Below are positions 1-64,000 of a stretch of DNA of 64,000 nucleotides, piece after piece (within the stretch, counting starts at the first letter, position 1; the number at the start of each line of letters is the position of its first letter). The DNA comes from Bradyrhizobium sp. AZCC 1721. GTDB taxonomy: Bacteria > Pseudomonadota > Alphaproteobacteria > Rhizobiales > Xanthobacteraceae. Where the stretch lies: the NCBI RefSeq assembly GCF_036924715.1, contig NZ_JAZHSB010000001.1, positions 3,339,001-3,403,000 of the forward strand, in the 5' to 3' direction. The notes beneath the pieces were generated by a model. That model was not told where the DNA came from and made no database searches. It worked only from the letters and a program-made list of their open reading frames with translations. A program made the position numbers and the translations under genes.

Positions 1-183
1 ATCCTGCTGACCTTCATCAAGAAATGGGACGAGATCGCGGCGGCCGAGAGCGCCAAGAACCCGTTCTTCAAGAAGGTGCACGACTCGCAGAAGGCCTATG
101 CCAGCGCCGTGGTGCCGTACAAGCGGTCCTATTTCCCGCCATACTCCTTCATGGCGAACTACTACTTCCCCGTCGAGAAATAG
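1..183 (+). CDS. TRAP transporter substrate-binding protein DctP, C-terminal part only
   Basis: The window opens inside this gene; only the last 60 codons are visible, ending in TAG. They closely match the end of the complete DctP at 27888-29009: both carry an AKNPF-[FY]-[RK]KV segment, then DSQKAYA, then V[VP]P[YF]K and a Y/F-rich tail. It would be the periplasmic binding protein that feeds the DctQ and DctM membrane proteins encoded just downstream. The ligand cannot be inferred from the tail. The closely similar paralogue suggests the FcbT/TakP branch (organic or keto acids, mannitol/chloroaromatic group), but that is family-level inference. Confidence 0.85.
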   Translation: MLLTFIKKWDEIAAAESAKNPFFKKVHDSQKAYASAVVPYKRSYFPPYSFMANYYFPVEK

Positions 184-286
184 GACTTCGTCCGAGGGCG
201 GCCGGTTTCGGCCGCCCCATTCACGCGCAGCCGGCCTGCGTCGCGCCGCAAGGCGCGCCGCGCCGACGTCGACGGTAGGGGGAGGA

Positions 287-850
287 ATGGCTGAGGTAAC
301 TGACAGACAATCGCCGGCGCTGCTGGCAGCAATCCGGGTCATCGACGGCTTCACTGACCGGACCGGCACGATCATCTCGTGGCTGTCGGTGCCGCTTGTT
401 CTGGCCGTCGCCTACGAGGTTACAGCGCGCTATTTGTTCAACGCGCCGACCATTTGGGCCTACGACGCAACCTACATGCTCTACGGCTCGCTGTTCATGC
501 TGGGCGCTGCTTACGCGCTGCACAAGGGCGCTCATATACGCACCGACTTCTTCTGGGAGAAGTTCTCCGTCCGCAGGAAGGGCTGGATTGATACGATCTC
601 CTATATCGTCTTCTTCTTCCCGAGCCTGATCATGCTGTTGCTGATTAGCTGGAACGAATTTCACTACGCCTTTCAGATCAACGAGACCTCGGACCAGACA
701 CCATGGCGACCCGTGCTGTGGCCGTTCAAGTTCGTCGTGCCGCTCGCCTGCTTCCTGCTGCTCATCCAGGGCGTGTCCGAGTTGATCAAGAGCATCTACA
801 TGATGCGCACCGGTGTCGAGCTCGAGCACAAGGAGAAGGTCGAGATATGA
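287..850 (+). CDS. TRAP transporter small permease DctQ
   Basis: This 187-residue protein has four hydrophobic segments, as expected of the small TRAP membrane subunit that bridges binding protein and channel. The ATG at 287 is preceded by a strong GGGGGAGGA Shine-Dalgarno sequence; longer upstream starts would overlap dctP and add non-hydrophobic sequence. Segments such as KGAHIRTDFFWE and LEHKEKVEI recur nearly unchanged in the second DctQ at 27224-27817. The stop overlaps the dctM start as ATGA, so translation is coupled. Family: FcbT2-like (mannitol/chloroaromatic TRAP group). The substrate is unknown. Confidence 0.92.
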   Translation: MAEVTDRQSPALLAAIRVIDGFTDRTGTIISWLSVPLVLAVAYEVTARYLFNAPTIWAYDATYMLYGSLFMLGAAYALHKGAHIRTDFFWEKFSVRRKGWIDTISYIVFFFPSLIMLLLISWNEFHYAFQINETSDQTPWRPVLWPFKFVVPLACFLLLIQGVSELIKSIYMMRTGVELEHKEKVEI

Positions 851-2271
851 CCGCAGAAGCGCTCATCGGCCTCATCATGCTTCTGGTCCTGCTTGGAGCG
901 ATCTTCATCGGCGTGCCGATCTCGTTCACACTGCTGTTTCTCGCCTTTTCGTTCGGCTACTGGGGCATGGGCTCAACGGTCTTCGAACTAGGCTACTTCC
1001 AGACCATCGGCATGATGAAGGAGGAACTGCTGGCCGCCGTGCCGCTGTTCATCTTCATGGGCTTCATCACCGAGCAGGCGGGCCTCATGGAGCGCCTTTT
1101 TACGGCGTTCCGCATGCTGCTTGCGCCGGTGCGCGGCGCGCTCTTCCTCGTCGTCATCCTGACCTCGACCGTGTTCGCGATGGCGACTGGTATCGTCGGA
1201 GCAGCCGTCACCGTTCTTGGCATCATGGCCTCGCCGATCATGACGAAGGCGGGTTACGACGCCAAGCTTTCAGCGGGCACTATCACAGCGGGCGGCACGC
1301 TCGGCATTCTCATTCCACCGTCGGTGATGCTGATCGTGATGGGCCCGGTGCTCGGGGTGTCGGTCGCCGATCTCTATGCCGCAGCCTTCGGGCCGGGCTT
1401 CCTGCTGGCCGGCCTCTACATCAGCTATCTGATGGTGCGCGCCTTCATGAATCCCAAGCTCGGGCCGCCGGTGCCGATGGACGAGCGGATCTACTCGGCG
1501 GCGTACATTGCGCGCGAGGTGATCATCGGCACGCTGCCCCTGCTCGGGCTCATCACGGCGACGCTTGGCTCGATCATCGGGGGGCTTGCGACACCGACGG
1601 AGGCCGCCGGCATCGGCAGCGTCGGTGCGCTGATCCTGTCCATCGCATATGGCAGGTTCTCACTCAGCGGACTGCAGCGCGCGCTGATCTCGACGATGGC
1701 GACGTCGAGCATGGTGCTGCTGCTCGCGGTCACGTCGAATATTTTCGGTGCGGTGTTCGCTCGTCTCGGCTCGGCGAACTGGATCACCGAGACGATGCTC
1801 GGCCTCCAGTTGCCGCCAAGCCTCATGCTGATTGTCGTGCTCTTTCTCATTTTCCTGCTGGGTTGGCCGTTCGAATGGCCAGCCATCATCCTGGTGTTCC
1901 TGCCGATCTTCTATCCCGTTGTGAAGGGCATGGGCATCGACCTGATATGGTTCGGAGCGTTGGTTGCGGTGGTGCTGCAGACCGCCTTTCTGTCGCCGCC
2001 GGTCGCCATGTCGGCGTACTATCTCAAGCAGGTGGTCAAGGGCTGGAGTCTCGCGACGATTTACGCCGGCATGTTCCAGTTCATGATCCTGCAGGTGATC
2101 TGCGTTGGGCTGATGGTTGCCTTCCCCGGCATTGCGACCTGGTTCCCGCACACGCTGCACGAGGCGTCACGCAGTCAGGTGATTCCCGAGGAGTACAAGA
2201 AAATCCTGGAGCAGCAGAAGCGGGCCCCGTCCCTGGAAGATGAAGACTGGCTGACACCAAAAAAGAAGTAG
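847..2271 (+). CDS. TRAP transporter large permease DctM
   Basis: The protein has 474 residues and is hydrophobic along almost its whole length, with roughly a dozen membrane segments. It is the Na+- or H+-driven channel of the TRAP system. Typical family signatures are visible: GGTLGILIPPSVM near the middle, LGWPFEWPAI in the C-terminal third and LSPPVAMSAYYLKQVVK close to the end. The last two are shared word for word with the second DctM at 25812-27227. The start is fixed by the ATGA overlap with dctQ. The charged tail after the last membrane segment (PSLEDEDWLTPKKK) is probably cytoplasmic. It is the last gene of its operon, and a hairpin follows. Confidence 0.93.
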   Translation: MTAEALIGLIMLLVLLGAIFIGVPISFTLLFLAFSFGYWGMGSTVFELGYFQTIGMMKEELLAAVPLFIFMGFITEQAGLMERLFTAFRMLLAPVRGALFLVVILTSTVFAMATGIVGAAVTVLGIMASPIMTKAGYDAKLSAGTITAGGTLGILIPPSVMLIVMGPVLGVSVADLYAAAFGPGFLLAGLYISYLMVRAFMNPKLGPPVPMDERIYSAAYIAREVIIGTLPLLGLITATLGSIIGGLATPTEAAGIGSVGALILSIAYGRFSLSGLQRALISTMATSSMVLLLAVTSNIFGAVFARLGSANWITETMLGLQLPPSLMLIVVLFLIFLLGWPFEWPAIILVFLPIFYPVVKGMGIDLIWFGALVAVVLQTAFLSPPVAMSAYYLKQVVKGWSLATIYAGMFQFMILQVICVGLMVAFPGIATWFPHTLHEASRSQVIPEEYKKILEQQKRAPSLEDEDWLTPKKK

Positions 2272-2326
2272 CCGGGTGTTGTGCGTGCCGGCTCCAAAAA
2301 GCAGGCTGTGGCGGAAAGGACGACAA

Positions 2327-2359
2327 ACGGAAGGCGCGTTGTGAACGCCGCCTTTCCGT
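2327..2359. terminator. Hairpin between convergent dctM and ppx
   Basis: ACGGAAGGC-GCGTT, then a GTG loop, then AACGC-CGCCTTTCCGT, forms a long stem with a single bulge between two converging genes. A pyrimidine-rich stretch follows on the plus strand and a T-rich one on the minus strand, so it could act in both directions. No perfect U-tract is present. Confidence 0.55.
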
Positions 2360-2360
2360 C

Positions 2361-3863
2361 TTACTTCCGCACGATCGAGCCGGCGCGCCCGACGAGCCGC
2401 GCCAGTTGCTTGAAGCGGCTGCCAACGCGGTCGGCGACGAGATCGACCATGCGATGCTCAAACACCAGCATCAGCTTGCGGCCGTTGGTGCGGAAATGCG
2501 TCGCGGGCAACACGCCGGTGCGCGCGGCCGTTATCAGGTGTGCGACGCGGAACGCCGCGCCGAGGAGGCGCGCACGCTCATCCATCGCCGGCGGCACCAG
2601 CCCGCGGACGCGCTCCGGCGGCTCGTTCTCTTCGCTCAAGCCCGCATAGCGGTAGAACACCGACAGCGCGACAAAGGCGCGGCCTTGATGGCTGATCGAG
2701 CCGAAATTGCCGTTGGTGATCAGGCTCAGCGTTTCCTCGCCGCGGTGGTCGGGGTGCACGCGCCATCCGATATCGGAAAGCAGGCAGGCGGCGTGGCGCA
2801 GGCGGCGGTCCTCCTCGGTCTCGCGCAGCTTCACGACCCGCACCAGCCGATCGGTCCATGCGACCAGTTCCTCGGCGTGGCGTGCGGAGCGCGACAACAG
2901 CCCGTTCAAGGTTTGGGCTGCGCAGATGAAGCCGTCCTTGGCGCGCTCCTGCGGCGGCAGCATCTCGTAGAGCAGGCCCTCGCGGACCCCGAAGGTCGAG
3001 AACACGATCGTCTTCGGCTGGCCGACGCGGATGATGTATTCGAGCACCAGCGCCGCATAGGTGAGCAGCGGACGCCGTGCATCCGCGACGACTTCGATGT
3101 CCGCGAGCATGTTGGCGGCCGCCAGCCGGCGCAGGCGCCGGGCGAAATCGAGCGCGTCGGCGGCAGGTAACGAATAGCCGTGCATCACGCGTAACGGATA
3201 GCCGCTTTGGACGATGTGAATACGTGCGAGCGCGCGCCAGGTGCCGCCGACCGCATAGAATGCGCGGCCATGGCCGGCCTTGAGCTGGGCGACGCCGGAC
3301 AGATCGTCGCGAACGATGCGCTCGGCGCGTTTCAAGGATTTCTCCGAGAGATCCTGTAGCGCCAGGCTTCCCAGCGGCAGCGTGACGCCGCTGTGGACCC
3401 GGTTTTTCTCCACATCGATCAGTTCGAGCGAACCGCCGCCGAGATCGCCGACGATGCCGTCGGGATTGTGGATGCCGGAGATGACGCCGAGCGCGGACAG
3501 TTTTGCCTCGCGCGGACCGGACAGGATCTGAATCGGTGCGCCGCAGATGCGCTCGGCTTTGGCGATGAAGTCGGAACCGTTCTTGGCGTCGCGGCAGGCG
3601 GCCGTGGCGATGGCGAAGACGCGCTCCACCTGCTGGATGCGGCACAGCGCGCGAAATCGCCGTAGCGCCGTCAGCGCCTTGGTAACCGCATCCTCAGCCA
3701 ACAGGCCGGTGCTCTGCACTTCGCGGCCGAGCCCGCACAGCGCCTTTTCGTTGAAGATGGTGACGAGGCTGCGCGCCATCGTCTCATAGACGACGAGACG
3801 AACCGAGTTCGAACCGATGTCGATGACGGCGACGCTGGAAGCGCGCTTGCGCGGCCGCTTCAC
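2361..3863 (-). CDS. ppx: Exopolyphosphatase, Ppx/GppA family
   Basis: The 500-residue protein belongs to the ASKHA phosphatase family that removes phosphate from polyphosphate ends or from pppGpp. The N-terminus has the phosphate-1 loop VIDIGSNSVRL (residues about 13-23), and GDLGGGSLELI near residue 145 is the second nucleotide/phosphate loop. The C-terminal half has the helical HD-like character expected of full-length Ppx. It lies 12 bases downstream of ppk on the same strand, so the two are almost certainly one transcript encoding synthesis and breakdown of polyphosphate. GppA activity cannot be excluded from sequence alone. Confidence 0.92.
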   Translation of the reverse strand: MKRPRKRASSVAVIDIGSNSVRLVVYETMARSLVTIFNEKALCGLGREVQSTGLLAEDAVTKALTALRRFRALCRIQQVERVFAIATAACRDAKNGSDFIAKAERICGAPIQILSGPREAKLSALGVISGIHNPDGIVGDLGGGSLELIDVEKNRVHSGVTLPLGSLALQDLSEKSLKRAERIVRDDLSGVAQLKAGHGRAFYAVGGTWRALARIHIVQSGYPLRVMHGYSLPAADALDFARRLRRLAAANMLADIEVVADARRPLLTYAALVLEYIIRVGQPKTIVFSTFGVREGLLYEMLPPQERAKDGFICAAQTLNGLLSRSARHAEELVAWTDRLVRVVKLRETEEDRRLRHAACLLSDIGWRVHPDHRGEETLSLITNGNFGSISHQGRAFVALSVFYRYAGLSEENEPPERVRGLVPPAMDERARLLGAAFRVAHLITAARTGVLPATHFRTNGRKLMLVFEHRMVDLVADRVGSRFKQLARLVGRAGSIVRK

Positions 3864-3875
3864 AGCGGCTCTCCT

Positions 3876-6083
3876 TTATGACGATTGCTGACGTTCGGTA
3901 CGGCGCGTGAGGCGGCGCGGCGAAGATTCCTTGAGAGACTTTCCACGTCCAGACAGGCTCGGATTCGTCATGAAATAGTTATGCAGGTTGAACGGCTCTT
4001 CGCCTTTCGCGGCCTTCATACGCGTTGAAGACCCATCCGGCAACAATTGCCAGCTCTGCTCGGTATCCTTCAGATTCGCGACCATGATTTGTTCGAGAAC
4101 TTGCTGATGTACCGTGGGATTTTGCAATGGACAGAGGACTTCGACGCGGCGGTCGAGGTTCCGCGGCATCATGTCGGCGGACGAGATATACACAGCCGCC
4201 TTCGGCCCGGGCAGCCCTTGCCCCATACCAAAGCAGTAGATTCGGCCGTGCTCCAGGAAACGGCCGATCACCGATTTGACGCGGATATTGTCCGATAGCC
4301 CGGGCAGGCCGGGCCGCAGACAGCAGATGCCGCGCACCACCAGTTCGATCGACACGCCGGCCTGTGAGGCCTCGTAGAGCGCGTCGATGATGTCGGGGTC
4401 GACCAGCGAATTCATCTTCATCCAGATCGCGCCCGGCTTGCCGTGCCTTGCGTGATTGGTCTCGCCCTTGATGTGTTCGATGATGCGCTTGCGTAGCGTC
4501 AAAGGCGACACCGCCATCCGCTCGATGTCGCTCGGCTCCGCATAGCCGGTGATGTAGTTGAATACCCGCGCCGCGTCGCGGCCGATGATCGGGTCCGACG
4601 TGAAATAGGAAAGGTCGGTATAGATGCGCGCGGTGACCGGATGATAATTGCCGGTGCCGGTATGGACGTAGGTCGTCAGGTTACCGCCCTCGCGCCGCAC
4701 CACCATCGACAGCTTGGCGTGCGTCTTCAGTTCGAGAAAGCCGTACACGACCTGCACGCCGGCGCGTTCGAGGTCGCGCGCCCAGCGGATATTGGCCTCC
4801 TCATCGAACCGCGCTTTCAGCTCGATCAGCGCGGTCACCGACTTGCCGGCTTCCGCGGCCTCGGCGAGCGCCCGCACAATCGGAGAATTGCTCGAGGTGC
4901 GGTAGAGCGTCTGCTTGATGGCAACGACGTCGGGGTCGCGGAGGGCTTGCTGCAGGAATTGCACGACGACGTCGAAGGATTCGTAAGGATGATGGACGAT
5001 GAGGTCCTTTTGCCGGATCGCCGCGAAGATGTCCCCGGCGTGGTCGCGCACTCGCTCGGGATGGCGCGGCACATAAGGCACGAATTCGAGATCGGGACGG
5101 TCGAGCCGGGTGAGCTGCGACAGCTCGTTCATCGCCAGCACGCCGTCGACCAGAAACACCTCGTCGTCGGCGGCGGAAAGCGCCTGCTGCACGAAGGTGC
5201 GCAGCGCTTCCGGCATCTTGGCTTCTATCTCCAGCCGGATCACCGAACCGCGCCGCCGCCGCTTCAGCGCAGTCTCGAACACGCGGACCAGATCCTCGGC
5301 CTCTTCCTCAATTTCGAGTTCGGAGTCGCGGATGATGCGAAACGCGCCCTGGCCCTTGACGGTGTAACCGGGGAACAGGCGGCCGATGAACAGGCCGGTG
5401 GCCTGCTCCAGCGGGATCAGGTGCACTGCGCCGTCCTTGGGCATGCGGATGAAGCGGTCGATCTTGCCGGGCATGCGGATCAGCGCGTTCATCGCCTTGC
5501 CGTCGGAAGTCCGCAACAATTGCAGCGCGATGGTGAAGCCGAGGCTCGGGATGAACGGGAACGGGTGAGCGGGATCGATCGCCAGCGGCGTCAGCAGCGG
5601 GAAGATGCTGCGGAGGAAGTGATCCTCGAGCCAGCCGCGCTCCGCCTTGGTGAAGTCGTGGCCGTCGACCAGCATGATGCCGGCGTCCGACAGGGTGGTG
5701 CGCAGATCGCGCCAGATCGCCTGCTGATCGGAAGCCAGTTCCGAAACCGTCTTGTTGATGAGAGTGAGCTGCTCGGACGGCGTCAAGCCATCGGGGCTGC
5801 GCTCGGCGATGCCTTCACGGACCTGCGCCTTGATGCCGGCGACGCGAACCATGAAGAATTCATCAAGGTTATTGGCCGAAATCGACAGGAATCGCACCCG
5901 TTCCAGCAACGGATGGCCGGGATTGACCGATTCCTCGAGCACCCGGCGGTTGAAATGCAGCCAAGATAGCTCCCGATTGATGAATCGCTCCGGGCTCGTG
6001 ACGATCGCGGACGGAGCTTCGGCAATCGGCTCTTTTTCTTTTATTTCAACGGCTTGTACCAATTCCATAAGGCTTTGATCCAT
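3876..6083 (-). CDS. ppk: Polyphosphate kinase 1
   Basis: PPK1 makes polyphosphate from ATP through a phosphohistidine intermediate. The KTHAK segment carries the expected autophosphorylated histidine, and [11 protein letters not shown] is the second conserved block. The N-terminal domain is recognisable from [18 protein letters not shown], with the usual [12 protein letters not shown] after it. The start chosen is the ATG at 6083 (735 residues, beginning [10 protein letters not shown]), because the 40 residues that a start at 6203 would add are basic and partly encoded by a tandem repeat. No clear Shine-Dalgarno precedes it. The gene is followed at once by ppx; hdaA lies upstream on the same strand. 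Confidence 0.94.
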
Positions 6084-6092
6084 CGCGAGCAA

Positions 6093-6126
6093 GGCAGGGC
6101 CGACTTTAGTGGCAGGGCCGACTTTA
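6093..6126. repeat. Two 16-base direct repeats upstream of ppk
   Basis: GGCAGGGCCGACTTTA occurs at 6093-6108 and again, identically, at 6111-6126, a period of 18 bases. It sits directly upstream of the ppk start codon on the minus strand. It may be slippage or a regulator-binding pair; there is no evidence to choose. Confidence 0.8.
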
Positions 6127-6232
6127 AGGGAAAGCGGCCCACAGCATGTGATACGCCGATGACGTTTCAATGACATTGATGTTCCGCGTACGGCCGGCGT
6201 CAAGGTGGCAGGACGCAGCAGGAGCTACCCGA

Positions 6233-6910
6233 TCAGGCGTTGCGCAAGAGTTCGGCGGCCAGCGCCCGGGTGACCGGCCGGCCGAGCCGCAGCGCCTCGG
6301 TATCCAGGAGCTCGATCGCCTGGCGAGCAGCGGCATAGGACCGTTCGATTCGGGTGGCGAGGTAGCTCACCACCGTCTCGTCGATGCTCAATTGGCGGTC
6401 CGCGCAGAATTTGACGATCAGGCCACGAAACAACAGGTCATCCGGCGGCAATAGCGACACGAGGGGGGCGGCGCGCAGCCGCGACCGGAGATCGCGCAGC
6501 TCGATCTCGAACGCCGCCGGTGGAACGCGTCCCGTGATCAGGACGAACGCCCCGTCCTCGCGTGCCAGGTTCAGCAGATGAAACAAGGCGCGTTCGTCGA
6601 AGTCGGCAGGCCTCAGATCCTCGACCACCAGTGCCCCGGTGGCGAGTGCGCCGGGGACGGCAGCGGCGTTGAGCGCGTGGGCTGAGATCGAGCGCGCGCC
6701 CGCCTGTTCGGCCCAGATCGCGGCGAGATGGCTCTTGCCGGATCCCTCCGGCCCCGCCAGCAGCATGATGCGGTTCGGCCAGTCCGGCCAGCTTTCGATC
6801 AGCGAGAGTGCGGCTTCATTGGCCGGACCCTCGAGGAAATTGTCGCGCGTCAGGCTCTCCGCATGCGGCAGCGCAAAGGCAAGCTGACGAGGTTGAACGC
6901 GAACTACCAC
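6233..6910 (-). CDS. hdaA: Hda-like DnaA regulatory inactivator (HdaA), AAA+ family
   Basis: This 225-residue AAA+ protein resembles Hda, which promotes hydrolysis of DnaA-bound ATP with the sliding clamp after replication starts. RQLAFALPH near residues 8-16 fits the QL-x-L-x-LP clamp-binding motif of Hda proteins. GPEGSGKS (residues 53-60) is the Walker A loop and ALVVEDL (about 93-99) a Walker B-like strand. The C-terminus is a short helical lid domain without the DnaA DNA-binding domain, consistent with Hda rather than DnaA. The start is GTG, supported by GGAG six bases upstream. It lies between the phosphatidyltransferase gene and ppk, all on the same strand. Confidence 0.88.
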   Translation of the reverse strand: MVVRVQPRQLAFALPHAESLTRDNFLEGPANEAALSLIESWPDWPNRIMLLAGPEGSGKSHLAAIWAEQAGARSISAHALNAAAVPGALATGALVVEDLRPADFDERALFHLLNLAREDGAFVLITGRVPPAAFEIELRDLRSRLRAAPLVSLLPPDDLLFRGLIVKFCADRQLSIDETVVSYLATRIERSYAAARQAIELLDTEALRLGRPVTRALAAELLRNA

Positions 6911-6927
6911 GCAAATCTCCAGGCCGG

Positions 6928-7010
6928 GATCTTCAGGCCTTCATAGCGCTTTCGAGCGAAAGCCTGTCCCGGACTTGATCCGGGCGGGCACGGCTTGCGA
7001 GAAAAAACGC
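6928..7010. repeat. Degenerate extragenic palindrome-like sequence
   Basis: The stretch contains GCGCTTTCGAGCGAAAGC and CCCGGACTTGATCCGGG, both short inverted repeats, between hdaA and the phosphatidyltransferase gene. From memory it resembles fragments of the dispersed palindromic elements common between Bradyrhizobium genes; copy number would have to be counted in a genome. Confidence 0.4.
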
Positions 7011-7029
7011 GCAAAAACAAAAGAACAAC

Positions 7030-7572
7030 CTAGCGCGCTTCGATCGTGCTCATGTGCCGCACCCATTCGACGAGATAGAGCGAGACGGAAACCAAAGTAA
7101 AGACCGTAACAAAACCCATCAGGATCACGTCATAGGGCGCCGGCTTGAAGTTGAAACCGAGCGACGCCAGCACCAGCGCCGCGAACGCCACCTGCGCCAC
7201 CGTGTTGAGCTTCGACACCATCAGGGGCTTCATCGGGATCGGCTTGTCGAACAGCCATGACACGATCACGGCCGTCACGATCATGATGTCGCGCGACACC
7301 ACGAGGATGACGAGCCAGCGCGGCACCGCACCCCAGATGCCGAGCGCCACGAAGATGGAAACCAGAAGTGCCTTGTCGGCAAGCGGGTCGAGCAGGGCGC
7401 CCAGTTCACTCGACATGTTGAAGCGCTTGGCGAGAAAGCCATCGACGGCGTCGCTGACCCCTGCAATGACGAAAATCGCAAACGCGATTTCCATCTGGCT
7501 GGAAACGATCGCCCAGACGATGACCGGCACCAGAATGATGCGCCCCAGCGTAATGATATTTGGAATGCTCAA
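7030..7572 (-). CDS. CDP-alcohol phosphatidyltransferase (PgsA-like)
   Basis: The 180-residue integral membrane enzyme has the CDP-alcohol phosphotransferase signature: DAVDG at residues 41-45, AKR at 48-50, then GALLDPLAD with the last two aspartates at about 62 and 66. It would join CDP-diacylglycerol to an alcohol, most likely glycerol 3-phosphate (PgsA, phosphatidylglycerol synthesis), although cardiolipin synthase-type members share the motif. Five to six hydrophobic segments are visible. The start codon is TTG, giving [12 protein letters not shown], a typical N-terminus for this family; the Shine-Dalgarno is weak. It is divergent from purM. Confidence 0.87.
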
Positions 7573-7721
7573 CTCGGTCGCTTCCCGGCTCCCGGCCTAA
7601 ATCCGGCCCCTGGCGGGTACAGCCGGCTCTTATCTACATAGTATATGCGCCAAGCGCTTGCGAGCCATTGCAGGATCGCGGAATTCCTCGTAACCAGCCG
7701 TCATCATACTGGAATTTGGGC

Positions 7722-8795
7722 ATGAACGACCGCAAAAACGGGCTGACTTACGCGGATTCGGGCGTCGATATCGATGCGGGCAACCGCCTGGTCGATCTCA
7801 TCAAGCCGATGGTGCGCGCCACCGCCCGGGCTGGCGCCGATGCCGAAATCGGCGGTTTTGGCGGCTTGTTCGACCTCAAGGCGGCGGGTTTCAAGGATCC
7901 GGTGCTGGTGGCGGCGACCGACGGCGTCGGCACCAAGGTCAAGATCGCGATCGAGACCGGCCTGCATGGCGGTATCGGCATCGACCTGGTGGCAATGTCG
8001 GTCAACGACCTCGTCGTGCAGGGCGCGGAACCGTTGTTCTTCCTCGACTATTTCGCCTGTGGCAAGTTGGACCCCGACGCCGCGGCGGCCATCGTGGCAG
8101 GCGTCGCCGAGGGCTGCCGGGAGTCCGGCTGCGCCCTGATCGGCGGCGAGACCGCCGAGATGCCGGGGCTCTACAAGGACGGCGATTACGACCTCGCAGG
8201 CTTTGCGGTGGGGGCTGCCGAGCGCGGCACGCTGTTGCCGACCGCGGACATTGCCGTGGGCGACGCCGTGATCGGATTGGCCTCATCCGGTGTTCATTCC
8301 AACGGCTTTTCGCTAGTCCGCAAAATCGTCGCACAATCCCGCGTGGCTTTCGATGCGCCGGCGCCGTTCTCGCCGGTCATGACGCTGGGCGGCGCGCTGC
8401 TGACGCCGACGCGGCTCTATGTGAAATCCTGCCTGCGCGCGATCCGCGAAACCGGCGCGATCAAGGGGCTTGCCCATATCACCGGCGGCGGCTTCACCGA
8501 CAACATCCCACGCGTGCTGCCAAAGCACCTCGGCGTCGGCATCGATCTGGCGCGGCTGCCGGTGCTGCCCGTGTTCAAATGGCTGGCGGAGCAGGGCGGC
8601 ATCGCCGAACTCGAAATGCTGCGCACCTTCAACTGCGGCATCGGCATGGTCGCCATCGTCAAGCCGGATGCGGTCGAGAAGGTGACGGAGATCCTGACTG
8701 AAAGCGGCGAGACCGTCGCCTTGCTCGGCGAAGTGATCCCGGCTGCGAGCGAACATCGCGTGGCCTACAACGGCCATCTCGATCTCGCGCAATGA
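7722..8795 (+). CDS. purM: Phosphoribosylformylglycinamidine cyclo-ligase (AIR synthetase)
   Basis: PurM closes the imidazole ring of purines, making AIR from FGAM with ATP. The 357-residue length is normal. [13 protein letters not shown] at the N-terminus, ATDGVGTK and [19 protein letters not shown] are the family hallmarks, and [10 protein letters not shown] is the C-terminal glycine-rich block. The ATG at 7722 gives [14 protein letters not shown], the usual start position; in-frame sequence further upstream is not conserved-looking. The stop overlaps the purN start (ATGA), so the two purine genes are translationally coupled. Confidence 0.96.
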
Positions 8796-9445
8796 AGCGC
8801 CGGGTCGCCATCCTGATCTCGGGGCGTGGGTCGAACATGGCCGCGCTGATCGATGCGGCGAAGGCTGCGGATTTTCCGGCCGAGATCGTCGCCGTCATTT
8901 CCAACCGGGCCGATGCGCCTGGGCTCGCGAAGGCAGCTGCGAGCGGCATCCCGACACTGGTTGTCGAGAGCAAGCCGTTCGGCAAGGACCGCGCGGGCTT
9001 TGAGGCCGTCCTGCAGCGGGCGCTGGATGAAAAGCAGGTCGAACTGATCTGCCTCGGCGGATTCATGCGGCTGTTCACCGCCGAATTCGTGCAGCGCTGG
9101 TACGGAAAAATGCTCAACATCCATCCCTCGCTGCTACCATCCTTTCCGGGTCTCGATCCGCACGGTCAGGCGCTGCAGGCCGGGGTCAAGATCTCGGGCG
9201 CGACCGTGCACTTCGTGATTCCCGAAACCGACGCCGGCCCGATCGTGATGCAAGGCGCGGTGACGGTGGCCGACGACGATACGGCAGAGACGTTGTCGCA
9301 GCGCATTCTCGGCATCGAGCATCGCATCTACCCCGAGGCACTGCGCTTGCTTGCCAGCGGAAAGCTCCGCCTCGAAGGCGAGATCTGCAAGGTCGCCGAC
9401 GGAGCCGACCGCGACGGCACCCTGATTTCGCCGCGGACGATCTGA
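8792..9445 (+). CDS. purN: Phosphoribosylglycinamide formyltransferase
   Basis: PurN transfers a formyl group from 10-formyltetrahydrofolate to GAR. At 217 residues it has the standard length. [12 protein letters not shown] is the N-terminal phosphate-binding loop, LAGFMR appears as CLGGFMRLF, and [12 protein letters not shown] carries the catalytic histidine, followed by SGATVHFV and DAGPI, with the folate-site aspartate in the latter. It overlaps purM by four bases. A GST-family gene follows after about 65 bases and may be read through. Confidence 0.96.
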
Positions 9446-9511
9446 TATTATCCGCAAGGTGTGCGCGAACGAGCGCGGCGACCGCGCTCCGCTAAATCTA
9501 TCGAGGTTTCC

Positions 9512-10243
9512 ATGATCACGCTCTATGGCTCCGGGCCCAATTTCGGCCTTCCCGACGCAAGCCCGTTCGTGACCAAGGCCGAGACCTTGCTACGGATGTC
9601 GAAACTGCCGTTCAGAAAAGCGCCGATGAGCTTTTCGAAGGCGCCCAAAGGCAAAATTTCCTACATCGAGGACGACGGCCAATTGCTCGGCGATTCCACG
9701 CTGATCCGCTGGCATCTCGAAAAGAAATACGGCATCGATTTCGACCAGGGCCTCAGCGCTGAGCAGCTCGCCATCTCCTGGGCCTTCGAGAAGATGGCGG
9801 AGGATAATCTCTACTGGGCCAGCGTCTACTTCCGCTGGATGATCGAGGACAATTTCCGCAAAGGTCCGGTCAATTTCTTCAGGGGCGTGCCGGCGCCGGT
9901 CCGGCCGGTCGTGGTTTCGATGGTCCGCCGCCGCCTGCGCAAGACGCTGCACGGCCAGGGAATCGGCCGTCACTCCAAAGACGAGATCACCGCGATCGGG
10001 ATCCGCTCGATCGACGCGATGGCGGCCTATCTCGGCGACAAGCCGTTTTTCATGGGTAGAGAGCCCGCCGGCATCGACGCCACGATGTTCGCCTTCGCGG
10101 TCTGTGCGATTTGTCCGCTGTTCGAGTCGGATTTGCAGCGGGCGGCCGCAAGCCATGCCAACCTGCGGCGCTATGTCGGCCGGATGACCGCGCGATTTTA
10201 TCCGGAACTCAGCGAGATCGCCGGCTGCGGGGCGGCGGCCTGA
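9512..10243 (+). CDS. Glutathione S-transferase family protein, Fax/metaxin-like
   Basis: The 243-residue protein begins MITLYGSGPNFGLPDASPF, the thioredoxin-fold N-terminus seen in the failed-axon-connection/metaxin branch (Tom37-type N domain). It continues with an all-helical GST C-terminal domain including FMGREPAGIDATMFAF. The serine or cysteine that would activate glutathione is not obvious, and PNFGLPDASP replaces the usual CPF/SP active-site stretch. Enzymatic activity is therefore uncertain. It lies 66 bases downstream of purN. The ATG at 9512 was chosen because sequence before it is basic and unlike the family. Confidence 0.82.
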   Translation: MITLYGSGPNFGLPDASPFVTKAETLLRMSKLPFRKAPMSFSKAPKGKISYIEDDGQLLGDSTLIRWHLEKKYGIDFDQGLSAEQLAISWAFEKMAEDNLYWASVYFRWMIEDNFRKGPVNFFRGVPAPVRPVVVSMVRRRLRKTLHGQGIGRHSKDEITAIGIRSIDAMAAYLGDKPFFMGREPAGIDATMFAFAVCAICPLFESDLQRAAASHANLRRYVGRMTARFYPELSEIAGCGAAA

Positions 10244-10266
10244 ATTCCAGGGCTGGGCGCAAACAA

Positions 10267-10290
10267 AATCCCCCGGCGAGGCCGGGGGCA
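10267..10290 (-). terminator. Intrinsic terminator of the cold shock gene
   Basis: CCCCCGGC (10270-10277), loop of three, GCCGGGGG (10281-10288) gives a perfect eight-pair stem. Read on the minus strand it is followed by ATTTTGTTT, a good U-tract, directly after the csp stop. It may also help end the converging GST transcript. Confidence 0.85.
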
Positions 10291-10307
10291 ATTTGCGTCG
10301 ATGAAGT

Positions 10308-10517
10308 CTACGTGACCTTGAGGTTTTCCGCGGACGTCTTGCCGCGGTTTTCGACAAGGTCGTACTCGACGTGCTGGTTCTCGTTGAGAGTGGTGAGCCC
10401 CGCACGCTCGACGGCCGAGATGTGGACGAACACGTCCTTCTCGCCGACCGCCGGCTTGATGAACCCATACCCCTTGGTGGGGTTGAACCACTTGACGCTG
10501 CCCTTGTGCATCGCCAT
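10308..10517 (-). CDS. Cold shock protein, CspA family
   Basis: This 69-residue single OB-fold protein binds single-stranded nucleic acid. GSVKWFNPTKGYGFI contains RNP1-like KGYGFI, and DVFVHISAVE is the RNP2 block. The start at 10517 is fixed by GGAG seven bases upstream; a second in-frame ATG two codons later is also possible. The region upstream is long and free of other genes on this strand, which fits the long untranslated leaders of csp genes. The C-terminal half (YDLVENRGKTSAENLKV) is typical of the alphaproteobacterial forms. Cold inducibility is not shown by the sequence. Confidence 0.95.
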   Translation of the reverse strand: MAMHKGSVKWFNPTKGYGFIKPAVGEKDVFVHISAVERAGLTTLNENQHVEYDLVENRGKTSAENLKVT

Positions 10518-10862
10518 CGCCTGTCTCCAAGTTTGGTCTAGATACAAAAAAGACGCGGCCACGTTTTCCACGTGCCACGCCACAAACGGGCTTCCCGGTA
10601 GCTGCTAGATTTCCTGCTCGCGAAACGCACAGTCGAACGGCCTGAATCCGATTGCGCTTGGGATTGCAACACGAAATTTGGGCGTTCGCAAGGTTCTGGC
10701 GGGCTCCGGTAAATCGTCCTGGTGTCGCGGGCTGTGGCAGCCGAACCACAATCGCGCCTATTCGGCAGTGCGCCGATTGACCGTTTGCGCGAACTAGGGG
10801 CAAATCGTTACGGTTTATCGGCATTTGCGCATTTTTTCGGGCTGGCGCCTTCGCCCTCTGGA
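10518..10862. other. Intergenic region: csp leader and autotransporter promoter area
   Basis: About 345 bases between the divergent cold shock and autotransporter genes. It holds the presumed csp leader. In-frame plus-strand sequence before 10863 could extend the autotransporter gene but would place the signal peptide far from the N-terminus. I see no clear promoter hexamers or RNA gene. Confidence 0.5.
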
Positions 10863-12011
10863 ATGGACTACATGCGCGGCTCACGGCGGCCTTCGCGAGC
10901 ATGGAGAATCGGAACCGGGCGCGCGCTTGCATGTCTGGCCGCGATTGCGTTCGCGCTCATCACCGCCATGTCCGCCGCCCACGCGCAATCGCCGACGTCC
11001 ACGCCAACCCCGACACCCACGCCTTCGCCGACGCCTAGCCCGACTCTGACCATGATCAATTCGACGGTCTCATCAAGCGCGACACTGACCAATCTCGGCA
11101 GCAATTTCCTGGAACGGCTGGGCAGCCAGTCGAGCAATGGTTTCAACCGTCTGCAGCGGACCAATCCGGGCGGGGGCGGCGCCTCCGAGAGCACGGAAGC
11201 GCCGCGCTACCGGACCTGGTTCGAAGGCTACGGGAACTGGACCAAGAACGGCGCGGTCGGCGATTTCGTCGGCGACAGCAGAAAGACCTGGGGCGGCGTG
11301 GCCGGCATTGGCGCGCGCGTGATGTCGGGCGTCAATATCGGCTTCTCGGTCGACCAGAGCCGCTCGGCGATCGATATTCCGCTGGCGCTGCAATCGGCCA
11401 CCATCGACCTGACTCAGCTCGGTTTCACGGCCTCCGTCGACAGCGGGCCGTGGACCTGGGCCAGCGCAGTCGTGCACGGCTTTGGCAACATCAATTCGCG
11501 CCGAGACACGGGGCTCGGGATTGCGACCGCCGGATACAATGCGCGGCTCGACGGCGTGTTGAGCGAGATCAGCTATTACTGGTCCAAGGACCAGGGACGC
11601 GTCGTGCCCAAGGCCGCGTTCGAATATGTCCGCGCGCGGACCGGATCGCTGCAGGAGATCGGCGGCCTCGATCCCGTGGCGGCAACGGGCGCCACCGTGG
11701 AGCGCGCGCGGCTGCTGATCGGCGCGGAGATCGGCCACTACTGGATCTTCGATGGCAAGATTTTCGACCTTTCAGGTTACGGCAAGTTCGTCGACAATGT
11801 CGTGCAGAATTTCTCCGACATCACGGTCACCCTTGGCGCCCAAAGCCTCACGCTGCAGGGCATCGGCGAGAGCCGGTATGGCGCCGACGCCGGCGCCTCG
11901 GCCTCGCTGAGCCTGACCAACACCGCGCGCCTCTACGTCAATTACGACGGAAAATTCCGCGCCGCGATGCAGTCGCACCAAGGCACGCTCGGGCTGGAAT
12001 TGAAATGGTAG
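10863..12011 (+). CDS. Autotransporter-type outer-membrane beta-barrel protein
   Basis: The 382-residue protein has an N-terminal signal peptide with basic residues, a hydrophobic core and an AHA-QS cleavage site near residues 38-40. A threonine/proline/serine repeat linker follows (alternating TP and SP), then a domain of about 280 residues opening with YRTWFEGYGNW. That stretch and GWGG-type turns such as KTWGGVAGIGARV are the autotransporter beta-domain pattern. The C-terminus ends LELKW, an aromatic residue suited to BAM-mediated insertion. There is no room for a normal passenger domain. The start could be 10863 or the ATG at 10872. Confidence 0.82.
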   Translation: MDYMRGSRRPSRAWRIGTGRALACLAAIAFALITAMSAAHAQSPTSTPTPTPTPSPTPSPTLTMINSTVSSSATLTNLGSNFLERLGSQSSNGFNRLQRTNPGGGGASESTEAPRYRTWFEGYGNWTKNGAVGDFVGDSRKTWGGVAGIGARVMSGVNIGFSVDQSRSAIDIPLALQSATIDLTQLGFTASVDSGPWTWASAVVHGFGNINSRRDTGLGIATAGYNARLDGVLSEISYYWSKDQGRVVPKAAFEYVRARTGSLQEIGGLDPVAATGATVERARLLIGAEIGHYWIFDGKIFDLSGYGKFVDNVVQNFSDITVTLGAQSLTLQGIGESRYGADAGASASLSLTNTARLYVNYDGKFRAAMQSHQGTLGLELKW

Positions 12012-12115
12012 CGAGCTGTACTAGTTCGGCCCACCGCGCCATGCACGGCCGGGCCCGCCACTCGGGCGGCGGCTCGGATATTTCGCGCTCGTTCAAGTGA
12101 TGACGATTACGATTG

Positions 12116-12511
12116 TCACATGTCAGGCTCTATCGGCTTATCGATCGCCTCGCCGCTCTCGGCCCAGTCCTTGAAGGCGCCGAGATTGTAGACATTGGGG
12201 TACCCCATATCCTTGAGCACCTTGCCGCCAAGCGCGGATCGTCCGCCGGACGCGCAATAGAGGATGACCGTCTTGTCCTTGGCAAAACTCTTGTCGTGGT
12301 AGGGCGTCTCGGGATCGGCGCGGAACTCCAGCATGCCGCGGGAGACATGGATGGCTCCTGCGACCTTGCCGCTCTTCTCCACTTCCGGCGCGTCACGCAC
12401 ATCGACGACGAGGGTGTTTCCTTTCGCAATCATTTCCTTGGCCTGCGCGGGCGTGATGCGCGGCACCGCTGCGTTGGCGGCTTCCATCATCTGTTTGACG
12501 CTGGTGGTCAT
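12116..12511 (-). CDS. Rhodanese-like sulfurtransferase domain protein
   Basis: The single-domain rhodanese has 131 residues. The active-site loop is CASGGRS with Cys86, and VVDVRDAPEVEKSG matches the conserved DxR region before it. Such proteins carry persulfide sulfur or act as sulfur-relay partners; the partner here is unknown. The start is decided by the ribosome binding site: GAGGAG abuts an ATG at 12517 (no spacing) but lies six bases before the ATG at 12511, giving MTTSVKQMME. It is 53 bases downstream of the CMD-family gene on the same strand and may share its transcript. Confidence 0.88.
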   Translation of the reverse strand: MTTSVKQMMEAANAAVPRITPAQAKEMIAKGNTLVVDVRDAPEVEKSGKVAGAIHVSRGMLEFRADPETPYHDKSFAKDKTVILYCASGGRSALGGKVLKDMGYPNVYNLGAFKDWAESGEAIDKPIEPDM

Positions 12512-12564
12512 AGTCATCTCCTCTTATGCTCGGTTGAAAGTCCTGGGTTGAAAAAATCTCTTCA

Positions 12565-13149
12565 TCAGATTGCTCGACCGACCGTCATCGCCTTGCGAAA
12601 ATCGGCGTCTGCGTCGATGAAGGCCGGCTCCGGGCCGGCGCCGACCGCATCGAAAAACCGCGCGACGAAACAGCGGAACGCGGCGCAGAGCGCGATGTCG
12701 CAGATCTGGACGTCGGTGAAGCCCACCGCCCGCAGCCGCTCGATGTCTTTCGCCGTCACGCGGGACGCGTCGCTTGCGATCGTCTCGGCATAGCGCAGCA
12801 TTTCGACGTCCCGTTCGCTTAGTCGCGCCGAGGCGAAGTTGCGTCGCACGGCCATAACCGCTTCCTTCGAGCCGAGGTCAGCGAGAAGCTGCTTGCCGTA
12901 CACGTGCGAGCAGTAGGTGGACGGCACCTGCTTTGCTGCGACGAATGTGATCAGCCGCCAGTCGCGCGGACTTAGCGAGAAGCCGGTGCGGATCTTGTCG
13001 GCGAACTCCTGGTAGATCGGCAGAAGATCCGGCCGCGCGGTCCAGCAGCGCGTCGCGGACATTACGAAGCCGCTCTGGGCTTTCTGCGCCGTGTAGAGCT
13101 CGGCGATGCGGCCTGTCGCCTCAGTTTCGTCAACCGTCTTGAGAAACAT
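12565..13149 (-). CDS. Carboxymuconolactone decarboxylase / AhpD-like family protein
   Basis: The 194-residue helical protein belongs to the CMD superfamily. The AhpD core would read C-x-x-C-x-x-x-H; here it is YCSHVYGKQL, with Cys80 and His82 but no second cysteine, so classical thiol peroxidase chemistry through a CXXC pair is not possible. The start at 13149 has GGAG seven bases upstream. It is divergent from an AraC-family regulator, and a rhodanese gene follows it, so a peroxide- or sulfur-stress role is conceivable but inferred only from context. Confidence 0.8.
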   Translation of the reverse strand: MFLKTVDETEATGRIAELYTAQKAQSGFVMSATRCWTARPDLLPIYQEFADKIRTGFSLSPRDWRLITFVAAKQVPSTYCSHVYGKQLLADLGSKEAVMAVRRNFASARLSERDVEMLRYAETIASDASRVTAKDIERLRAVGFTDVQICDIALCAAFRCFVARFFDAVGAGPEPAFIDADADFRKAMTVGRAI

Positions 13150-13385
13150 CCAAAATCTCCGTTCGTGAAACAATTTCCGCGGCCAGTGTCGCATAAAATC
13201 CGGCCGGTTCTGCCACGACGGACCGGCTATGGCCCGATCGACCGCATCGGGCGGGCCGGGAAAGCTCGCTTCAACCGAACCGGACGGTGAACTAAGGCCG
13301 GGCCAGCGTTGACACAATGATCGGGGCGCTCAGATTCTTTGCCGAGACGCCACGCACCGTTTAGTGATCCAGCCCTGGAGGCCAA

Positions 13386-14417
13386 ATGGACGTTTTGTCC
13401 GAGGTTCTGCGCGTCATCCGTGTGTCGGGCGCCATTCATTTCAATGCCGAGTTTACGCGGCCATGGTCGGTCGTGACCTCCCCACCGGACTTGCTGGCTT
13501 CGCGGTTGATGCCGGGCGCGGAAGCGATCACGCTGTTTCATCTGGCAATGAACGCCGGCTGCTGGATCACATGCGGCAAGCTCGAACCGATCAGGATTGA
13601 GGCCGGCGACGTTCTGGTGTTTCCGCGCGGCGATCAGCACGTCATGACCAGCGACCCGGGGCTTGCTCCCGTCACGATTGCCAGCATCTTCCCCAAGGCG
13701 TCGGCCGAGCAGATCACCTGGGTGAAGCATGGCGGGGGCGGGGAGGAGACGCGCTTTGTTTGCGGCTACCTGCATTCCGACCAACGGTTCGGGCCGCTGC
13801 TCGATGCGATGCCGGCATTCATTTGCGTCCGCCTGCGCAATGGCAAGGTCATCCTCGACGCATTTTCTGATACCGCGCGCTATGCGGAGCCGGTCACGCT
13901 CGATCAGGAGGCCGGCTGGTGGCAGGCTGCGACCGGTCAGCTCATCGCCGAAGCGATGCGGCCAGGTCCCGGAAACCGCGCCATGCTCGCGCGCTTGTCC
14001 GAGCTGCTCTTCATGGAGGTGGTGCGCTGGCAGCTGATCCATGTCGCCGAGGGGCGTCGCGGCTGGCTGGCGGGCCTCAACGATCCCCATGTCGGCCGGG
14101 CGCTGACGCTGCTTCACGCCGAGCCGGCGCGGCCCTGGACCGTCGAGGAACTGGCAGACCGCGCGGCGATCTCGCGCGCCGCGCTGGGCAAGCGCTTCGT
14201 CGAGCTGGTCGGCGAGGCGCCGATGACGTATCTGGCCGGATGGCGGATGCACCTCGCCAGGCGACTGCTTCGCGATAGCAGCCTCAGCCTTGCCGAGATC
14301 GCTTCCCGTGTCGGCTACGAATCCGAAGCCGCCTTCAATCGCGCCTTCAGCCGCCTCGTCGGCGCGCCTCCCGGCACATGGCGGCAGAGCAAGGGGCTGT
14401 CGCAGGTCGGTGCATGA
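13386..14417 (+). CDS. AraC family transcriptional regulator with cupin-type sensor domain
   Basis: The protein has 343 residues. The N-terminal half has the cupin-like pattern of AraC sensor domains (for example RIEAGDVLVFPRGDQHVM around residues 75-90). The C-terminal 100 residues contain two helix-turn-helix motifs: WTVEELADRAAISRAALGKRF and LAEIASRVGYESEAAFNRAFS, followed by GAPPGTWR. It is transcribed away from the CMD-family gene across a 236-base gap, and the usual expectation is that it controls that gene, possibly with the rhodanese. The inducer cannot be inferred. Confidence 0.88.
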   Translation: MDVLSEVLRVIRVSGAIHFNAEFTRPWSVVTSPPDLLASRLMPGAEAITLFHLAMNAGCWITCGKLEPIRIEAGDVLVFPRGDQHVMTSDPGLAPVTIASIFPKASAEQITWVKHGGGGEETRFVCGYLHSDQRFGPLLDAMPAFICVRLRNGKVILDAFSDTARYAEPVTLDQEAGWWQAATGQLIAEAMRPGPGNRAMLARLSELLFMEVVRWQLIHVAEGRRGWLAGLNDPHVGRALTLLHAEPARPWTVEELADRAAISRAALGKRFVELVGEAPMTYLAGWRMHLARRLLRDSSLSLAEIASRVGYESEAAFNRAFSRLVGAPPGTWRQSKGLSQVGA

Positions 14418-14586
14418 GGCGGCTGTGCCGCGATTCGATCGAAGGATGGCGCGGTGCGCAGCCGCAGAAGTGCGGTCTCGGAATCTCGATGCCGATCGTG
14501 ACGCCGGTCGACGCTTCGGATCGGGAAGCCGCCCACCCGGCGGCCTACTTGAGCAGCATCCGGGAAACGTTCTCGGAAGTTGTTAC

Positions 14587-15735
14587 TCACGTCCGATCGA
14601 CCCGGACGACCCTGCCTTTTTCGATCGCAAGCGCCAGTCTGCCGTGCTTCAGTGCCAGCGCCGCTTCGCCGAACAATTCGCGGCGCCAGCCGTGGAGGGC
14701 AGCGACGTCGGCGTGGTCGTCGGCGGCGATCTGGTCGAGATCGTCGACGGTCGCGATCACCTTGCTGGCGACGGCGTGGCGCTCCGACGTCATCCGCAGC
14801 AGCACTTTCAGGAGCTCGACGGTCGCGGCGCCATTCGAACCGCCGCGCGGTTTTTCGATCTTCGGCAAGGTGGCGTGATCGCGGGCGAGGCCGCGCTGCA
14901 CGGCGGCGATGATGTCGCTGCCCCATTTGGAGCGGTCAAAGCCCTTCGGCAACGAGCGCAGGCCGGCAAGGCGCTCGAGCGAGGTCGGGGCGTGGGTGGC
15001 GATGTCGCCGACTGCATCGTCCTTCAGCACGCGTGAGCGCGGCACGTCGCGGCTTTGCGCTTCCTGCTCGCGCCAGGCCGCGACTTCCATCAGCACGGCA
15101 AGCTCTTTCGGCTTCCGCACCCGTGTCTTCAGCCGCTCCCAGGCGCGCTCGGGGTGGAAATCGTAGGTCCTTGGCGAGGTCAGGACTTCCATCTCCTCGC
15201 TGACCCAGTCGCTGCGGCCGCGCTTCTTCAGGTCGGCATCGAGGGCGGCAAAGACGTCGCGCAAATGAGTGACGTCGGAGATCGCGTAATGCATCTGCTC
15301 CGGCGTCAGCGGCCGGCGCGACCAGTCGGTGAAGCGATGGGTCTTGTCCGGCCGGTGACCGGTGACGCGCTCGACGAGCTGGTCATAGGCGATGCTGTCG
15401 CCATAGCCCAGCACCATCGCCGCGACCTGCGTATCGAAGATCGGGTGCGGAATGGTGCCGGACTGGTGCCAGACGATCTCGATGTCCTGGCGGGCGGCGT
15501 GAAACACCTTCAGCACCGCCTCGTTGCCCATCAGGTCGAAGAACGGCTTGAGGTCGATGCCGGGCGCCAGCGTGTCGATCACGACGGCTTCGTCCGCGCT
15601 TGCCATCTGCACGACGCAGAGCAGGGGGTAGTACGTCGTTTCCCGCAGGAACTCGGTATCGACTGTGATGACCTTGTGTTGGGCGAGCCGGGAGCAGGCG
15701 GCGGCGAGGTCGGAAGTGGTGGTAATCAGATCCAT
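14587..15735 (-). CDS. rnd: Ribonuclease D
   Basis: RNase D is a 3'-5' exoribonuclease that trims tRNA and other small RNA ends. The 382 residues contain the three exonuclease motifs: [13 protein letters not shown] (Exo I, with D and E), [11 protein letters not shown] plus [11 protein letters not shown] (Exo II) and YAISDVTHL (Exo III, tyrosine and aspartate). An HRDC domain follows from about residue 210. The ATG at 15735 gives [14 protein letters not shown], the usual N-terminus. In many relatives rnd lies near aspS, as here with selO between them. Confidence 0.94.
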
Positions 15736-15869
15736 GAACAATCCATGACGCGTCGGACAGGCGTTCTGCCGAAAACGCTGATATGTCAAGGGTGTCGCGG
15801 AGGATTTGAGCCTTGCATTTGAGCCTGAGCACGGCTTTTTTGCGTCGGCTTGAGGGCCGGACCCAGAAC

Positions 15870-15967
15870 GTCATCGCCTGGCTTGACCGGGCGACCCAGT
15901 ATCCCAGAGACGCTGGTGATTAATCGAGAGGCCGCGGCGTCCTGGATACCCGCCTTCGCGGTATGAC
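15870..15967. repeat. Imperfect dispersed extragenic repeat
   Basis: The element runs from GTCATCGCCTGGCTTGACC to GCGGTATGAC. Its ends (GTCAT and ATGAC) are inverted, and CCCAGTATCC on the left pairs loosely with CTGGATACC on the right. From memory it resembles a repeat found many times between Bradyrhizobium genes. Not coding. Confidence 0.5.
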
Positions 15968-15981
15968 GGTGCTGAAGTCGA

Positions 15982-16092
15982 TCACTCGTAGCGCACGTGC
16001 CGCGGCCAGCGCCGGCCGGACGGGATCGCGAGCACGATGAGGCAGAGCGCAATCAGCACCATTCCCATGAATTCGAAAGCAAAGGCGTCCAC
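15982..16092 (-). CDS. Short single-span membrane protein (36 residues)
   Basis: A GTG codon at 16092 follows AGGGGAG at a spacing of seven bases, a near-ideal ribosome binding site. The 36 codons end in TGA. The product has a short acidic N-terminus (DAFAFEF), one hydrophobic helix (MGMVLIALCLIVLAIP, residues 9-24) and a basic tail (GRRWPRHVRYE). This is the layout of a small inner-membrane protein with its C-terminus in the cytoplasm by the positive-inside rule. It is too short for ordinary gene callers. Function unknown; no neighbour on the same strand is close enough to suggest an operon. Confidence 0.65.
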   Translation of the reverse strand: MDAFAFEFMGMVLIALCLIVLAIPSGRRWPRHVRYE

Positions 16093-16329
16093 GGCAATTC
16101 TCCCCTGATAAACCGATAGAATTGTGGGGAGCGCGTTGACCGTTTCTTAATTTTTGGAACCGGGAGTGGCCGCGCGTGCGCGGATGGTGGATGGGCGCTT
16201 AAGGATCGCGGTTAACGGGCGGGTGCGGCGCGAGGGGTACACGCTTCCAACTCCCACCAACGTTACATCTTCTCAACCTCTCGGCGCGCAGATTGCCGAC
16301 CGCACGCTGGTGGACCAAGAGAACCTAAC

Positions 16330-17043
16330 ATGAAATGGCTTGGAATTGCCTTTGCCCTGATTCTCGGCGCTCTGGTGCTGTACGACATATCGTACCCCAG
16401 CCTGACGCTGCGATACCGTTTGGTGCTTGAGGCCGAGGTTGATGGCGAACCCAAGATTGGATCGAGCGTCGTCGAAGTCACCTACAGCAAGCAATCCAGA
16501 TTCGCTGGTCAGAGTGATCTTGCAGGCAGTTACCGAGGGGAGGCCGTCGTCCTCGATCTCGGATCGCGCGGGACGCTGTTTGCGCTGCTGAACGCCGGCT
16601 CCGACAGTCGGTCGATGCCGGAGTCGATCATTCTGCGCGCGTTCAATTTCGACGGTGGCGCATTTCCCGGCCCCACGGTGGACGAGGGACTCAAAAAGCT
16701 TCGGCAATTGCCCGGCAAGCGCGAACTGCCGTTGACAAGCCTTCCGATGCTGGTTCGCTTTCGCGATCTCAACGATCCGATGACGGTAGAAAAAGTCGAT
16801 CCGCTCGACATCAGCAAGAGCTTCGGCGGTGGCGCAAGGCTGGTGCGTGCCACACTCGAAATCGTGCCTGTAGGAATTTGGCCGCTCAATTCGTTCGGCA
16901 TGACCGGCGAGCCGATAACGACGGGAGTCGAGAAGAGGCTCCCTTGGTTGATCGGGATGACGAGCAACATCGACGGGACGTCATCTACCTCGAGCACTGT
17001 CTTATCGAACGTGCTGCATGTGGGTGACTTCAAAGGGAGGTAG
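16330..17043 (+). CDS. Hypothetical membrane-anchored protein
   Basis: The 237-residue protein begins with a hydrophobic segment (LGIAFALILGALVLY, residues 4-18) that is either a membrane anchor or an uncleaved signal. The rest is soluble, beta-rich and without a motif I recognise; a glycine- and serine-rich stretch (NIDGTSSTSSTV) lies near the end. Features such as GEAVVLDLGSRGTLFALL look like a folded extracytoplasmic domain. It converges on selO with 16 bases between stops. Function unknown. G+C and codon use appear a little lower than in neighbouring genes, so acquisition by transfer is possible. Confidence 0.75.
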   Translation: MKWLGIAFALILGALVLYDISYPSLTLRYRLVLEAEVDGEPKIGSSVVEVTYSKQSRFAGQSDLAGSYRGEAVVLDLGSRGTLFALLNAGSDSRSMPESIILRAFNFDGGAFPGPTVDEGLKKLRQLPGKRELPLTSLPMLVRFRDLNDPMTVEKVDPLDISKSFGGGARLVRATLEIVPVGIWPLNSFGMTGEPITTGVEKRLPWLIGMTSNIDGTSSTSSTVLSNVLHVGDFKGR

Positions 17044-17059
17044 ATCACCTATCGCGACG

Positions 17060-18532
17060 TCACGTCCCGCAAAACGTCCGCAGCACGCGCTGGTCGGGGA
17101 GCGGCGGCTCTGTGTAGGCCGCGAACTCCGGCTGATCCTCATACGGCTTCGACAGCACCGTCAGCAATTCCTCGAACGGCGCGTAGTCGTTGTTCACGGC
17201 CGCTGCGATCACGGCTTCGACGCGGTGGTTGCGTGCGATGAAAGCCGGATTCACCGCGCGCATCGCGGCCTGCCGTTCGGCGGCGGATTGCGGTTCGTCG
17301 GCGAGGCGCTGGCGCCAGCGTGCGGCCCACTCGTCGTAAGCGGCGGGATCGGTGAACTGATCGCGAACCTTGTTCTCGGCGGGATCGCCGGCGGCATCGG
17401 TGAGGCGTCGGAAGGTGAGGGTGAAATCGGCCGTGTTCTTCGCCATGGCGTCGAGCAGATCCTGGATCAAAGCTTCGTCGCCGTCGCGTTCGGTGAACAG
17501 GCCGATCTTTTTGCGCAGTCCGGCCTGATAGGTGGCAGTGAATTTCTCTGCGAATTCGCCGAGGATGAACTGCGCCTGTTCGATCGCCTTGTCCTGGTCG
17601 TCGGAGAACAGCCGCAGCAGGCATTCGGCGAGCCGCGTCAGATTCCACAGCGCGATGCGCGGCTGGTTGGCATAGGCGTAGCGACCCATCTCGTCGATCG
17701 ACGAGAACACCTGCGCGGGGTTGTATTCGTCCATGAAGGCGCAGGGGCCGTAGTCGATGGTCTCGCCGGAGATCGAAGTGTTATCGGTGTTCATCACGCC
17801 ATGGATGAAGCCGACCAGAAGCCAGCGCGCGACGAGATCGGCCTGGCGGGCGACGACGGCTTCGAGCAACGCATGATAGGGACGCTCGGCCTTCGCGACA
17901 TCGGGATAGTGCCGCGCGATGACGTGGTCGGCGAGCGCCCGCACGCCCTCAGTGTCGCCGCGCGCAGCGAAAAACTGGAAGGTGCCGACACGGACATGGC
18001 TTGCGGCGACACGCGTGAGCACCGCGCCGGGCAGCATGGTCTCGCGCATCACGCCCTCGCCAGTGACGACGGCGGCGAGCGAACGGGTGGTGGGGATGCC
18101 GAGCGCAAACATCGCCTCACTGACGATGTATTCGCGCAAGACCGGCCCAAGCGCGGCGCGGCCGTCACCCCGGCGCGAAAATGGCGTAGGCCCGCTGCCC
18201 TTGAGCTGGATGTCGCGGCGGACGCCGTCCTTGTCGATGACCTCGCCGAGCAGGATGGCGCGGCCATCGCCGAGCTGGGGCACGAACTGGCCGAACTGGT
18301 GGCCGGCATAGACCATCGCGATCGGATCGGCGCCCTCAGGCACGCGCTTTCCGGCGAGGATTTCCGCGCCTTCCGAGCTCTCCAGCACATCTGGATCGAG
18401 GCCGAGCTGGATAGCCAACGCCCGGTTCAGCTTGATCAGCCTCGGGGCGGCGACCGGGGTAGGGGCCACACGGGCGAAAAAATTCGCCGGCAACGCCGAA
18501 TAGGTGTTCTGGAACGGGAAATGAATGGTCAT
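17060..18532 (-). CDS. selO: Protein adenylyltransferase SelO (YdiU family)
   Basis: SelO is a pseudokinase-fold enzyme that transfers AMP to proteins. The 490 residues carry GDGRAILLGEV, the lysine block QLKGSGPTPFSRRGDGRAALGP-type signature around residues 109-130 (Lys111), and HGVMNTDNTSISGETIDYGP, where Asp250/Asn251 and Asp260 correspond to the catalytic and metal-binding residues. The protein ends RTFCGT, with cysteine at the place where eukaryotic SelO has selenocysteine. Length is normal. In other bacteria the enzyme is linked to redox stress; nothing here shows its regulation. Confidence 0.94.
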   Translation of the reverse strand: MTIHFPFQNTYSALPANFFARVAPTPVAAPRLIKLNRALAIQLGLDPDVLESSEGAEILAGKRVPEGADPIAMVYAGHQFGQFVPQLGDGRAILLGEVIDKDGVRRDIQLKGSGPTPFSRRGDGRAALGPVLREYIVSEAMFALGIPTTRSLAAVVTGEGVMRETMLPGAVLTRVAASHVRVGTFQFFAARGDTEGVRALADHVIARHYPDVAKAERPYHALLEAVVARQADLVARWLLVGFIHGVMNTDNTSISGETIDYGPCAFMDEYNPAQVFSSIDEMGRYAYANQPRIALWNLTRLAECLLRLFSDDQDKAIEQAQFILGEFAEKFTATYQAGLRKKIGLFTERDGDEALIQDLLDAMAKNTADFTLTFRRLTDAAGDPAENKVRDQFTDPAAYDEWAARWRQRLADEPQSAAERQAAMRAVNPAFIARNHRVEAVIAAAVNNDYAPFEELLTVLSKPYEDQPEFAAYTEPPLPDQRVLRTFCGT

Positions 18533-18722
18533 GACCTAAAGATAGGCGCAGCCCCGGAATAGGCAAACGGCCCGGATGCCGGCCTGCGAAATGGCCGTTT
18601 TTCAGCCGAAAACCGCCCCGCCATTGGTTGCCGCCCCCGGCTGCGTCGGGTAAACCCTCCGCAACTTCGGACTGGCTTTGGCCCCCGATTCTCAACCTCC
18701 GACATCTGTTTTTGGGACTTCC

Positions 18723-20498
18723 ATGCATCGCTACCGGTCACATACATGCGGCGCGCTCCGTGAGAGCGACATCGGGCAGATCGCCCGTCTTTCCGGCTGG
18801 TGCCATCGCATCCGCGACCATGGCGGCGTGCTGTTCATCGATTTGCGCGACCATTACGGCATCACCCAATGCGTCGCCGACCCGGACTCGCCGGCGTTCA
18901 AGGAAGTGGAAAAGTTCCGCTCGGAATGGGTGGTGCGGATCGACGGTAAGGTGCGCCGCCGTCCCGAGGGGACCGACAATCCGGAACTGCCGACCGGCAG
19001 GGTCGAGGTTTACGTCAGCGAGATCGAGGTGCTGGGACCTGCCGGCGAGCTGCCGCTGCCGGTGTTCGGCGAGCAGGAATATCCCGAAGATATCAGGCTC
19101 AGGTACCGCTTCCTCGACCTCCGTCGCGAGAAGCTGCACCAGAACATCATGACCCGCGGCGCGATCGTCGATTCCATGCGCCGGCGGATGAAGGAGCAGG
19201 GCTTCTTCGAGTTCCAGACCCCGATCCTGACTGCGTCCTCGCCGGAAGGCGCGCGCGACTTTTTGGTGCCGTCGCGAATCCATCCGGGAAAATTCTACGC
19301 GCTGCCGCAGGCGCCGCAGCAGTACAAGCAGCTCCTGATGATGTCGGGCTTCGACCGCTACTTCCAGATCGCGCCGTGCTTCCGCGACGAGGATCCGCGC
19401 GCCGACCGCCTGCCGGGCGAGTTTTACCAGCTCGATGTCGAGATGAGCTTCGTCACGCAAGAAGATATTTTTGCGGCGATGGAGCCGGTTGTCACCGGTG
19501 TGTTCGAGGAGTTTGCCAAGGGCAAGCCGGTCACCAAAGGCTGGCCGCGGATTCCGTTTGCGGAAGCTCTGCGCAAATACGGCACCGACAAGCCGGACCT
19601 GCGCAACCCGATCGTGATGCAGGACGTCTCCGAGCATTTCCGCGGCTCCGGCTTCAAGGTGTTCGCGCGAATGCTGGAAGACCCGAAGAACCAGGTCTGG
19701 GCGATCCCCGGCACCGGCGGCGGCAGCCGCGCGTTCTGCGATCGCATGAATTCCTGGGCGCAAGGTGAAGGCCAGCCCGGCCTCGGTTACATCATGTGGC
19801 GCGAGGGCGGCGAGGGCGCGGGTCCGCTCGCCAACAACATCGGCGTGGAGCGGACGGCTGCGATCCGCGACCAGCTCGGCATGAAGGAGGGCGATGCCGC
19901 CTTCTTCGTCGCGGGCGATCCGGAAAAATTCTGGAAGTTTTCGGGCCTCGCTCGCACCAAGGTGGCCGAGGAGTTGAACCTGATCGACAAGGATCGGTTC
20001 GAACTCGCCTGGATCGTCGACTTCCCGATGTACGAGTACAACGAGGAAGACAAGAAGGTCGACTTCTCGCACAACCCGTTCTCGATGCCGCAAGGTGGAC
20101 TGGACGCGCTCAACGGGCAGGACCCGCTGACCATCAAGGCGTTCCAGTACGACATCACCTGCAACGGCTACGAGATCGCCTCCGGCGGCATCCGCAACCA
20201 CAAGCCGGAAGCGATGGTGAAGGCGTTCGAGATCGCGGGCTATGGCGAGAAGGACGTCGTCGAGCGCTTCGGCGGCATGTATCGCGCATTCCAGTACGGC
20301 GCCCCGCCGCATGGCGGCATGGCGGCCGGCGTCGACCGCATCGTGATGCTGCTGTGCGGAACCACGAACCTGCGCGAAATCTCGCTGTTCCCGATGAATC
20401 AGCAGGCCGTGGACCTCCTGATGGGCGCGCCATCGGAGGTCACGACCAAGCAGCTCCGCGAGCTCCACATCCGGCTCAACCTGCCGGATAAGGGATAG
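18723..20498 (+). CDS. aspS: Aspartyl-tRNA synthetase, probably non-discriminating
   Basis: The class II enzyme has 591 residues. The N-terminal OB fold starts [18 protein letters not shown]. Class II motif 2 is [10 protein letters not shown] and motif 3 is [13 protein letters not shown], with the bacterial-type insertion (GAD domain) between them. The ATG at 18723 gives the expected N-terminus. Alphaproteobacteria of this group commonly lack asparaginyl-tRNA synthetase and use a non-discriminating AspRS with GatCAB; that is background knowledge, not visible here. It is divergent from selO. Confidence 0.96.
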
Positions 20499-20511
20499 AG
20501 CACGCGACGGC

Positions 20512-22494
20512 TCAGAGCGCCGTCGTTGTCTCTAGCCGGAACTGCGCTAAGGCAAGGAGCGGATCGGTCTGAAGTAGCTCGAATAGCTGCATCACCGGCA
20601 CCTTGCCGAGTGGTGTGAGCTTGATCGTGAGCGTTGTTCCCGGCGTCTCGATAAAGCGCGCCAGCGAGTCCACAACCGCCTCGGCGTCGGGATTGCTGGT
20701 CGCCGTTGTGGCGCCGCTGTCCCTAACGTCCTTGACGATCGCCTGCCGCGCCGCGTCGCGGCTGATGTTCTGCATCCGGGCATAATGGGCGACCGCGCGA
20801 TCAACGGCACCGAGATCGCGCACCGTGAGCTCGATTCCGCCGGCCTCGATTTGCGTCGCCATGGCGGCTGCCTGAAGCGGATTGATCGAGAAAACCTCGC
20901 GCGGCACGTTGGCGAGCGAAATTCTTGCCGACGCTTTCAGCATGCCGCCAAGCTCGACCGTTGCCGCCTCCAGCACGAATGAGCGTGATGCTTCGGTCCA
21001 CACCGTGCCGAGATCGAGATCGAGCGCCAACTTGTCGAGGCCCGTGGCAATCAGCATTCGCTGGCCGGGATCCGTCGTGTCGAGGGGACCGGACATCTTC
21101 GCGATCAGCCGTGCCTTGCTCGGAACAGGTCCGACCAACTGTCCCCAATCGAGGCTGATGAGGTCGACGTTGATCGGCCGGCCGGTGTTCTTGTAGGGCG
21201 CTGTGAAGCCTTTGAGCTCGGCGCCCTCGAGCAGAGCGATCATGCCGAGCGCTAGGTCGGGCGATGGCGGTTGCGCCGGGTTCGAGAACTGCGCGCTCAT
21301 GCGCAACAAGCCGGCGATATCCACGCTTTTGAGGGCGAAGCGGCTGAGCTTGACGGGGCCCTGGGGCGTGCGGCCGTCAAAACCCTCGACCGCAAACTCG
21401 CCCGTCTTTCCGTTCTCCAGACTGAAGCGCATCGACGCGAGCTTGAAGCCGCCCTCTGGCATATCCATCGAAAGGCCGCGTATCTCGCCGTTTCCGATGC
21501 GCACGCCCTCGTAGATTTTGGCCGCCCGTTCCATCATTTCGCGCGCCTGCGCCGGCGTGGGCTGGGCCGTGCCGGACGGTATCGTTGCCAGCAGCGCAGC
21601 CAACTGCAGCCGCGAGGGCCGCGCCCCGATATCGTCGGCCGTCAGTCCCTCGATACGCACCGCCGGACCTTGTCCTGAGGTGATCGTATAGGCGCCGGTG
21701 CTAATCTGCTGGTAGACGCGGTAGTATTGGTCGTCATTGGCGCGCTGTGGATCGAGGATGGCTGCGGCGGCTAGCGTATCGACGTCCTGCGCAGCGAGAT
21801 TGGCCAGGTCCCCGGTCACCTTCTCGGGCTTGCCCTTCGGTTGCGTGGTCGCTGTGAATGTCATTCGGTCGATAGTAACAGCGGCGATCCTGCCGGCCTT
21901 CATGTCGCGCAGCGTAAGGTTGGAATAGGCGAATTCTCCCTTCCCCAGCGCCGGGTTTCCGGAGTTCATGGTGCCGGCAACACTGGGTGCCGTGATCGAG
22001 GAGGCGGTGAGTGCACCAAACTGTTCGATAAGCAATCGATACAGGTCTATCGTCGACGAGGACGCCGGTGGCCGCGGCAGGCCTGCCGGACCGGAAAAAT
22101 CCTTCGCCGCGATCCGCGGCACCTTGTAGGTGACTTGCCAATCTGCCCCTGCCGGCATGCTGGCATTGATTTCGAGGTCGATCGCCTCGATCGCATCGGC
22201 CGAGAAGCGTGCCGTATCCGGCTGACCGACGCCGGAGGCTGTGATGCTGGCAACCTTCACGCGCACCGGCGGCTGCGTTGCCGATTCAGTCGCGATATCG
22301 TCAATTCGGAGCGTGCGGCTCTTCAGGTCGAACGATACCTGGCCGTGACTGGCCTTGCCGCCGCTGGCTCTGATCTGCTCGAACGCGGCCTCGACCTCGC
22401 CCTTGATTCGATGCTGGGTGTAGTACTCGAAGCCGAAGAAGCCTCCCACCGCGATCACGACCGCGGCGACCAGACCCAGCAATATCTTTACCAT
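20512..22494 (-). CDS. Large membrane-anchored protein of unknown function
   Basis: With the ATG at 22494 the protein has 660 residues; GGAG lies eight bases upstream, while the in-frame ATG at 22539 has no ribosome site. One N-terminal membrane helix (ILLGLVAAVVIAVGGFFGF) is followed by a long domain that should lie in the periplasm. It is rich in beta strands with recurrent patterns such as FDLKSRTLRIDDI and VKVASITASGVG. The arrangement recalls AsmA- or YdgA/DUF945-like envelope proteins, but I cannot confirm either. It converges on aspS with 13 bases between stops. The C-terminal part (SPLGKVPV-type, LLQTDPLLALAQF) has no motif I know. Confidence 0.75.
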   Translation of the reverse strand: MVKILLGLVAAVVIAVGGFFGFEYYTQHRIKGEVEAAFEQIRASGGKASHGQVSFDLKSRTLRIDDIATESATQPPVRVKVASITASGVGQPDTARFSADAIEAIDLEINASMPAGADWQVTYKVPRIAAKDFSGPAGLPRPPASSSTIDLYRLLIEQFGALTASSITAPSVAGTMNSGNPALGKGEFAYSNLTLRDMKAGRIAAVTIDRMTFTATTQPKGKPEKVTGDLANLAAQDVDTLAAAAILDPQRANDDQYYRVYQQISTGAYTITSGQGPAVRIEGLTADDIGARPSRLQLAALLATIPSGTAQPTPAQAREMMERAAKIYEGVRIGNGEIRGLSMDMPEGGFKLASMRFSLENGKTGEFAVEGFDGRTPQGPVKLSRFALKSVDIAGLLRMSAQFSNPAQPPSPDLALGMIALLEGAELKGFTAPYKNTGRPINVDLISLDWGQLVGPVPSKARLIAKMSGPLDTTDPGQRMLIATGLDKLALDLDLGTVWTEASRSFVLEAATVELGGMLKASARISLANVPREVFSINPLQAAAMATQIEAGGIELTVRDLGAVDRAVAHYARMQNISRDAARQAIVKDVRDSGATTATSNPDAEAVVDSLARFIETPGTTLTIKLTPLGKVPVMQLFELLQTDPLLALAQFRLETTTAL

Positions 22495-22750
22495 TAGTTG
22501 TGCTCCGGACGCCGACGTTGCAGGAGGCAAATTTGCCATATTGTCGGCCAGGGGGATGGGGTAGGGAGACAAATATGCTACCGGATTTGCCGCGCTTCGT
22601 CGATGAGCCCCTGTTGACGGCGGCGTTCTCGGATGTTGCATCCAAGTGGTCGCCCGTGCTTCACATCCCCCTCATTTTGCCGGAAAACTGACCCTGATCT
22701 GGAAGTATCAATAAGAGCAAGAGTTCGGGACCGGAAACGCGGGAGCCTAC

Positions 22751-25060
<2,310 letters not shown>

Positions 25061-25130
25061 AGCCCGATTCAGATTGAATCAAAATCGGGATTTAGCCTTT
25101 TGTTCTGACGCGCTTTCTTCGCGTGAACCG
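25061..25130. repeat. Extragenic palindrome-like sequence after maeB
   Basis: CCGATTCAGATTGAATCAAAATCGG contains GATTCA/TGAATC, and CGCGCTTTCTTCGCG forms a short hairpin. From memory, the order of these blocks followed by a GCGTGAACCG motif is typical of a dispersed Bradyrhizobium intergenic element. Confidence 0.45.
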
Positions 25131-25166
25131 AAGCCGGCTCTGGACCAAGTCCGGGGGCCGGCTTTT
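25131..25166 (+). terminator. Candidate terminator downstream of maeB
   Basis: AAGCCGGC at 25131-25138 pairs with GCCGGCTT at 25157-25164, with a second small stem (GGAC/GTCC) in the loop, and TTTT closes the structure. It lies 70 bases after the maeB stop. Confidence 0.6.
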
Positions 25167-25351
25167 GCGCAAAGCCACGATGATCAAGAAAGCGCCTTGG
25201 TTCTGCTTCTATAGGAATGTCTGGTTGAGGGCACCGCGCAGGCTGCTGCGCGGATGGCTTCGATTTGAGCGTTTGAAAAGCGGAGACGAAACGCCCATAA
25301 TCGTTTCGCGCCGCCTGCTATCTTTGCATGCCATTCAGTGAGGCCGATCCC

Positions 25352-25804
25352 ATGCCAGCGTTAGTTACCTTCGGGCGAGTCCTGTTCGCCGTGCTCTTCA
25401 TGTACACGGGAGCGACCAAGCTTTTCGCGATACAGCAGACGGCAGACTTCATCGCATCCAAGGTAACGATTCCGGCGCTGCTTGCGCCCTATACCTCGCA
25501 GCTCGAAACCATGGCGGGCATGCCGATGCCGCAATTACTGGCGGTCGGCGTCGGCGGTTTTGAGATCCTCGCCGGCCTGATGATCGCGGTCAATTTCGCC
25601 GCGCGCTTCTTCGCGATCCTCCTGATCTTCTTCGTGCTCGCCACGACCTTCTATTTCCACGATTTCTGGAATCAGCCGGCGCCCGAAAATGCCAAGACGT
25701 TGATCGAGGCTCTGAAGAACCTGTCGATCATCGGCGCGCTGTTCATGATCGCGGGCTACGGCAAGGGTCCGCGGCCGAACGAGCCGGCCTACGGGGACAT
25801 CTAA
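25352..25804 (+). CDS. DoxX family membrane protein
   Basis: The 150-residue protein has four hydrophobic segments and the DoxX pattern RVLFAVLFMYTGATKLF at the N-terminus. DoxX-family proteins are associated with quinone or thiosulfate redox chemistry in some archaea and with envelope redox complexes in bacteria; the role here is unknown. The ATG at 25352 has GAGG eight bases upstream; an ATG at 25328 is in frame but lacks this. It converges with the second TRAP operon, seven bases between stops. Confidence 0.84.
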   Translation: MPALVTFGRVLFAVLFMYTGATKLFAIQQTADFIASKVTIPALLAPYTSQLETMAGMPMPQLLAVGVGGFEILAGLMIAVNFAARFFAILLIFFVLATTFYFHDFWNQPAPENAKTLIEALKNLSIIGALFMIAGYGKGPRPNEPAYGDI

Positions 25805-25811
25805 ACCGCGG

Positions 25812-27227
25812 TCAGAAATTCCGGACCACAACGCGTGAACCGTCCAGCAGCGTCGCGCTCTGCGGCGGCGCGACGTGTTCGATCTGCGCGGTGCGCGCCG
25901 CTACTCTGCGCGCCTGCAGCCATTGCGGGAACCACATCGCGATGGCCGGGAAGATCAGCACCAGTGCCACGCAAGCGACCTGCAGCACCATGAAGTCGGC
26001 CATGCCGCGGTAGATCAGCCGCAGGTTCCATTCCTTGACGACCTGCTTGAGATAGTAGGCCGACATGGCAACGGGGGGAGAGAGGAACGCCGTCTGCAAC
26101 ACGACCGCGACGATGCAGCCGAACCAGACCATGTCGTAGCCGAGGCCCTTGGCCACCGGCGCGAGCATCGGCATGAAGATGAAGACGATAGCCGGCCATT
26201 CGAACGGCCAGCCGAGCAGGAATATCAGGGTCAGGAGCAGGGACATCGTGCCCCAAGGCGGCAGCGGCGAAGCGAGCAGGGCGTTGGTCATCCAGGTCGC
26301 CGTGCCGAGCCATGCGAAGACGGCGCCGAATACGTTGGAGGCGACGGCAAGCAACAGCACCATGCTGGTCGTCGCCAGCGTGGCATAGCAGGCATCCACC
26401 AGCCCGCGCCATGTGAACCGGCCGTAGGCAATGACGAGGAGGATCGCCCCCAGCGCGCCGAACGCCGCTGCTTCCGCGGCGGTCGTGATACCGGCGAGGA
26501 TGGCGCCGAGGGTCAGGATCGTCAGGATGGTCACCGGCACCAGACCGACCAGGCACTCCCATAGCACGATCCGCACCGAATCGGGCCGCTCCTCGATCGG
26601 CACCGGCGGGCCGAGCTTCGGATTGAAGTAACAGCGGATCAAGGTATAGGCGATGAACATCGCGGACAGCAGGAAGCCGGGACCGAACGCCGCCGCATAG
26701 AGATCGATGATCGAGATATCGAGTACGGGCGCCATCACAACCAGCATCACCGACGGCGGGATCAAGATGCCGAGCGTGCCGCCGGCGGCAATGGAGCCGG
26801 CCGACATGCGCACATCGTAGCCCGCGCGGATCATCATCGGCCCAGCCATGATGCCGAGCAGCGCGACGGTTGCGCCGACAGTCCCCGCGGCGATCCCGAA
26901 CAGCGTCGCCGTGAGAATGACGACCACGTAGAGCGCGCCATTGAGCGGCGCAAACAGGTCGCGGAACGCTTTGAACAGCCGTTCCATCAGTCCGGCCTGG
27001 TCGCAGACGAACCCCATCAGGATGAACATCGGCACCGCAACGAGTTCGTCCTGCTTCATCAGGCCGATGGTCTGCAGGTAGGCGAGGTTGAAGACGCGCT
27101 CGCCCATGCCGACGTAGCCGAACGACAGCGCCAGGAACAGCAGCGTGAAGCTGATCGGCAAGCCGATGAAGATCGCCCCCAGCATCACCACGAGCATGAC
27201 AATTCCGAGGAGTTCGAGTCCCGTCAT
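25812..27227 (-). CDS. TRAP transporter large permease DctM (second system)
   Basis: The 471-residue channel subunit has about twelve membrane segments and is a clear paralogue of the protein at 847-2271. Shared blocks include GGTLGILIPPSVML, LYAAAFGPGFLL, LGWPFEWPAI and LSPPVAMSAYYLKQVVK. The C-terminus is extended by about 25 soluble residues (HVAPPQSATLLDGSRV). The start is fixed by the ATGA overlap with dctQ. Family: FcbT3-like, mannitol/chloroaromatic TRAP group; substrate unknown. It is the last gene of a dctP-dctQ-dctM operon read leftward. Confidence 0.93.
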   Translation of the reverse strand: MTGLELLGIVMLVVMLGAIFIGLPISFTLLFLALSFGYVGMGERVFNLAYLQTIGLMKQDELVAVPMFILMGFVCDQAGLMERLFKAFRDLFAPLNGALYVVVILTATLFGIAAGTVGATVALLGIMAGPMMIRAGYDVRMSAGSIAAGGTLGILIPPSVMLVVMAPVLDISIIDLYAAAFGPGFLLSAMFIAYTLIRCYFNPKLGPPVPIEERPDSVRIVLWECLVGLVPVTILTILTLGAILAGITTAAEAAAFGALGAILLVIAYGRFTWRGLVDACYATLATTSMVLLLAVASNVFGAVFAWLGTATWMTNALLASPLPPWGTMSLLLTLIFLLGWPFEWPAIVFIFMPMLAPVAKGLGYDMVWFGCIVAVVLQTAFLSPPVAMSAYYLKQVVKEWNLRLIYRGMADFMVLQVACVALVLIFPAIAMWFPQWLQARRVAARTAQIEHVAPPQSATLLDGSRVVVRNF

Positions 27228-27817
27228 ATTTCGATCTTTTCCTTGTGCTCGAACTCGCGCCCGAACTGGACCTGGTACCAGCACTTCAGGACCTCGGACA
27301 CGCCCTGGATCATGAGAAGAAGGGCCGCCAGCGGGATCGTGGCCCGGAAGGGCCACATGATCGCGCGCCACACGCTTTCCTGCGACCGTTCGCCAGTGTC
27401 ATAGGAGTGCAAGGCATCGTCATAGCTGATCAGCATGAACGTGATCATGGCCGGATAGAAAAACAACAGATAAGAGATCAGGTCGACGATGCCCTTCTTC
27501 CGCTCCGAGTAATTCTCCCAATAGATGTCGGTACGAACATGCGCGCCCTTCAGCAGCGCGTATCCCGATCCGAGCATGAAGGCCGCGCCGTTGACCATGA
27601 AGCTGGATTCGTAGACCCAAACGGTTGGCGCGCCGAACCCGTAGCGCATGACGACCTCGTAGGAGATCGTCACCACCAGAAACAACATCGACATGGCGAT
27701 GAGTTTGCCGGTCACGTCGGTGAAGCGGTCAATCGCCCGTATGATCGAGTAAAAAGCATGCGGGAATTCGCCGCCCGGATTGCTGGCGACCGAAGCACTG
27801 CTGGGGTCCGCGGACAT
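27224..27817 (-). CDS. TRAP transporter small permease DctQ (second system)
   Basis: This 197-residue protein has four membrane segments. KGAHVRTDIYWENYSERKKG and FEHKEKIEI are the same landmarks seen in the first DctQ. It has a longer serine/alanine-rich N-terminus than its paralogue (MSADPSSASVASNPGGEF). The start ATG at 27817 has GGAG six bases upstream. It links the binding protein to DctM. The 70-base gap from dctP and four-base overlap with dctM indicate a single operon. Confidence 0.93.
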   Translation of the reverse strand: MSADPSSASVASNPGGEFPHAFYSIIRAIDRFTDVTGKLIAMSMLFLVVTISYEVVMRYGFGAPTVWVYESSFMVNGAAFMLGSGYALLKGAHVRTDIYWENYSERKKGIVDLISYLLFFYPAMITFMLISYDDALHSYDTGERSQESVWRAIMWPFRATIPLAALLLMIQGVSEVLKCWYQVQFGREFEHKEKIEI

Positions 27818-27887
27818 GATCGCTCCTCTTCAGGCAATGCTGGCGTCCGGCGGTTCGGACGCCAGCAGCTCCGCTACTACGGAGAGA

Positions 27888-29009
27888 TCACTTCTTGGTC
27901 AGGTAGATCTTGCTCTTCCAGTAGTACTCGCCGGCGAAATTGTACGGCGGGAACCACGACAGCTTGAACGGCACGATCTGTTCGGCATAGGCCTTCTGGC
28001 TATCGATGACCTTCCTGTAGAAGGGGTTCTTTGCCGCGTGCTCCGCCTGGATCTTCTCCCACTCGTCGAGGAAGTTCTTCAAGACATCGTCGGGCGTGCG
28101 ATGCATCTGAACGCCCGCCTTGATCAGGTCCTGGCAAGCATGCGCCGTCTCGCGATTGAAGGCGAAGTTACGTTGCGTCGTGGCATAGACGCTCGCCACC
28201 TTGATGATCTCCTGCAGGTCAGGCGTGAGCTTTTTCCAGACGTCACCGTTGATCATCAACTGGCCGCCGGTGACGGGCTCGTGCATGCCCGGCGTGTAGT
28301 AGTGCTTGGCCACCTGATGCAGGCCGAGCTTCTTGTCTTCCTCGCAGTTGATCCACTCGGCGCCCTCGATCACGCCGCGCTCCATGGCGGGCACGATTTC
28401 GCCGCCGGGAATGGTGACGACCGACACGCCGAGCCTGCCGTAGGTTTCCGCACCGATGCCGTAGATCCGGTACTTCAGGCCCTTGAGATCGCTGAGGCTG
28501 TTGATCTCCTTCTTGAACCAGCCCATTCCCTGCGGGTAATCGGTCGGGATCGGGAAGCCGACGACGTTGAGCTTGAGGACGTCGCGATAGAACTCGTCGA
28601 GCAGCTTCATGCCGCCGCCGTCATAGTACCAGGCCCAGTAGTCCGAGCCGTCCATACCGAACAGCGGACCATGCGACATCGGTATCGTCGCGGTGTTGCG
28701 GCCGAGGATGTAGCCGAACGGCCCCATGCCTACATCGAGAACGTTCTTGGACGTGGCGTCGAATACCTCGAACGGCGGCACGATCGCTCCCGCCGGCAGC
28801 GTCTCGATCTTGAGGCGTCCGGCCGTCATCTTTTCGACGGTCTCGGCCCAAAGCTTGAAGATGAGATGGAAGTTCGAGGATGCAGGGTGGGTCGATTGAC
28901 CCTTCAGCACTAACGGCTTTTCGGTGGTTTGGGCCTGAACCGGCCCGGTCAAAGCAGTGACGAACCCAAGAGTCACCGCTGCAAGCATGGTTGAAGCGCG
29001 CCTCAACAT
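27888..29009 (-). CDS. TRAP transporter substrate-binding protein DctP (second system)
   Basis: This 373-residue periplasmic binding protein has a signal peptide ending VQAQT near residue 27. The start at 29009 has GGGAGG seven bases upstream, and the stretch before it is basic and lacks a signal. The core has the DctP landmarks SLSDLKGLKYRI, GRLGVSVVTIPGGEIVPAMERGVIEGAEW and a second-domain WKKLTPDLQEII. The WINCEED stretch and overall layout fit the TakP/FcbT1 branch that binds keto or aromatic acids. The C-terminal 60 residues resemble the truncated DctP at the start of the window. The ligand is unknown. Confidence 0.93.
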   Translation of the reverse strand: MLRRASTMLAAVTLGFVTALTGPVQAQTTEKPLVLKGQSTHPASSNFHLIFKLWAETVEKMTAGRLKIETLPAGAIVPPFEVFDATSKNVLDVGMGPFGYILGRNTATIPMSHGPLFGMDGSDYWAWYYDGGGMKLLDEFYRDVLKLNVVGFPIPTDYPQGMGWFKKEINSLSDLKGLKYRIYGIGAETYGRLGVSVVTIPGGEIVPAMERGVIEGAEWINCEEDKKLGLHQVAKHYYTPGMHEPVTGGQLMINGDVWKKLTPDLQEIIKVASVYATTQRNFAFNRETAHACQDLIKAGVQMHRTPDDVLKNFLDEWEKIQAEHAAKNPFYRKVIDSQKAYAEQIVPFKLSWFPPYNFAGEYYWKSKIYLTKK

Positions 29010-29142
29010 GTCGTGGTCCTCCCGATGATGACGTGTGTTTTTCTTTTTTCTTTTCAGGTTGGAACCGCGCCCGCGCGCTGTCAAGCGATCTCTGGCCACG
29101 GGTTGGCTTGCGGCGAGATTGATTGGACGAAAGGATGACGCC

Positions 29143-29700
29143 CTATGCGCCGCGCCGCCACGGCGTGACGGTCACCTCGTGCGCTGCATCGAGCATCTGC
29201 GGCTCGCCGGCGCGCAGTCCTTGCGCGGCGAGGATTTCCTGCGGCGAACGGGCGGGGACTCCGGGGAAGCAGGGTTCGCCACCGGGTAGCCGGACATGCG
29301 GCGCTTGCGAGAGCCAGAACACGTCGTAGCGGTCCATGAACATGCCGAACACGCCGGGGCCGCCGATCACGGCAACGGTGCCGGTATCCACGCCTGCATG
29401 ATGGCAGGCGGCTTCGAACGAAGCGCCCGCGGGATTCCACAGCGTAGCTTTCGGATTGGACGGGTCGGGCGCGATGGCATCGACTTTGCGCGTCAGGATG
29501 ATCCGCTTGCGCCGCGGCGAGTTCGGCTGGTCCTCATAGGAATTGCGGCCGTGCAGGATCAGGTCGGAGCGGTCGAGGGCGGCGGTAAAAAACGCCTTGT
29601 CGCCCTCGAACTTCAATTCGTCCGGCATGACGTTGCGCGCGTCCGCCAGCATGCCGTCCGCGGAAACGATGACATAGCCTTCGATGCGCAGCGCCGGCAC
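29143..29700 (-). CDS. RibD C-terminal / dihydrofolate reductase-like protein
   Basis: The 185-residue protein has the DHFR-like fold pattern shared by RibD C-terminal domains. It starts with IEGYVIVSADGMLAD, has DLILHGRNSYED (the cofactor-phosphate loop) and VAVIGGPGVFGMFMDRYDVF (the GG nucleotide loop). It would be an NADPH-dependent reductase of unknown substrate; no deaminase domain is attached, so it is not full RibD. The start is GTG at 29700 without a clear Shine-Dalgarno. A NodB-type deacetylase gene ends upstream at 29721 on the same strand. Confidence 0.8.
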   Translation of the reverse strand: MPALRIEGYVIVSADGMLADARNVMPDELKFEGDKAFFTAALDRSDLILHGRNSYEDQPNSPRRKRIILTRKVDAIAPDPSNPKATLWNPAGASFEAACHHAGVDTGTVAVIGGPGVFGMFMDRYDVFWLSQAPHVRLPGGEPCFPGVPARSPQEILAAQGLRAGEPQMLDAAHEVTVTPWRRGA

Positions 29701-29720
29701 GGGCCCGCGTCGCGCCGCTA

Positions 29721-30668
29721 CTATTCCGAGATCGTCTGGACGACGCTGGAAACCGGGCGCGAGCTCACGGTCGGCAGCTTCAGATCCTTGACGATGTCCT
29801 CGTCATACTGGGCGATGGTCTGCACCGGCGTCTTGGCGCGCATCGCCACCACCTTGTAACCGCCAGCCTTCAGCTTCTTCAGTAGCTCGGGCAGGGCTTC
29901 GGCGGTGTGCTTCTGGAAGTCGTGCATCAGGATGATGCCTTTGCCGTTCTTCTCGACCTTGCGCATCACGGTGTCGATGATGGTCTGCGCCTTGCTCGCC
30001 TTGAAGTCGAAGGAATCGAGGTCGCAGGAGAAGATCCCGATGTTGCGTTCGCCAAGATAGGTGACCATCTCCGGCGGGTGCTGCAGCGCGGGGAAGCGGA
30101 AGAACGGCGCTGGCGCCTTGCCGCCGAGTGCCCATTTCACGGCGCTGAAGCCTTTTTCGATTTCGTCCTTGCGCTGCTGCTCGTTCAGCTTCTTGTTGAC
30201 GAGGGCGGCATGCGACCAAGTGTGCGATCCGATCGAATGGCCGGCCGCCATCACCTGCCTGAGGATTTCGGGATAGTAGGTGGCGTGCTTGCCGATCGGG
30301 AAGAAGATGCCGGTGGTGCATTCCTCCGCGAGCGTCTTCAGGACCGCAGGCGTATTCACCGGCCACGGGCCGTCGTCGAAGGTCAGCACCACTTCCTTGT
30401 CGCGAAGGAAGTCGAGCTCCTTGAAATGCTCGAAGCCGAAGCCGGGACCGCCGGTCGTGTCGATCTCGACCGTGCGGCCGATGCCGAGCGCGTTCGGATT
30501 GTTGCAAGGCGGACGGGTCGAGACGGGCGCTGGTGGCGGAGCGGGAACTGGTGCCGTTGCTGCCTGAGGCGCGGCCACGCCTTTGGCGGGTGGAACCTGC
30601 GACCACGCCGCGTTTGATGCCAACAGCGAAACCGCGCCTGCAAAGATCACCCCCGCCCCAATACGCAT
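29721..30668 (-). CDS. Exported polysaccharide deacetylase (NodB homology domain)
   Basis: The 315-residue protein starts with a signal peptide (cleavage near AAWSQ, residues 20-24), then a proline/alanine-rich linker of about 30 residues, then a NodB domain. TFDDGP (96-101) supplies the metal/catalytic aspartates and SHTWSH (about 147-152) the two metal-binding histidines. PFFRFPALQHP and IILMHDF are the later motifs. It would deacetylate an N-acetylated glycan in the periplasm or envelope; which one is unknown. It shares the strand with the RibD-like gene, 20 bases away. Confidence 0.9.
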   Translation of the reverse strand: MRIGAGVIFAGAVSLLASNAAWSQVPPAKGVAAPQAATAPVPAPPPAPVSTRPPCNNPNALGIGRTVEIDTTGGPGFGFEHFKELDFLRDKEVVLTFDDGPWPVNTPAVLKTLAEECTTGIFFPIGKHATYYPEILRQVMAAGHSIGSHTWSHAALVNKKLNEQQRKDEIEKGFSAVKWALGGKAPAPFFRFPALQHPPEMVTYLGERNIGIFSCDLDSFDFKASKAQTIIDTVMRKVEKNGKGIILMHDFQKHTAEALPELLKKLKAGGYKVVAMRAKTPVQTIAQYDEDIVKDLKLPTVSSRPVSSVVQTISE

Positions 30669-30819
30669 CCTGTTTTCCCCAAATTAGAATCCCGCACCCG
30701 GTCGGTGGCGCTGCCGTCGTCCGGTCTGCCTCCATCCCCCGACGCACAGTAGCCTAGTTGGAGCACGCGCGCCAATGCAACCGTTGCGACGCAGCGGATT
30801 TGTCCCCGAGCCGGTTAAT

Positions 30820-31392
30820 TCAGGAAGCGGCCAATGCCCGAGCGATCGCAGTTTTGACCCGTGTATCTACGGGTTCGATGGATTCCGGAAAGACATCGGC
30901 GATATAGCCGTCGCGGCCGATCAGGTATTTGTGGAAGTTCCATCGTGGAACATCCTTCGGTCGCGCCTCTGCCGCCCACCTGTAGAATGGATGCGCGTTC
31001 GGTCCCTTGACGACGGCCTTCGCGGCGATCGGAAACGTGACATGGTGGTTCTGCGCCGTCGCAGTGATTTCGGTCGCGCCGCCCGGCTCCTGGCCGCCGA
31101 AATCATTGGAGGGAACGCCGACGATCATCAGGCCGCGGCCACCGAACTCGGTCCACAATTCCTGCAGGCCGCCATATTGCGGGGTGAAGCCGCAGAGCGA
31201 AGCGGTGTTGACGATCAGGATCGGCCGGCCGGCAAATTCGGAAAGTCTGATGTCGCCGCCGGCCAATCCCGGAAACGAAAACGCGTAAGCCGTGATTCGA
31301 CTCATGGCGGCCTGCGCCAGAGATTTCCTGCTCGAGGCCAGGCCTGCGATCGCGACTAGCGCCGCGGTCATCACGCTCCTGCGGTCCATCAT
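30820..31392 (-). CDS. Exported glutathione peroxidase family protein
   Basis: The protein has 190 residues from the ATG at 31392, supported by GAGG six bases upstream. The N-terminus MMDRRSVMTAALVAIAGLAS has twin arginines and a hydrophobic core, so Tat export is plausible. NTASLCGFTPQYGGLQ is the peroxidatic block with Cys67 in place of selenocysteine. The usual NQF block is changed to SNDFGGQEPG, and WNFHKYLIGRDG is the C-terminal tryptophan block. It would reduce hydroperoxides with a thioredoxin-type donor. An exported GPx is less common than the cytosolic form. Confidence 0.87.
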   Translation of the reverse strand: MMDRRSVMTAALVAIAGLASSRKSLAQAAMSRITAYAFSFPGLAGGDIRLSEFAGRPILIVNTASLCGFTPQYGGLQELWTEFGGRGLMIVGVPSNDFGGQEPGGATEITATAQNHHVTFPIAAKAVVKGPNAHPFYRWAAEARPKDVPRWNFHKYLIGRDGYIADVFPESIEPVDTRVKTAIARALAAS

Positions 31393-31464
31393 GAAAAGCC
31401 TCGGGCTGCGGTTTAGCGACCGAAGCATAGCGCGATGCGCAGGCCTCCGCCCCTCAACAAGCCG

Positions 31465-32997
31465 TTATGGCTGGACCATGCGCAGCGGGACGATGAAGTC
31501 GGTGCCTTCGCCGGTTTCGCCGCCCGTGTTGATGCCGTGATCGGACACCACGATCGAGCTGCCGGTGGTCAGCATCTCGGCGATCCGCGCAATCGCCTCG
31601 GGAGCGACGGCGATGCGGTCCAGCGCCTCGGCCGGACTGTTCGCCGCCAGCAGCAGCTTTGCCTCGGCGGGCGCTGCGCCGGGCATCCTGCCGCGCCGCG
31701 CAGCAGGGTCGGTGTTATCGATCCGCGCAGCGTTGCGGGCCGCGACCGGCAGCGAGACCACCGACCAGCGCAACAGGTTGGGATCGTTCTTGTCAGCCGC
31801 GACGGTGAACACATGGGTGCCAAGCGGCCGGTCGCTCGGCGCAATCGTCACCGGCAAATCGAACTGCGGCTTGAAGCTCTCGCGGACGTACAGCTTGGAA
31901 TCTTTGCGGCTGACAAACACCGCGATCTGGCCCGGACGCCTGGGCGGTTCGGCCCTGGGACTCTTGTCCGCGCCGGGCAGACGCGCGGTATCCTTCTTGA
32001 CCTCAGGCGCAACAACCGACGCAGCCGGTGTATCAGCGATCGCCTTCGTGGGCTCACCGGCTGCCGAGATAGCTGGCTCGGATTTCGGCGCGTCCGCCTT
32101 TGCCTCCGCGCTCGATGTATCACTGACAGGCGTTGCGTCGGACATGGTCACGACCGCGCTCGTCGGCAGAGCGCTGCCGGCATCCGCCGTGTGGGTCTGT
32201 TCGCGCAGCGGCGCCGCGTGGCCGACGGTCGATCGGAGTTCGAGGCTTGGCTCCGCATGGCCTGCGTCCGCGCCCTTGTCGCCCTTCACCGCGGGCGCAT
32301 CTGTCGTGGGATCGTCGGCGATGAGCGGCTGCGGGACGACTTTCTGCGCCACCAGCAACGGGTGCGAGAAACTGGCAGGCGTGATCTGGCCGGGCGTGAT
32401 GATGACGCGCGCGCCCATCCGGGTCCAGTTCCACATCTTTATGGCAAAGGCCGTTGGCATGCGAATGCAGCCATGCGACGCCGGATAGCCCGGCAGCACG
32501 CCGGCATGCAGCGCAATCCCCGACCAGGTGATGCGCTGCATGTAAGGCATCGGCGCGCCGCTGTAGATGTTGGAGCGGTGCATCTTGTGCTTCTGGATGA
32601 CGCTGAATACGCCCATTGGGGTCGAATGACCCTTCATGCCCGTCGACACCGGGCTTTCGGCAAACAACCCGTTGGCGTCGTAGACGCGGACCTTCTGCTG
32701 CTCGATCGAGACCGCGATAATCAACGGCCCCTGCGGTTTGGCGTTGGTCTCCTTGATGACCGCCTCGGTCTTTGCTGACGGTCGCCGTACCTTCGGTTTG
32801 CGCGGCTGCATCGGCGGCAAGGGCCGGTAATAGCCCGGATCGGAATCCTGCCAGTAGAACAGGGCCGCGGCGTCGGCTTGGGGAGCGGCGACGACGATGC
32901 CTGCCGCGGTCAACATCGCAATCTGCCAAAATCGCTGCTTCGAAATCGTCGCGCCCGCAGTACTCGCACTGAAATACCGATGCCCGCTCACGCGCAT
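31465..32997 (-). CDS. L,D-transpeptidase (YkuD) with long C-terminal extension
   Basis: The protein has 510 residues from the ATG at 32997; an upstream ATG at 33054 is possible. An N-terminal signal or anchor (residues about 22-44, ending QADAAAL) is followed by a YkuD domain (about 90-200). Its catalytic motif is HAGVLPG...SHGCIRMP, with Cys177 attacking the peptidoglycan stem peptide. From 200 to 360 the chain is low-complexity (alanine, aspartate, proline). At about 365-420 a second YkuD-like strand pattern appears (IAVFVSRKDSKLYV, then PLGTHVFTV) without any cysteine. It would make 3-3 cross-links or attach proteins to the wall. Confidence 0.9.
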   Translation of the reverse strand: MRVSGHRYFSASTAGATISKQRFWQIAMLTAAGIVVAAPQADAAALFYWQDSDPGYYRPLPPMQPRKPKVRRPSAKTEAVIKETNAKPQGPLIIAVSIEQQKVRVYDANGLFAESPVSTGMKGHSTPMGVFSVIQKHKMHRSNIYSGAPMPYMQRITWSGIALHAGVLPGYPASHGCIRMPTAFAIKMWNWTRMGARVIITPGQITPASFSHPLLVAQKVVPQPLIADDPTTDAPAVKGDKGADAGHAEPSLELRSTVGHAAPLREQTHTADAGSALPTSAVVTMSDATPVSDTSSAEAKADAPKSEPAISAAGEPTKAIADTPAASVVAPEVKKDTARLPGADKSPRAEPPRRPGQIAVFVSRKDSKLYVRESFKPQFDLPVTIAPSDRPLGTHVFTVAADKNDPNLLRWSVVSLPVAARNAARIDNTDPAARRGRMPGAAPAEAKLLLAANSPAEALDRIAVAPEAIARIAEMLTTGSSIVVSDHGINTGGETGEGTDFIVPLRMVQP

Positions 32998-33258
32998 AAT
33001 CCTCAAATCCGGGTACTCGAATCCACTGTCTTGCCTATTCGTTTGTTGTCGCAAAGGCGAAAAGCGTTCACCAGCGTAAGCCTTCTAATTCCAGCCCTTT
33101 TCGCCCCGATCGTAGCAAAAAAGCCTCACATTCCGTTAAACCGCCTGCTTGATCAGACGCCATCCATAAGGCGGTACTGCGGCCTTCAAATCCGCTGCGG
33201 CCTTCCTGTTCCACTTTCTGGCACTACATAGGCGGCGAGCCCTTCAGCGGAGATATCA

Positions 33259-33807
33259 ATGACATCCAAGGCCATCGTTAAGTGCGACAGGAAGTGGAGA
33301 AGCGTGGCCTTGGTGGTGTTGGCGCTGACATTGTGGCACGCGGGCCCGGCGTCGGCCGCCGATGAGCCCGACCTGATCTTTCGCCGCTCGACCGTATTCA
33401 AGTGGCTGAGCCCCAACGATAAGCTTGCGACCTATGCGGTCGACGACCCCGAGGTCGAGGGGGTGGCCTGTCACTTCACGGTGCCGGAAAAGGGCGGCTT
33501 CAAGGGCTGGCTTGGCCTTGCCGAGGAAGTCTCGGATATCTCGCTGGCGTGCCGCCAGATCGGCCCCATCAAGTTCAAGCACAGCCTGGAGCAGGGCGAC
33601 GATATGTTCCGCCAGCGCCGCTCGCTGTTCTTTAAGAAGATGCAGATCGTTCGCGGCTGCGACGCCAAACGCAATGTACTGGTCTACATGGTCTATTCGG
33701 ACAAGCTGATCGAAGGTTCACCCAAAAACTCCACCTCCTCAGTGCCGATCATGCCCTGGGGTGCCACTGAGGCAGCGGTTCAGAAATGCGGTGAATTCAT
33801 CCAGTAA
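33259..33807 (+). CDS. creA: CreA family periplasmic protein
   Basis: The 182-residue protein matches CreA: a signal peptide ending GPASAADE (residues about 27-34), then DPEVEGVACHFTVPEKGG (the family block D-P-x-V-x-G-V-x-C-H), VSDISLACRQIGPI, and a C-terminal YMVYSDKLIEGSPKNSTSSVPI block. Three to four cysteines suggest disulfides. The function of CreA is not established. The start ATG has GGAG six bases upstream. No creBCD genes are nearby. Confidence 0.92.
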   Translation: MTSKAIVKCDRKWRSVALVVLALTLWHAGPASAADEPDLIFRRSTVFKWLSPNDKLATYAVDDPEVEGVACHFTVPEKGGFKGWLGLAEEVSDISLACRQIGPIKFKHSLEQGDDMFRQRRSLFFKKMQIVRGCDAKRNVLVYMVYSDKLIEGSPKNSTSSVPIMPWGATEAAVQKCGEFIQ

Positions 33808-34552
33808 GTCCGATACCGCCCGGATCCGAGATCGGATCCAGGATGAGGGTATCAAGCTTACCGCTTGAGCGGATTGGAATATTGGCGGGCCTCCAGGCCG
33901 GGCCCGACCTTGCGGTCGCGGCAGCCGACCAGATGCACGAATTTCTGCGGCGCAGAGACATTGCCGCGAAATTCGCCGCCTTGTTGTGACATCGCGCCAC
34001 AAAGGCTCACAGGATGCTCTGAGGCTTTTCCGTGGCGCTCTGTCTTCGAGGAAGGATTGATCCGCTGTTCGGAGCCGTTACTTCCAGACCAATTTTCACT
34101 TCCAGACAAATTTTCACCCACCGGCTGGCCGGGTTTGCGGGTCGGGGGTGCACTGTTGCCATTGCCCACGACTACTGTCCTTTGTTGAGGAAGGCTCACA
34201 ACGCACAGGCACGCGGAAGGTTGCGTGGCATTCGCTGAGTCGGACGAATCGAAGCTTCGGTTCATCCGATCTGCCAGCGAGCGAGGCAGTTCTCGTCCAT
34301 TGGACGGAGGCCAAAGTGGCCGCAATGGCCAGCTTGCGGAGTTCCGCCTGAGCATCTCAAATACGAGCGTCCCGGCTGAATTCATTGGATTTTTCCCGCT
34401 ATTGTTTCGTCCGACAGGGCCGACGAAACAATTCTCCTGCGCGACGAAACCATTTTTCGTTTTTGGCGCAGATGTCTGGAAACAGCCGAGACCTATTAGG
34501 TGGCCAACGAGACGGCAGGCACCGCCAGCCACTGATAACCGGAGACAGTCAG
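33808..34552. other. Intergenic region without a convincing gene
   Basis: About 745 bases. Open frames exist on both strands (the longest, 33858-34532 minus, 224 codons) but their translations are low-complexity and I recognise no family. It includes an 18-base tandem repeat (34080-34115) and repeated CGACGAAAC words near 34420-34450. Composition is less G+C-rich than the surroundings. It may be decayed sequence or hold an unrecognised RNA. Confidence 0.5.
34080..34115. repeat. 18-base tandem repeat, two copies
   Basis: ACTTCCAGACCAATTTTC (34080-34097) is followed directly by ACTTCCAGACAAATTTTC, differing at one position. It lies in the gene-poor stretch between creA and the small exported peptide. 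Confidence 0.85.
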
Positions 34553-34702
34553 ATGCGGACCATCAGCTTCATCCTCGCCTTGGTCTTCATCCTGGCTGGT
34601 CCCTCGATGGCTGGTTCTTCGGATCAAGGCCTGCCGGGGATTGGCACCTTCGCCTATAACGGTTCGCCGGTTGCGGCTCCGATGGTCGTGGCGGCCAACT
34701 GA
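34553..34702 (+). CDS. Small exported peptide (49 residues)
   Basis: The ATG at 34553 has GGAGA about eight bases upstream. The product is 49 residues: a clear signal peptide (MRTISFILALVFILAGPSMA) and a mature part of about 29 residues beginning GSSDQGLPGIGTF and ending PMVVAAN. There are no cysteines. Function unknown. The next gene, also exported, starts 45 bases downstream on the same strand, so the two may be cotranscribed. Confidence 0.68.
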   Translation: MRTISFILALVFILAGPSMAGSSDQGLPGIGTFAYNGSPVAAPMVVAAN

Positions 34703-34746
34703 GCGTAGCGGATCCTTTGCAACGAGATCGCCGATAAAGGCTCGGT

Positions 34747-35145
34747 ATGTTCGTACGCATCTGTTCTGCTGTAATCTTTGCGTCTCTTCTTCTCAGCGGC
34801 GCGGCGCAGGCTCAAGTCCAGTTTCAGCCGCCGCAGACCTCGTTCCGTTCCCTGTTCAAGCTGCCTGATCCGCGCGGCGAATTCGTGCGGCTCTGCGCGC
34901 CCCACATGGTCGGACGCTGGGCGCATCCCGAAAGGGTTTGCGGCTGCCTGCACGACTACGCCGCCGCGACCGTGGAAGATGCCGACCTGCGCGAAGCGCT
35001 GCTGCGCGGCATCAGCGAGACCGGGGTGCCGACGATCGAGACCGCGTGGGTGCCGGCGTCGAAGCGATCCGAGATCGGCCCGACCTTCACCAAGATCGCC
35101 AAGCCGACGCTGCAATGCATGTTCGAGCCGGCGACGAACCAGTAA
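34747..35145 (+). CDS. Hypothetical exported protein, cysteine-containing
   Basis: The 132-residue protein has a signal peptide (SAVIFASLLLSGAAQAQ, cleavage near residue 22) and a soluble domain with FVRLCAPHMVGRW, ERVCGCLHDYAAATV and LQCMFEP. Four cysteines (three of them close together) may form disulfides or bind a ligand. I do not recognise the family. AAGG precedes the ATG. Nearby genes on this strand also encode exported proteins. Confidence 0.78.
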   Translation: MFVRICSAVIFASLLLSGAAQAQVQFQPPQTSFRSLFKLPDPRGEFVRLCAPHMVGRWAHPERVCGCLHDYAAATVEDADLREALLRGISETGVPTIETAWVPASKRSEIGPTFTKIAKPTLQCMFEPATNQ

Positions 35146-35329
35146 GCGCGGCTCGCAAATACTTTCCGCCCTTAAGTCTACCGCGTAATAGCTGCTCAGA
35201 GCTATTCGCTCGGCGACTTCCTGGCACACCAGCGCGCGAACGCGATGCGCTGTGGCGCGGGGTCGTCGGTCGATACGGAAGCTGGTAGGTTGGGCTCCGT
35301 ATCGAGACCGATTGCACAAGGGAGTTGTC

Positions 35330-35779
35330 ATGAAATCTCTTTTTGTCGGCCTGATCGGCCTATTGTCGCTGGCCATATCTCCGGCGGTCGCCGCCGACGC
35401 TACGACACAGGAAGCCAACAAGAAGTCCGTGCTCGAATTTTACGATGCGGCTCTCAATCGGAAGGATTTTGATGCCGCGGCGAAGTTTTTCGGGCCGCAT
35501 TACATTCAGCACAATCCGACGGCGCCGGATGGCATCGAGGGCTTCAAGGCCTTCCTCGGTTTCCTCCGCGAGAAATTTCCGGACTCCCGCAGCGAGATCA
35601 AGCGCGCTTTTGCCGATGGCGACTACGTGATCGTCCACGTCCATAGCGTGCGCGAGAAAGGCACGCGCGGCCGCGCCATCGTCGACATTTTCAGGCTGGA
35701 GAACGGCAAGATCGTCGAGCACTGGGATGTCGTGCAGGAAATTCCCGAGAAGGCCGCCAACACCAACGGCATGTTCTAG
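35330..35779 (+). CDS. Exported SnoaL/NTF2-like protein
   Basis: The 149-residue protein has a signal peptide (FVGLIGLLSLAISPAVAADA, cleavage near 22) and an NTF2-like fold of the SnoaL type. VLEFYDAALNRKDFDAAAKFF is the helical start, YIQHNPTAPDGIEGFKAFL the classic QHNP block, and FRLENGKIVEHWDVVQEIP the final strand. Such proteins bind small hydrophobic ligands or isomerise them; the substrate is unknown. The start at 35330 has GGGAG five bases upstream and restores a proper signal peptide, unlike the longer frame from 35252. Confidence 0.87.
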   Translation: MKSLFVGLIGLLSLAISPAVAADATTQEANKKSVLEFYDAALNRKDFDAAAKFFGPHYIQHNPTAPDGIEGFKAFLGFLREKFPDSRSEIKRAFADGDYVIVHVHSVREKGTRGRAIVDIFRLENGKIVEHWDVVQEIPEKAANTNGMF

Positions 35780-35795
35780 GCCGGTGCGATCGCCG

Positions 35796-36056
35796 CTAGC
35801 GCTTCTTCGTCCCCAGCCGCGGAATGCACTTGCGGGTGCGGAGCACGCCTGATGTCGTCATTTGCGAGCCCTGGACTTCCTTGATTTGTCCCGTCGGACA
35901 CGATCCATCATCGACGAGGACGCGCTGGCCGAGCCTGAGGTCGACAATGTCCTGCTCGCGTGAGACCGTTTGGGCGAGGGCCGTCGTTGCATGGCTGACC
36001 ACGCCTGCGATCAATGCACCGATGACGAGATACGAGACGTTGCGATGGCCGGGCAT
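35796..36056 (-). CDS. Small hypothetical exported protein
   Basis: The protein has 86 residues: a hydrophobic signal (YLVIGALIAGVVSHATTALAQ) followed by a short mature domain with LRLGQRVLVDDGSCPTGQIKEV and a second cysteine in TRKCIPRLG. The two cysteines could form one disulfide. I recall similar short proteins as common in Bradyrhizobium genomes, with no known function. It converges on the SnoaL-like gene. Confidence 0.78.
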   Translation of the reverse strand: MPGHRNVSYLVIGALIAGVVSHATTALAQTVSREQDIVDLRLGQRVLVDDGSCPTGQIKEVQGSQMTTSGVLRTRKCIPRLGTKKR

Positions 36057-36144
36057 TGGGTATTTCCGTTCGTGAAGTTGATTTTGACTATCGAGCTTAG
36101 TGACGCGGCCGCGATTCTGATAGGGTGCCGGCCGGCGCGAGTGG

Positions 36145-37650
36145 TCACGTCACGGCCTTCAGCCGTTTGACCTTGCCAGTTCCAGCGTTGTTCGGCTTGC
36201 CGTTTGCCTGCAAGGCGGCCAGCGATGATTTCGCGAGTCGCTCGGCCGACGCGATCAGTTGTGGCAGCTTGTGGCCGGCAAAGCCGAGGACGAAGCCGGC
36301 AAGCGGGCGTGCGCGGAAATAAGTTTCCGCCAGCAGCCAACCTGCGACGCCGGCCTCGGCCTTTGCCTGTGCGGCAACCAGCGGATCGGTCGAGGGATCG
36401 AACCGCGCGACCAGATGCAGGCCCTGCGAGGGCACCGGCACCGATAGCGCTCCATTCGACGTGGTCGACAGGGTCGAAGCCAGCACGTCCCGCGCTTCGC
36501 GATAGATCCCGCGCACCCGGCGCAGGTTGGCCGCGAACGCGCCGGAATTCAGCATGTCTGCGACGGCGCCTTCGAGCAGCGTGCCGGGAAAGCGGTCGAG
36601 CGCGGCACGGGCTGTCGTCACCGGCCCGACGAGCCGCTCGGGCAGCGCGCAGTAGCCGATGCGCAATCCAGGGAACAATGTCTTTGCAAACGTGCCCATG
36701 TAGATGACGCGCGAGAGATGATCGATGCCGGCGAGCGACAGCAGCGGCGCGCCGTCATATCGAAATTCGCTGTCATAGTCGTCTTCAATCACGAAGGCGC
36801 CGGCATCCCTTGCCCAGTCGAGCAGTTCGAGCCGCCGCGCCATCGACATCTGCACGCCGAGCGGAAACTGGTGCGACGGTGTGACGTAGGCCGCGCCGGC
36901 GGCGGGCCCGAGCGCGCGGCCCCTGGCTATGATCATGCCGGAGGCGTCGACCGGCACCGAGATGGGGCGCAGGCCGCAATGCTCGATCGCCCTTCGTGCG
37001 GCGGGATAGCCGGGGTCTTCGCACCAGATCTGATCGCCGGATTTCAGGATCGCGCCCAGCACGATCCGTAAGCTATGCTGCGTTCCCGACGTCAGCATGA
37101 TCTGGTCGGGATCGCAGCGCAGCCCACGCGCCGACAACAAGTGATCGGCGATCGCGGCGCGGAGTTCGCGGCTGCCCCTGGGGTCGCCGTATTGAAGGTG
37201 CTCGGTGCCGAACGCGCGCATGCGCCGGCCGGCAAACGACCTGAAGCGCTGCAGCGCCCGTTCGTCGATGTGCGTGCAGCCGAGCGCCAGCGGGCCTTGT
37301 TGCGGCGGCTCGATCGCGATCTTCGTCCTGCGAGCGTCATGGACGCGGGCGGGAATACGCGCGGCGACGAAAGTGCCGGATCCGACGGTGGCTACCGCAA
37401 AACCGTCCGCGATCAGGCGCTCATAGGCTGACGTGACGGCGTTGCGGCGGAAGCCGGTCTGCTTCGCAAGCGTGCGCGACGGCGGCAGCGGCTCGCCGGG
37501 CTTTGCAATTCCGCCCGTGATGGCGTGGCACAGCGCCTGATAGAGCCGGTGCGGGGCCGAGGCGCCCGGCGTCACGTGAGGGCCGGAGAGATCGAGCGCG
37601 AGCTCGGCCTTGCGTCGCGCCGGCGGAGAATTGGTCGGAATTTTTCGCAT
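36145..37650 (-). CDS. MocR/PdxR family regulator (GntR HTH fused to aminotransferase fold)
   Basis: The 501-residue protein has an N-terminal GntR winged helix (GKPGEPLPPSRTLAKQTG-type pattern at about 47-70, then RNAVTSAYERLIADGF) and a fold-type I aminotransferase domain. ALGCTHID, TSGTQHSLRIVL, DDYDSEFRYDG and GTFAKTLFPGLRIG are visible; the lysine of the last motif would hold PLP. Members sense PLP or an aminated ligand and control divergent genes, here probably the PNPOx-like gene at 37726. The start at 37650 was preferred to 37695. Three AATTGG words lie near its start (see findings). Confidence 0.9.
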   Translation of the reverse strand: MRKIPTNSPPARRKAELALDLSGPHVTPGASAPHRLYQALCHAITGGIAKPGEPLPPSRTLAKQTGFRRNAVTSAYERLIADGFAVATVGSGTFVAARIPARVHDARRTKIAIEPPQQGPLALGCTHIDERALQRFRSFAGRRMRAFGTEHLQYGDPRGSRELRAAIADHLLSARGLRCDPDQIMLTSGTQHSLRIVLGAILKSGDQIWCEDPGYPAARRAIEHCGLRPISVPVDASGMIIARGRALGPAAGAAYVTPSHQFPLGVQMSMARRLELLDWARDAGAFVIEDDYDSEFRYDGAPLLSLAGIDHLSRVIYMGTFAKTLFPGLRIGYCALPERLVGPVTTARAALDRFPGTLLEGAVADMLNSGAFAANLRRVRGIYREARDVLASTLSTTSNGALSVPVPSQGLHLVARFDPSTDPLVAAQAKAEAGVAGWLLAETYFRARPLAGFVLGFAGHKLPQLIASAERLAKSSLAALQANGKPNNAGTGKVKRLKAVT

Positions 37651-37725
37651 CGAATTGGCACTATCGCAGACCAAATTGGCCGGTACAACTCTCAACGACC
37701 GCTCACCGATCCAACAGGAGCTGCC

Positions 37726-38451
37726 GTGACCGAAGCCGTGACCGCCGACGTATATCCGTTATCGCCGCGCAACCAGGTGAAGCGCCGTCATGATCGCGGC
37801 TTCTACGACCACGCCACCGTGCACGGCCTGCTCGACGCCTCGATGCTGTGCCACGTCTCCTACGTGATCGACGGCCAGCCCTATTGCACGCCGACATTCT
37901 TCTGGCGGGAAGGGAGCAAGCTGTACTGGCATGGCAGCAGCGCCAGCCGCATGCTGCGAAACCAGTCCGAGGGCGAGAGGGTCTGCCTCACGGTTGCGCA
38001 TCTCGATAGCCTGGTGCTGGCCCGCTGCGGCTTCAACCATTCGGCGGATTACCGCGCCGTGATGGCCTTCGGCATCGCCTATCTCGTCACCGATCCGGTG
38101 GAGAAGGAGCGCGCGCTCGTCGCCATGGTCGACCGGTTCTTTCCCGATCGAACCGCGACGTTAAGGCAAAGCACGGCACAGGAGATCAAGGCGACATCGG
38201 TGATCGCGATGGAAATCGAGCAGGCGTCCGCCAAGATCAGGTCGAAGGGTGTCGCCGACGACGAGGAAGACTATGAACTGCCTGTTTATGCCGAGCGTAT
38301 TCCGGTGCGCACGGTGCTGGGCCGGCCGGAACCCTGTCCGCGGCTTCTCGACGGCGTCGAGCGGCCGGCCTCGCTGAACGGCTATTCAGAAGGCCGCCTG
38401 CTCGAAGATGCATTGCGGGATGCGCATTTTGCGCATTACGCCGGCGGCTGA
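37726..38451 (+). CDS. Pyridoxamine 5'-phosphate oxidase family (split-barrel flavin) protein
   Basis: The 241-residue protein has a GTG start supported by AGGAG five bases upstream. It has the FMN-binding split-barrel pattern: DHATVHGLLDASMLCHVSYV, GQPYCTPTFFWREG, LYWHGSSASRM and VCLTVAHLDSLVLARCGF. It is a member of the nitroimidazole-resistance/PNPOx superfamily rather than authentic PdxH, so B6 metabolism is only suggested by the divergent MocR regulator. An M20 peptidase gene follows 57 bases downstream and probably shares the transcript. Confidence 0.87.
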   Translation: MTEAVTADVYPLSPRNQVKRRHDRGFYDHATVHGLLDASMLCHVSYVIDGQPYCTPTFFWREGSKLYWHGSSASRMLRNQSEGERVCLTVAHLDSLVLARCGFNHSADYRAVMAFGIAYLVTDPVEKERALVAMVDRFFPDRTATLRQSTAQEIKATSVIAMEIEQASAKIRSKGVADDEEDYELPVYAERIPVRTVLGRPEPCPRLLDGVERPASLNGYSEGRLLEDALRDAHFAHYAGG

Positions 38452-38508
38452 GATCGGGGTAGGGTGCGCACTCCCGACTTCCTGGAATTCCTTTACTGGA
38501 GCTGCCGC

Positions 38509-39786
38509 ATGACGACCGATACGCAACAAAGAATCCTCGACGCCGTCGACGCCGGCTTTGATGCGCAACTGGCGACGACGAAGGATTTCGTTGCGATCCC
38601 CTCGACCCGTGGCGCCGAAGGACCGTGCCAGGACATGATCGGCGATCTCCTGCGCCAGCGTGGCTACGAGGTCGACGATTGGCATATCGACGTCGAGGAT
38701 TTGAAGGATCTGCGCGGCTTCGGCCCGATCGAGCATGATTTTTCCAAGGCGCGCACGGTGGTGGGTACGTACCGTCCCGCGAACATTTCAGGCAAATCGC
38801 TGATCCTGCAGGGCCATTGCGACGTGGTGCCGGCAGGTCCCCTCGACATGTGGGAAACGCCGCCGTTCTCGCCCGCCATCAAGGACGGCAGGATGTACGG
38901 CCGCGGCGCCTGCGACATGAAATCCGGCACCATCGGCGCACTCTATGCGCTGGATGCGATCAAGGCCGCTGGGCTAAGGCCAGCGGCGCGCATCCATTTT
39001 CAATCCGTGATCGAGGAAGAATCGACCGGCGTCGGCGCGCTCTCGACCTTGCAGCGCGGTTATCGCGCGGACGCCTGCTTCATCCCGGAGCCGACGGGCG
39101 AGACCATGGTGCGCTCGCAGGTCGGCGTGATCTGGTTTCGCCTGAAGGTGTGCGGCTTCCCGGTTCATGTGTTCGAGGCCGGCGCCGGCGCCAACGCGAT
39201 CATGGCGGCGTATCATTTGATCCACGCGCTGCAGAAGCTCGAGGCCGACTGGAACGAGCGCGCCAGGGCGGACCGCCATTTCAAGGCGGTCGCCCATCCG
39301 CTCAACTTCAACCCCGGCATCATCAAGGGCGGCGACTGGGCCTCCAGTGTGCCGGCCTGGTGCGACGTCGATTGCCGCATCGCAGTCCTGCCGGGCTGGT
39401 CGATCGCCGAATGCCAGAAGGAGATTTTGGCCTGCGTGTCGGCGGCGGCGCGCGATCACCGATTCCTCTCCAACAATCCGCCGCAGGTCGAATGGTCGGG
39501 CTTTTTGTCGGAGGGTTATGAGCTGACGAACTCGGCTGAGCCGGAAGCCGCCTTCGCAAAAGCGTTCGACGCCGTCTATGGCGGCGTGGTGCCGGATCGC
39601 GCGTTCACCGCGCTGACCGATACCCGGTTCTACGGGTTGAATTACAACATCCCGAGCCTCTGCTTCGGTGCGAAGGGCGCCGCGATGCACGGCTTCAACG
39701 AATATGTCGAGCTGGACTCGTTGCGAAAGTCGACCAAAGCAACCGCGCTGTTCATCGCGGAATGGTGCGGTGTGGAGAAGGCTTAA
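38509..39786 (+). CDS. M20 family metallopeptidase (ArgE/DapE type)
   Basis: The 425-residue enzyme is related to acetylornithine deacetylase and succinyl-diaminopimelate desuccinylase. Metal-binding motifs are visible: GHCDVVPAG (His, Asp), GRGACDMKSG (bridging Asp), IEEESTG (catalytic and metal Glu) and a C-terminal AAMHGFNEYV (His). A dimerisation domain lies between. It hydrolyses an N-acyl or peptide bond of unknown substrate. The start at 38509 has GGAG seven bases upstream. Cotranscription with the PNPOx-like gene under MocR control is inferred. Confidence 0.9.
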   Translation: MTTDTQQRILDAVDAGFDAQLATTKDFVAIPSTRGAEGPCQDMIGDLLRQRGYEVDDWHIDVEDLKDLRGFGPIEHDFSKARTVVGTYRPANISGKSLILQGHCDVVPAGPLDMWETPPFSPAIKDGRMYGRGACDMKSGTIGALYALDAIKAAGLRPAARIHFQSVIEEESTGVGALSTLQRGYRADACFIPEPTGETMVRSQVGVIWFRLKVCGFPVHVFEAGAGANAIMAAYHLIHALQKLEADWNERARADRHFKAVAHPLNFNPGIIKGGDWASSVPAWCDVDCRIAVLPGWSIAECQKEILACVSAAARDHRFLSNNPPQVEWSGFLSEGYELTNSAEPEAAFAKAFDAVYGGVVPDRAFTALTDTRFYGLNYNIPSLCFGAKGAAMHGFNEYVELDSLRKSTKATALFIAEWCGVEKA

Positions 39787-39807
39787 ACTGAGCCACGAAG
39801 TTCGATG

Positions 39808-39925
39808 TCGTCCCTGCGAACGCAGGGGACCCATAACCACCGGCGCTGATTGCAGCGGGAGGCAACTTCCACATCGCCACATTGACAGGCCGCGGCGTAT
39901 GGGTCCCCTGCGTTCGCAGGGACGA
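39808..39925. repeat. Perfect 28-base inverted repeat element
   Basis: The arms at 39808-39835 and 39898-39925 are exact reverse complements over 28 bases and enclose 62 bases. Each arm holds a small palindrome (CTGCGAACGCAG). The element fills the space between the converging peptidase and BtuF-like genes. It is non-coding, and from memory it resembles dispersed Bradyrhizobium extragenic palindromes; it could also work as a bidirectional terminator, though no U-tract is present. Confidence 0.92.
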
Positions 39926-39940
39926 CGGCTAGATTGCCGG

Positions 39941-40720
39941 TCACCCCCACAACGCCTTCACAATCGCATCCAACCCATCCGTCAGCGCCGCAGGTCCCGG
40001 CTGCAGGATGATGGTCGACTTGATTTCGACAATGCGGTTGTTGCGCACGGCAGGAATCTCGCCCCAGCCTGGACGCTGCCGGATGCGGTCGGGCACGACT
40101 TTCTTGCCGCACCAGGACGCGAGGATCACGTCGGGCGCGGCGTCACGCAGCGTATCCGACGAAATGATCCGGTCCTTGGCGGCCTGCTGAAACCGCAGCT
40201 TCGGCAGCGCGTCCTCGCCGCCGGCGATCTCGATCAGCTCGGAAACCCAGCCGATGCCGGAGATCAGCGGATCGTCCCACTCCTCGAAATAGACTTTGGG
40301 CTTCGGTGCGGGCCGGGGCGTCGCGGCGATCCGCGCGAGGCGCTCTTCAAAGCCGCGCGCGAGTTGATCCGCGCGCTCCGCCGCACCGACCATAGCCCCC
40401 AGCGTCCGGATCATCGCGAGGATGCCCGCGATGTCGCGCTGGTTGAAGACATGGACGGCGACGCCCGTGCGCACGAGGTCGGCAACGATGTTTGCCTGCA
40501 GATCGGAAAAGGCGAGCACGAGGTCGGGCTCAAGCGCCAGAATCTTTGGAATGTCCGCCGATATGAAGGCCGAGACCCGCGGCTTGTCGCGACGGACGCC
40601 CGGCGGCCGCACCGCATAGCCGGAGACACCGACGATGCGGTCCTGCTCGCCGAGCAGGTACAGCGTCTCCACGGTCTCCTCGGTCAGACAGATGATCCGG
40701 CGGGGCGGGAACTGGCGCAT
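39941..40720 (-). CDS. BtuF-like cobalamin/siderophore-binding protein without signal peptide
   Basis: The protein has 259 residues from the ATG at 40720; in-frame ATGs at 40750 and 40804 are also possible, and none has a good ribosome site. It follows the class III periplasmic binding pattern: RIICLTEETVETLYLLGEQDRIVGVSGYA, then ILALEPDLVLAFSDLQ, a long linking helix, and the second lobe with DVILASWCGKK. No start gives a signal peptide and no permease or ATPase gene is adjacent. It might be a cytoplasmic ligand-binding protein or depend on a remote transporter. Confidence 0.78.
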   Translation of the reverse strand: MRQFPPRRIICLTEETVETLYLLGEQDRIVGVSGYAVRPPGVRRDKPRVSAFISADIPKILALEPDLVLAFSDLQANIVADLVRTGVAVHVFNQRDIAGILAMIRTLGAMVGAAERADQLARGFEERLARIAATPRPAPKPKVYFEEWDDPLISGIGWVSELIEIAGGEDALPKLRFQQAAKDRIISSDTLRDAAPDVILASWCGKKVVPDRIRQRPGWGEIPAVRNNRIVEIKSTIILQPGPAALTDGLDAIVKALWG

Positions 40721-40844
40721 GCCGACGGTATGCCGAATTTCGCGCGCCATGTCACGGCGGCCATTACCTCGGAGGTCATTGCCTGATTTACCGGCAGCCT
40801 CCATTCTGTTCAGGAAATCACTTCAAAGAAAAGCCGGAGGACGA

Positions 40845-41243
40845 ATGACGCCGCTCGAAAAGATCCAGTCGATGAAGATGCCGTTTGCGGAACTGAAGGG
40901 GGTAACCTTCACCGAAGCCGGAATGGATCGGGTGGTCGCCAGGATGCTGGTGCGGCCGGACCTCTGCACGCTGCGGAATACGATTCACGGCGGCGCGATC
41001 ATGGCCCTTGCAGATTCGGTCGGCGCTGCCGCGACCTTCATCAATCTGCCCGAGGATGCCAAGGGCACCACCACGATCGAGAGCAAGACCAATTTTATCG
41101 GTGGCGCCAAGGAAGGGTCTACGGTGATAGCGACCGCCACACCGGTGCATCGGGGGCGCCGCACCCAAGTCTGGCAAACGCGGCTGGAGACCGAGGACGG
41201 CAGGCTGATTGCGGTGGTCACGCAAACCCAGATGGTGCTGTAG
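40845..41243 (+). CDS. Hotdog-fold thioesterase, PaaI family
   Basis: The 132-residue protein has the PaaI/YbgC-like hotdog pattern: TIHGGAIMALADSVGAAAT is the central helix with the active-site region, and TTTIESKTNFIGGAKEGSTV forms the following strands. It would hydrolyse an acyl-CoA of unknown chain, perhaps aromatic. The start at 40845 follows CGGAGG and is well supported. It diverges from the BtuF-like gene and converges on the aldoxime dehydratase gene with two bases between stops. Confidence 0.88.
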   Translation: MTPLEKIQSMKMPFAELKGVTFTEAGMDRVVARMLVRPDLCTLRNTIHGGAIMALADSVGAAATFINLPEDAKGTTTIESKTNFIGGAKEGSTVIATATPVHRGRRTQVWQTRLETEDGRLIAVVTQTQMVL

Positions 41244-41245
41244 CC

Positions 41246-42295
41246 TCAGGCCATCTCCACCGTCTGCACGGCGTTCAGCATTCCGGTTTGCGGGTGACAA
41301 TCCACATATTCGAAAAGCTGTTCGTCGGCGCGGGCGACGGTGACCTCGTGGTACAGCCGTAGTTTTGCGGCCGGTCCCAGGGTCGACAGGTACTTCATGG
41401 CAGCGCCGAAAATCCTGACATGGGTCGGGTGCGATTCAGCCCAGCGCTCCAGCGCCGACAGGCTCTTCCACCAGCTCATGCCGTAGGACTTTTCGGCTGT
41501 CGCGCCGTCGGGGCCCACAACGGTCATGTAGCGGTTGGCGTAGCAGCCGATTAAACGTCCCTGGTCGCGGAGGAAATCCATGCCTTCGCGCAGCACCGGC
41601 TCGACATCGCCGAGGTACATCTTCCGCTCGGTGGCTTCGGTATCGCCCCAATCCTGGCCCGAGCGGATCAGGCAGATATTGTCATGCGGAATGATCCGGA
41701 TGCGCGCGCCCTCGCGAATGGCTCGCGCGGAACCTGAGGGCGCCATCTCGCTGGTTTGGGACAACGGGATGCGGTCGCGCATGCCGCCCCAATAGGCATG
41801 CTCCAAAACCTCGCCGCTCATGCCGTCGGCGAGAACGGCGACGCCTTCGGGCCTTTCGAGCGAAGAGAACAGCGTCTCATAGCCCTCGACGGATGGGTAA
41901 AGCGCCTCGATGAAAGTCCCGCACCCGTTATTGGTGCGTTGCCCGCCAGTCCAGCGCTCGCGCACGGCGGGAAACCAGCGATCGAATTTTTGCCGGTCGT
42001 CCCAATAGGCCACCGTGACGACGTTGGTGAAACCGGCCTCGTCCATATAGCTCGCGCGGTCCCAATGGGACGGGCCATCCGCGGCTGCGAAATCCGAAGC
42101 GAGCCGGGCCAACGCCTGCTCCGCGGCTACCGGGAGCGCGCCGCGCGATTGGATGCCGAAATAGGCCATCACCACCCGCGTCACGCTTGGCTTGTGCCGC
42201 GCTACGAAGGACGGGTAGGGCGGCGCATAATCTTCACCGACGCGGCGGAGACGCGTTCGCGCGGTTTGCAGATGCGCAGGGATTGCGGATTCCAT
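41246..42295 (-). CDS. oxd: Aldoxime dehydratase (phenylacetaldoxime dehydratase type)
   Basis: This heme enzyme dehydrates aldoximes (R-CH=NOH) to nitriles. The 349 residues match OxdA/OxdB-type enzymes in length and pattern: AYWGGMRDRIPLSQ (with a conserved arginine, about 173), IRSGQDW (serine about 212), AESHPTHVRIF (candidate heme-ligand histidine, 289-292) and LYHEVTVA (His316, candidate distal catalytic histidine). Residue roles follow from the studied Rhodococcus enzyme and are approximate. It is encoded 31 bases after the nitrilase gene; AAGGAG precedes its ATG. The nitrile produced is the expected substrate of the neighbour. Confidence 0.9.
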   Translation of the reverse strand: MESAIPAHLQTARTRLRRVGEDYAPPYPSFVARHKPSVTRVVMAYFGIQSRGALPVAAEQALARLASDFAAADGPSHWDRASYMDEAGFTNVVTVAYWDDRQKFDRWFPAVRERWTGGQRTNNGCGTFIEALYPSVEGYETLFSSLERPEGVAVLADGMSGEVLEHAYWGGMRDRIPLSQTSEMAPSGSARAIREGARIRIIPHDNICLIRSGQDWGDTEATERKMYLGDVEPVLREGMDFLRDQGRLIGCYANRYMTVVGPDGATAEKSYGMSWWKSLSALERWAESHPTHVRIFGAAMKYLSTLGPAAKLRLYHEVTVARADEQLFEYVDCHPQTGMLNAVQTVEMA

Positions 42296-42326
42296 GGGCC
42301 TGCTCCTTCTCGAAAAATGAAGCGCC

Positions 42327-43340
42327 TCAGGCCTGCAGCCTGATTTCGCTCATGACCTCGGCATCGACAGGAAGCGAGAAGTGTTCGACGCGGTTGGCGC
42401 GCGTGGGGTTGAGCAGCAGCCGCGTGACGTCGGGCCGCGAATAATGGCCGGCCGGATCGGCGGCGTTCTTCGCTACCCCGATCATGCCGAGGTCGATGTC
42501 GGCGTACAGAATGCCTTCCTGGTCAGGCGGAAGTTTCTCGGCCAGCGAACTGCCGTCCGGCCCGTAGATCACGGCGTGGCCGCCGCCAACATGCAGGAAG
42601 GCATGTTTTTCGGGAGAGTCGCAGAGCTCATCGATCATGGCCAGCGAGACGACCGCGCAGGGGCCGAGGAAGAAGCACGAGCCTTCGACCGCATAGACCT
42701 TGCTGGCGGCATTGTTGACCTCATGGCCGAGCGCATGCGCGAACGGATCGTACAGCGAAAAACTCGGCCAGGCGCCGACATGGACCTGTTCGTTCTGGGC
42801 GTACATCGCGTATTTCGACAGCGGCTGCAGATGCTCCCAGCAGCACAAGGCACCGAGCCGTCCGATGTCGGCGCGGTCGTGGACGGCGAGATCGCTGCCG
42901 TCGCCTTCACCGAACACGGTACGTTCGGCATGGGTCGGCCGCAGCTTTCGACGCTTGGCGATGGTCTCGCCGTCGGGACCGATCAGCCATTGCGCGATAT
43001 AGAGGCTTCCGCCGTCGCGTTCGGACAGCCCGAGCACGGCCGTTAGCTTGGCGCGCTTGACGGCTCGGCAGATCTTTTCCGCCTGTGGGCTGTCAAAGGC
43101 GAGCGAGTTGTCAAAGTAGCGCTGCACAAAACCGCGGCCGATCGCCCAGGCAGGCGCACCGAGCCAGATCTGCCACGGGTACCCGGGAATGAAGGTCTCG
43201 GGAAACGCGATCAGTTTCGCGCCTTTCGCGGAAGCTTCCTCGATCAGGTTGATGGTCTTGTCCACGGTTGCGTCGAGATCGAGAAAAACCGGCGCCGCCT
43301 GAACCACCGCCACCTTGTATTTCTGATGAACCAGACCCAT
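42327..43340 (-). CDS. Nitrilase
   Basis: The 337-residue enzyme hydrolyses nitriles to carboxylic acids and ammonia. The catalytic triad is clear: Glu48 in FPETFIPGYPW, Lys132 in KRRKLRPTHAER and Cys167 in ALCCWEHLQPL. The longer insertions typical of true nitrilases rather than amidases are present (FVQRYFDNSLAFDSP). The start is the ATG at 43340: the ATG at 43349 directly abuts GGGAGG with no spacing, whereas 43340 is nine bases away. It lies downstream of an AraC regulator and upstream of oxd on the same strand. Confidence 0.93.
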   Translation of the reverse strand: MGLVHQKYKVAVVQAAPVFLDLDATVDKTINLIEEASAKGAKLIAFPETFIPGYPWQIWLGAPAWAIGRGFVQRYFDNSLAFDSPQAEKICRAVKRAKLTAVLGLSERDGGSLYIAQWLIGPDGETIAKRRKLRPTHAERTVFGEGDGSDLAVHDRADIGRLGALCCWEHLQPLSKYAMYAQNEQVHVGAWPSFSLYDPFAHALGHEVNNAASKVYAVEGSCFFLGPCAVVSLAMIDELCDSPEKHAFLHVGGGHAVIYGPDGSSLAEKLPPDQEGILYADIDLGMIGVAKNAADPAGHYSRPDVTRLLLNPTRANRVEHFSLPVDAEVMSEIRLQA

Positions 43341-43515
43341 CGAACTCATCCTCCCGCATTGATGACTGACACTCGCTGACCCCGAGCCTACAGCCATGGC
43401 AGCGCGTGCCGCTTGTCCGCGGCGGAACGAAAACTTGTCTTAACCGGCAGGTGGACAGCGCGCGTGGCGGCGTCAGATGCGTGCGCGCGACGGGAAAGGA
43501 GAGGGGCGGGAGGCG

Positions 43516-44532
43516 TTATTTGTGCTCGCGCCATTCGCGCGGCGAGATGCCGAAGCGCTGCTTGAAGATGCGGCTGAAATGGGCGAGGTCGTTGAAGCCC
43601 CAGGCGAAGGCGATCTCGCCGATGTGCCGGGCATGGTAGGCAGGGTCGGCAAGATCTCGCTTGCAGCGCTCCAGCCGTTGCGCCTGCACGTAGCTGCGGA
43701 ACGAGGACCGTTCGGCGGCCATCAGATTGCTGGCATAACGCGGCGAGATTCCGACTGCGGCTGCAGCGCGCGGCAGCGATAGTTCGGGATCGGAAAGATG
43801 CGTCAGGATATGGTTCTTGAGGCGATAGAGCAACGCCGACCGGTGGGCCGATTGGTCCGGCAAGCGGGCATGCAGCCTTTCGGCAAGCGTCATCGCAAGC
43901 AGGTCGAGCGCCTGGTCGAGCAGGCGCGTTGCGGCGGCGGGATCAACCAGTTCGATCGTCTTGCTCACATTGTGCACGAAATCATATGTCAGCCGTTCGA
44001 GCGGACGATCGCCTGCAAACGTCGTCGCGGTCAGACTATCGAACGAGCCGACGCGTTGTTGCAGCAATTTCCGCGGCATCTGGAAGATCGTCTGCGAAAA
44101 GCTGTCGTCGAACCGCAGCTCGTAGGGGCGGGTGGTGTCGTAAATGACGAATTGTCCCGCAGAGACGACAGCCTCGCGGCCATCCTGGAACACGCCGTTC
44201 ACGCCGTTGTTGCCCAGCGCCATCAGCACGAAATCTTCGCTGGCGCGGGCTATTCGCGACGGCGTGCGGAATACCCGCTGTGCCGTGGAATCGACCTGCG
44301 TGAGCGCGACCTGTCCGATTCTGGATTGCGACACCGAGCCCCAAAACGCGCCGCGCAGGTCCGATTTGCAGTCGAGCCCGACGAAGGTGTCGCACACGAT
44401 GTCCTGCCAGACCGCAAGCCGGCGCTCCGGAAGGCAAGATCTGGTGTCGAGCACGACAGCCACAATGGGGTCTCCACGAGCCATCCCGGTACGTTGCCCG
44501 GGCCTTGGCGCATCCAAATAAGCAAGCTCCAT
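43516..44532 (-). CDS. AraC family regulator of the nitrilase/aldoxime cluster
   Basis: The 338-residue protein has an N-terminal ligand-sensing domain of the AraC-binding type 2 (about 30-200, including GQFVIYDTTRPYELRF) and a C-terminal AraC DNA-binding domain. Its two helix-turn-helix segments are LSLPRAAAAVGISPRYASNLM and IGEIAFAWGFNDLAHFSRIFKQRFG, with the final SPREWREH. It lies on the same strand, 175 bases upstream of the nitrilase gene. Similar regulators control nitrilase operons in Rhodococcus and Pseudomonas, so control of the two enzyme genes is likely but inferred. Confidence 0.9.
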   Translation of the reverse strand: MELAYLDAPRPGQRTGMARGDPIVAVVLDTRSCLPERRLAVWQDIVCDTFVGLDCKSDLRGAFWGSVSQSRIGQVALTQVDSTAQRVFRTPSRIARASEDFVLMALGNNGVNGVFQDGREAVVSAGQFVIYDTTRPYELRFDDSFSQTIFQMPRKLLQQRVGSFDSLTATTFAGDRPLERLTYDFVHNVSKTIELVDPAAATRLLDQALDLLAMTLAERLHARLPDQSAHRSALLYRLKNHILTHLSDPELSLPRAAAAVGISPRYASNLMAAERSSFRSYVQAQRLERCKRDLADPAYHARHIGEIAFAWGFNDLAHFSRIFKQRFGISPREWREHK

Positions 44533-44558
44533 GCCCACTTTGCGTCGGGTGACGAACC

Positions 44559-44573
44559 TTAACAATTGGTTAA
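44559..44573. promoter_or_regulatory. Dyad upstream of the AraC regulator gene
   Basis: TTAAC (44559-44563), five bases, GTTAA (44569-44573) is a perfect dyad 26 bases before the araC start, in the A+T-rich region between it and the divergent GNAT gene. It could be an operator; no direct support. Confidence 0.35.
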
Positions 44574-44723
44574 TGGCGGGTCGGCTAAGCTGCTGGAAAT
44601 ATTGCCGTTATTTAAGGCAGTATACGGAGCGATCCGGTCTTGAATTCGATGCTGCGCCGCACAATATGGGTGGTCTAGGGATTCGACGCCTCCTCGAGGG
44701 TTTTCTCAGAGGAGTTTTGGACT

Positions 44724-45355
44724 ATGTACCTCACCGTTATTGCGGCTGCGCTTGCCGATAGCAGCGTGCGCACGCTGAGCCAGCAGGAAGAACTGCCGCT
44801 ATTGCGCGATCACCTGCTGCGGCTCGACCGCACCAGCCGCCGCGATCGTTTCCATGGCTTCATGGACGACAGCTTCATCGAGCGCTACGCCGAGAAATGC
44901 GCCAATGACGGCACGACGATCATCGCCTTCTTTGAAAACGGCGTGGTTCGCGGAGCGGCGGAGCTGCATCCGCCGGACCAGTCACCGGATTCGCTTCCCG
45001 AGATCGCCTTCAGCGTCGAAACGTCCGTGCGGCGTCGCGGCGTCGGCAGCATCCTGTTCCGCAAGCTGATCAAGGAAGCACGCGCCAAGGCTATAAGAGC
45101 CTGCGGATCACCACCGGCGCGCAGAACGAGGCGATGCGGGCGCTCGCCAGCAAGTTCGGCGCACAGCTTGTATTCCGCCACGGCGAATCCACCGGCACGA
45201 TCGATCTGACGAAGTATGATCAGGCCGAACTTGCGACGTCCTGGATCGAGAGCGTGGTGAAGACAACGCGGGCGGTGGTGAACTTCAACCGCGCTTACCG
45301 GCGAATGCTGCTTCGTATGGCCGGGACGGCCCCGTCCGAGTGGGGGGCCTCTTAA
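44724..45355 (+). pseudogene. GNAT acetyltransferase, frameshifted
   Basis: Two overlapping frames together encode one GNAT protein. The first (from the ATG at 44724, with GAGGAG nine bases upstream) reads through EIAFSVETSVRRRGVGSILF, the acetyl-CoA loop (R-R-x-G-x-G), and KLIKEARAKA. It should continue into G-Y-K-S-L-R-I-T-T-G-A-Q-N-E-A-M-R-A, which is in the -1 frame from about 45090 and runs to the stop at 45355 (ending GTAPSEWGAS). The missing base is most simply one G in AAGGCTATAAG near 45089. Restored length would be about 210 residues. It may be a true pseudogene or a sequencing error. Confidence 0.8.
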
Positions 45356-45433
45356 GCCGATCCGTACGTTCAATCTCGAGAATTGCCCAAAGCCTTGGGC
45401 AATTCTCTGTGCAATTCAGGCAATCGCGGCTGT

Positions 45434-45736
45434 TCAGGTGCCGGTACGCTTGTCGTTGCCAAAACGCCTGACGACGCGGCGCTCGACCACGACCGATCGC
45501 TGCGCGCCTTGCTCGCCCGTAATGACGCGGGTGGCCGATCGCGCCAGCGCGCGGCCGGTCTTCTTCACTTCAGCGAGCACTTCCTCATAGGGCAGCCCCA
45601 TCAGCGCGGCGGCGATTTCCGCCTGCTGCTGCTGATCGTCGGTGATCCCGACCGCGGCGAAGATTGCCTCCTCCAGCGTCGGCGGATCCCGCCGGACGCG
45701 TCGTGTGCCGTATTTCGTGTTCCAGTCTTCGCTCAT
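45434..45736 (-). CDS. Hypothetical soluble protein (100 residues)
   Basis: The protein is small, charged and mostly helical. It starts MSEDWNTKYGTRRVRRDPP, has an acidic/hydrophobic central helix pair (TLEEAIFAAVGITDDQQQQAEIAAALMGLP is the region) and a basic C-terminus (VVVERRVVRRFGNDKR). GAGG lies six bases before the ATG. I do not recognise a family, although short proteins like this seem common in Bradyrhizobium. There is no operon partner: the frameshifted GNAT lies upstream on the opposite strand. Confidence 0.75.
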   Translation of the reverse strand: MSEDWNTKYGTRRVRRDPPTLEEAIFAAVGITDDQQQQAEIAAALMGLPYEEVLAEVKKTGRALARSATRVITGEQGAQRSVVVERRVVRRFGNDKRTGT

Positions 45737-45879
45737 AAGGCGCCTCGCATTTGATTGCGGAGATACCTAGGTGCCCTAATGTTGCATTGCAATATGAATT
45801 TCGCTCGACAATACAGCCATGCATCCAAAATCTTTCAAGTCCGGTAGCGCTGTACGGTTCGGTGCCACCGTGCTTGCCA

Positions 45880-46566
45880 TCAAGGCGAGGGATTACCGGC
45901 GGCAGCCAGATCCAGCGGCTGCTGTGGCCAGCGCTTCAGCGCGGCATGGCCGGCATCAGTCAGCACGTAGATGCCGCGCTCGGCGCGATCGAACCAGCCA
46001 TAAACATTATGCAAGAGGATTTTTCCGGCATCGGGAATCTCCGTCCGCAAATCCCTGACGCGCCGCGGCCCGCCTGACAGCGCGGAGGCACAAGCCAGCG
46101 CCTGCTGGCGGTACGCCGTCATGATCGGCGCGCGCGTCGATCCACCCATGACGGGATCGCCCTTGCGCTTCTGGTGCTCCGCGATCAGCCGCGAGCGCTT
46201 TTTGGGATCGCGGCGGGGCGCTGATGTCGGCGGCTTGACGAGCACTTCCACATCGCCGGTATTGGTGACAGCGAGCATGCCGAAGCCAAGCCGGCGGCAA
46301 AGGTTGCGATACCGCGCGTCGCTTTCGCGGCCTTTGCCGCGGGCGGATAATTTAGCCGCAAGCCAGACCTCGTCGGCGGCGCTGGCGCGATCGACTGCCT
46401 GCAGGATCAGTTCCAGGTTGAAGGAGAGCTTCAGTTCGCCGATCACCACGATCGGCGGATCGTCGCCACTCAGCGCCACAAGATCGCAGCCGGCGACCTC
46501 GCCTTTGACGGTGAAGCCGAGCTTTTCGAGGAAGCGTTTGACGGGAAGATAAAGTGCGGTTTCCAA
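45880..46566 (-). CDS. DUF2161 protein, putative PD-(D/E)XK nuclease fold
   Basis: The 228-residue protein resembles DUF2161 (COG5482). GCDLVALSGDDPPIVVIGELKLSF contains the D...ExK arrangement of PD-(D/E)XK phosphodiesterases, with Asp28, Glu44 and Lys46 as candidate catalytic residues. The C-terminal half has RVRDLRTEIPDAGKILLHNVYGWFDR, a winged-helix-like stretch. The start is TTG at 46566, supported by GGAG six bases upstream. A DNA-related function is implied by the fold, but none has been shown for the family as far as I know. Confidence 0.85.
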   Translation of the reverse strand: METALYLPVKRFLEKLGFTVKGEVAGCDLVALSGDDPPIVVIGELKLSFNLELILQAVDRASAADEVWLAAKLSARGKGRESDARYRNLCRRLGFGMLAVTNTGDVEVLVKPPTSAPRRDPKKRSRLIAEHQKRKGDPVMGGSTRAPIMTAYRQQALACASALSGGPRRVRDLRTEIPDAGKILLHNVYGWFDRAERGIYVLTDAGHAALKRWPQQPLDLAAAGNPSP

Positions 46567-46750
46567 GGCAGGCTCCGGCGGCGCTGGCTGCCGCGACTCA
46601 ACACGCCGAGCCTAGCCGGCAAAGCGTTTGATCGGATAGCCCCGGAGCGGCTATTGTCGGAGTGGGGACAAGGCCAGCGGCAATTTGAGGGAACCTGCGA
46701 ATCGATCGTTCGCGGGGCACAGGCATTTGCCGCTCCCACAGCGAGTAGGC

Positions 46751-47464
46751 GTGTTGCAAGGGCTATACAAATTCCGCTTCACCACGGCGCGCGGCACGGG
46801 CAGTGGCGTGATGTTTGCGACATCGGGCGGCAGACTGTACGGCGGCGATTCCGGCTCTTCCTTTGTCGGCCACTTCACCGAAACCGATGGCATCGTCTCT
46901 TGCGAGGTGACGATGTCGCGCCATTATCACGATCCCAAATATGTTCCGATGTTCGAAGTTGAACATGCCGTGATGAATTTCAGGGGCGCGCCCCGCGGCG
47001 AGGAGTTTCATTTTGAGGGCAGCAGCGTGGCCTTGCCCGGCGTCTATTTCACGACCATTCTGAGCCCTATCGATGATACCGACGCGCCGCCGCCCGGTGC
47101 GGTCGGCCCTGACGGGATCGGAAACGGGCTCTATTCGATCCACATCCGTATGCTCGACGGAATCGATGCCGGCAACACCGGCGTCATGATGCTGCAGGAC
47201 GGCCGCATCAGGGGCGGCGACGCGTTCTTCGACTATGTCGGGGCGTACACGGCGGCGAACGGCAGATGGAAGGGCGAACTCATCAACCGCGAGCATACCC
47301 CGGCCATGGGCGAACGGCCGGTGTTCGGCGGCCATGAAGTCGGCATCGGCTTTTCCGGCACGTATGACCGCGACAGTGCGGAAGGCGAAGCCACCGCGCT
47401 CGTCGGCAAGCGCAGCATCCGCTTCAAGGCGGTGCTGCGAAAACTGGTGGAGGTGGAGGGTTAA
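46751..47464 (+). CDS. Tandem GrlR-like protein, copy 1
   Basis: The 237-residue protein starts with GTG at 46751 (VLQGLYKF), judged from paralogues that begin at the same motif; the ribosome site is weak. It consists of two related halves: GLYKFRF with GGRLYGGDSGSSFVG (1-115), and NGLYSIHIRMLDG with DGRIRGGDAFFDYVGAY (from about 124). The second half ends in a block REHTPAMGERPVFGGHEVGIGFSG that is nearly identical in copies 2 and 3. GrlR is a lipocalin-like beta-barrel regulator of type III secretion in enteric pathogens; the sequence similarity is from pattern and memory. The stop overlaps the converging SDR gene by four bases. Confidence 0.8.
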   Translation: MLQGLYKFRFTTARGTGSGVMFATSGGRLYGGDSGSSFVGHFTETDGIVSCEVTMSRHYHDPKYVPMFEVEHAVMNFRGAPRGEEFHFEGSSVALPGVYFTTILSPIDDTDAPPPGAVGPDGIGNGLYSIHIRMLDGIDAGNTGVMMLQDGRIRGGDAFFDYVGAYTAANGRWKGELINREHTPAMGERPVFGGHEVGIGFSGTYDRDSAEGEATALVGKRSIRFKAVLRKLVEVEG

Positions 47465-48141
47465 ACCCTCCCGTTCACCGGCAGCAGCGCGCCGGTGACG
47501 GCGCTTGCGGCGTCGCTGGCGAGGAACAGGATCACGTCGGCCAGTTCCTTCGGCGTCACCCATTGGGTGAAATCGGCTTTCGGCATGCTGGCGCGGTTGG
47601 CTGCGGTGTCAATGATCGACGGCAGCACGGCATTGACCGTGATCTTGCCCTTGAGCTCGGCGGCGAGCGCCTCGGTGAGGCGGTGCACGCCAGCTTTTGA
47701 GGCGGCGTAGGCGCCCATGCCACTGCCTGCCTGCAGCGCGCCCATCGCGCCGAGATTGACGATGCGGCCCGCGCCCGATGCGGCGAGATGCGGGATCGCC
47801 GCGCGCGAGGCGTTGAGCGCGGTCATGACGTTGAGCGCGTGCATCCGTTGCCAGGTCTTGGGATCACCCTCCGCCACCGTCTCGAAAGCAAAGCCGCCGG
47901 CGATGTTGATCAGCGCATCTAGCTTGCCGAAATGCGCGGCGGCGGCGTTGATGGCCTTTTTGGCTACCGCGGCATCGGTGAGGTCGATGCCGCCGAGTTC
48001 GAACAGGTCCGCCGTGGCCGGGGCTTGCGTCGGGGCATGATCGACGCTTGCAATCCTGGCGCCCCGCGCCAGCGCCTCGTCCACGACCACTCGGCCGAGC
48101 GCACCGAGCGCGCCCGTCACGACAATGACTTTTCCGTCCAT
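47461..48141 (-). CDS. Short-chain dehydrogenase/reductase, QDPR-like
   Basis: The 226-residue SDR has the cofactor loop TGALGALG (residues 9-16) and the catalytic Y145-x-x-x-K149 in GAYAASKAG. The serine expected about 13 residues before the tyrosine is replaced (NLGAMGAL, Gly131/Ala132). Together with MGALQAGSGMGAYAASKAGVH this resembles dihydropteridine reductase-type SDRs, which also lack that serine. The start at 48141 has GGAGG six bases upstream. Substrate unknown. It converges on GrlR-like copy 1 with overlapping ends. Confidence 0.88.
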   Translation of the reverse strand: MDGKVIVVTGALGALGRVVVDEALARGARIASVDHAPTQAPATADLFELGGIDLTDAAVAKKAINAAAAHFGKLDALINIAGGFAFETVAEGDPKTWQRMHALNVMTALNASRAAIPHLAASGAGRIVNLGAMGALQAGSGMGAYAASKAGVHRLTEALAAELKGKITVNAVLPSIIDTAANRASMPKADFTQWVTPKELADVILFLASDAASAVTGALLPVNGRV

Positions 48142-48397
48142 GAAGGGCCTCCGCATGCGGATGAGGGAGCGCACCCTATCAGGAGATTTTCAATCCCAAT
48201 GCGGCGAATTTCTGCATGACCGTCGGTCTCGCCAGCCCAAATTGTTGCGGCCCAATTCTGGCCGGAGGTGGCGAGCTACGTAGAACTACGGGAGGTCAAG
48301 GGATGAGGCTAAATCGATAAAATTTGCCGGAGTTCTGTAAGCCGTTTGCAGAATCCATTCGGTACAACAGGACTCCAACAAGGCAGGGGGATTTGTC

Positions 48398-48598
48398 ATG
48401 GGTTTGCCGGATCATGGTTTACCGCTTGTTCAGCTTAAGGAGCAGCGGCGCGACCTGGTTGTAGCGCTGCAGAATCGCAGCGGTCCGGTCTCGAGCTGGG
48501 AATTGATGCAGATCGCAGCGATCCAGCAGGCGATCTCGGCGTTCGAGGACGTCATCGCCGATCTCGACGCCGAACTGGAAATGGAAGCGGCGGCCTGA
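48398..48598 (+). CDS. Small hypothetical helical protein (66 residues)
   Basis: The ATG at 48398 follows AGGGGG at about eight bases. The product is acidic and almost entirely helical: VQLKEQRRDLVVALQNRSG, then IAAIQQAISAFEDVIADLDAEL. Heptad-like hydrophobic spacing suggests a short coiled coil. No family recognised. A GC-rich space of about 250 bases separates it from the SDR gene upstream, which is on the other strand. Confidence 0.7.
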   Translation: MGLPDHGLPLVQLKEQRRDLVVALQNRSGPVSSWELMQIAAIQQAISAFEDVIADLDAELEMEAAA

Positions 48599-48785
48599 GC
48601 CGATAGCGCGCAGCTTTCCGGCCGCCACGGTCTGCTTTACGACTCGCGCGTGGCGGATAAGATAGCGCATGCGCTACGCTCTCGCATTTCCATTCGCTCT
48701 CATCGCATTGCATGTTCAGTCATGCGGGCGAACCGCTACGAACTGATTGCGGCCTGGTCACCGGACCGGGTGAAGGCTGATTAGA

Positions 48786-49541
48786 TCAGCGCTGCAGATA
48801 GCGCGCCTCGAGATGGGCGCGTTCGGCTTTGCCGAGACCAAGACCATCGCGGAGATAGCTTTCGAGATCACCGTAGTCGGCGTCGATGGCCTCGAAGGCG
48901 GCGGCGAGAAACGAGGCCTGCACCGAGCCCAGCACCTGCTTGACGTTTTCGGGCAGGTCGCTGCTGTGATTTGGGTCCCGTCGGTAGAAGCGGTTGGTCA
49001 GCAGATAGTCTTCCGAGATGATGTCCTCGGAAACGCCGAGCGTATGCAGGATCAGCGCGCACGCAAAGCCGGTGCGGTCCTTGCCGGCGGTGCAGTGGAT
49101 CACCAGCGGCGCGCGATCTTCCAGCAAATGTGCAAACAGGGTCCGGAAGTGCTGCGTATTCTTCTGCACATAGCTGCGGTAGGAGTCGCGCATCACCTCG
49201 ACGGCGTGGTCCGTGGACAGCGGCGTGCCGGCGGCTCCGATGGCGCGCAGCGCCGCGACCACCGTCGGCTCGACCGGCAGCGAATGAACTGATATCTCGG
49301 GCATGCCACATAGGGCGGCGGTGCGCTCCTCGGTGCCGCGAAAATCGAACGCGCTGCGGACGCCCAGCTCCCGCAGCACGGAGACATCGCCTTCGGTGAG
49401 ATGGCCAAGATGGTTGGAGCGAAAAATCTGCCGCCAACGTACGGTCCGGCCGTCGCTTGTGGGATAGCCGCCGAGATCGCGAAAATTGCTGGCGCCGGCA
49501 AGATTGAGATGGCGGGCAGGGGAGGCAGGGGATTCTGACAT
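48786..49541 (-). CDS. Tyrosine-protein phosphatase, Tyr_phosphatase3 family
   Basis: The 251-residue protein carries VIHCTAGKDRTGFACALIL, the C-x5-R phosphatase loop with catalytic cysteine and arginine, and the family's N-terminal NFRDLGGYPTSDGRTVRWRQIFRS block. Asp of DFRGTEER could serve as general acid. Members act on phosphotyrosine or phosphoinositide/lipid substrates; some are secreted, but no signal peptide is present here. No partner kinase gene is nearby. Confidence 0.92.
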   Translation of the reverse strand: MSESPASPARHLNLAGASNFRDLGGYPTSDGRTVRWRQIFRSNHLGHLTEGDVSVLRELGVRSAFDFRGTEERTAALCGMPEISVHSLPVEPTVVAALRAIGAAGTPLSTDHAVEVMRDSYRSYVQKNTQHFRTLFAHLLEDRAPLVIHCTAGKDRTGFACALILHTLGVSEDIISEDYLLTNRFYRRDPNHSSDLPENVKQVLGSVQASFLAAAFEAIDADYGDLESYLRDGLGLGKAERAHLEARYLQR

Positions 49542-49564
49542 TGGCGGTTTGAACGATCTCGTGC

Positions 49565-49768
49565 TGCGGACAAACGACGGAAGGGCATGCCACTCGTTCC
49601 CGTCCCGTCTACACTGAACTTGTCAGGGGACGAAACATGAATTGTCGAACGATTACGATTTTTGGCGCTCGTTATGCGCCGCAGCGGCTGCTGCGACCGT
49701 TCCATGGGCGTGAACCCGCAAATTCAGTGGCTGGCGGACGGCCGCTTTGGTTAGCATTTCGGACTTAA
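49565..49768 (+). pseudogene. Degenerate copy of the mliC promoter and N-terminal coding region
   Basis: Bases 49565-49669 align with 51929-52031: both begin GCGGACAAACG, continue through a GGGCATG block, CGTCTA-ACT (candidate -10), a GGGACGAAA-ATGAATTGTCG ribosome-site/start block, and end ACGATTTTTGGCGC. After about 12 codons the reading frame (ATG at 49637) no longer resembles MliC and stops at about 49768. It is a remnant of a duplication or of a mobile promoter segment. Confidence 0.65.
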
Positions 49769-49872
49769 ATTCGGACCTCACAACATGTCCTCCGAGAGGC
49801 ACCGATACGCACATTGTAGATTTTCTATGCGCTAGCCTTCATGAAGGGAAGGGATCGACAACCGAAAGCGGA

Positions 49873-49899
49873 AGAGGCCGCCTACTGAGGGCGGCCTCT
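49873..49899 (-). terminator. Hairpin downstream of the 39-residue ORF
   Basis: AGAGGCCGCC (49873-49882), loop TACTGAG, GGCGGCCTCT (49890-49899): a perfect ten-pair stem just after the minus-strand stop at 49903. On that strand TTTCGGTT follows, a modest U-tract. Confidence 0.65.
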
Positions 49900-49902
49900 G
49901 GG

Positions 49903-50022
49903 CTACTTCCGTGGCGGCAGCTTGACCGGGACATGAGGCGTGGTGCTAACCACCTTGACGCTTCCATCCGAAACAAAGCTCCTGAGCGTTTCCAGCACCA
50001 GGAAGAATTTCTCCGCGAGCAT
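49903..50022 (-). CDS. Short conserved-looking protein (39 residues)
   Basis: The ATG at 50022 follows GGAGGAGG at about seven bases, one of the strongest ribosome sites in the window. The 39-residue product starts MLAEKFFLVLETLRSF and ends PHVPVKLPPRK. I recall near-identical short proteins from Bradyrhizobium genomes, without known function. It is flanked by two almost identical hairpins (49873-49899 downstream, 50106-50127 upstream). The N-terminal helix is amphipathic; there is no signal peptide. Confidence 0.72.
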   Translation of the reverse strand: MLAEKFFLVLETLRSFVSDGSVKVVSTTPHVPVKLPPRK

Positions 50023-50105
50023 GGCGGGACCTCCTCCGGCTAGTTTGATTTGAGGAGGAGATTATCACCGCTGCAGGGCGGGGACCATACAACTTAGGAA
50101 AGCTG

Positions 50106-50127
50106 AGGCCGCCAACTGAGGCGGCCT
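50106..50127. repeat. Second copy of the GGCCGCC hairpin
   Basis: AGGCCGCC (50106-50113), AACTGA, GGCGGCCT (50120-50127). It repeats the stem and loop of the hairpin at 49873-49899 almost exactly, on the other side of the 39-residue ORF. Confidence 0.75.
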
Positions 50128-50294
50128 GCAACCGGTCCCGCATATCCTGCGACGGCCGGATGGAGAGGCGGCGCGCCGCGAGACGTTGTCGTTGCGCAAC
50201 CCTGTCGTGTGATCTTCTTCATTTTGCAGAGTGATCCTCTTGTATAGCTTGGATATGCCCTGTCATTGTCATAAAATATTCATACGGCATTCCG

Positions 50295-51896
50295 ATGGAG
50301 ATATCGTTGAACGCGCGGCAGCCAGTCGTGAGCGATTCTGGCGCAGCGACCGCTGTGCGACCGGCTGAACAGGCGGAAATCGAACTAAAGCTGCTGGCGC
50401 CGCCAGGATCCCTCGAAAAGCTGCGCGAGATGCCTGTCATCGTGCAGCATGCGCGCAACCGTGGCGCGTTTCGTCGGCTGGAAACGGTGTATTACGATAC
50501 GGCGGAGCGCCTGCTATTCCAACATGGCATGTCGCTGCGCGTGCGACGCAGCGGTAAACACTTCATCCAGACACTAAAGCTTGCAGCCAATATCGGACGA
50601 CCTCTAACCCGGCGGCAGTGGGAAGCGCCGGTTGGCGACTTCACCCCTGATCTGGCGCGGCTTCCCGCCGGCGAGGTCGGTGATCTATTGACGACGCTCG
50701 CCAACGACGCACTGGTGCCGGTTTTCGCGACGAGAGTCCGCCGGCACGCGCGGCAACTCGATCTGCCCGACGCGTCCGTTGCAATCGCATTCGACGAGGG
50801 GGCGATCGAGGCCGGTGGGCGCCAGGAAGTCCTCTCCGAAATCGAACTCGAATTGAAGAGCGGCAATGCCGGGGTCCTGTTCGATCTCGGAACGCAGTTG
50901 CTCGACGCTGCGCCGCTACAGGTCGGCACGCGCAGCAAGGCGGAACGCGGTTATGCGCTCGCCTTCGACGTCGTTCGGCCGGCGGCGAAAGCCGAGCCGT
51001 TGAGCATTACTGCAGAGGACGTCGTCGACGACGTCATCGCACACTTGATGGGGGCCTGCTGGCATCATCTTCTGAAAAATCACATGGTGGCGCAGGAGGG
51101 AACAGACCCCGAAGGCGTGCACCAGATGCGTGTTGCCTTGCGTCGCTTGCGGACGATATGCGCGCTGTTCCGGCGTGATATTCCGTCGCCTTCATTCCAG
51201 GCGATCAACAGCGAAGCGCGGTGGCTGATGCAGCAGTTCGGCCCGGCGCGGGATTGGGATGTTTTCGCCGAGACGACCGTCGCTCGCCTGGTTGCGGCGG
51301 CTCCGGATATCGACCTCGGCGCCCTGCATGAGGCGGTCGACCGGCAGCGCAAATCGAGCTACTACGCTTTACAAACGGTGCTCGCTGACCTCCGTTGCAG
51401 CCGTTTCCTGCTCTCGCTGGGACACTTGGTGGAACGCCGCGGCTGGCGCAACGAGATGGACAGCGAAGCGCTGGCCGTCCTGTCGCTACCGATGCCAATG
51501 CTCGCGGATAAGATTTTGGCGCGCTTGCATCGCAGGGCGCTCAAGCGTGGCGCGCATTTCCGGCAGCTCAACGTCGAAGCGCAGCACGATCTCAGAATCG
51601 ATCTCAAGAAGCTGCGCTATGCGGCGGAGTTCTTCCTGCCCCTTTATGCCACGCGTGCGCCGGCCAAGCGCTACGTGAGGCGGCTCGCCAGGCTTCAGAC
51701 CAGTCTCGGACGCGCGCGCGACATCGCAAGTACCCGCATTCTGCTCGACGCCATCAGGCGGGAGGGCCAGCCTTCGCTTCATCCCGCCATCGGCGCAGTG
51801 GCGGGTTGGCAAGCGCGCGATCGGATCGTTGTAACAAAAGCGCTCCGCAAGCGATGGCGGCGATTCAAAGCGACGCCCGCGTTCTGGGGCCGGTAG
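50295..51896 (+). CDS. CYTH and CHAD domain protein
   Basis: The 533-residue protein has an N-terminal CYTH domain whose EIELK motif (28-32) starts the triphosphate tunnel; YYDT, LRVRRSG and EIELELKSG follow as metal/phosphate strands. From about 240 to the end is a CHAD domain, an all-helical region rich in conserved basic residues (HQMRVALRRLRT, RDWDVF, LRIDLKKLRYAAEFF). CYTH domains hydrolyse inorganic or organic triphosphates, and CHAD domains bind polyphosphate and localise to its granules. ppk and ppx are in the same window but 45 kb away. Confidence 0.93.
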   Translation: MEISLNARQPVVSDSGAATAVRPAEQAEIELKLLAPPGSLEKLREMPVIVQHARNRGAFRRLETVYYDTAERLLFQHGMSLRVRRSGKHFIQTLKLAANIGRPLTRRQWEAPVGDFTPDLARLPAGEVGDLLTTLANDALVPVFATRVRRHARQLDLPDASVAIAFDEGAIEAGGRQEVLSEIELELKSGNAGVLFDLGTQLLDAAPLQVGTRSKAERGYALAFDVVRPAAKAEPLSITAEDVVDDVIAHLMGACWHHLLKNHMVAQEGTDPEGVHQMRVALRRLRTICALFRRDIPSPSFQAINSEARWLMQQFGPARDWDVFAETTVARLVAAAPDIDLGALHEAVDRQRKSSYYALQTVLADLRCSRFLLSLGHLVERRGWRNEMDSEALAVLSLPMPMLADKILARLHRRALKRGAHFRQLNVEAQHDLRIDLKKLRYAAEFFLPLYATRAPAKRYVRRLARLQTSLGRARDIASTRILLDAIRREGQPSLHPAIGAVAGWQARDRIVVTKALRKRWRRFKATPAFWGR

Positions 51897-51999
51897 ATCC
51901 GTCACTTCCTCCAGGCAATCTCGTACCGCGGACAAACGGTCGAAAGGGCATGTCGCCCGCTCTTGTCTCGTCTATACTCGACTGTGCGAGGGACGAAAT

Positions 52000-52317
52000 A
52001 TGAATTGTCGCAGAAATACGATTTTTGGCGCGGCGCTAGGCTTCGCCGCGGTTGCAACCATGCCGTCACCGGCGTCGGCGCAGTCCAGCTTCCGGAATTA
52101 TCGTTGCGCCGACGGCTCGCAGTTCACGGTTGGGTTTTTTCAGTACGACAAGCGTGCCCATCTGCAACTCGACGGCAAGGCGGTAACACTGCCCAAGCGT
52201 TGGGTCTTGTCAGGGTCGCGTTACCAAGGGAAGGGCGTGACCCTACGGATCACCAAAGCCGGCATCACCACACTCAAGCACGCCAGGCGGCCGACCACGA
52301 CGTGCGAGCAGACATGA
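52000..52317 (+). CDS. MliC-like lysozyme inhibitor family protein
   Basis: The 105-residue exported protein has a signal peptide (FGAALGFAAVATMPSPASAQS) and a MliC-like domain: YRCADGSQFTVGF, then HLQLDGKAVTLP and SGSRYQGKGVTLRI, with Cys36 and Cys102 placed to form the family's disulfide. MliC proteins inhibit C-type lysozyme; inhibitory activity here is inferred. There is no lipobox, so it would be periplasmic rather than a lipoprotein. GAGGG lies about eight bases before the ATG. Confidence 0.82.
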   Translation: MNCRRNTIFGAALGFAAVATMPSPASAQSSFRNYRCADGSQFTVGFFQYDKRAHLQLDGKAVTLPKRWVLSGSRYQGKGVTLRITKAGITTLKHARRPTTTCEQT

Positions 52318-52351
52318 AAAAGGGCCGAAACGATTTCGTTCCGACCCTTTT
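52317..52351. terminator. Terminator after the MliC-like gene
   Basis: AAAAGGGCCGAAACG, loop ATTT, CGTTCCGACCCTTTT pairs over 13 of 15 positions, with A-tract and T-tract at its ends, so it can act in both directions. Confidence 0.85.
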
Positions 52352-52410
52352 CTAGTTCTCCGTCCGCGCCTCGTTTGCCCGGCGCGTCCCTGCCAAACAC
52401 CTCCCAAGCA

Positions 52411-52611
52411 TCAGTGATCCCGCTCGGTCTTGGCGTCCTCGATCGCCGCGGCGTGGTACCAGCTATCGCAGCAGTCCGCGAGGTTGACCGGCTGGGCCGC
52501 AAACTCGGTCACGGCTTCGGTCTCGCCATAGCGACGTCCCCCGAGAGCCGCCCGGCCCCCGGCTGGGAATTGGTAGATCGTGGCTGACCCGTGATTCAAA
52601 CTCGGATTCAT
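52411..52611 (-). CDS. Small hypothetical protein (66 residues)
   Basis: AAGGAG lies six bases before the ATG at 52611 and only three before an ATG at 52614, so the first is preferred. The product starts MNPSLNHGSATIYQFPAGGR, has GGRRYGETEAV in the middle and ends with CCDSWYHAAAIEDAK. I recall similar short proteins in many Bradyrhizobium strains; no function is known. It reads away from glnII and ends near the terminator of the MliC-like gene. Confidence 0.72.
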   Translation of the reverse strand: MNPSLNHGSATIYQFPAGGRAALGGRRYGETEAVTEFAAQPVNLADCCDSWYHAAAIEDAKTERDH

Positions 52612-52693
52612 CATTGTCTCCTTTTTTCGAAGCGCGAGCCTCCATGGTGCGCCCGACTCGTTCTCTACTGGTTACGTAAGGCGATATTGTCGG

Positions 52694-52710
52694 TGCCCCG
52701 GGCGGGTGCA
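52694..52710. promoter_or_regulatory. Candidate NtrC-binding site
   Basis: TGCCCC, five bases, GGTGCA resembles the NtrC consensus TGCACC-N4/5-GGTGCA with one mismatch. It is about 330 bases upstream of the sigma-54 promoter, far but possible for an enhancer. Confidence 0.35.
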
Positions 52711-53039
52711 AGTGACCAAGAGAGCGGCAGGCTTTGTCTATTTCGTAGGCAGTTTTGGCGGTGCATTCTGCAAGGCAGCGTTTGCATGACCAACGCGTGG
52801 GGCGACGGGATGGTTGCTCGGCGGAGTCGGCGTCCCACGTGGGGGCCTCAAAAGGATGCTGCACCTTTAAGCGCTTAGCGGCAGCGGAGCGAAAATGCCG
52901 GAAAAATGTGCTGGATTCGGACCGCTGGCCCGCCCCCAGACCGCCCGATTTGCGGGCCGGCCGCGCTCCTATGTCGCAGCTTCTATTTTGGGCCGCCGCC
53001 GGCGCGAGCCGTGGAAGGCCAATGCCGCACTGCAGCGAT

Positions 53040-53055
53040 TGGCACGTTAAATGCT
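53040..53055 (+). promoter_or_regulatory. Sigma-54 promoter of glnII
   Basis: TGGCACGTTAAATGCT fits the consensus TGGCAC(G)-N4-TTGC(A/T) with one mismatch; GG and GC are exactly ten bases apart. Transcription would start near 53066, about 110 bases before the glnII ATG, consistent with known NtrC-dependent control of rhizobial glnII. Confidence 0.78.
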
Positions 53056-53177
53056 TAGAAGGGCGTGGCCTGACGTGGCCGGGTACACGCATGCGGGGAC
53101 CTCCGGGGGCTGGGCGTCAAAGTCCAGAATTCAAGGTTTCGGTTTTCCGCATTTCATAGCAACTCAAGAGAGGCTCA

Positions 53178-54215
53178 ATGACCAAGTACAAGCTCGAGTA
53201 TATTTGGCTCGACGGCTATACGCCGACGCCGAGTCTGCGCGGCAAAACGCAGATCAAGGAATTCGACAAGTTCCCGACGCTCGAACAGCTTCCGCTGTGG
53301 GGCTTCGACGGCTCGTCCACCATGCAGGCCGAAGGCCACAGCTCCGATTGCGTGCTGAAGCCCGTCGCCGTCTATCCGGATGCTGCGCGGGAAAACGGCG
53401 CGCTGGTGATGTGCGAAGTCATGATGCCCGATGGCAAGACCCCGCACCCCTCGAACAAGCGCGCAACCATTCTCGACGATGAAGGTGCCTGGTTCGGCTT
53501 CGAGCAGGAATATTTCTTCTACAAGGACGGCCGTCCGCTCGGCTTCCCCTCGGACGGTTATCCGGGTCCGCAGGGCCCGTACTACACCGGCGTTGGCTAC
53601 AAGAACGTTGGCGATGTCGCCCGCAAGATCGTGGAAGAGCATCTCAACCTCTGCCTCGCCGCCGGCATCAACCACGAAGGCATCAACGCCGAAGTGGCGA
53701 AGGGCCAGTGGGAATTCCAGATCTTCGGCAAGGGCTCCAAGACCGCTGCCGACCAGATGTGGATGGCTCGCTACCTGATGCTGCGCCTGACCGAGAGCTA
53801 CGGCATCGACATCGAATTCCACTGCAAGCCGCTCGGCGATACCGACTGGAACGGCTCGGGCATGCACGCCAACTTCTCGACCAAGTACATGCGCGAAGTC
53901 GGTGGCAAGGAATACTTCGAGAAGCTGATGGCTGCCTTTGAGAAGAATCTCATGGACCACATTGCCGTCTACGGGCCGGACAACGACAAGCGCCTGACCG
54001 GCAAGCACGAGACCGCGCCCTGGAACAAGTTCAGCTATGGCGTGGCTGACCGCGGCGCCTCGATCCGCGTTCCGCACTCCTTCGTCAACAATGGCTACAA
54101 GGGCTATCTGGAAGACCGCCGTCCGAACTCGCAGGGCGACCCCTACCAGATCGCGTCCCAGATCCTGAAGACGATCGCGGAAGTCCCGACCGGCGCCAAG
54201 GCGGCCGCGGCCTAA
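53178..54215 (+). CDS. glnII: Glutamine synthetase II (eukaryote-type)
   Basis: The 345-residue enzyme joins glutamate and ammonia with ATP. Its length and sequence are of the GSII type: YKLEYIWLDGYTPTPSLRGKT, LPLWGFDGSST, WFGFEQEYFFY, the catalytic QWEFQIFGKG, WNGSGMHANFST, and ADRGASIRVP at the ammonium/ATP site. GSII is characteristic of rhizobia and relatives, in addition to GSI, and is not controlled by adenylylation but by NtrC at transcription. A sigma-54 promoter is upstream and a strong terminator downstream, so it is a single-gene unit. Confidence 0.97.
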   Translation: MTKYKLEYIWLDGYTPTPSLRGKTQIKEFDKFPTLEQLPLWGFDGSSTMQAEGHSSDCVLKPVAVYPDAARENGALVMCEVMMPDGKTPHPSNKRATILDDEGAWFGFEQEYFFYKDGRPLGFPSDGYPGPQGPYYTGVGYKNVGDVARKIVEEHLNLCLAAGINHEGINAEVAKGQWEFQIFGKGSKTAADQMWMARYLMLRLTESYGIDIEFHCKPLGDTDWNGSGMHANFSTKYMREVGGKEYFEKLMAAFEKNLMDHIAVYGPDNDKRLTGKHETAPWNKFSYGVADRGASIRVPHSFVNNGYKGYLEDRRPNSQGDPYQIASQILKTIAEVPTGAKAAAA

Positions 54216-54255
54216 CGGACCGACGATACAATTCGGGCTTTCCGGGTTGCAAAGC

Positions 54256-54292
54256 TGATCCGCCAAGGCGTCGCCTTGGCGGATCATTGCGT
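54256..54292 (+). terminator. Terminator of glnII
   Basis: TGATCCGCCAAGGC (54256-54269), loop GTC, GCCTTGGCGGATCA (54273-54286): a perfect 14-pair stem 40 bases after the stop, followed by TTGCGTTTT. Confidence 0.85.
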
Positions 54293-54358
54293 TTTGATGA
54301 CACGGCGCTTTGATAGCTTTGATTCAAATACGGCGGTTCAAGGCCGTTCCCCTGCGTT

Positions 54359-55108
54359 ATGAACCGCGCTAGACAACGAGCCGGGTTTGCCGGGGTGACG
54401 GCATTGTTTGAGGGATTTTACAAAGTCAGGTTTCAGCTTGGCGCGGCGGTCGGCCGCAGCGTGATGTATGCGCGCGGCGGCAAGATGCTGGGCGGCAATT
54501 CGGCCTTTGCCCATATCGGCAGTTACGAAAAACGGGACGACGGCGTCGACATCGTGATCCAGACCGTGCGCCACAACCCGGACCCGAATTACCGCGCGAT
54601 GGCCGGCACCGACGATGCCACCTTGCTGGCGAAGGGCAGGGCAGACGGCAATCTGTACCGCTTCGAAGGGGGCTTGAAGGAGTTGCCCGGCGTGGCGTTC
54701 CATTCGGTGATGACGCCGATCGAGCAGGAGGCCATCCCGATCGCCGGCAGCGTCGGCAAGGGCGGCATCGTCAACGGCCTGTATTCCATCCACGTACGCC
54801 TGCTCGACGGCGTCGAGGGCGGCCTGACCGGCGTGATGCTGCTCAATGACGGGCGCATCCTTGGCGGCGACGCATCCTTCTACTATCTCGGAACTTACAC
54901 CTCGGAGAACGGCCGCTGGAAAGGCCAGATTCTCAATCAGGAGCACACGCCCGCCATGGGCGAGAATCCCATCTTCGGCGGGCATGAAGTCGGCATCGGC
55001 TTTTCCGGCTCCTGCGACGAGCAAGGCGCGCTCCTGGAGGCGACCGCGCTCGCCGGCAAGCGCAGCCTTCGCATGACCGCGGTGCTCAAGCTGATGCGCC
55101 GGGTATAG
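54359..55108 (+). CDS. Tandem GrlR-like protein, copy 2
   Basis: The 249-residue protein from the ATG at 54359 (no good ribosome site; a GTG at 54395 would match the paralogues better). The halves are FEGFYKVRF with GKMLGGNSAFAHIGSY (about 18-135) and NGLYSIHVRLLDG with DGRILGGDASFYYLGTY (from about 139). The second half carries QEHTPAMGENPIFGGHEVGIGFSG-type sequence shared with the other two copies. The N half is closer to copy 3 than to copy 1. Seven bases after its stop begins a ModA-like gene, so the two are very likely cotranscribed and possibly work together. Confidence 0.8.
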   Translation: MNRARQRAGFAGVTALFEGFYKVRFQLGAAVGRSVMYARGGKMLGGNSAFAHIGSYEKRDDGVDIVIQTVRHNPDPNYRAMAGTDDATLLAKGRADGNLYRFEGGLKELPGVAFHSVMTPIEQEAIPIAGSVGKGGIVNGLYSIHVRLLDGVEGGLTGVMLLNDGRILGGDASFYYLGTYTSENGRWKGQILNQEHTPAMGENPIFGGHEVGIGFSGSCDEQGALLEATALAGKRSLRMTAVLKLMRRV

Positions 55109-55114
55109 CGGCCG

Positions 55115-55801
55115 ATGGTTGATACCGTGCGCATGCTCTCGACGCTGGCGTTGAAGGGCGCCGTGCAAAGCCTGGCCGGCCAGTATCGGGCGGCCGGAGG
55201 CGCACGCATCGACGCCGATTTCGCGCCCACACTGGCGCTGTTGGACCGGCTGCGCGCGGGCGAGGCCGCGGACGTCGTCATCCTGACCCGCGAGGGGCTG
55301 GACGAAGTCGCGCGCGAGCGGCGGGTGGTCACGGAGACGTGCGTGGACCTGGCCCGCTCCTTTGTCGGCATCGCCGTGAAGGCTGGGGCGGCCCATCCCG
55401 ATATCGCGACCGAGGCGGCGCTGCGCGCGGCGTTACTCGGCGCGCGCTCGGTGGCCTATTCGCGGCTCGGCGCCAGCGGCATTCTGTTTGCAAGACTGAT
55501 CGAGCAACTCGGCATTGCCGCCGAGGTCAATGCGAGAGCGCAGATCATCCCGCAGGGCTTTACCGCTGAGAAGCTGGTGACCGGCGAGGCCGATCTCGCC
55601 GTCCAGCAAATCAGCGAGTTGAAGCAGGTCGGCGGCATCGCGGTGGTTGGAGCCATTCCACGCGACTTGCAAACGCCCGCGGTGTTTTCCGCCGGGCGTA
55701 TGGTAGCGAGCAACAAACCGGATGAAGCGGACCGGCTGCTGCGATTTCTTGCGTCGCCTGCGGTCGCACCAGCGTTGCGCGAGAGCGGGCTCGAGCCCTG
55801 A
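55115..55801 (+). CDS. ModA-like substrate-binding domain protein without signal peptide
   Basis: This 228-residue protein has the molybdate-binding-protein (SBP_bac_11) pattern: LSTLALKGAVQSLAGQY at the N-terminus, ADVVILTREGLDEV, SVAYSRLGASGILFARLIEQLG, and LVTGEADLAVQQISELK. Unlike transporter-linked ModA it begins directly with the first strand (MVDTVRMLSTLALKG) and has no export signal, so it is probably cytoplasmic. No ModB or ModC gene is near. It lies seven bases downstream of GrlR-like copy 2. The ligand could be an oxyanion or an organic acid. Confidence 0.82.
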   Translation: MVDTVRMLSTLALKGAVQSLAGQYRAAGGARIDADFAPTLALLDRLRAGEAADVVILTREGLDEVARERRVVTETCVDLARSFVGIAVKAGAAHPDIATEAALRAALLGARSVAYSRLGASGILFARLIEQLGIAAEVNARAQIIPQGFTAEKLVTGEADLAVQQISELKQVGGIAVVGAIPRDLQTPAVFSAGRMVASNKPDEADRLLRFLASPAVAPALRESGLEP

Positions 55802-55804
55802 ATT

Positions 55805-56263
55805 TCAATCCCGGATCAAGACGACACCGGCGATCAACAACACTGCGCCTGCGAGCCGCGCGGCGCTGACGGGATGCGGCGTCAGCCCGAACGCGCCGAA
55901 ATGGTCGAGCGTCACCGCAGCGAGCACCTGGCCGGCAATGACCAGCGCAAACAGCGTCGCTGCACCGAGCGAGGGCAACAACAGGATCGCCAGCAGGATG
56001 AAGGCAGCGCCGAACACGCCACCGGACCACGCATACCACGGCACATCGACCATTGTTTTCCATGACGGCACGCGTTCGCCGAGCGCGATCACCGCGACGA
56101 TCATGGTGATGAGGCCGCCCGCATAGCTGATCAGCCCCGCCCAGGCCGGCGAGCCCAGCGCCGTGCGCAGACTGCCATTGAGCACCTGCTGGGTCGCGAC
56201 GCTGACGCCAGCCCCGAGCGCAAGGAGGTACAGGAAGAAATGTTGCACGGGGGCCCCATTCAT
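55805..56263 (-). CDS. DMT family membrane protein, YdcZ/DUF606 type
   Basis: The 152-residue protein has five hydrophobic segments and matches the short YdcZ-type DMT proteins, which often work as pairs. VQHFFLYLLALGAGVSVATQQV and ALGSPAWAGLISYAGGLI form the N-terminal part, and PVSAARLAGAVLLIAGVVLI the C-terminal one. The start at 56263 leaves the usual MNGAPVQ; sequence further upstream is not hydrophobic. It converges on the ModA-like gene. Substrate unknown. Confidence 0.86.
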   Translation of the reverse strand: MNGAPVQHFFLYLLALGAGVSVATQQVLNGSLRTALGSPAWAGLISYAGGLITMIVAVIALGERVPSWKTMVDVPWYAWSGGVFGAAFILLAILLLPSLGAATLFALVIAGQVLAAVTLDHFGAFGLTPHPVSAARLAGAVLLIAGVVLIRD

Positions 56264-56384
56264 TCCGTGCCGGCAGAGCGATCCGGCATCACAGGGCCAG
56301 AGACAACGCGAATAGCAGGACCGGAACAAGAGGGCCCGCGGCGCAATTATTGCGGACGGGGGCTCGCAAAAAGCGGTGCTTTCC

Positions 56385-56534
56385 ATGATCCGAAAACTGC
56401 AATCGGGCGAATACCGGCTCTATTCCCGCAAAATCAATCCGAAAACGGGCAAGCGCCGTAACCTTGGAACCTTCAAATCGCGTGCCGCGGCGGAAAAGCA
56501 CGAGCGCGCGGTGCAGTACTTCAAGCGGCATTAA
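56385..56534 (+). CDS. Small basic protein (49 residues), possible AP2/integrase N-domain-like
   Basis: The ATG at 56385 opens a 49-residue frame: MIRKLQSGEYRLYSRKINP, then KTGKRRNLGTFKSRAAAEKHE, ending YFKRH. The pattern (G-x-Y-R-L-Y-S, then GK-R-x-LGTF-x-[ST]-x-x-AAE-x-H) resembles the AP2-like DNA-binding arm of phage integrases, standing alone. I recall near-identical proteins in Bradyrhizobium. It is strongly basic. No good ribosome site is visible. Function unknown; nucleic acid binding is a reasonable inference. Confidence 0.7.
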   Translation: MIRKLQSGEYRLYSRKINPKTGKRRNLGTFKSRAAAEKHERAVQYFKRH

Positions 56535-56607
56535 AACGCGGCTGGTTCCGGGCTTCCGGCGGTGCTAAGCCCCCGCGAGATGATTTGACAAAGGCGGGAC
56601 ACCTTCG

Positions 56608-57312
56608 TTGCTGAACGGGCTCTACAAGGTCGAGTACGGCGTGAACGACGCGTTCGGCCGCAGCATCATGTGCATGCACAATGGCAAGCTGTTGGGCGGC
56701 AATTCCGCCTTTGCCCATCTCGGCACCTACCAGGAGACGGCTGGGGAAATTATCGGCGAGGTCATCACCCAGCGCCACAATGACGACCCCCACTACAAGC
56801 CGCTGATGGACACCGATGTCGCCGCCATCAGCGTGCGCGGCAGGCTGCAGGGCAACAAGATTCGTTTTGAAGGCAGCGCCGCGCCGCGGCCCGGCGCCCT
56901 GTTCTGGGCCGAGTTGACGCGGCTCGACGACGAGGCGCTGCCGCCGGTCGGCACCGTCGGGCCGGGCGGCATAGTCAACGGGCTCTATTCCCTCCAGCTC
57001 CGCGCGCTCGATGGTATCGAGGCCGGTCTGTCCGGCGTCATGCTGCTGCTGGACGGCCGCATCCTCGGCGGCGATGCTTTCTTCTATTACCTCGGGGCCT
57101 ACGCTTCGGCCGACGGCCGCTGGAAGGGTGAGATCCTCAACCAGGAGCATACGCCGGCGAAGGGCGAAAACCCTGTGTTCGGCGGCCATGAGGTGGGCAT
57201 CGGCTTTACCGGCACCTGCGACGAAGCCGGCGCTCAACTCGAAGCCATTGCGCTCGCGGGAAAGCGCAGCTTGCGGCTGGCTGCGACGCTCAAGTTGATG
57301 CGGCCCGCTTAG
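56608..57312 (+). CDS. Tandem GrlR-like protein, copy 3
   Basis: The protein has 234 residues from a TTG start at 56608, which gives LLNGLYKVEYG, the family's first motif. The two halves are easy to align: NGLY at 3-6 and 124-127, LLGG at 28-31 and ILGG at 152-155, FAHLGTY and FYYLGAY, and GEVITQRHN against GEILNQEHT. A linker with several glycines and prolines (PPVGTVGPGG) joins them. The second half has HTPAKGENPVFGGHEVGIGFTG. It lies between the 49-residue basic protein and the PepSY/TonB operon, with which it converges (three-base overlap). Confidence 0.82.
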   Translation: MLNGLYKVEYGVNDAFGRSIMCMHNGKLLGGNSAFAHLGTYQETAGEIIGEVITQRHNDDPHYKPLMDTDVAAISVRGRLQGNKIRFEGSAAPRPGALFWAELTRLDDEALPPVGTVGPGGIVNGLYSLQLRALDGIEAGLSGVMLLLDGRILGGDAFFYYLGAYASADGRWKGEILNQEHTPAKGENPVFGGHEVGIGFTGTCDEAGAQLEAIALAGKRSLRLAATLKLMRPA

Positions 57313-57509
57313 CCACGCTTGCGCCGCGCGAAAAACCACACGGTGAGGGCCACGGGCGAGCCAACGGCGATCCAGGAAAAATAACGGCCGGCGCCTTCCG
57401 AAAGCAGCGCCGTCAACAACCCAGCGACCGACAGCACCCCGATCAGCAGTGGACCGCCATACACGGTCCACCAATTGCCGCTGGAGCGCAACTTGCGTGC
57501 GTCGGTCAT
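57309..57509 (-). CDS. Small membrane protein of the PepSY operon
   Basis: The protein has 66 residues with two hydrophobic helices (GPLLIGVLSVAGLLTALLS and WIAVGSPVALTVWFFA) joined by a short loop, and ends in a basic tail ARRKRG. The start overlaps the stop of the PepSY gene by four bases (ATGA), so it is translationally coupled. Similar small proteins follow PepSY genes in siderophore-uptake operons; their role is not established. Confidence 0.82.
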   Translation of the reverse strand: MTDARKLRSSGNWWTVYGGPLLIGVLSVAGLLTALLSEGAGRYFSWIAVGSPVALTVWFFARRKRG

Positions 57510-58609
57510 CGCGACGGCTGCAACGCAGGCTGTCCCGCGATCGCGTGGCTGCGGTGCTTGCGGCGTTTGACGACCCACAGATAGAGCCCGCTGACGATGA
57601 CGACGATGGTCATGATGTCGAGCAGGGCCCAGATGATCTTCAGCGGCATGCCGCCATAGTCACCGAAGTGCAGCGGCTGCGAGACCAACAGTGCCTTGAG
57701 ATAGACCGGAAGATCGCGCGCGTCGGAGACTTCTCCGGTTTCGCCATCCAGCAGCACTGGTTTGAGCAGCCGCGACGTCAGCGGCGTGTCGCCGCGCATG
57801 AACACCGCGAAATGATGCGAGCTCGTGAACGGCGTGCCGGGGAAGGCAACGAAGGAGACGTTCATGTCCGGCGCGGCCTTACGTGCATTCTCAAGCGCTA
57901 CATCAAGCGAGGCGAGATGGACCGGCGGCGGCTTGCCGGCATAGGGTTTGACCATGTCGGCGAGTTCGTTGGCCTTCCACTGGCTCAGCATCACTTCCGC
58001 AAGCGTATTGATGACGCCGGTGGCGCCGACCACCAGCGCCCATGCGATGGTCACCGCGCCCAGAAGATTGTGCCAGTCGAACCAGGCAATGCGGCGCGAC
58101 TTGTCCCTGAGGGTGCCGAAGCTCAGGCGGCGCGTGAACGGCCAGTACAGCACCACGCCGGAGACGATGGCGACCAGGAACAGGAATCCCATGGCGCCGA
58201 GGAACAGCTTGCCAGGCTGGCCCGCAAACATATCGACGTGGAGTTTGAGGAAGATCAGCATCGGGCCGCCACCGACCGAGCCGAGCGGCTTGGCGGTGTG
58301 TGCATCATAGGCCCTGAGCGTCGCGGCATCCGGATCGCCGTCGACCTTGTTGTTGGTGAAGGCGATCACGTTGTTCGGCTCGTCCTTGTCCCACAAGATA
58401 TATTGCAGGACGCGACCGGGATCGTTCGCAAGCGCCGTGCGGGCGATCTCGTCAATGCTCCGCTTCACCGCGCCCGGCTGGGCGATCTCGGGCTTTGGAT
58501 CGTAGCCGAGCAGCTCGTCGATCTCATGATGGAAGATCAGCGGCAGGCCTGTGATGCACAGCAGCAGCAGGAACAGCGTCGATATCAGGCTGCTCCAGGT
58601 GTGGACCAC
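57506..58609 (-). CDS. PepSY-associated transmembrane protein (iron/siderophore reductase-like)
   Basis: The 367-residue inner-membrane protein has a first membrane helix (LISTLFLLLLCITGLPLIF) followed by HHEIDELLG, a PepSY-containing periplasmic part, further helices, and a conserved WFDWHNLLGAVTIAWALVVG. Such proteins (FsqB/FhuF-like role) are linked to siderophore-iron reduction. The annotated start is GTG at 58609, but an AGGAGG ribosome site lies before a CTG at 58639 that would add KARTVRIWSV, the usual family N-terminus. It sits between the TonB receptor and a small membrane protein in one operon. Confidence 0.87.
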   Translation of the reverse strand: MVHTWSSLISTLFLLLLCITGLPLIFHHEIDELLGYDPKPEIAQPGAVKRSIDEIARTALANDPGRVLQYILWDKDEPNNVIAFTNNKVDGDPDAATLRAYDAHTAKPLGSVGGGPMLIFLKLHVDMFAGQPGKLFLGAMGFLFLVAIVSGVVLYWPFTRRLSFGTLRDKSRRIAWFDWHNLLGAVTIAWALVVGATGVINTLAEVMLSQWKANELADMVKPYAGKPPPVHLASLDVALENARKAAPDMNVSFVAFPGTPFTSSHHFAVFMRGDTPLTSRLLKPVLLDGETGEVSDARDLPVYLKALLVSQPLHFGDYGGMPLKIIWALLDIMTIVVIVSGLYLWVVKRRKHRSHAIAGQPALQPSR

Positions 58610-58662
58610 CGACCAGATACGAACCGTCCTCGCCTTCAGCGCAGCCTCCTAACTCGTCCCAG

Positions 58663-60939
58663 TTACCATTTGTAGGCGAGGCTCGCCGTCACGCGGCGCC
58701 GATCACCGTAGAAGCAGGACGTATCGGACGCACAACTGGCGACGTAGGTTTTGTCGGCAATATTGATGACGTTCAACGCCGCGCGCCAGTTTTGCCATTC
58801 GTAGTGGATCGCCGCGTCACCGAGCACTACAGAAGGAACGATTAGCGTGTTCGCGGTATCGGCAAAGGACTTCCCGACATAGCGCACGCCGCCCCCAAAA
58901 CCAAAACCCCGCAGCGGCCCCTCTTGGAACGTGTAGTCAGCCCAGAGGGATCCTGTCTGTTGTGGCGTGTTGGTGGGTGTCAGGCCGATCAGGGCCGGAT
59001 TCGCGTCCTTGCTGATAAAGAGATCGTAGGTGGTGAACGCGCCAACCATCTTCAGGCCAGGTGCGAGATTGGCTACGGCCTCCAGCTCGAGACCGCGCGA
59101 GGTGACCTCACCGGTCTGGTTCTGAAGAGTCGGTACGATGCCCGGCACTGTCGTCGGCACGTTTTTCCGCTTCAGATCGAACAGGGCAATTCCAAAGTGG
59201 CCGTTGAAGCCGGTGGGTTGATACTTCAGTCCGATCTCGGCCTGCTCGCCGGTTTCCGGCAGGAACAGTTGGTTCGACGCGTTCAGGCCGATGATCGGGT
59301 TATAGCTTGTCGCGTAGGCAACATAGGGCGCGAGCCCGTTGGCGAAATTGTAGATCAGGCCGGCACGGCCGCTGAACTTGCTGTCCTCGCGGTTGTACAG
59401 CGTGGCGCCGCTCGGACGATCGGCCTGACTGGTCGATACCCAGTCGTTACGGCCGCTCAGCACCAGCGTGAACCCGCCGAACTTCATCTGGTCTTGAATG
59501 TAGGTGCCGAGTTGATTCTGAGTCAGGAGGAAGTTGCGGAATGGCGCGACCGTGAACGGTATGTCGCCGACACCGTAGACCGGATTGAACACGTTGATCG
59601 AGGGCACACCGCCGAAGTCGAAGATTTGGTAGTCGTCGATCCGATAAGCTTTCAGATCGAGGCCGAATAGCATCGTGTGCTGCACTGGGCCGGTATCGAA
59701 ACGATACTCCAACTGGTTGTCCAGATTGCCCTGGTTGGCGGTGTTCTTCGCGTACCAATTGTAGCGGGCGAGGTCACCGGTGGCGATGTTGGAATAGCTA
59801 TTGCCGACCAAACCGCGATAGGTGATGTCAACATGCGCGTAGCGCGCATTCTGCCGGAATGTGACGCTGTCAGAGAGGTTGCGCTCGAATTGATAGCCGA
59901 TCATCTCCTGTTCGCGCTTGAACGTATCGACGCTGGGGTCGCCGACGAACCGCTTTGTCGGAATACGCCCAAAGGGCGCATCGACCACCGTTCCGACATA
60001 TGGCAGGAAGTTAATGCCGCGCGTATCCTGCTTCGACGCCGAAGCCAGCACGGTGAACGTCGTGTCTGCATCCGGCTTGTAGGTGACGGACGGCGCGATG
60101 AAATAGTTGTTGTCGGGGGTGAAATCGACCTGGGTGCCGCCGTTCTGGACCTGGCCGACCACACGGTAGAATAGCTTGCCGTTTTCGGGCGCGGTCGCAA
60201 CCGGGCCGCCAAAATCGAAAGATAGATAAGCATTGCCGAAATTATTGACGCCGGTCTCGAGATAGCGGATCGGCTCCACCGGGGGCGTCTTGCTGACCGC
60301 GTTGACGATACCGCTCGGGCTGGAGCCGCCATACAATACGGCGGAGGGACCGCGCAGCACCTCGACGCGGGCGAGGTTGAACGGCTGCAATTTCCAGCTC
60401 GCATAGGACGTGTAGAAGAGCTGCAGCCCGTCGAGGAACAGGCCGACATCGTCCGACTTGAAGCCGCGGATCAGGAACCAGTCGTTGCGGGTGTCGGCGC
60501 CGAATGTCCCGGCGACGACGCCCGGGGTGTAGCGCAGGATCTCGTCGAACTTGCCGGGCTTCTGGTCGCGAATCTGTTCGCTGCCGATCACCGAAAGCGA
60601 CTGCGGCGTCTCCATGATCGGCGTGTTGGTCTTGGTGCCCGCCATCGAGCGGCCGGCGACATAACCCTGGACGGCGCCGCGCGGGTTTTCGACGAAGCCG
60701 ACGCCGCGTTGCGGCTGCGGTCGGTTGGATTGCGCTGCCTGCGTTGCGCGCCGTGTCTGGCGCCGTTCCGGCGCTGCGGCGCGACGGCGAGCCTCCGGCG
60801 AGGCGACGACGACGGGAGGCAACGACTGCGCTCCGGATTGCGACGAAGAACTTGATTGCGCGAACGTCGACTGCGGCCACAACGCCAATACGGACACGGT
60901 CGCCAACGCGACGATCCGGAACAAATCACGAGACTTCAA
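58663..60939 (-). CDS. TonB-dependent siderophore receptor
   Basis: This 758-residue outer-membrane protein begins at a TTG codon (60939), giving a signal peptide that ends QSTFAQS. A linker rich in Q, R and A follows, then the plug domain (TPIMETPQSLSVIGSEQIRDQ onward; LRYTPGVVAGTFG, WFLIRGF, VEVLRGPSAVLYGGSSPSGIVNAVSK), then the 22-strand barrel, ending LAYKW with the C-terminal aromatic residue. A CASDTSCFYGDRR stretch near the end has two cysteines typical of FhuA/FhuE-like receptors. It is the first gene of a receptor-PepSY-small membrane protein operon. A candidate iron control element lies upstream (61055-61071). Confidence 0.93.
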   Translation of the reverse strand: MKSRDLFRIVALATVSVLALWPQSTFAQSSSSSQSGAQSLPPVVVASPEARRRAAAPERRQTRRATQAAQSNRPQPQRGVGFVENPRGAVQGYVAGRSMAGTKTNTPIMETPQSLSVIGSEQIRDQKPGKFDEILRYTPGVVAGTFGADTRNDWFLIRGFKSDDVGLFLDGLQLFYTSYASWKLQPFNLARVEVLRGPSAVLYGGSSPSGIVNAVSKTPPVEPIRYLETGVNNFGNAYLSFDFGGPVATAPENGKLFYRVVGQVQNGGTQVDFTPDNNYFIAPSVTYKPDADTTFTVLASASKQDTRGINFLPYVGTVVDAPFGRIPTKRFVGDPSVDTFKREQEMIGYQFERNLSDSVTFRQNARYAHVDITYRGLVGNSYSNIATGDLARYNWYAKNTANQGNLDNQLEYRFDTGPVQHTMLFGLDLKAYRIDDYQIFDFGGVPSINVFNPVYGVGDIPFTVAPFRNFLLTQNQLGTYIQDQMKFGGFTLVLSGRNDWVSTSQADRPSGATLYNREDSKFSGRAGLIYNFANGLAPYVAYATSYNPIIGLNASNQLFLPETGEQAEIGLKYQPTGFNGHFGIALFDLKRKNVPTTVPGIVPTLQNQTGEVTSRGLELEAVANLAPGLKMVGAFTTYDLFISKDANPALIGLTPTNTPQQTGSLWADYTFQEGPLRGFGFGGGVRYVGKSFADTANTLIVPSVVLGDAAIHYEWQNWRAALNVINIADKTYVASCASDTSCFYGDRRRVTASLAYKW

Positions 60940-61054
60940 GGTTCACCCCAACCTGCGAGCACTCACGCCGCCTTCAGGAAGTCGGGCAGCGCAACGCGGT
61001 GACGCATACGCGAGGTATTACGATTCCTCTAATGGAATGGTTCTTAGAGGGGCT

Positions 61055-61071
61055 CTTAGAAGGCTTCCAGC
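61055..61071. promoter_or_regulatory. Candidate Irr iron control element
   Basis: TTAGAA, three bases, TTCCAG resembles the ICE motif TTTAGAA-N3-TTCTAAA (10 of 14 fixed positions), about 115 bases before the TonB receptor start. A CTTAGA word repeats 12 bases upstream (61043-61048), and ATTCC/GGAAT forms a dyad just before. Confidence 0.35.
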
Positions 61072-61166
61072 AAACGCCCGAGAAATTGATGATGCAGCAT
61101 CAACACTCGGAAGTTGTGACACGGGACAGCAATACTAGTTCCACGGCGTGCGCCAGATCAGGAATA

Positions 61167-61192
61167 GGAACAGGTATTCCGCTGAGGCATTA
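61167..61192 (+). promoter_or_regulatory. Candidate EcfG (general stress) promoter
   Basis: GGAAC at 61167-61171, sixteen bases, then CATT. The EcfG consensus is GGAAC-N16/17-cGTT, so one base of the -10 differs. It is about 45 bases before the small hydrophilic gene at 61234. Confidence 0.35.
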
Positions 61193-61233
61193 ACAGCGTG
61201 AGCTGATGTTTGAAGGGAGAGACCCGTTCAGCC

Positions 61234-61404
61234 ATGACCCGAAATCGCGAGCCCAATGGCGTCGAGCCCGAGAAGACGGAAGACGATATTCAGCGAGAGC
61301 AGCTCGGTCCGCGCGGCGTACCCGGGGCGCCCGATCCTGCGAGGATGACGCCTCAACGGGAGAAGAAGACGCCGAAGTACATCGATCCCGGACACACGGC
61401 ATAG
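61234..61404 (+). CDS. Small hydrophilic protein (56 residues)
   Basis: From the ATG at 61234 the product is highly charged and proline/glycine-rich, with no hydrophobic core: MTRNREPNGVEPEKTEDDI, then REQLGPRGVPGAPDPARMT and a KKTPKYIDPGHTA tail. It is likely disordered. A TTG start at 61210 would add eight residues. I recall close relatives in Bradyrhizobium. Possible EcfG control is listed separately. Function unknown; it resembles stress-related hydrophilins. Confidence 0.72.
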   Translation: MTRNREPNGVEPEKTEDDIQREQLGPRGVPGAPDPARMTPQREKKTPKYIDPGHTA

Positions 61405-61521
61405 TGCGAAGCGGGAGCGCCCGAGTTCGAGGCGGAAAACTCCTGCGGCCTGCCCATCAGGCTAGTTCCCGAACGCAATCTGAACTCCCAGATTGGATTC
61501 AACCGATCCAGGAGTTCTGTC

Positions 61522-62409
61522 ATGCCCGACCCGACCGCAGTTATCCTTCCGTCGTTATCTTCCGCCCTTGCCGATGTCGTCACCCGGACGAGGTCTGCGA
61601 TCGTCTCGGTGCATTCGCACCGCTCGCGGGCCTCGGGCTTCATCTGGAAACCCGGCCTGATCGTGACGGCTGATGAAGCGCTGGCCGACGAAGGCGAAGT
61701 CTCAGTCAAATTTGCCGACGGAACGACGCAGTCGGCCAAGATCGCAGGACGCGATCACACCACCGATATCGCGCTGCTGCGGCTCGATACCAAGAGTGAT
61801 GCCGGCAATACTGCCTCCGTCGCATTCTCTCCTGTTGTTCCGGATCTGGGCTCGCTGATGGTCGTGGTCGCTGCCGAGCATGGCGTTCCCACGGCGGCGC
61901 TCGGCGTCGTCTCGCTGGTCGGAGGCCGCTGGCGCAGCCTTCGTGGCGGTGAGATCGATGCCAGGATCGAGCTCGACGTGCGGCTGCGCAGCAATCACGA
62001 GGGGGGACTTGCCGTCAACGCCTCCGGCGAAGCGATCGGCATGGCCGTCCAAGGCGTGCGACGCATTCTCGTGATTCCCGGCGCGACGATCAACCGGATC
62101 GCGGGAAGGCTTGAAACCCATGGCCGGATTGCGCGGGGCTATCTCGGGGTTGGATTGCAGCCGATCAAGCTCGACGATGGCGTCGGAGCGATGGTGATGA
62201 GTGTCGACAAGTCAGGTCCCGCGGCCGCCGCCGGTATCCTGCAAGGCGACGTGATCATTGGATGGAACAACGAGAAGCTGACCAGCATGCGCTCGCTGAT
62301 CCGATCGCTTGGGCCCGACAGTATCGGCTCCGTCGTCGACATCACAATTCGCCGCGCCGGCCAACCGCTGCAAGTCAAGCTCACGATCGGTGAAAGGCCG
62401 GAACCGTGA
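61522..62409 (+). CDS. HtrA-like protein with lost catalytic residues (pseudo-protease with PDZ)
   Basis: The 295-residue protein has the S1C trypsin-like fold (about 15-200) and a PDZ domain (about 205-290: GYLGVGLQPI, SVDKSGPAAAAGILQGDVIIGWN). The catalytic histidine loop of HtrA (TNxHV) is TADEA here (49-53), the aspartate is kept (TDIAL, Asp82), and the serine loop GNSGGP is SNHEGGLAVN (157-166), with Glu160 in place of serine. Proteolysis is therefore unlikely. There is no signal peptide. Its stop overlaps the next gene by four bases. Confidence 0.88.
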   Translation: MPDPTAVILPSLSSALADVVTRTRSAIVSVHSHRSRASGFIWKPGLIVTADEALADEGEVSVKFADGTTQSAKIAGRDHTTDIALLRLDTKSDAGNTASVAFSPVVPDLGSLMVVVAAEHGVPTAALGVVSLVGGRWRSLRGGEIDARIELDVRLRSNHEGGLAVNASGEAIGMAVQGVRRILVIPGATINRIAGRLETHGRIARGYLGVGLQPIKLDDGVGAMVMSVDKSGPAAAAGILQGDVIIGWNNEKLTSMRSLIRSLGPDSIGSVVDITIRRAGQPLQVKLTIGERPEP

Positions 62410-62783
62410 GCGAAGCGGCATCGCCGGTCATTGTGGTAGCTATCGAGATCGCCGATCCGGCGCTGGCGGACCGGCTCGCGTCTCTGCTCGGCGGCGTGTC
62501 CGGACTTCGTCTGGCGGCGCCCGGAGAGGCAGCGACGGTCGCGCTCATATCACGCGACGCGCCGACGGCCGTCGACGCGTCCGATATCGATCTCACGCCA
62601 CGCGAGCGCGACGTGCTTGTCCTGATGGCCGAAGGCGCATCCAACAAAGCCATTGCGCGCCAACTTGGAATATCCGTACATACCGCCAAATTCCATGTGG
62701 CTTCGCTGCTTGCCAAACTTGATGCCACCGGCCGCACCGACGCCGTGACACATGCCGCGCGACTTGGCGTGATCAATCTGTGA
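62406..62783 (+). CDS. LuxR-type regulator, short
   Basis: The 125-residue protein starts at a GTG that overlaps the pseudo-HtrA stop (GTGA). The C-terminal 62-125 is a GerE/LuxR helix-turn-helix: LTPRERDVLVLMAEGASNKAIAR, then LGISVHTAKFHVASLLAKL. The N-terminal 60 residues look like a shortened receiver domain (PVIVVAIEIADPALADRLAS) but carry no phospho-acceptor aspartate. It could be a phosphorylation-independent regulator whose input comes from its coupled partner. Confidence 0.87.
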   Translation: MSEAASPVIVVAIEIADPALADRLASLLGGVSGLRLAAPGEAATVALISRDAPTAVDASDIDLTPRERDVLVLMAEGASNKAIARQLGISVHTAKFHVASLLAKLDATGRTDAVTHAARLGVINL

Positions 62784-62812
62784 TTTCTACGCGCGGACGG
62801 CAATCTCTCTCC

Positions 62813-63037
62813 TTACCCGCGGCCCTTGTTTGCGGCGTGGTCTTTCAACTGTTCGGTTTGGGACCATTTGCTGTCCTGGCCGCGATCGCGCGAATGCTCG
62901 GTCTTGTCGCGGTTGGAGAGCACCGCGTTGTCGCCGATCAGATCGTTCTGCACGTCGGTCATAGCGCCGGTCCCGGCGCCTTTGCCCTTCGCGCCAGGGC
63001 CGAGATGCTTGCCGTCTCCGTGTGCTCCACGTGTCAT
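62813..63037 (-). CDS. Small hydrophilic protein, fourth of four
   Basis: The 74-residue product is rich in Gly, Lys, Asp and Asn and has no hydrophobic segment: TRGAHGDGKHLGPGAKGKG, then DVQNDLIGDNAVLSNRDKTE and DHAANKGRG. Probably disordered, hydrophilin-like. It begins ten bases after the gene at 63048-63545 on the same strand, as the end of a short operon. GGGAT lies upstream of the ATG. No family recognised. Confidence 0.72.
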   Translation of the reverse strand: MTRGAHGDGKHLGPGAKGKGAGTGAMTDVQNDLIGDNAVLSNRDKTEHSRDRGQDSKWSQTEQLKDHAANKGRG

Positions 63038-63047
63038 GACACTATCC

Positions 63048-63545
63048 CTATGGCTTTTGAGGCTTGTGGCCGGACTGGCCCGGACGATTGTGCTTGTTGT
63101 GCTGGCTTTCCTGGTTGAGTCCGCCGCGGCTTACTGGAAATTCCGATTGGCGTGCTTCGCGCTTCGCTATTTTGGCGCCGCCAGGGTGCTGGGTCTGCGC
63201 AATCTCCTCCATCTGTCTCGCGTCGGGCACATCGGGCTTCCGTTCAAGAATGCGCATTTGCTGCTCGTGCGTCTTCTTCCCCTGCAGCGGCATTCGCCGC
63301 GGCCCGCTATCCCGATCGTTTTGCGGCGGCCCGCGGCGGCGGTCGCGAACTTCTGCCTTAGTGATACCACCCTGAGGATTCGTATCATTCTCGATGTCGC
63401 CCTCGAAGGTATTGGCGCCCTCGAATTCCTCAAGCTCGTCGGACGTTACCTGCGCCATCGATGTTCCCTTCGAGCCTCCGATCAGCGGATTTCGAACAAG
63501 ATCGACGTTAGTCGGTCGGTTCAGTTTCACATGCTTGGTGCTCAT
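63048..63545 (-). CDS. Hydrophilic, probably disordered protein, third of four
   Basis: This 165-residue protein has no hydrophobic core after the first 30 residues. It is strongly charged: EGANTFEGDIENDTNPQGG, then KAEVRDRRRGPPQNDRDSG and a glutamine/lysine/proline-rich C-terminus (HNKHNRPGQSGHKPQKP). The ATG at 63545 overlaps the stop of the preceding gene by four bases. The acidic N-terminal third and basic C-terminal third give it a polarised charge. Function unknown. Confidence 0.75.
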   Translation of the reverse strand: MSTKHVKLNRPTNVDLVRNPLIGGSKGTSMAQVTSDELEEFEGANTFEGDIENDTNPQGGITKAEVRDRRRGPPQNDRDSGPRRMPLQGKKTHEQQMRILERKPDVPDARQMEEIAQTQHPGGAKIAKREARQSEFPVSRGGLNQESQHNKHNRPGQSGHKPQKP

Positions 63546-63766
63546 GACGCGTCCTTCGATGCGGGATGGGTGCCGCCGCCCTTTCGCTCCGGCTCGTGAG
63601 TGTGGTGGGTGTCATGTTCGCCGCCGCCGCCGGACACCTTGCTGTGCCGGCGCTGCGGATCATCGGCGGGCGGCTTTTCGACGTGAAGCGGCGCCTTGGC
63701 GTTTTCATGGGAAGCACCCGGGCCGCCCTGGCGAATGCTCGCGCGCGTATTCGTTGAAGTCGACAT
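63542..63766 (-). CDS. Small hydrophilic protein, second of four
   Basis: The 74-residue product is rich in His, Gly, Pro and Ser: STSTNTRASIRQGGPGASHE, then HVEKPPADDPQRRHSK and HDTHHTHEPERKGGG. Histidine clusters (HTHH) could bind metals. It overlaps the next gene (ATGA) and follows the gene at 63782-63961 by 15 bases. No family recognised. Confidence 0.72.
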   Translation of the reverse strand: MSTSTNTRASIRQGGPGASHENAKAPLHVEKPPADDPQRRHSKVSGGGGEHDTHHTHEPERKGGGTHPASKDAS

Positions 63767-63781
63767 GGTACTCGCTCCTGA

Positions 63782-63961
63782 CTAGCGATCCTGCTGATAG
63801 CCCTGATGAGTCGTGTTCTGAGCGGTGTTGCCCTGTTGCCCCTGCTCACGGGTATTTTCAACGCGGCCGCCCTTCCGAACTTCATGGGCGTTGCCGGATT
63901 TCGGATCGCCTGTACCCTTGTGGCTTTGATTGTCCTGCGGCACGGGCGGAGGTCTGGTCAT
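63782..63961 (-). CDS. Small hydrophilic protein, first of four
   Basis: The ATG at 63961 is preceded by GGGAG six bases upstream. The 59-residue product is rich in Gln, Asn, Gly and Thr (MTRPPPVPQDNQSHKGTGD, then GQQGNTAQNTTHQGYQQDR) and has no hydrophobic segment. It heads a run of four genes on this strand that encode similar short hydrophilic proteins. The promoter would lie at or beyond the window edge. Confidence 0.72.
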   Translation of the reverse strand: MTRPPPVPQDNQSHKGTGDPKSGNAHEVRKGGRVENTREQGQQGNTAQNTTHQGYQQDR

Positions 63962-64000
63962 TGCTCGCTCCCGTTGTTGATTGCTTTTGTGCTGCAAGAC

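Follow-up and report, generated by a model that had tools for sequence, protein, structure and literature searches.

A nitR-nit-oxd module of Bradyrhizobium sp. AZCC 1721 with a predicted direct-repeat operator

Three genes, for an AraC/XylS-type regulator (nitR), a nitrilase (nit) and a heme aldoxime dehydratase (oxd), lie in this order on the minus strand of the 64,000-nt stretch of Bradyrhizobium sp. AZCC 1721 DNA analyzed here (the window). They are best explained, with high probability, as an inducible NitR-controlled aldoxime/nitrile operon in which nitR has been relocated and the operator has diverged together with its regulator. The operon belongs to a known kind, here with a variant of its regulation, and is ordinary for the genus: a nitR-nit-oxd module has already been described in Bradyrhizobium sp. 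LTSPM299, according to the available sections of a 2022 review (PMC8955678). For the same-strand position of nitR, the NitR operator and the dispensability of oxd, we found no earlier account in the literature. The predicted operator offers a testable handle on the inducer that switches on the metabolism of aldoximes and nitriles in a major soil and root genus, and the induction of this metabolism is termed underexplored in the same sections of the review. The features are as follows.

41246..42295, minus strand: oxd, heme aldoxime dehydratase, OxdBr/OxdA-like, 349 aa, PF13816
42327..43340, minus strand: nit, nitrilase, 337 aa from the preferred start, PF00795; the open frame extends to 43397
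43516..44463, minus strand: nitR, AraC/XylS-type regulator, 315 aa from GTG, PF14525 and PF12833
43410..43439, minus strand: predicted operator of NitR, GACAAGTTTTCGTTCCGCCGCGGACAAGCG, a direct repeat with a period of 22 bp seen as a phylogenetic footprint; the exact match is unique in the genome
43434..43439, minus strand: distal half-site GACAAG
43412..43417, minus strand: proximal half-site GACAAG, likely beside the -35 region
43385..43390, minus strand: candidate -10 element TAGGCT, proposed from the conserved block GGCtGTAGGcT and missed by the sigma-70 scan

Genes and gene products

The strand and gene order given in the preliminary description hold for all three genes, with a gap of 31 nt between nit and oxd, and the family scores and conserved synteny exclude a chance origin of the module. 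In family profile searches Oxd matches PF13816 (E 9e-84) and is the sole product of this type encoded in the AZCC 1721 genome. Its closest solved structures are 3w08 and 3a15, and by its scores (340 bits to 3w08 versus 185 to 7f2y) it belongs to the OxdA/OxdBr branch; at 409.8 bits against a cut-off of 600 for the NCBIfam OxdA equivalog NF050090, it reads as the same family but a different equivalog. When Oxd is aligned to 3a15, its R175, S212, H292 and H316 fall on R178, S219, H299 and H320 of OxdRE, the catalytic and heme-ligand positions, so that there is no sign of the loss of heme binding that would have spoken against the module.

The nitrilase matches PF00795 (E 2e-51) and carries the intact E-K-C triad ascribed to it earlier (E48, K132 and C167, counted from ATG 43340). 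This ATG (MGLVHQKYKV), with GGAGG 9 nt ahead, is the most likely start judging from the sequence; the score to the NCBIfam Nit6803 family TIGR04048 is 226.6 bits, below the cut-off of 502.6. NitR combines AraC_binding_2 (PF14525) with HTH_18 (PF12833), and its best NCBIfam model is FeaR NF007243 (156 bits versus a cut-off of 199), so that it appears to be FeaR-like, but not FeaR. Its start is most likely GTG 44463, because a GGAG/GGAGG-like sequence with an in-frame GTG recurs in the start regions of 30 of 33 loci with nitR on the same strand (these 30 were viewed as DNA, the remaining three as translations), and the ATG at 44532 is not shared throughout these loci.

Three sequence features that mark an oxd-nitrilase operon are present: a heme aldoxime dehydratase with its ligand and catalytic residues, an adjacent nitrilase with the E-K-C triad, and an adjacent AraC-type regulator. 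In Bacillus and P. syringae a divergent araC has been reported, a layout that does not define the operon; it is absent here, nitR being on the same strand. The locus shows no sign of recent acquisition, with a G+C content resembling its surroundings, flanking genes conserved across the same-strand clade, and carriers of the same-strand form that are mostly gyrB neighbors of the AZCC 1721 genome; a foreign origin was rejected.

A predicted operator ahead of the nitrilase gene

That the module has its own AraC regulator was rightly noted before, and we can sharpen this to a specific predicted operator ahead of nit. The putative NitR site at 43410-43439 reads GACAAG-N16-GACAAG, with half-sites 22 bp apart. 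Direct-repeat operators with half-sites about two helical turns apart are typical of the AraC/XylS family, and two such half-sites before the target gene are seen here as a 22-bp period in the sequence. The pair recurs in 33/33 same-strand loci (32 exact), while most of the genus has GTCGAG-N16-GTCGAG with the same spacer. Among divergent loci, counted in 86 of 87 since one was dropped when its nitrilase start was not found (L055), 84 have GTCGA-type pairs, and in 80 of these the two half-sites agree across five bases; the remaining two (L071 and L114) have a third pair, GCCAA-N17-GCCAA, and a NitR of a different lineage that matches the window's NitR at 38%.

A relaxed operator pattern has a single occurrence in each of 163 genomes out of 242, against 0/242 for a reversed control, and the operator lies ahead of nit wherever the position of the site was examined. 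The AZCC 1721 genome holds one exact site and two one-mismatch sites versus three in the control, and we propose no further regulon members.

Covariation of regulator and operator

Both half-sites appear to have changed jointly, in step with the NitR recognition helices. The two main operator classes differ at six consensus positions over 31 comparable columns, and four of these differences are matched half-site changes; random placement gives at least two concerted changes with P of ~0.0005 at period 22 and 0.006 at any period (relatedness ignored). The HTH2 helix LAHFSR is paired with A at base 4 in 33/33 loci, and LSHFGR/VSHFGR is paired with G at base 4 of both half-sites in 83 of 84 loci, as well as in 20/20 further loci.

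A strict helix-to-base code is unsupported. Base 2 is not strictly tied to the helices, because the GTCGA/GACGAG operator class retains those of the main class. In the distal half-site base 6 is loose, with 11 changes on the tree versus two for the HTH1 residue. The HTH1 D-to-S change forms a single clade in the NitR tree, and its match with a G-to-A change at base 6 is limited to that one clade. Changes of helix or operator state have been few, so that just two or three transitions underlie the covariation. Paired half-site and helix changes, with one site per genome, provide clean natural data for following how AraC regulators move together with their sites.

Gene order across the genus

Each of the 141 loci sampled has nit immediately upstream of oxd. 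These loci were selected by a strong Oxd match (60 picked from the listed strong matches and the best 80 of 151); removal of 20 loci with identical Oxd ends as duplicates left 121. Of these non-redundant loci, 33 have nitR on the strand of nit-oxd and 87 have it divergent, with one (L037) assigned to neither group. Among the loci sampled, the clade around B. lablabi, B. valentinum, B. retamae and B. murdochi is the only one with same-strand nitR, and a single change between the two layouts is required on each of the NitR, nitrilase and Oxd trees. We propose that this clade acquired its layout by relocation of nitR to the strand that carries nit-oxd. One genome (G032) has nitR apart from nit.

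oxd as a dispensable part of the module

With respect to oxd, 19 genomes with the operator but without a PF13816 gene were read by eye from tables; 18 loci were taken (G092 was omitted), and as one of them ends inside nit (G159), 17 were assessable, all of which keep nitR and nit. In three genomes (G002, G078 and G130) oxd is broken while nit and nitR remain, and the frame breaks in G002, G078 and G072 could be sequencing errors. On the nitrilase tree the presence and absence of oxd require 12 changes of state, versus a mean of 16.3 and a lowest value of 14 for shuffled labels, so that oxd presence tracks the tree only in part. On this comparative evidence oxd appears to be a dispensable part of the module, and we infer that its distribution would reflect loss or gain of the gene. 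The window's nit and oxd ends have GGCCTGAGGC in common; a loss of oxd mediated by direct repeats was rejected, since across 119 loci the longest string common to both ends resembles that at random places.

Since oxd comes and goes behind a constant nitrilase, these patterns suggest that the conserved core is nitrile use rather than aldoxime use. Taken further, the core function would be nitrile detoxification or nitrogen scavenging, with NitR answering nitriles and oxd serving as an accessory that widens the input. Most operator-bearing genomes do have oxd, however, and we place this version slightly below an even chance; it refines the NitR-controlled aldoxime/nitrile operon and does not oppose it.

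Taken jointly, the data are somewhat better than evenly likely to represent a natural series of matched NitR/operator changes at a single-target switch, with oxd as a removable cassette. In this combined reading at least three NitR lineages would each face a tandem operator with both half-sites altered together, Ser/Gly in HTH2 (S297 here) would be tied to A/G at base 4, the matched changes would in one clade have accompanied the relocation of nitR to the same strand, and oxd would be removable behind a conserved nitR-operator-nitrilase core.

Pathway and substrate

The route from aldoxime through nitrile to acid and ammonia, put forward in the preliminary description together with AraC control, is supported by the families, the active-site residues, the adjacency in every locus sampled and the literature, and the auxin link added there stays conjectural. 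The heme iron of Oxd would dehydrate the aldoxime to the nitrile, and the nitrilase would hydrolyze the nitrile to acid and ammonia. The substrates would probably be arylacetaldoximes. Aldoximes are compounds made by plants.

An operon dedicated to indole-3-acetaldoxime, with IAA for the plant as its purpose, seems unlikely. The solved structure closest to the nitrilase, NitA (6zby), is presumably an arylacetonitrilase and would fit such a role. So would the record of characterized Oxds, which accept indole-3-acetaldoxime, with IAA production regarded as possible but unproven, and of OxdBr1, whose specificity has been compared with those of OxdB and OxdRG, as given in the available sections of PMC8955678. 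The same sections, however, report a Bradyrhizobium nitrilase homologue that favored mandelonitrile and phenylacetonitrile, and many relatives without oxd still have nit. NodC was not found in the AZCC 1721 genome (42 bits versus a cut-off of 550), and the plant association assumed earlier is not established for this strain. Nodulation is not the sole kind of plant association.

Proposed regulation and known systems

The preferred reading of an inducible catabolic and detoxifying operon would have two monomers of NitR, an AraC/XylS-type activator, bind side by side to the direct repeat of 22-bp period at 43410-43439. With a bound aldoxime, nitrile or derived signal, NitR would bring RNA polymerase to a promoter immediately downstream of the repeat, and nit and oxd would be cotranscribed. 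In the same-strand clade nitR would have moved, with recognition helices and operator half-sites diverging jointly from the rest of the genus. A sigma-70 scan found no promoter at the operator. That the repeat is instead the site of another regulator or a promoter element, with NitR acting elsewhere, is very improbable: the proximal half-site does sit at the expected -35 position, but the single site per genome, ahead of nit in the loci examined, the variation of half-sites by NitR lineage and the occurrence of 21-22-bp direct repeats ahead of certain other nit/oxd clusters linked to an AraC gene argue against it.

The nearest known system is the LTSPM299 nitR-nit-oxdBr1 cluster, from the same genus and with the same three genes, in which the nitrilase and an AraC-type NitR are upstream of oxd (PMC8955678, available sections); it was compared through the text description of its gene content, and same-strand nitR is known here from the sampled loci. 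For OxdBr1 an identity of ~47% to the OxdRG/OxdK group is given there; the window Oxd likewise scores this group best. Bacillus sp. OxB-1 (PMC8955678) and P. syringae (PMC1199592) also have a nitrilase gene followed by one for phenylacetaldoxime dehydratase, with an adjoining AraC gene, as far as the available text of these sources describes them, but araC is on the other strand (PMC1199592), and the window Oxd is of the OxdA/OxdBr branch. In the oxd-amidase-nitrile hydratase clusters of Rhodococcus and Pseudomonas (PMC8955678, in part) and of Pantoea, Rahnella, Rhizobium and Agrobacterium plasmids, the aldoxime dehydratase and an AraC-type or helix-turn-helix neighbor are shared with the window, whereas nitrile hydratase and amidase replace the nitrilase. 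The NitR proteins of Rhodococcus rhodochrous J1 and Alcaligenes faecalis are AraC/XylS-type activators of nitrilase genes, like the predicted role of the window's NitR, but they belong to a nitrile operon with a putative site described as palindromically located; the term "direct repeat" was not found in the available text (PMC6265244).

For two more distant nit-oxd clusters (L221 and L272), our script found no clear 22-bp repeats; a weak AACAAA-N16-CCCAAG was read by eye in L221. Plasmid clusters of Erwinia, Pantoea, E. coli and Acinetobacter share with the window the nit-oxd order, an AraC gene and, by a loose criterion (6 of 7), a repeat with a 22-bp period in front of nit, but differ in a divergent AraC ~30% identical to the window NitR, a downstream transporter and TTCCTT-type half-sites.

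Genes and distribution of the nitR-nit-oxd operon

The genome holding the window (7.15 Mb, single contig) carries the three genes on one strand in the order regulator, nitrilase, dehydratase, as the preliminary description had it, each with the matching Pfam families:

43516-44463, minus strand: nitR, AraC/XylS-type regulator (PF14525/PF12833)
42327-43340, minus strand: nit, nitrilase (PF00795)
41246-42295, minus strand: oxd, heme aldoxime dehydratase, Oxd (PF13816)

The gap between nit and oxd is 31 nt, and a convergent thioesterase gene lies only 2 nt from the oxd end. Both oxd and nit occur as a single strong copy in this genome, the other nitrilase match being partial (28%). Among solved enzymes, Oxd matches 3w08 (340 bits) and 3a15 (329 bits) far better than 7f2y (185 bits), the enzyme named phenylacetaldoxime dehydratase. 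Oxd R175, S212, H292, and H316 align with R178, S219, H299, and H320 of OxdRE, which we take to be ligand or catalytic positions; all four are kept, so the loss of heme binding that had been raised as a case against the dehydratase is not apparent from its sequence. The E-K-C triad reported earlier for the nitrilase is likewise intact (E48, K132, C167), and the top solved match of this enzyme is NitA 6zby (426 bits).

PMC8955678 states that Oxds are abundant in Bradyrhizobium. It also notes that, in Bacillus and Bradyrhizobium, oxd is preceded by a pair of genes whose probable products are a nitrilase and an AraC-family NitR, and the strain it names is Bradyrhizobium sp. LTSPM299, source of the studied enzyme OxdBr1. 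PMC1199592 describes, for Bacillus and P. syringae, a nitrilase gene followed by a phenylacetaldoxime dehydratase gene, with an araC gene on the opposite strand. The operon of the window is therefore a member of a described kind. In the open literature searched, we found no published report of the predicted operator or the same-strand nitR layout described below.

PF13816 matches are found in 166/242 Bradyrhizobium genomes, in 8/385 genomes drawn from the class, and in 16/398 drawn from the phylum, the last two counts taking in Bradyrhizobium and weak matches. Among the best 80 of 151 contig-search matches, nearly all Oxd relatives of the window come from Bradyrhizobium. These 80, the window, and 60 loci picked from the genus search make up 141 loci (121 once those with identical Oxd ends are removed), and in every one of the 141 (121 non-redundant) nit is the gene immediately upstream of oxd. 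Some Bradyrhizobium (loci L223, from genome G019, L222, L224, L225, and L233) and Bradyrhizobium plasmids carry another, distantly related Oxd type, about 29-33% identical. It adjoins a distant nitrilase (32%) in L223 and L224, and on a nodule-isolate plasmid one distant oxd copy has ABC transporter genes before it and a LysR gene after it.

A predicted tandem operator before nit

Aligning the nitR-nit stretch across the clade in which nitR lies on the same strand as nit-oxd, we observe a highly conserved block roughly 100 bp upstream of nit, GACAAGTTTTCGTTCCGCCGCGGACAAGCG (window 43410-43439), whose paired half-sites, GACAAG-N16-GACAAG, are exact in 32 of 33 same-strand loci, with one change in the remaining locus. 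Of the loci with divergent nitR, 84/86 carry GTCGA[G/A/C/T]-type pairs at the same place, with the period unchanged and a similar spacer; a few of these pairs have one change. The remaining two loci, L071 and L114, belong to a different NitR lineage (38% to the window's NitR) and show a third pair, GCCAAC/GCCAAG, also 22 bp apart. The two main classes differ in consensus at 6/31 comparable columns, and four of these six differences come from two changes that each occur in both half-sites. Under random placement of six changes, at least two concerted changes would arise with P about 0.0005 at period 22 and about 0.006 at any period of 8-28, in a post hoc test that ignores relatedness.

In this genome the 30-base pattern matches exactly at a single place, window 43410-43439, and allowing one mismatch adds two sites, versus three for the reversed control. 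The relaxed pattern GWCRANTTTTNNTNCCNNNNNNGWCRANCG occurs in 163/242 Bradyrhizobium genomes and its reversed control in 0/242. Since the relaxed pattern is never found more than once per genome, NitR appears, from these counts, to have a single target promoter.

Proposed working and substrates

NitR, on the predicted tandem site with its proximal half-site beside a presumed -35 region, would activate a promoter, with TAGGCT, 21 nt downstream, as the putative -10 element; a sigma-70 scan found no promoter at this candidate. The enzymes would then convert aldoxime to nitrile and nitrile to acid and ammonia. NitR is FeaR-like (156 bits versus a cut-off of 199), and FeaR answers to arylacetaldehydes. 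The substrates are most likely aldoximes and nitriles of the arylacet type, because the nitrilase is nearest NitA and PMC8955678 reports a homologue active on mandelonitrile and phenylacetonitrile. Of the auxin reading proposed earlier for this chain, what stands is that auxin is among the possible products; it is not a demonstrated purpose, and no NodC was found in this genome.

Orientation of the regulator gene

Across the 121 loci, nitR is same-strand in 33 and divergent in 87; in the remaining locus (L037, genome G032) nitR and nit are not neighbours. In G032, nitR (76% identical) is the last gene region of a separate contig, beside the clade's usual upstream genes, while nit retains a near-complete operator. 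Here (L037 and L232) nitR and nit-oxd are on two contigs with the operator kept before nit, and something seems to have intervened between them.

The same-strand form amounts to one change in each of the NitR, nitrilase, and Oxd trees. Its carriers mostly have gyrB near that of the window's genome, and named members among the best 80 of 151 matches include B. lablabi, B. valentinum, B. retamae, and B. murdochi. The genes flanking this form (thioesterase, binding protein, M20 peptidase, GNAT, and DUF2161) are conserved and particular to it. The AraC-type gene is divergent in the examined annotated plasmid clusters containing nit, and the same-strand layout is therefore probably the derived state.

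A periplasmic-binding-protein-like gene (39941-40804, minus strand, PF01497), distant to heme/B12/siderophore binders, adjoins the operon throughout the same-strand clade. Complete AraC / nit-oxd-transporter clusters occur at L237, L241, L242, L244, and L247, on plasmids of E. coli, Erwinia, Pantoea, and Acinetobacter; the carriers comprise plasmids of plant-associated enterics, an E. coli plasmid, and an Acinetobacter plasmid, and some are conjugative and near IS elements or recombinase genes.

Recognition helices and half-site bases

The second recognition helix of NitR (HTH2) reads LAHFSR in 33/33 same-strand loci, where base 4 of both six-base half-sites is A. The 84 GTCGA loci have LSHFGR or VSHFGR instead, and 83 of them have G at base 4 in both half-sites. 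Twenty further loci pair LSHFGR with G, and the two GCCAA loci pair FGHFSR with A. Three GTCGA loci have YASSL in the first helix (HTH1), resembling the window's YAS, and this pattern points to HTH2, rather than the YAS part of HTH1, as what goes with these operator bases. The number of independent helix/operator change events is small, and HTH1 D-to-S with base 6 G-to-A is a single event on the tree.

A strict helix-to-base code is not supported: GTCGA[GAC]/GACGAG occurs in nine genomes of the relaxed-pattern listing, with HTH2 unchanged in 8/8 examined, and the tree has 11 changes at base 6 of the distal half-site versus two of the HTH1 residue.

Loci without an intact oxd

Combining two genome tables, we find 19 genomes with the operator and without a PF13816 match, of which 18 were examined (G092 left out). 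All 18 have nitR and at least the nit start beside the operator, and none of the 17 loci whose contig extends beyond nit has an oxd past it. Two Oxd hits of 35 and 36 residues (L275 and L283) were discarded, as they overlap the nit end and are a product of the extended query frame. Compared with the best-aligned relative, 8/17 loci lack 1028-1037 bp, the size of oxd, between collinear flanks. On the nitrilase tree of 138 tips, oxd presence changes 12 times, against a shuffled mean of 16.3.

Further genomes hold a broken oxd (G002 and G078 with two frames each, G072 with two pieces) or a truncated one (G130 without the N-terminal part, G104 with 41 residues left), and nit and nitR are present in G002, G078, and G130 despite the break. 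The breaks in L228, L229, L234, L235, and G072 may be sequencing errors.
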